Part shown: in pieces, positions 1 to 5,639 of the stretch
How positions within the stretch are numbered: position 1 is the first letter of the stretch
How the letters are laid out: every line of letters begins with the position of its first letter
Assembly: GCA_937925595.1 (NCBI GenBank)
Contig: CALALQ010000384.1
Span: forward strand, 1-5,639
DNA: 5,639 nucleotides
Origin: an uncultured Demequina sp.
GTDB lineage: Bacteria > Actinomycetota > Actinomycetes > Actinomycetales > Demequinaceae
Reading direction: 5' to 3'
Made by a program: the position numbers and the translations under genes
The notes under the pieces: model-generated
Seen by the model: the letters and a program-made list of their open reading frames with translations, nothing else
What the model was told of the DNA's origin: nothing
Database searches by the model: none

Positions 1-80
1 AGCAAATTCGCAGAGGGCCACTGCGCGCGGCTGACGTATCCCCTCTCGGCTGCCCCGACACCTTCACGCCTCGTCAGGCC
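1..80. other. Downstream flank of the Fic gene, no gene seen
   Basis: These 80 bases follow the Fic stop codon in the direction of transcription. I see no convincing coding start or RNA gene. A small inverted repeat at 68-79 (GCCT-CGTC-AGGC) lies directly after the stop codon. With only four base pairs and no U-tract it is too weak to call a terminator. Confidence 0.5.
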
Positions 81-1997
81 TTATAGCTGCGGCCCGAGGT
101 GCAGATCGGGTGTGGGTGGTTGGTGTTCATGTATGGCCGGAGGTCGGCTGTTCGGTTGTGGTGGTGTGTGGTGGACCTGCGGTGGTCCGTGGAGGGCCTT
201 CGCTGTCGAGAGCGGGCCCTGCTCCTCCCCTACCTCGTCGGCATGCGTGAGATTCCGGTGCGGCTCGCCGTCGGCGGGATTCGGTTTCGCTGCCTCTGGG
301 GCATCGTCGGTCCTGGTCGACGTGGCGTGACGAGGTTCCTCGCCCGCCTGGATTGCGGTGGTCAGCGGCTCGTAGGTCCCGTTGCGTTCCGGGGAATTCT
401 CCAGCAGGGCGTAGCTGCGGTGGACCAGCACATCCCAGTGCCTCTCGTACCGTTGCGCGGCGTCGACCGTGCCGCGATCCGGGGCGGCGGCGGGAAGCTC
501 GGTGGTGATGGCACGGGCGAGTTCGGCGGCGAAGGCTTCCCGGCCGGCAACTCGCATAGCGTCCTCGAGGGCCGGGTCCGGTTCGATGCCGTCGGGGGGA
601 TCATCGTGGTAGTTCGCTGCGTGGGTGGCGGCACGGAGCGCTTCGGGGTCGATGGTGCGCCAGTCGATCGTGCGGTCGGGGCGGTCGTGGACGAGCTGGT
701 CGGTCATGAGTACGACGGCGACCGACTGGACGCCTTCGGTTTCCTCCTGAATGGCGGCAATGTGGCGTCCGAGCTGATGGGGGTCGGTGAGAGTGTTCTC
801 GTCCGGGGCGGCGATCACCGGGCTGGTGTAGGCGGAGGTGTCGCTGACGATCGGCATGAAGTCGGTGTGCAGCTCACGGTGGATGACACTTGCGTGTAGT
901 TCGCTGCCGTCACCGGTGATTTCGCGGTGGGCGAGGTAGTCGGCGGTCCGCAGTGCCAACTCCCAGGTGATGAGGCGGCGCAGCCGGGCGGGGTCGCGCT
1001 CGTCAAAGGCATTGACCGGGGCTCCGGTGTCGTAGCGCATGGTGTTCTTGCCTGCTGCCGGGTCGAACAGGTCCTTGTAGCGGTGGTTCGGCTCGGGGAG
1101 TGCTGCGGCGGCGCGTTCGGCCGCGAGGGTGGAGGTGCCCTCGAGGATCCGGCGTACGGCGGCATCGTGTTCGGGACCGTAGTCGGTGCGTTCGGCCAGG
1201 TTCAGGCCGATGCGGACCAGAGCGTGAGCGTTGTCGAGTTCGGCTCCGCTCAAGGATCGCTCGCGGGGGATCTCCCAGAAGGTCTGGAAGGCCGCGTAGG
1301 GGCCGCTGCGATCACGGTCGTAGTCGCGCATCATCGCTAGGTGGCTGACCAGGGAAAGAGCGGGTCGGCCGGGCGCAGGCTCGATGGGTGCGTAGCCGGT
1401 GACCGGCACGACGGCGGGGGCGAGGACATCGGCGAGCAGTCTGGGATCTCCGCTCTCCGCGGTGACGTAGCGGGCTGCGGACAATGCAGCGAGATCGACG
1501 CGATCGGTGTCGATCACCCATCCAGCTTTGATGGCGACGCGCCGGAACAGCTCGAATTGGCTTCGAGAATTTCCGTCGGGGAAGGGATGGATTTCCGTCA
1601 TGCGTGCCCAGTAGTCGGCGAGGCGGGTGACGAAGGTGCGGTGATCGAGTCCGGTCAGGTTGTTCTCGTCGGCGAGGTCGGCGAACAGTTCCTCGACGTC
1701 GGTGGCGGTGTCCTCCGGGCTTGAGTGCGTGATCGGAAGGTTCCCCTGCGTGGTGGCCACGGTCTTGTACTGACCGGCCCATGAGTACACGCGATACAAA
1801 CCGCGCCGGTGGATCTCTCGCAGGAAATCGCCGGTGAACTTCTCGGGCGACGGGACCTGCGCGAACTCGTACATCCCAGCCGCGAAGGCTCTGTCCTCGA
1901 TGCGTTCGAGTAGGCGTGCATCAGTGATGCCGAGAAGGTTGATTCGGACGTCGGTTCCGGGGATGTAGCCTTCGGATTCGGCGGCCGATCCGGTCAC
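81..1997 (-). CDS. Fic-domain protein (putative toxin) with long C-terminal extension
   Basis: Fic proteins usually transfer AMP, or less often another phosphate-containing group, onto a hydroxyl of a target protein. The N-terminal ~195 residues look like a Fic core. A segment at 12-45 (NLLGITDARLLER) resembles the start of many bacterial Fic proteins. It is followed by YSWAGQYKTV at 71-80 and the signature HPFPDGNSR at 137-145, with catalytic His137, Phe139, Asp141, Gly142, Asn143 and Arg145. The canonical motif is HxFx(D/E)GNGRxxR. Here the second Gly is Ser144 and the final Arg is Phe148, so the usual ATP gamma-phosphate contact is missing. The target and exact transferred group cannot be predicted. 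Residues 200-560 match no domain I know, and 565-638 is a proline/histidine-rich, probably disordered tail. The start is GTG at 1997, overlapping the TGA of the preceding small gene (GTGA). That implies translational coupling and supports an antitoxin-toxin pair. Total length is about three times a minimal Fic protein. Confidence 0.85.
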   Translation of the reverse strand: MTGSAAESEGYIPGTDVRINLLGITDARLLERIEDRAFAAGMYEFAQVPSPEKFTGDFLREIHRRGLYRVYSWAGQYKTVATTQGNLPITHSSPEDTATDVEELFADLADENNLTGLDHRTFVTRLADYWARMTEIHPFPDGNSRSQFELFRRVAIKAGWVIDTDRVDLAALSAARYVTAESGDPRLLADVLAPAVVPVTGYAPIEPAPGRPALSLVSHLAMMRDYDRDRSGPYAAFQTFWEIPRERSLSGAELDNAHALVRIGLNLAERTDYGPEHDAAVRRILEGTSTLAAERAAAALPEPNHRYKDLFDPAAGKNTMRYDTGAPVNAFDERDPARLRRLITWELALRTADYLAHREITGDGSELHASVIHRELHTDFMPIVSDTSAYTSPVIAAPDENTLTDPHQLGRHIAAIQEETEGVQSVAVVLMTDQLVHDRPDRTIDWRTIDPEALRAATHAANYHDDPPDGIEPDPALEDAMRVAGREAFAAELARAITTELPAAAPDRGTVDAAQRYERHWDVLVHRSYALLENSPERNGTYEPLTTAIQAGEEPRHATSTRTDDAPEAAKPNPADGEPHRNLTHADEVGEEQGPLSTAKALHGPPQVHHTPPQPNSRPPAIHEHQPPTPDLHLGPQL

Positions 1998-2218
1998 TCC
2001 GAGTCCTCGCTGTGCGGGAGGAGCTCGTTGATCAGATCGTCGAGCGTTTCACCGGCCTCGAGCCTGTCGATGATCGTGCGGGGATCTTCGATGTCGAACT
2101 TGCCTGCCATTGCGTTGGCAGCGCGGATGTTCTGGGCAATGTGGTTCTTGAGAGCTTCCTCGCCATGTAGGGCGAATATCTCTCGGAGTGTCTGATCGTG
2201 GTTTTCCTTGTCGGTCAT
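1994..2218 (-). CDS. Putative small antitoxin paired with the Fic protein
   Basis: This 74-residue acidic protein is encoded directly upstream of the Fic gene and overlaps its start by 4 bp. That is the layout of class I Fic modules such as VbhA-VbhT, in which a small helical antitoxin blocks the ATP site. The C-terminal half (44-67, EDPRTIIDRLEAGETLDDLI then NELL) resembles the second half of VbhA-like antitoxins, which reads roughly 'PDP..v..ler...Ge...d.i..l'. The hallmark inhibitory motif [S/T]xxxE[G/N] is not found at the expected place (about 38-44). The ATG at 2218 is preceded by the purine-rich stretch AGGGGGGAG (2222-2230), a good ribosome-binding site. I see no promoter in the 66 bp before it, so it is probably co-transcribed with the DnaB-like gene. 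The antitoxin call rests mainly on position and size; it could instead be an unrelated coupled protein. Confidence 0.6.
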   Translation of the reverse strand: MTDKENHDQTLREIFALHGEEALKNHIAQNIRAANAMAGKFDIEDPRTIIDRLEAGETLDDLINELLPHSEDSE

Positions 2219-2284
2219 GGTCTCCCCCCTCGCGAGCGTCGAACTGTCAGAGCGGAGGCAGGCTCCTCTCCCCCATCGCTATGT
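2219..2284 (-). other. Short intergenic gap before the putative antitoxin
   Basis: The gap between the DnaB-like stop and the antitoxin start is 66 bp. It holds the antitoxin ribosome-binding site (2222-2230) and the 8-bp palindrome CTCGCGAG (2229-2236). No -10/-35 pair stands out, which argues for read-through from the upstream operon. A dedicated weak promoter cannot be excluded by eye. Confidence 0.4.
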
Positions 2285-2842
2285 CTACTTGATGTTCCCG
2301 ACGGTAGGCGCAGCGCCGATACGGGCGCGAACGTGCTCGAGCCGGCGGGTGGCGGTGCGTTGAGCACGGCCGATGGCGACCATGTGCTCGAACAGGTCGG
2401 CTTCGGGCAGGGTTTCGGCGGCTTCGGTGATGGCGGCTCCGGCGGTGCGAAAGCTGCGGCGGTAGGCGGCGCTGATGACGGCATGGGCGTAGTAGGGCGC
2501 GGCGGTGGGATCGGCGCCGGCGGTGGTGGCGGTGGTCAGGGCGTAGGCGAGTCGGCGGCCGTGGTGACCGGCGAGCCGACCGTGGCGCTCGAGGTGGGCC
2601 AGGACCATTGCGGGGTCGTGGGGCTGGCCGGTGTTCATCAGTGCGGCGATGGCGTCGAACAATTCGGCGTGGAGTGGCTGGTGGAAGTCGTCGGTGGTGA
2701 GCAGGTCCACGATGTCGGCAGCTGCGGCGCGGGTGGCGAACAGCAGCGCGCACAGCAGCAGGGTTTCGGTGTCGGCGTCTGGGGGCGCGAACTCGTCGGC
2801 GCTGAGGTAGCGGTCGAGATCGGTCTGGTCGGTGACGGTCAT
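2285..2842 (-). CDS. Stand-alone DnaB helicase N-terminal-domain-like protein
   Basis: The protein has 185 residues, and about 23-150 has the pattern of the DnaB replicative-helicase N-terminal (primase/loader-interacting) domain. An opening helix 'TETLLLCALLFATRAA' is followed by 'DIVDLLTTDDFHQPLHAELF' (43-62), 'DAIAALMNTGQPHDPAMVL' (63-81), a short 'ERHGRL' segment, and 'YYAHAVISAAYRR' (117-129). DnaB typically reads 'lL..edFy.p.h..if.ai..l...g.pvd...v...L...g.l' and then 'yA..v...a.rR'. There is no Walker A P-loop and no room for a RecA-like ATPase domain, so it cannot be a helicase itself. Inference: it may bind the host helicase, primase or loader, acting as adaptor, recruiter or inhibitor. 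Its ATG overlaps the preceding gene's stop (ATGA), and it sits inside an operon ending in a Fic module. The DnaB-N resemblance is from pattern recall, not a profile search. Confidence 0.7.
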   Translation of the reverse strand: MTVTDQTDLDRYLSADEFAPPDADTETLLLCALLFATRAAAADIVDLLTTDDFHQPLHAELFDAIAALMNTGQPHDPAMVLAHLERHGRLAGHHGRRLAYALTTATTAGADPTAAPYYAHAVISAAYRRSFRTAGAAITEAAETLPEADLFEHMVAIGRAQRTATRRLEHVRARIGAAPTVGNIK

Positions 2843-3111
2843 GCGCTGATCCGTTCGTCGAGGGCGTCGGCGATGTCGAGCACGGGAGTCGGGTCGGGGT
2901 GGCCGATGGCCGAGTGGCCGATGGCGGCGCGAGCGATGACGCTTCCGTCGATGGTGATGGTGACTGCGCTACCGGCGGGCGCACCGTAGGCGAGCGCGAG
3001 CGTGCGCGCTGCTTCGGCAGCGTCGGAGGCGGCGGCCGCGTGGGTGAAGGTGCAGCCAGAATCGGAGCGCGCAACGGTGGGCGCGGTCAGCGTGACGGTC
3101 CAGACGATCAT
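2839..3111 (-). CDS. Hypothetical protein, 90 residues
   Basis: I do not recognise this family. The sequence suggests a small beta-alpha-beta protein: strand-like residues 2-15 (IVWTVTLTAPTVA), an Ala-rich helix at about 25-43, a strand at about 48-60 (AVTITIDGSVIA), and a C-terminal acidic helix (about 77-90). Residues 62-70 hold the repeat AIGHSAIGH, encoded by a 12-bp direct repeat. There is no signal peptide or membrane segment. The ATG at 3111 has a near-ideal ribosome-binding site AAGGAG seven bases upstream. The stop overlaps the DnaB-like gene's ATG (ATGA), so the two are translationally coupled and probably functionally linked. Confidence 0.7.
   Translation of the reverse strand: MIVWTVTLTAPTVARSDSGCTFTHAAAASDAAEAARTLALAYGAPAGSAVTITIDGSVIARAAIGHSAIGHPDPTPVLDIADALDERISA
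2899..2925. repeat. 12-bp direct repeat inside the 90-residue gene
   Basis: GTGGCCGATGGC occurs at 2899-2910 and 2914-2925, a 15-bp period in frame with the gene. It produces the AIGH...AIGH duplication in the protein, most simply a small in-frame duplication. Confidence 0.7.
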
Positions 3112-3158
3112 TGCGGCGCTCCTTCGGCTTGACGGGGTTTCCCCAGGTACTCGTCCAT
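3108..3158 (-). CDS. Possible 16-codon leader ORF at the head of the operon
   Basis: An ATG at 3158 opens a 16-codon frame (MDEYLGKPRQAEGAPQ) whose TGA overlaps the ATG of the 90-residue gene as ATGA. It begins about 10 bases after the putative -10 GATAAT, so its transcript would be leaderless or carry only a few leader bases. The ribosome-binding site of the next gene (AAGGAG, 3119-3124) lies inside it. It may be a coupling or regulatory leader peptide, or simply a 5' leader that happens to be open. Evidence is positional only. Confidence 0.4.
   Translation of the reverse strand: MDEYLGKPRQAEGAPQ
3119..3124 (-). promoter_or_regulatory. Ribosome-binding site of the 90-residue gene
   Basis: Minus-strand AAGGAG lies seven bases before the ATG at 3111. 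It is the best Shine-Dalgarno match in the window and supports that start. It contrasts with the 155-residue and ParB-like genes, which have no usable Shine-Dalgarno. Confidence 0.75.
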
Positions 3159-3167
3159 TGTCGCTTA

Positions 3168-3173
3168 ATTATC
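3168..3173 (-). promoter_or_regulatory. Promoter P_A, -10 element
   Basis: Minus-strand GATAAT (5 of 6 to TATAAT) lies at the downstream edge of repeat array A, in nearly the same register as the -10 elements of P_B and P_C (one base different). Transcription would start around 3161-3162, just before the leader ORF. No TTGACA-like -35 is evident; that place is taken by the 11-bp repeats, suggesting dependence on a bound factor. Confidence 0.5.
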
Positions 3174-3182
3174 ATGCTTTGT

Positions 3183-3248
3183 GAAGCCTTTTCGATGAGT
3201 TTTACATGATTGTGTGGTTGTTTTTTGATTCTTTTGTGATGCGTGAGT
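3183..3248. repeat. 11-bp phased repeat array A (six degenerate units)
   Basis: Plus-strand units start at 3183, 3194, 3205, 3216, 3227 and 3238, with heads GAAG, GATG, CATG, GGTT, GATT and GATG. Each is followed by seven mostly T-rich bases, except the last, which is GC-rich. It is the most degenerate of the three arrays, but keeps the exact 11-bp period and the same placement upstream of a -10. On the transcribed strand, A-tracts recur about once per helical turn, expected to curve the DNA. Confidence 0.6.
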
Positions 3249-3263
3249 GAGGGCCGTGCCGGA

Positions 3264-3298
3264 GCCGTCGACCGGGGTTCGATGCCCCGGTCGACGGC
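3264..3298 (+). other. Perfect 14-bp hairpin resembling a tRNA acceptor/T-arm minihelix
   Basis: The arms at 3264-3277 and 3285-3298 are perfectly complementary around the loop TTCGATG (3278-3284). On the plus strand the parts fit a tRNA 3' end: T-stem CGGGG/CCCCG, a T-loop matching TTCRAnn, a 7-bp acceptor (3266-3272 with 3290-3296), G at the discriminator place (3297) and CCA (3298-3300). No D-arm or anticodon arm lies between the acceptor strand and T-stem, so it is not a full tRNA. It could be a tRNA-like structure, an attachment-site relic, a protein-binding dyad, or a terminator for the ParB-like gene whose T-loop match is chance. Confidence 0.5.
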
Positions 3299-3303
3299 CA
3301 TGC

Positions 3304-3320
3304 GTGCCGGGGGCCGGCAC
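3304..3320. other. Small GC-rich hairpin (7-bp stem)
   Basis: GTGCCGG and CCGGCAC flank a GGG loop. It lies between two longer hairpins in the non-coding gap after the ParB-like gene. The role is unknown; it may add to termination or to a structured 3' end. Confidence 0.4.
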
Positions 3321-3337
3321 CCGGCGAGTGGTCTGGC

Positions 3338-3368
3338 CCGGTGGGCGGCCGATACGACCGCCCACCGG
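3338..3368 (-). terminator. Putative terminator hairpin of the ParB-like gene
   Basis: A perfect 11-bp stem (3338-3348 with 3358-3368) with a 9-base loop starts eight bases after the ParB-like stop codon. It has no U-tract, as is usual for hairpin terminators in high-GC actinobacteria. The position directly after a stop codon is the main support. Confidence 0.6.
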
Positions 3369-3376
3369 AAGGGGCG

Positions 3377-4846
3377 TTACTGCTCGTCGAGGGGGTCGAG
3401 TCCGGCGGCGCGGCGCTCGATGTCGGCGAGGGTGTAGCCCTGGGCTTCGATGGCGCGCAGGTAGAACTGCGACAGGTCGGTGGGCTTGCGCCAGTGCTCG
3501 ACGCCGACCTGGGACTCAAGGGCGATGAGGATGTGGGCGCGCAGCAGGACCAGGGCGCGGGGGTCGGTGGCGCTGGCGAGCTTCGCGAGAATGTCGGACG
3601 TGGGGAGCATCTGTTCGGCCAGGGTGCGGGCGTGATAGGCGGCGGGGATCTGGGGCCACTTCATCAGCACTGTTGCCACGAATGAGGCGGTGCCCTTGGG
3701 GGCGGTCTTGCGGGTGGTCTGCTGGGCGATCCACTTGCGGCGGACCTCGGTGGCGGCTCGCCATTCGCGGTTGTTCTCGATCACTTCGCGCCGCTGAGCT
3801 GCGCGGTCCTCGGCACTTTGTTCCTGTTCGGACTCGGCGGGGCGGGGGTGTCCCCACCAGGTACGCCAAGGGGTGTCTTCGATATTGACGACGTGCCAGT
3901 ACAGCGTGGTCTCGTGGTTTTCGACGACGTTCTCGCGGGGAATCATCCATTCCTCGCGGGCATCGCCGTCGGGTAGCTCGTCCACGATGTAGTCTGCGTC
4001 GATCTCGTCGCCGCTCTCGCGGTCGAAATAGGTGGTGCAGCTGTAGACGTACAGCCCGAGGTGTCCGAGGGCGGCGACTTCTTCGATGGCGGGCGTGTTG
4101 CCTTCTTCGTCGGTGACGCGCTCGACCAGCTGGCTGGTCCCCTCCCCCACTCTCTCTTGAAGAGCACCAAGCGGCACGGCCGCGATGGAGTGTTCTGCGA
4201 GGTACGCCTCGGCGCGGGCCAGTGCGGCGTTGCGTTCGGTGCGGCGCAACCGTTCGGCGGCGAGTGCGTGGTCGAGTCGTCCGCTGGCGATAGCCCACTC
4301 GATGCGGCGGACGGCAGCGGGATCGTCGTCGAACTCGGCGAGGGCGGCGGCTTGTTCGATGGTCAGCTCGCCTCGTTGCACAGCGTCGCGCTGCTCGGTG
4401 TCGCGCAAGGTCAGGGCCGCCTCGATCTCGGTGCGGGGCGCCTTGGTGCGACGGGCGATCTTGGTGGAGGTCAGTCCGTGGTCGGCCAGGGTCTCGAACA
4501 GGGCCAGGCGTTCGCCGTTGGTGATCGCGGCGCGGTGTTCGTTCTCGCTCCACTGGGTGACGAGTCGTTCGACGGCGGCGTCGGTGCCATCGCCTTCGTC
4601 GCCGACGATGAGGGCGGGGATCTGGGTCAGTCCGGCCTCGAGGGCTGCGGCGGTGCGGCTGTGGCCGGTGAGCACGCGCAGGGGTCCGGCGGCGGTACGG
4701 CACACAGTGACGGGGGTCAGAACCCCTTGCTCTGCGATCGACTCGCGGAAGGCATCGGTCAGGCGCAGGTCATGGCGGATGTTGGAGTCGGTGAGCAGGT
4801 CAGCGGGGTAGACGGTGGCGAATTCGGCGGTGCTTCCGTTGTTCGT
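3377..4846 (-). CDS. ParB/Spo0J-like DNA-binding protein, apparent ACG start
   Basis: ParB-family proteins bind centromere-like sites and, with ParA, segregate DNA; relatives act as plasmid transcription regulators. Counted from the ACG at 4846 this one has 489 residues. Residues 12-48 give a typical ParB N-terminus (VYPADLLTDSNIRHD, then FRESIAEQGVLTPVTV). Next come RVLTGHSRTAAA (57-68), equivalent to the GxxR CTP/DNA-binding box (G61, R64), and a helix-turn-helix region at about 110-155 (NGERLALFETLADHGLTSTK onward). The C-terminal ~290 residues are unfamiliar, Trp- and Arg-rich in places (about 315-375). The first ATG/GTG/TTG in frame is GTG at 4705, which would remove 47 residues including the conserved N-terminus. 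A TGA at 4850-4852 closes the frame upstream. Only GTC, ACG, ATC and CTG codons remain as starts, and ACG sits exactly where the sister promoter has ATG. No ParA is present in the window. Confidence 0.8.
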   Translation of the reverse strand, partial: TNNGSTAEFATVYPADLLTDSNIRHDLRLTDAFRESIAEQGVLTPVTVCRTAAGPLRVLTGHSRTAAALEAGLTQIPALIVGDEGDGTDAAVERLVTQWSENEHRAAITNGERLALFETLADHGLTSTKIARRTKAPRTEIEAALTLRDTEQRDAVQRGELTIEQAAALAEFDDDPAAVRRIEWAIASGRLDHALAAERLRRTERNAALARAEAYLAEHSIAAVPLGALQERVGEGTSQLVERVTDEEGNTPAIEEVAALGHLGLYVYSCTTYFDRESGDEIDADYIVDELPDGDAREEWMIPRENVVENHETTLYWHVVNIEDTPWRTWWGHPRPAESEQEQSAEDRAAQRREVIENNREWRAATEVRRKWIAQQTTRKTAPKGTASFVATVLMKWPQIPAAYHARTLAEQMLPTSDILAKLASATDPRALVLLRAHILIALESQVGVEHWRKPTDLSQFYLRAIEAQGYTLADIERRAAGLDPLDEQ

Positions 4847-4852
4847 GACTCA

Positions 4853-4858
4853 AGTTTA
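4853..4858 (-). promoter_or_regulatory. Promoter P_B, -10 element (ParB-like gene)
   Basis: Minus-strand TAAACT fits the actinobacterial TAnnnT -10. Six bases separate it from the ACG at 4846, so the expected transcription start coincides with the start codon, giving a leaderless mRNA. No good -35 is visible; the phased repeats occupy that region. Confidence 0.6.
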
Positions 4859-4868
4859 CATATGTTTT

Positions 4869-4923
4869 GATGCTTTTTCGATGCTTTATTGGTGTTTATT
4901 AGATGATTGTTTGGTGACTGTTG
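4869..4923. repeat. 11-bp phased repeat array B (five units)
   Basis: Plus-strand units start at 4869, 4880, 4891, 4902 and 4913, all headed GATG or GGTG and followed by a mostly T-rich heptamer (for example GATGCTTTTTC, GATGCTTTATT). A sixth degenerate unit (4858-4868) merges with the -10. Spacing is exactly 11 bp with no gaps. It is a candidate operator or centromere site, and on the coding strand it puts A-tracts in helical phase. Confidence 0.8.
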
Positions 4924-4927
4924 TCAC
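4914..4927. promoter_or_regulatory. GTGA-N6-TCAC dyad, upstream end of P_B
   Basis: GTGACTGTTGTCAC is an inverted repeat with the spacing of CRP/GlxR-type sites (TGTGA-N6-TCACA), matching 8 of those 10 fixed bases. Its centre is 74.5 bases from the predicted transcript start. It overlaps the last 11-bp unit, so it may be part of the array's own protein-binding design rather than a CRP site. Confidence 0.45.
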
Positions 4928-4967
4928 TCTTTTTACCCTCTGAGCTGGGGGTTTCCGTGAAACGCAG

Positions 4968-4991
4968 ACGGCCCCGCCAGGGCGGGGCCGT
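4968..4991 (-). terminator. Strong hairpin terminator of the 155-residue gene
   Basis: ACGGCCCCGCC (4968-4978) and its exact complement (4981-4991) form a 10-11 bp GC-rich stem with a 2-4 base loop, four bases after the stop codon at 4996. On the minus strand it is followed by a weak U-containing tail (CTGCGTTTC). A second small inverted repeat, GTTTC-CGT-GAAAC (4951-4963), follows immediately. Confidence 0.8.
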
Positions 4992-4995
4992 TGGT

Positions 4996-5463
4996 TCAAT
5001 CTTCTATGCGGTCATGGATGGGCAGGATCATGGATCGGTGGCCGAGATACCGTTCGGACCGCTCGCCCAGTCTCGAGTCGGAGGTTCCGGCGTAGTTGCC
5101 TCCGAACATCACCACTCGTCCCGACTCGGTGAGTTCGTACCGACGACGGTCGGCGTTCCATTCGACTCTGACCAGAGCGGCATAGCTGCCTTCGATGAAG
5201 GCGTGGCGTCGAATCCGTACGGCGACGGTGGGGCTGATCTGCTCATGGCCGCCGACGTGGCTTCGCATTCCGTGGGGGGTGCAGCCGGACGGCAGTGACG
5301 TGATGCGGCCCGTGCGGGCGCGGCGCTCGTCGAGGACGCCGACCAGAAGAAGAGTGTCGGCGGCGGCGCTGATACCGCCGTTGGTGCAGTCGCCGAGGCG
5401 GTGGGCGCGGTAGACGTCGAGCAGGAGACCGGCGGGGCGATGGTCGTTCTCGTTGTTGTTCAT
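4996..5463 (-). CDS. Conserved-looking hypothetical protein, 155 residues
   Basis: The function is unknown. Residues 25-31 (DCTNGGI) and 118-131 (VVMFGGNYAGTSDS, then R) followed by PIHDRIE (148-154) recall a family of small phage and plasmid proteins with a 'DCTNGG ... MFGGNf..tSDSRf ... vHDR.E' pattern; this is from memory. Other visible parts are a helical N-terminus (11-22) and a basic central stretch with probable beta strands (78-112). There is no signal peptide, membrane span or known catalytic motif. The ATG at 5463 follows an in-frame TAA 12 bases upstream and has AGAGG too close to serve as a Shine-Dalgarno. It lies six bases after a -10, so a leaderless transcript is likely. It is a monocistronic unit between its own promoter and terminator. 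Confidence 0.75.
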   Translation of the reverse strand: MNNNENDHRPAGLLLDVYRAHRLGDCTNGGISAAADTLLLVGVLDERRARTGRITSLPSGCTPHGMRSHVGGHEQISPTVAVRIRRHAFIEGSYAALVRVEWNADRRRYELTESGRVVMFGGNYAGTSDSRLGERSERYLGHRSMILPIHDRIED

Positions 5464-5469
5464 ACCTCT

Positions 5470-5475
5470 AGTTTA
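5470..5475 (-). promoter_or_regulatory. Promoter P_C, -10 element (155-residue gene)
   Basis: Minus-strand TAAACT, the same hexamer and flank (TGTAAACT) as P_B, ends six bases before the ATG at 5463, implying a leaderless mRNA. As in P_B there is no recognisable -35, and the 11-bp array covers the position. Confidence 0.65.
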
Positions 5476-5485
5476 CATCTGTTTT

Positions 5486-5540
5486 GATGCTTTTCCGATG
5501 TTTTCTTGGTGTCTTTCCGGTGCTTTTCTGGTGATGTCGG
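5486..5540. repeat. 11-bp phased repeat array C (five units)
   Basis: Plus-strand units start at 5486, 5497, 5508, 5519 and 5530, headed GATG, GATG, GGTG, GGTG and GGTG. All but the last are followed by pyrimidine-rich heptamers (for example CTTTTCC, TTTTCTT). Together with a degenerate unit at 5475-5485 it aligns base for base with array B. GRTG is invariant in all ten full units of B and C. Confidence 0.8.
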
Positions 5541-5544
5541 TCAC
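5531..5544. promoter_or_regulatory. GTGA-N6-TCAC dyad, upstream end of P_C
   Basis: GTGATGTCGGTCAC, extended as GGTGA-N6-TCACA, matches 9 of the 10 fixed positions of the CRP/GlxR consensus. Its centre is 74.5 bases from the predicted start of the 155-residue gene, identical to the dyad at P_B. Conserved sequence and distance argue that it binds something. Confidence 0.5.
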
Positions 5545-5639
5545 ACGTTTATAGGCTCTGACCTGCGGTTTTGCGGGTGTATCGGGGGTTCGGTGGCGGT
5601 GGTGGAGCGGGTACCTCGGTCGGTCGGTGCGGCCTGGTG
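5545..5639. other. Unresolved window edge
   Basis: On the minus strand, two frames enter from beyond the window and end at stops (TAA near 5550, TGA near 5541). Either could be the C-terminus of an upstream gene; one is Pro-rich. On the plus strand, GTG at 5593 preceded by GGGGG opens a frame that runs off the end (VAVVERVPRSVGAAW), a possible divergent gene. Neither can be decided from 95 bases. Confidence 0.25.

Follow-up and report, generated by a model that had tools for sequence, protein, structure and literature searches.

The window, by which we mean the whole 5,639-nucleotide stretch that was analysed, is a member of a Rhodococcus plasmid family carrying MOBF relaxases. Its three repeat arrays, A, B, and C, all serve genes on the - strand (Table 1). 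The codon of the ParB-like gene that aligns with the start of its relatives is ACG in the window, and the relative in plasmid L001 matches TIGR00180 with an E-value of 9.6e-14, which is under the cut-off for that model.

Table 1. Coordinates of genes, arrays, and promoter elements in the window
Feature	Position	Strand	Remarks
155-aa protein, function unknown, behind array C	4996..5463	-	No Pfam match; relatives in 21 plasmid records
ParB-like protein gene, 490 codons, behind array B	3377..4846	-	HTH_ParB E 0.001, under the Pfam cut-off
Putative leaderless 16-codon ORF, array A side	3108..3158	-	Ends in a stop overlapping the 90-aa gene start; sequence reading
90-aa protein, first annotated gene behind array A	2839..3111	-	Annotation
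DnaB N-terminal-domain protein	2285..2842	-	PF00772, E 1.2e-14
Array C	5479..5533	-	Five 11-bp units CACCAGAAAAG CACCGGAAAGA CACCAAGAAAA CATCGGAAAAG CATCAAAACAG; matrix score 58.7 (row in training set)
Array B	4862..4916	-	Five units CACCAAACAAT CATCTAATAAA CACCAATAAAG CATCGAAAAAG CATCAAAACAT; matrix score 63.6 (row in training set)
Array A	3176..3241	-	Six degenerate units CATCACAAAAG AATCAAAAAAC AACCACACAAT CATGTAAAACT CATCGAAAAGG CTTCACAAAGC
Palindrome GTGA-N6-TCAC, distal end of array C	5531..5544	.	Position by counting
Palindrome GTGA-N6-TCAC, distal end of array B	4914..4927	.	Sequence reading
-10-like hexamer TAAACT, promoter C	5470..5475	-	ATG follows 6 nt on, at 5463; apparently leaderless
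-10-like hexamer TAAACT, promoter B	4853..4858	-	Sequence reading

The original prediction described these arrays as gap-free 11-bp repeats, with GRTG invariant in B and C. This holds for arrays B and C, each of which has five gap-free units of GRTG plus seven bases on the + strand (4869-4923 and 5486-5540), with GRTG in 10 of 10 units. In array A (3183-3248) the 11-bp period stands, but the units are degenerate, GRTG being found in two of the six. Array A was absent from the training set of our matrix and scores 33.2 over its best four units; by eye, its register is kept in 12 of 12 rows, and no palindrome was seen there. Within the window, CAYC recurs every 11 bp at most five times in a row, a length reached in none of 2000 dinucleotide shuffles, five of which reached four. 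Identity at lag 11 (0.60, 0.68, and 0.61 for A, B, and C) was equalled at that lag in 0 of 5000 shuffles for each array; if any lag from 6 to 23 is allowed, 1, 0, and 10 of 5000 shuffles reach the respective values.

In promoters B and C, TAAACT starts 3 bp past the last unit, with the start-codon position another 6 nt on. The GTGA-N6-TCAC palindromes at the distal ends of these two arrays were absent from the original prediction.

Across the family, a 20-base array core gave 42 matches over 11 of 11 plasmids, on a single strand in each plasmid, and none in the control; the MobF gene is on that same strand in all 11. The genes behind the family arrays presumably belong to the leading region, and their promoters are apparently leaderless. 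Please bear in mind that the 43 array rows compared here omit one match, at position 49 of L056, where the record starts and the 70 bp upstream are lacking. TAAACT is present in 35 of the 43 rows. Five units occur in 41 of them and exactly four in the other two, in which the palindrome is shifted by 11 bp. Thus, the 11-bp phase is conserved at related loci, and length changes by whole units only. The palindrome centre lies at -74.5 from the start codon in 4/4 of the modules tested in L001, 3/4 in P. equi, and 2/3 in ZPP (by a loose pattern), and at -63.5 in both four-unit arrays. All eight occurrences of TGTGA-N6-TCAC[AC] in L001-L004 are at an array.

A search of phages for the arrays returned short, weak matches (best E 0.1). 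Similarly, the upstream element gave weak matches in nine Streptomyces, Kitasatospora, Nocardioides, or Arthrobacter records (E 0.4-5), which we regard as chance; of the two inspected, one is intragenic and one intergenic. Separately, a degenerate 11-bp stretch after DUF2637 scores 19.8 in L003, has no obvious promoter, and is unexplained; its phase has moved by 1 bp in two of seven plasmids.

Could host factors account for these promoters? The phased A-tracts might serve as an extended UP element or as curved DNA while a CRP/GlxR-type activator occupies the palindrome; alternatively, the AT-rich DNA might be subject to Lsr2-type silencing. The fixed palindrome spacing (-74.5, or -63.5 in four-unit arrays) and the confinement of strict palindromes to arrays in L001-L004 speak for such a reading. 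However, conservation at CAYC (1.72-1.91 bits) is on average at least that of the A-tract positions (1.30-1.76 bits), and array A and the par promoter described below carry, by eye, an array without an intact palindrome. Curvature, which the original prediction expected from phased A-tracts, is not specifically supported: in a wedge model the arrays rank high among the curved parts of the window (97.6-98.3 percentile), but 58, 93, and 39 of 300 same-composition shuffles bend as much as A, B, and C. Because such shuffles often bend equally, composition rather than phasing accounts for most of the curvature. Host factors would also leave the plasmid-specific motifs common to par promoters unexplained, and we consider them an improbable account.

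The location and orientation of the arrays, which suit a leading region, also bring to mind the Frpo/ssi type of element, that is, repeated promoters ahead of leading-region genes (PMC11541004), which would here act as single-stranded promoters on the entering strand. These elements require a folded single strand, whereas the family arrays tested do not fold. On the presumed transferred strand, five array promoters gave folding z-scores of 0.05, -1.15, 0.37, 0.25, and -0.72, a range of -1.15 to 0.37 that disfavours Frpo-like folding and makes this explanation very improbable. The sample comprised 12 stretches; modules from other plasmids gave -5.66 and -5.70 (R. erythropolis), -3.20 (Nocardia), -2.19 (Dietzia), -1.59 (Gordonia), and -1.19 and -1.43 (P. 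equi).

A par operon, probably of type Ib, lies near the arrays. In 11 of 11 relatives a weaker array, in register with the others, is found at its promoter (by eye). A matrix not trained on the par promoter gave this array 16.7 in L001 and 16.2 in L003, the two relatives scored, whereas 20 sequences of 50 kb, shuffled locally, reached no more than 1.6. Aligned to the module of the ParB-like gene, the par promoter shows a gap-free 70 bp with 44 identities (derived from the score), matched by 0 of 60 shuffles. The array scores 38.3 in strain HM1 but is degenerate in most family members, with only 10.8 in R. phenolicus. With presence set at a score of at least 8, arrays were found at 5/5 genome loci whose par protein identity is at least 75%, at 0/3 with partial matches of 38-50%, and at 0/10 loci of other plasmids.

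The ATPase of this operon matches AAA_31 (E 3.4e-37) and also CbiA, which makes it a Walker ParA rather than an actin-like ParM, and a parMRC system of the R1 type was rejected. The product of the second gene is about 113 aa long. PF18064 is precomputed for four of eight of its homologues, and a homologue profile has as its best PDB match 3no7 (E 0.0019; PDB title "putative plasmid related protein"), which we take to be the ParB of pCXC100, a protein for which we know of no leading-region role. In Pfam, the L001 copy gave no match, and those of L003 and L014 matched no better than E 0.12-0.13; the AlphaFold model, of poor quality (pLDDT 60.7), lacks the expected strand. A separate direct-repeat centromere upstream of parA was also considered in L001 and rejected, as just two two-copy repeat families were found.

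On balance, we lean towards the view that the arrays are bound by this small, probably centromere-binding protein in preference to the ParB-like one, and that it sets the timing of the leading-region genes, rather like StbA of R388. The original prediction had suggested a centromere or operator next to a ParB-type gene. The kind of element seems well guessed, given the array at a type Ib par promoter and that known proteins acting on such repeats are those of partition operators; the binder was probably misassigned. The 490-codon ParB-like protein does have a ParB-type HTH (under curated cut-offs) and an array at its own promoter, and in P. equi its gene is directly upstream of parA. Yet it is one of several array genes and lies outside the par operon in the array family, and relatives of it turn up in 264 plasmid records compared with 14 that have an array BLAST match. 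In addition, palindromic parS sites are the usual targets of ParB HTH proteins. We therefore think it doubtful as the binder, to about the same degree as the host factors.

Another small plasmid protein, with the par promoter as an additional target, is a somewhat better candidate, but still an unlikely one. This could be a 61-aa HicB-like protein encoded beside rep, or either of two tandem CB_ParB_C paralogues. The HicB-like gene is over its cut-off in 11/11 array plasmids and 0/10 others, and the CB_ParB_C pair in 11/11 and 2/10; this co-occurrence would be expected anyway, because the genes are on the shared backbone. Autoregulation is usual for such regulators, but in L001-L004 their promoters have no array scoring at least 14. 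Moreover, P. equi shows the par link, and its record is without a PF18064 or HicB match.

The small par protein as binder gains from plasmids outside the array family. When a motif was trained on leading-region sites, the par promoter was the top non-training match plasmid-wide in three of them: Dietzia (24.1; next match 11.5), P. equi (15.7; 6.3), and ZPP (18.8; 14.5). The 5, 14, and 12 training sites, respectively, were picked by mismatch cut-offs, and two of those in ZPP are distant from the others and possibly chance. Matches closer than 45-50 bp to a training site were removed; before this removal, one place in ZPP scored higher than the par promoter and another equalled it. It should be remembered that the ranking was not blind, as the par promoter sequences of all three plasmids were known and had been compared pairwise beforehand. 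The par proteins of P. equi and ZPP are identical at 82/149 positions and the motifs are related, while that of the array family shares 28/91 with P. equi and goes with a different motif. Sharing between par and leading region was not seen in Nocardia (36-kb locus), nor in R. erythropolis pR85A, where the par upstream region was followed through its ten best matches; W18 yielded no ParA match under the E-value applied (W19-W21 were left out).

Several known systems are worth setting beside these arrays. In the available accounts of R388 (MOBF11), the stbDRs are 9-bp direct repeats (TTGCATCAT) in two sets of five, with 2-bp spacing and thus an 11-bp period, and two or three copies stand at three other maintenance promoters (PMC3098194, PMC3937220). 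There, StbA is a segregation protein that represses its own and leading-region promoters, with an overshoot following transfer (PMC3098194, PMC3937220). Stability of R388 is independent of the ATPase StbB. The family arrays likewise have direct repeats of 11-bp period in sets of five at several promoters, and CATCA is common to the stbDR and the family unit, but unlike in R388 an array stands at a ParA operon with a CB_ParB_C kind of protein. Among 10 L001 proteins, NCBIfam gave no StbA match, a negative that presupposes an StbA model in that collection. On pSM19035, a type Ib system, the small RHH protein omega (ParB) binds contiguous parS repeats that overlap several promoters and are both operator and centromere (PMC9499535). 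Its repeats, as described there, are 7-bp heptads in mixed orientation at the copS, delta, and omega promoters, whereas ours are 11-bp, in one orientation, and mostly at presumed leading-region genes. Either system is a more apt parallel than the parC centromere of R1 (ParM/ParR), to which the arrays were originally likened.

Reg_p576 (pLS20 family, clade II) is an RHH repressor that silences several establishment promoters in donors, its regulon being defined by common upstream sequences; the accessible part of that account, unlike the arrays here, neither terms Reg a partition protein nor gives it 11-bp array operators (PMC8708921). The ParB of pCXC100, of the CB_ParB_C family to which the proposed binder probably belongs, is reported to have a centromere of direct repeats only (PMC5016525). 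Finally, a BldC-type operator was rejected, since it is described as 9-bp AATTXXXX(C) repeats (PMC5859096), compared with an 11-bp unit with a CAYC core here.

Judged from sequence, each array would be an operator made up of five 11-bp sites, arranged head to tail at roughly one per turn of the helix and reaching from about -16 to -70. The promoters concerned are apparently leaderless and presumably lie in the leading region of a conjugative MOBF plasmid, the position of oriT being likewise presumed. The binder would be the plasmid's own CB_ParB_C-type (ribbon-helix-helix) protein, the product of the gene that follows parA in the type Ib par operon. In a resident plasmid, its cooperative binding would repress both the par operon and the leading-region genes, and the arrays may double as multiple centromere sites. 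A new cell would lack the par protein, and therefore the leading-region genes would fire after transfer, in a burst lasting until the binder builds up.

To our knowledge, little is known about the timing of new-host genes in actinobacterial plasmids, and a search of titles of open-licence papers found none on it. We give about equal weight for and against a broader proposal: that in several actinobacterial plasmid families one plasmid-specific operator serves both par and the leading-region promoters. The centromere-binding protein would then also tell a resident plasmid from a new arrival and couple vertical inheritance to the establishment burst. The operator would shift as the protein diverges (11-bp arrays, 43-bp-spaced pairs, palindromic modules), with the frame of palindrome at -74.5 and leaderless start kept in some families. 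If this is true, R388-like partition-linked control would have arisen with another protein family, and the operator would predict the establishment regulon from sequence alone and name its regulator gene. The 155-aa protein, DUF3560, DUF4192, and the ParB-like protein would then be candidate establishment factors.

The three arrays lie where the original prediction placed them, and B and C each carry five GRTG+7 units on the + strand, all ten intact. Array A has six units, but these are degenerate, with GRTG in two of six. Read on the − strand, where the genes that own the arrays are found, the core becomes CAYC; none of 2000 dinucleotide shuffles produced five of these in a row with 11-bp spacing, and for each array none of 5000 shuffles had a lag-11 identity as high. 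At B and C, TAAACT stands 3 bp past the last unit, with the start-codon position 6 nt further. Behind array C is a 155-aa protein without a Pfam match. Array B is followed by the gene for a ParB-like protein, whose HTH_ParB match (E 0.001) falls short of the Pfam cut-off. Array A precedes genes for a 90-aa protein, a DnaB-N protein, a 74-aa protein, and a Fic protein; the small gene upstream of the Fic gene may encode its antitoxin.

Positions of the arrays and other features in the window and compared plasmids
Feature	Sequence	Position	Strand
Array A	window	3183-3248	+
Array B	window	4869-4923	+
Array C	window	5486-5540	+
Fic-domain protein, behind array A	window	81-2218	-
16-codon ORF, leaderless-looking; stop overlaps start of 90-aa gene; similar in relatives (by eye)	window	3108-3158	-
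ACG at the start position used by relatives of the ParB-like gene	window	4844-4846	-
GTG start of ParB-like frame in ORF list	window	4705	
Arrays with identical-looking upstream 200 bp	L001	around 10659 and 38729	
Degenerate 11-bp stretch after DUF2637, about seven units	L001	9973-10055	
Same stretch	L003	33514 downwards	
Strong hairpins	L010 (pR85A)	28900-29023; 19840-19964	presumed transferred
Strong hairpin	L008 (Nocardia plasmid)	13260-13385	presumed transferred
Several GTAATGCCAGCATTGCTGCCATTAC-like repeat copies, upstream of parA	W17 (pR85A)	~61834-62652	

Matches to the window come from Rhodococcus plasmids, with at least 80% of it covered in each of 13 records. Further arrays are present in related plasmids: a 20-base core with up to 3 mismatches gave 42 matches across all 11 related plasmids, three or four in each, and the reversed-pattern control gave none. 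Without exception the matches keep to a single strand per plasmid, the strand that also carries the MobF relaxase gene (11/11). According to the gene tables, arrays precede DUF4192, a small-gene/DUF3560 cluster, the 155-aa gene, and the ParB-like gene, with the DUF4192 array closest to mobF; some plasmids lack the full set. An A-type array precedes the 90-aa gene in 12/12 rows (by eye). Both order and orientation are consistent with a leading region in which the genes face a putative transfer origin. Within plasmid L001, the identical-looking 200 bp upstream of two arrays suggests gene conversion between modules.

The 11-bp phase is kept across homologous rows. Among 43 distinct rows (one more match, too near its record start, was left out), 41 have five units and two have exactly one fewer. 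In 24 of the 41, every one of the five units keeps its CAYC core; CATC occupies unit 4 in 40 and unit 5 in 40; mean information is 1.72-1.91 bits at CAYC positions and 1.30-1.76 bits at the remainder. The aligned start codon is ATG or GTG in 41/43 rows, the others being array B of the window, with ACG, and row L055, with one additional base ahead of its ATG.

Of 41 rows, 35 have an intact palindrome, GTGA-N6-TCAC. A looser pattern puts its centre at −74.5, counted from the start codon, in 4/4 (L001), 3/4 (P. equi), and 2/3 (ZPP) of the modules tested; in the two four-unit arrays the centre is at −63.5. All eight occurrences of TGTGA-N6-TCAC[AC] in L001-L004 (two whole plasmids) are at arrays. 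The palindrome resembles a CRP/GlxR site and could act as an additional, independent input.

The par operon encodes a Walker ATPase, ParA, and, in its second gene, a 113-aa protein; its promoter carries an array. A matrix built from 41 five-unit arrays and scanned over two whole plasmids recovers the strong and A arrays and places the ParA operon promoter above 14 in both (16.7, 16.2); the maximum in 20 locally shuffled 50-kb sequences was 1.6. The degenerate stretch after DUF2637, a possible extra site, exceeds 14 in one of the two (19.8); its phase moves by 1 bp in 2/7 plasmids. By eye, the par array keeps, relative to its −10, the register of the other arrays in 11/11 plasmids, and it aligns with the ParB-like gene module over 70 gap-free bp, 44 identical (derived from the score). 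Strain HM1 gives it a score of 38.3, and R. phenolicus one of 10.8. A genome scan gave eight loci, with arrays at 5/5 whose par protein is at least 75% identical and at 0/3 with partial 38-50% matches; 0/10 loci of other plasmids had them. In L011, the window's nearest relative, the par genes begin ~270 bp past the window end.

We infer that the 113-aa protein binds the arrays, and likewise infer the sign of regulation and a centromere role. Precomputed PF18064 (centromere-binding ParB family) matches cover 4/8 homologues; two other copies reach E 0.12-0.13 only, and the L001 copy has no Pfam match. The homologue profile best matches PDB 3no7 (E 0.0019), and the AlphaFold model is too weak for confirming the fold.

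A shared par/leading-region operator was sought in five more plasmids, using motifs trained on reiterated non-par sites. Over the whole plasmid, the best non-training match was the par promoter in Dietzia (24.1, against 11.5 for the runner-up), in P. equi (15.7 against 6.3), and in ZPP (18.8 against 14.5). In ZPP, two other places equalled or beat it before neighbours of training sites were dropped. P. equi and ZPP are not independent, because their motifs and par proteins (82/149 identical) are related. In Nocardia the par promoter fell outside the top eight matches (36-kb locus), and in R. erythropolis pR85A the par-promoter repeats are of their own kind, and the ten matches listed for them all fall within the par region. 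Sharing is thus found in four of six plasmids, with the array family counted once. The region upstream of pR85A parA that holds the GTAATGCCAGCATTGCTGCCATTAC-like repeats is a possible centromere. Two leading-gene promoters of pR85A form strong hairpins; these and the Nocardia one are candidate single-strand promoters in actinobacteria.

By analogy, the closest precedent for the Rhodococcus arrays is R388. Passages of PMC3098194 and PMC3937220 describe StbA binding sets of five repeats with an 11-bp period, copies of which stand at other promoters, repressing leading-region genes, and the network overshooting after transfer. Parts of PMC9499535 indicate that an RHH partition protein, pSM19035 omega, can use repeats overlapping several promoters, and parts of PMC8708921 that an RHH repressor, Reg_p576, is able to time establishment genes. 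Among titles of open-licence papers, we found none on such a system in actinobacteria. The Rhodococcus system would combine features of StbA, omega, and Reg_p576 in another protein family.
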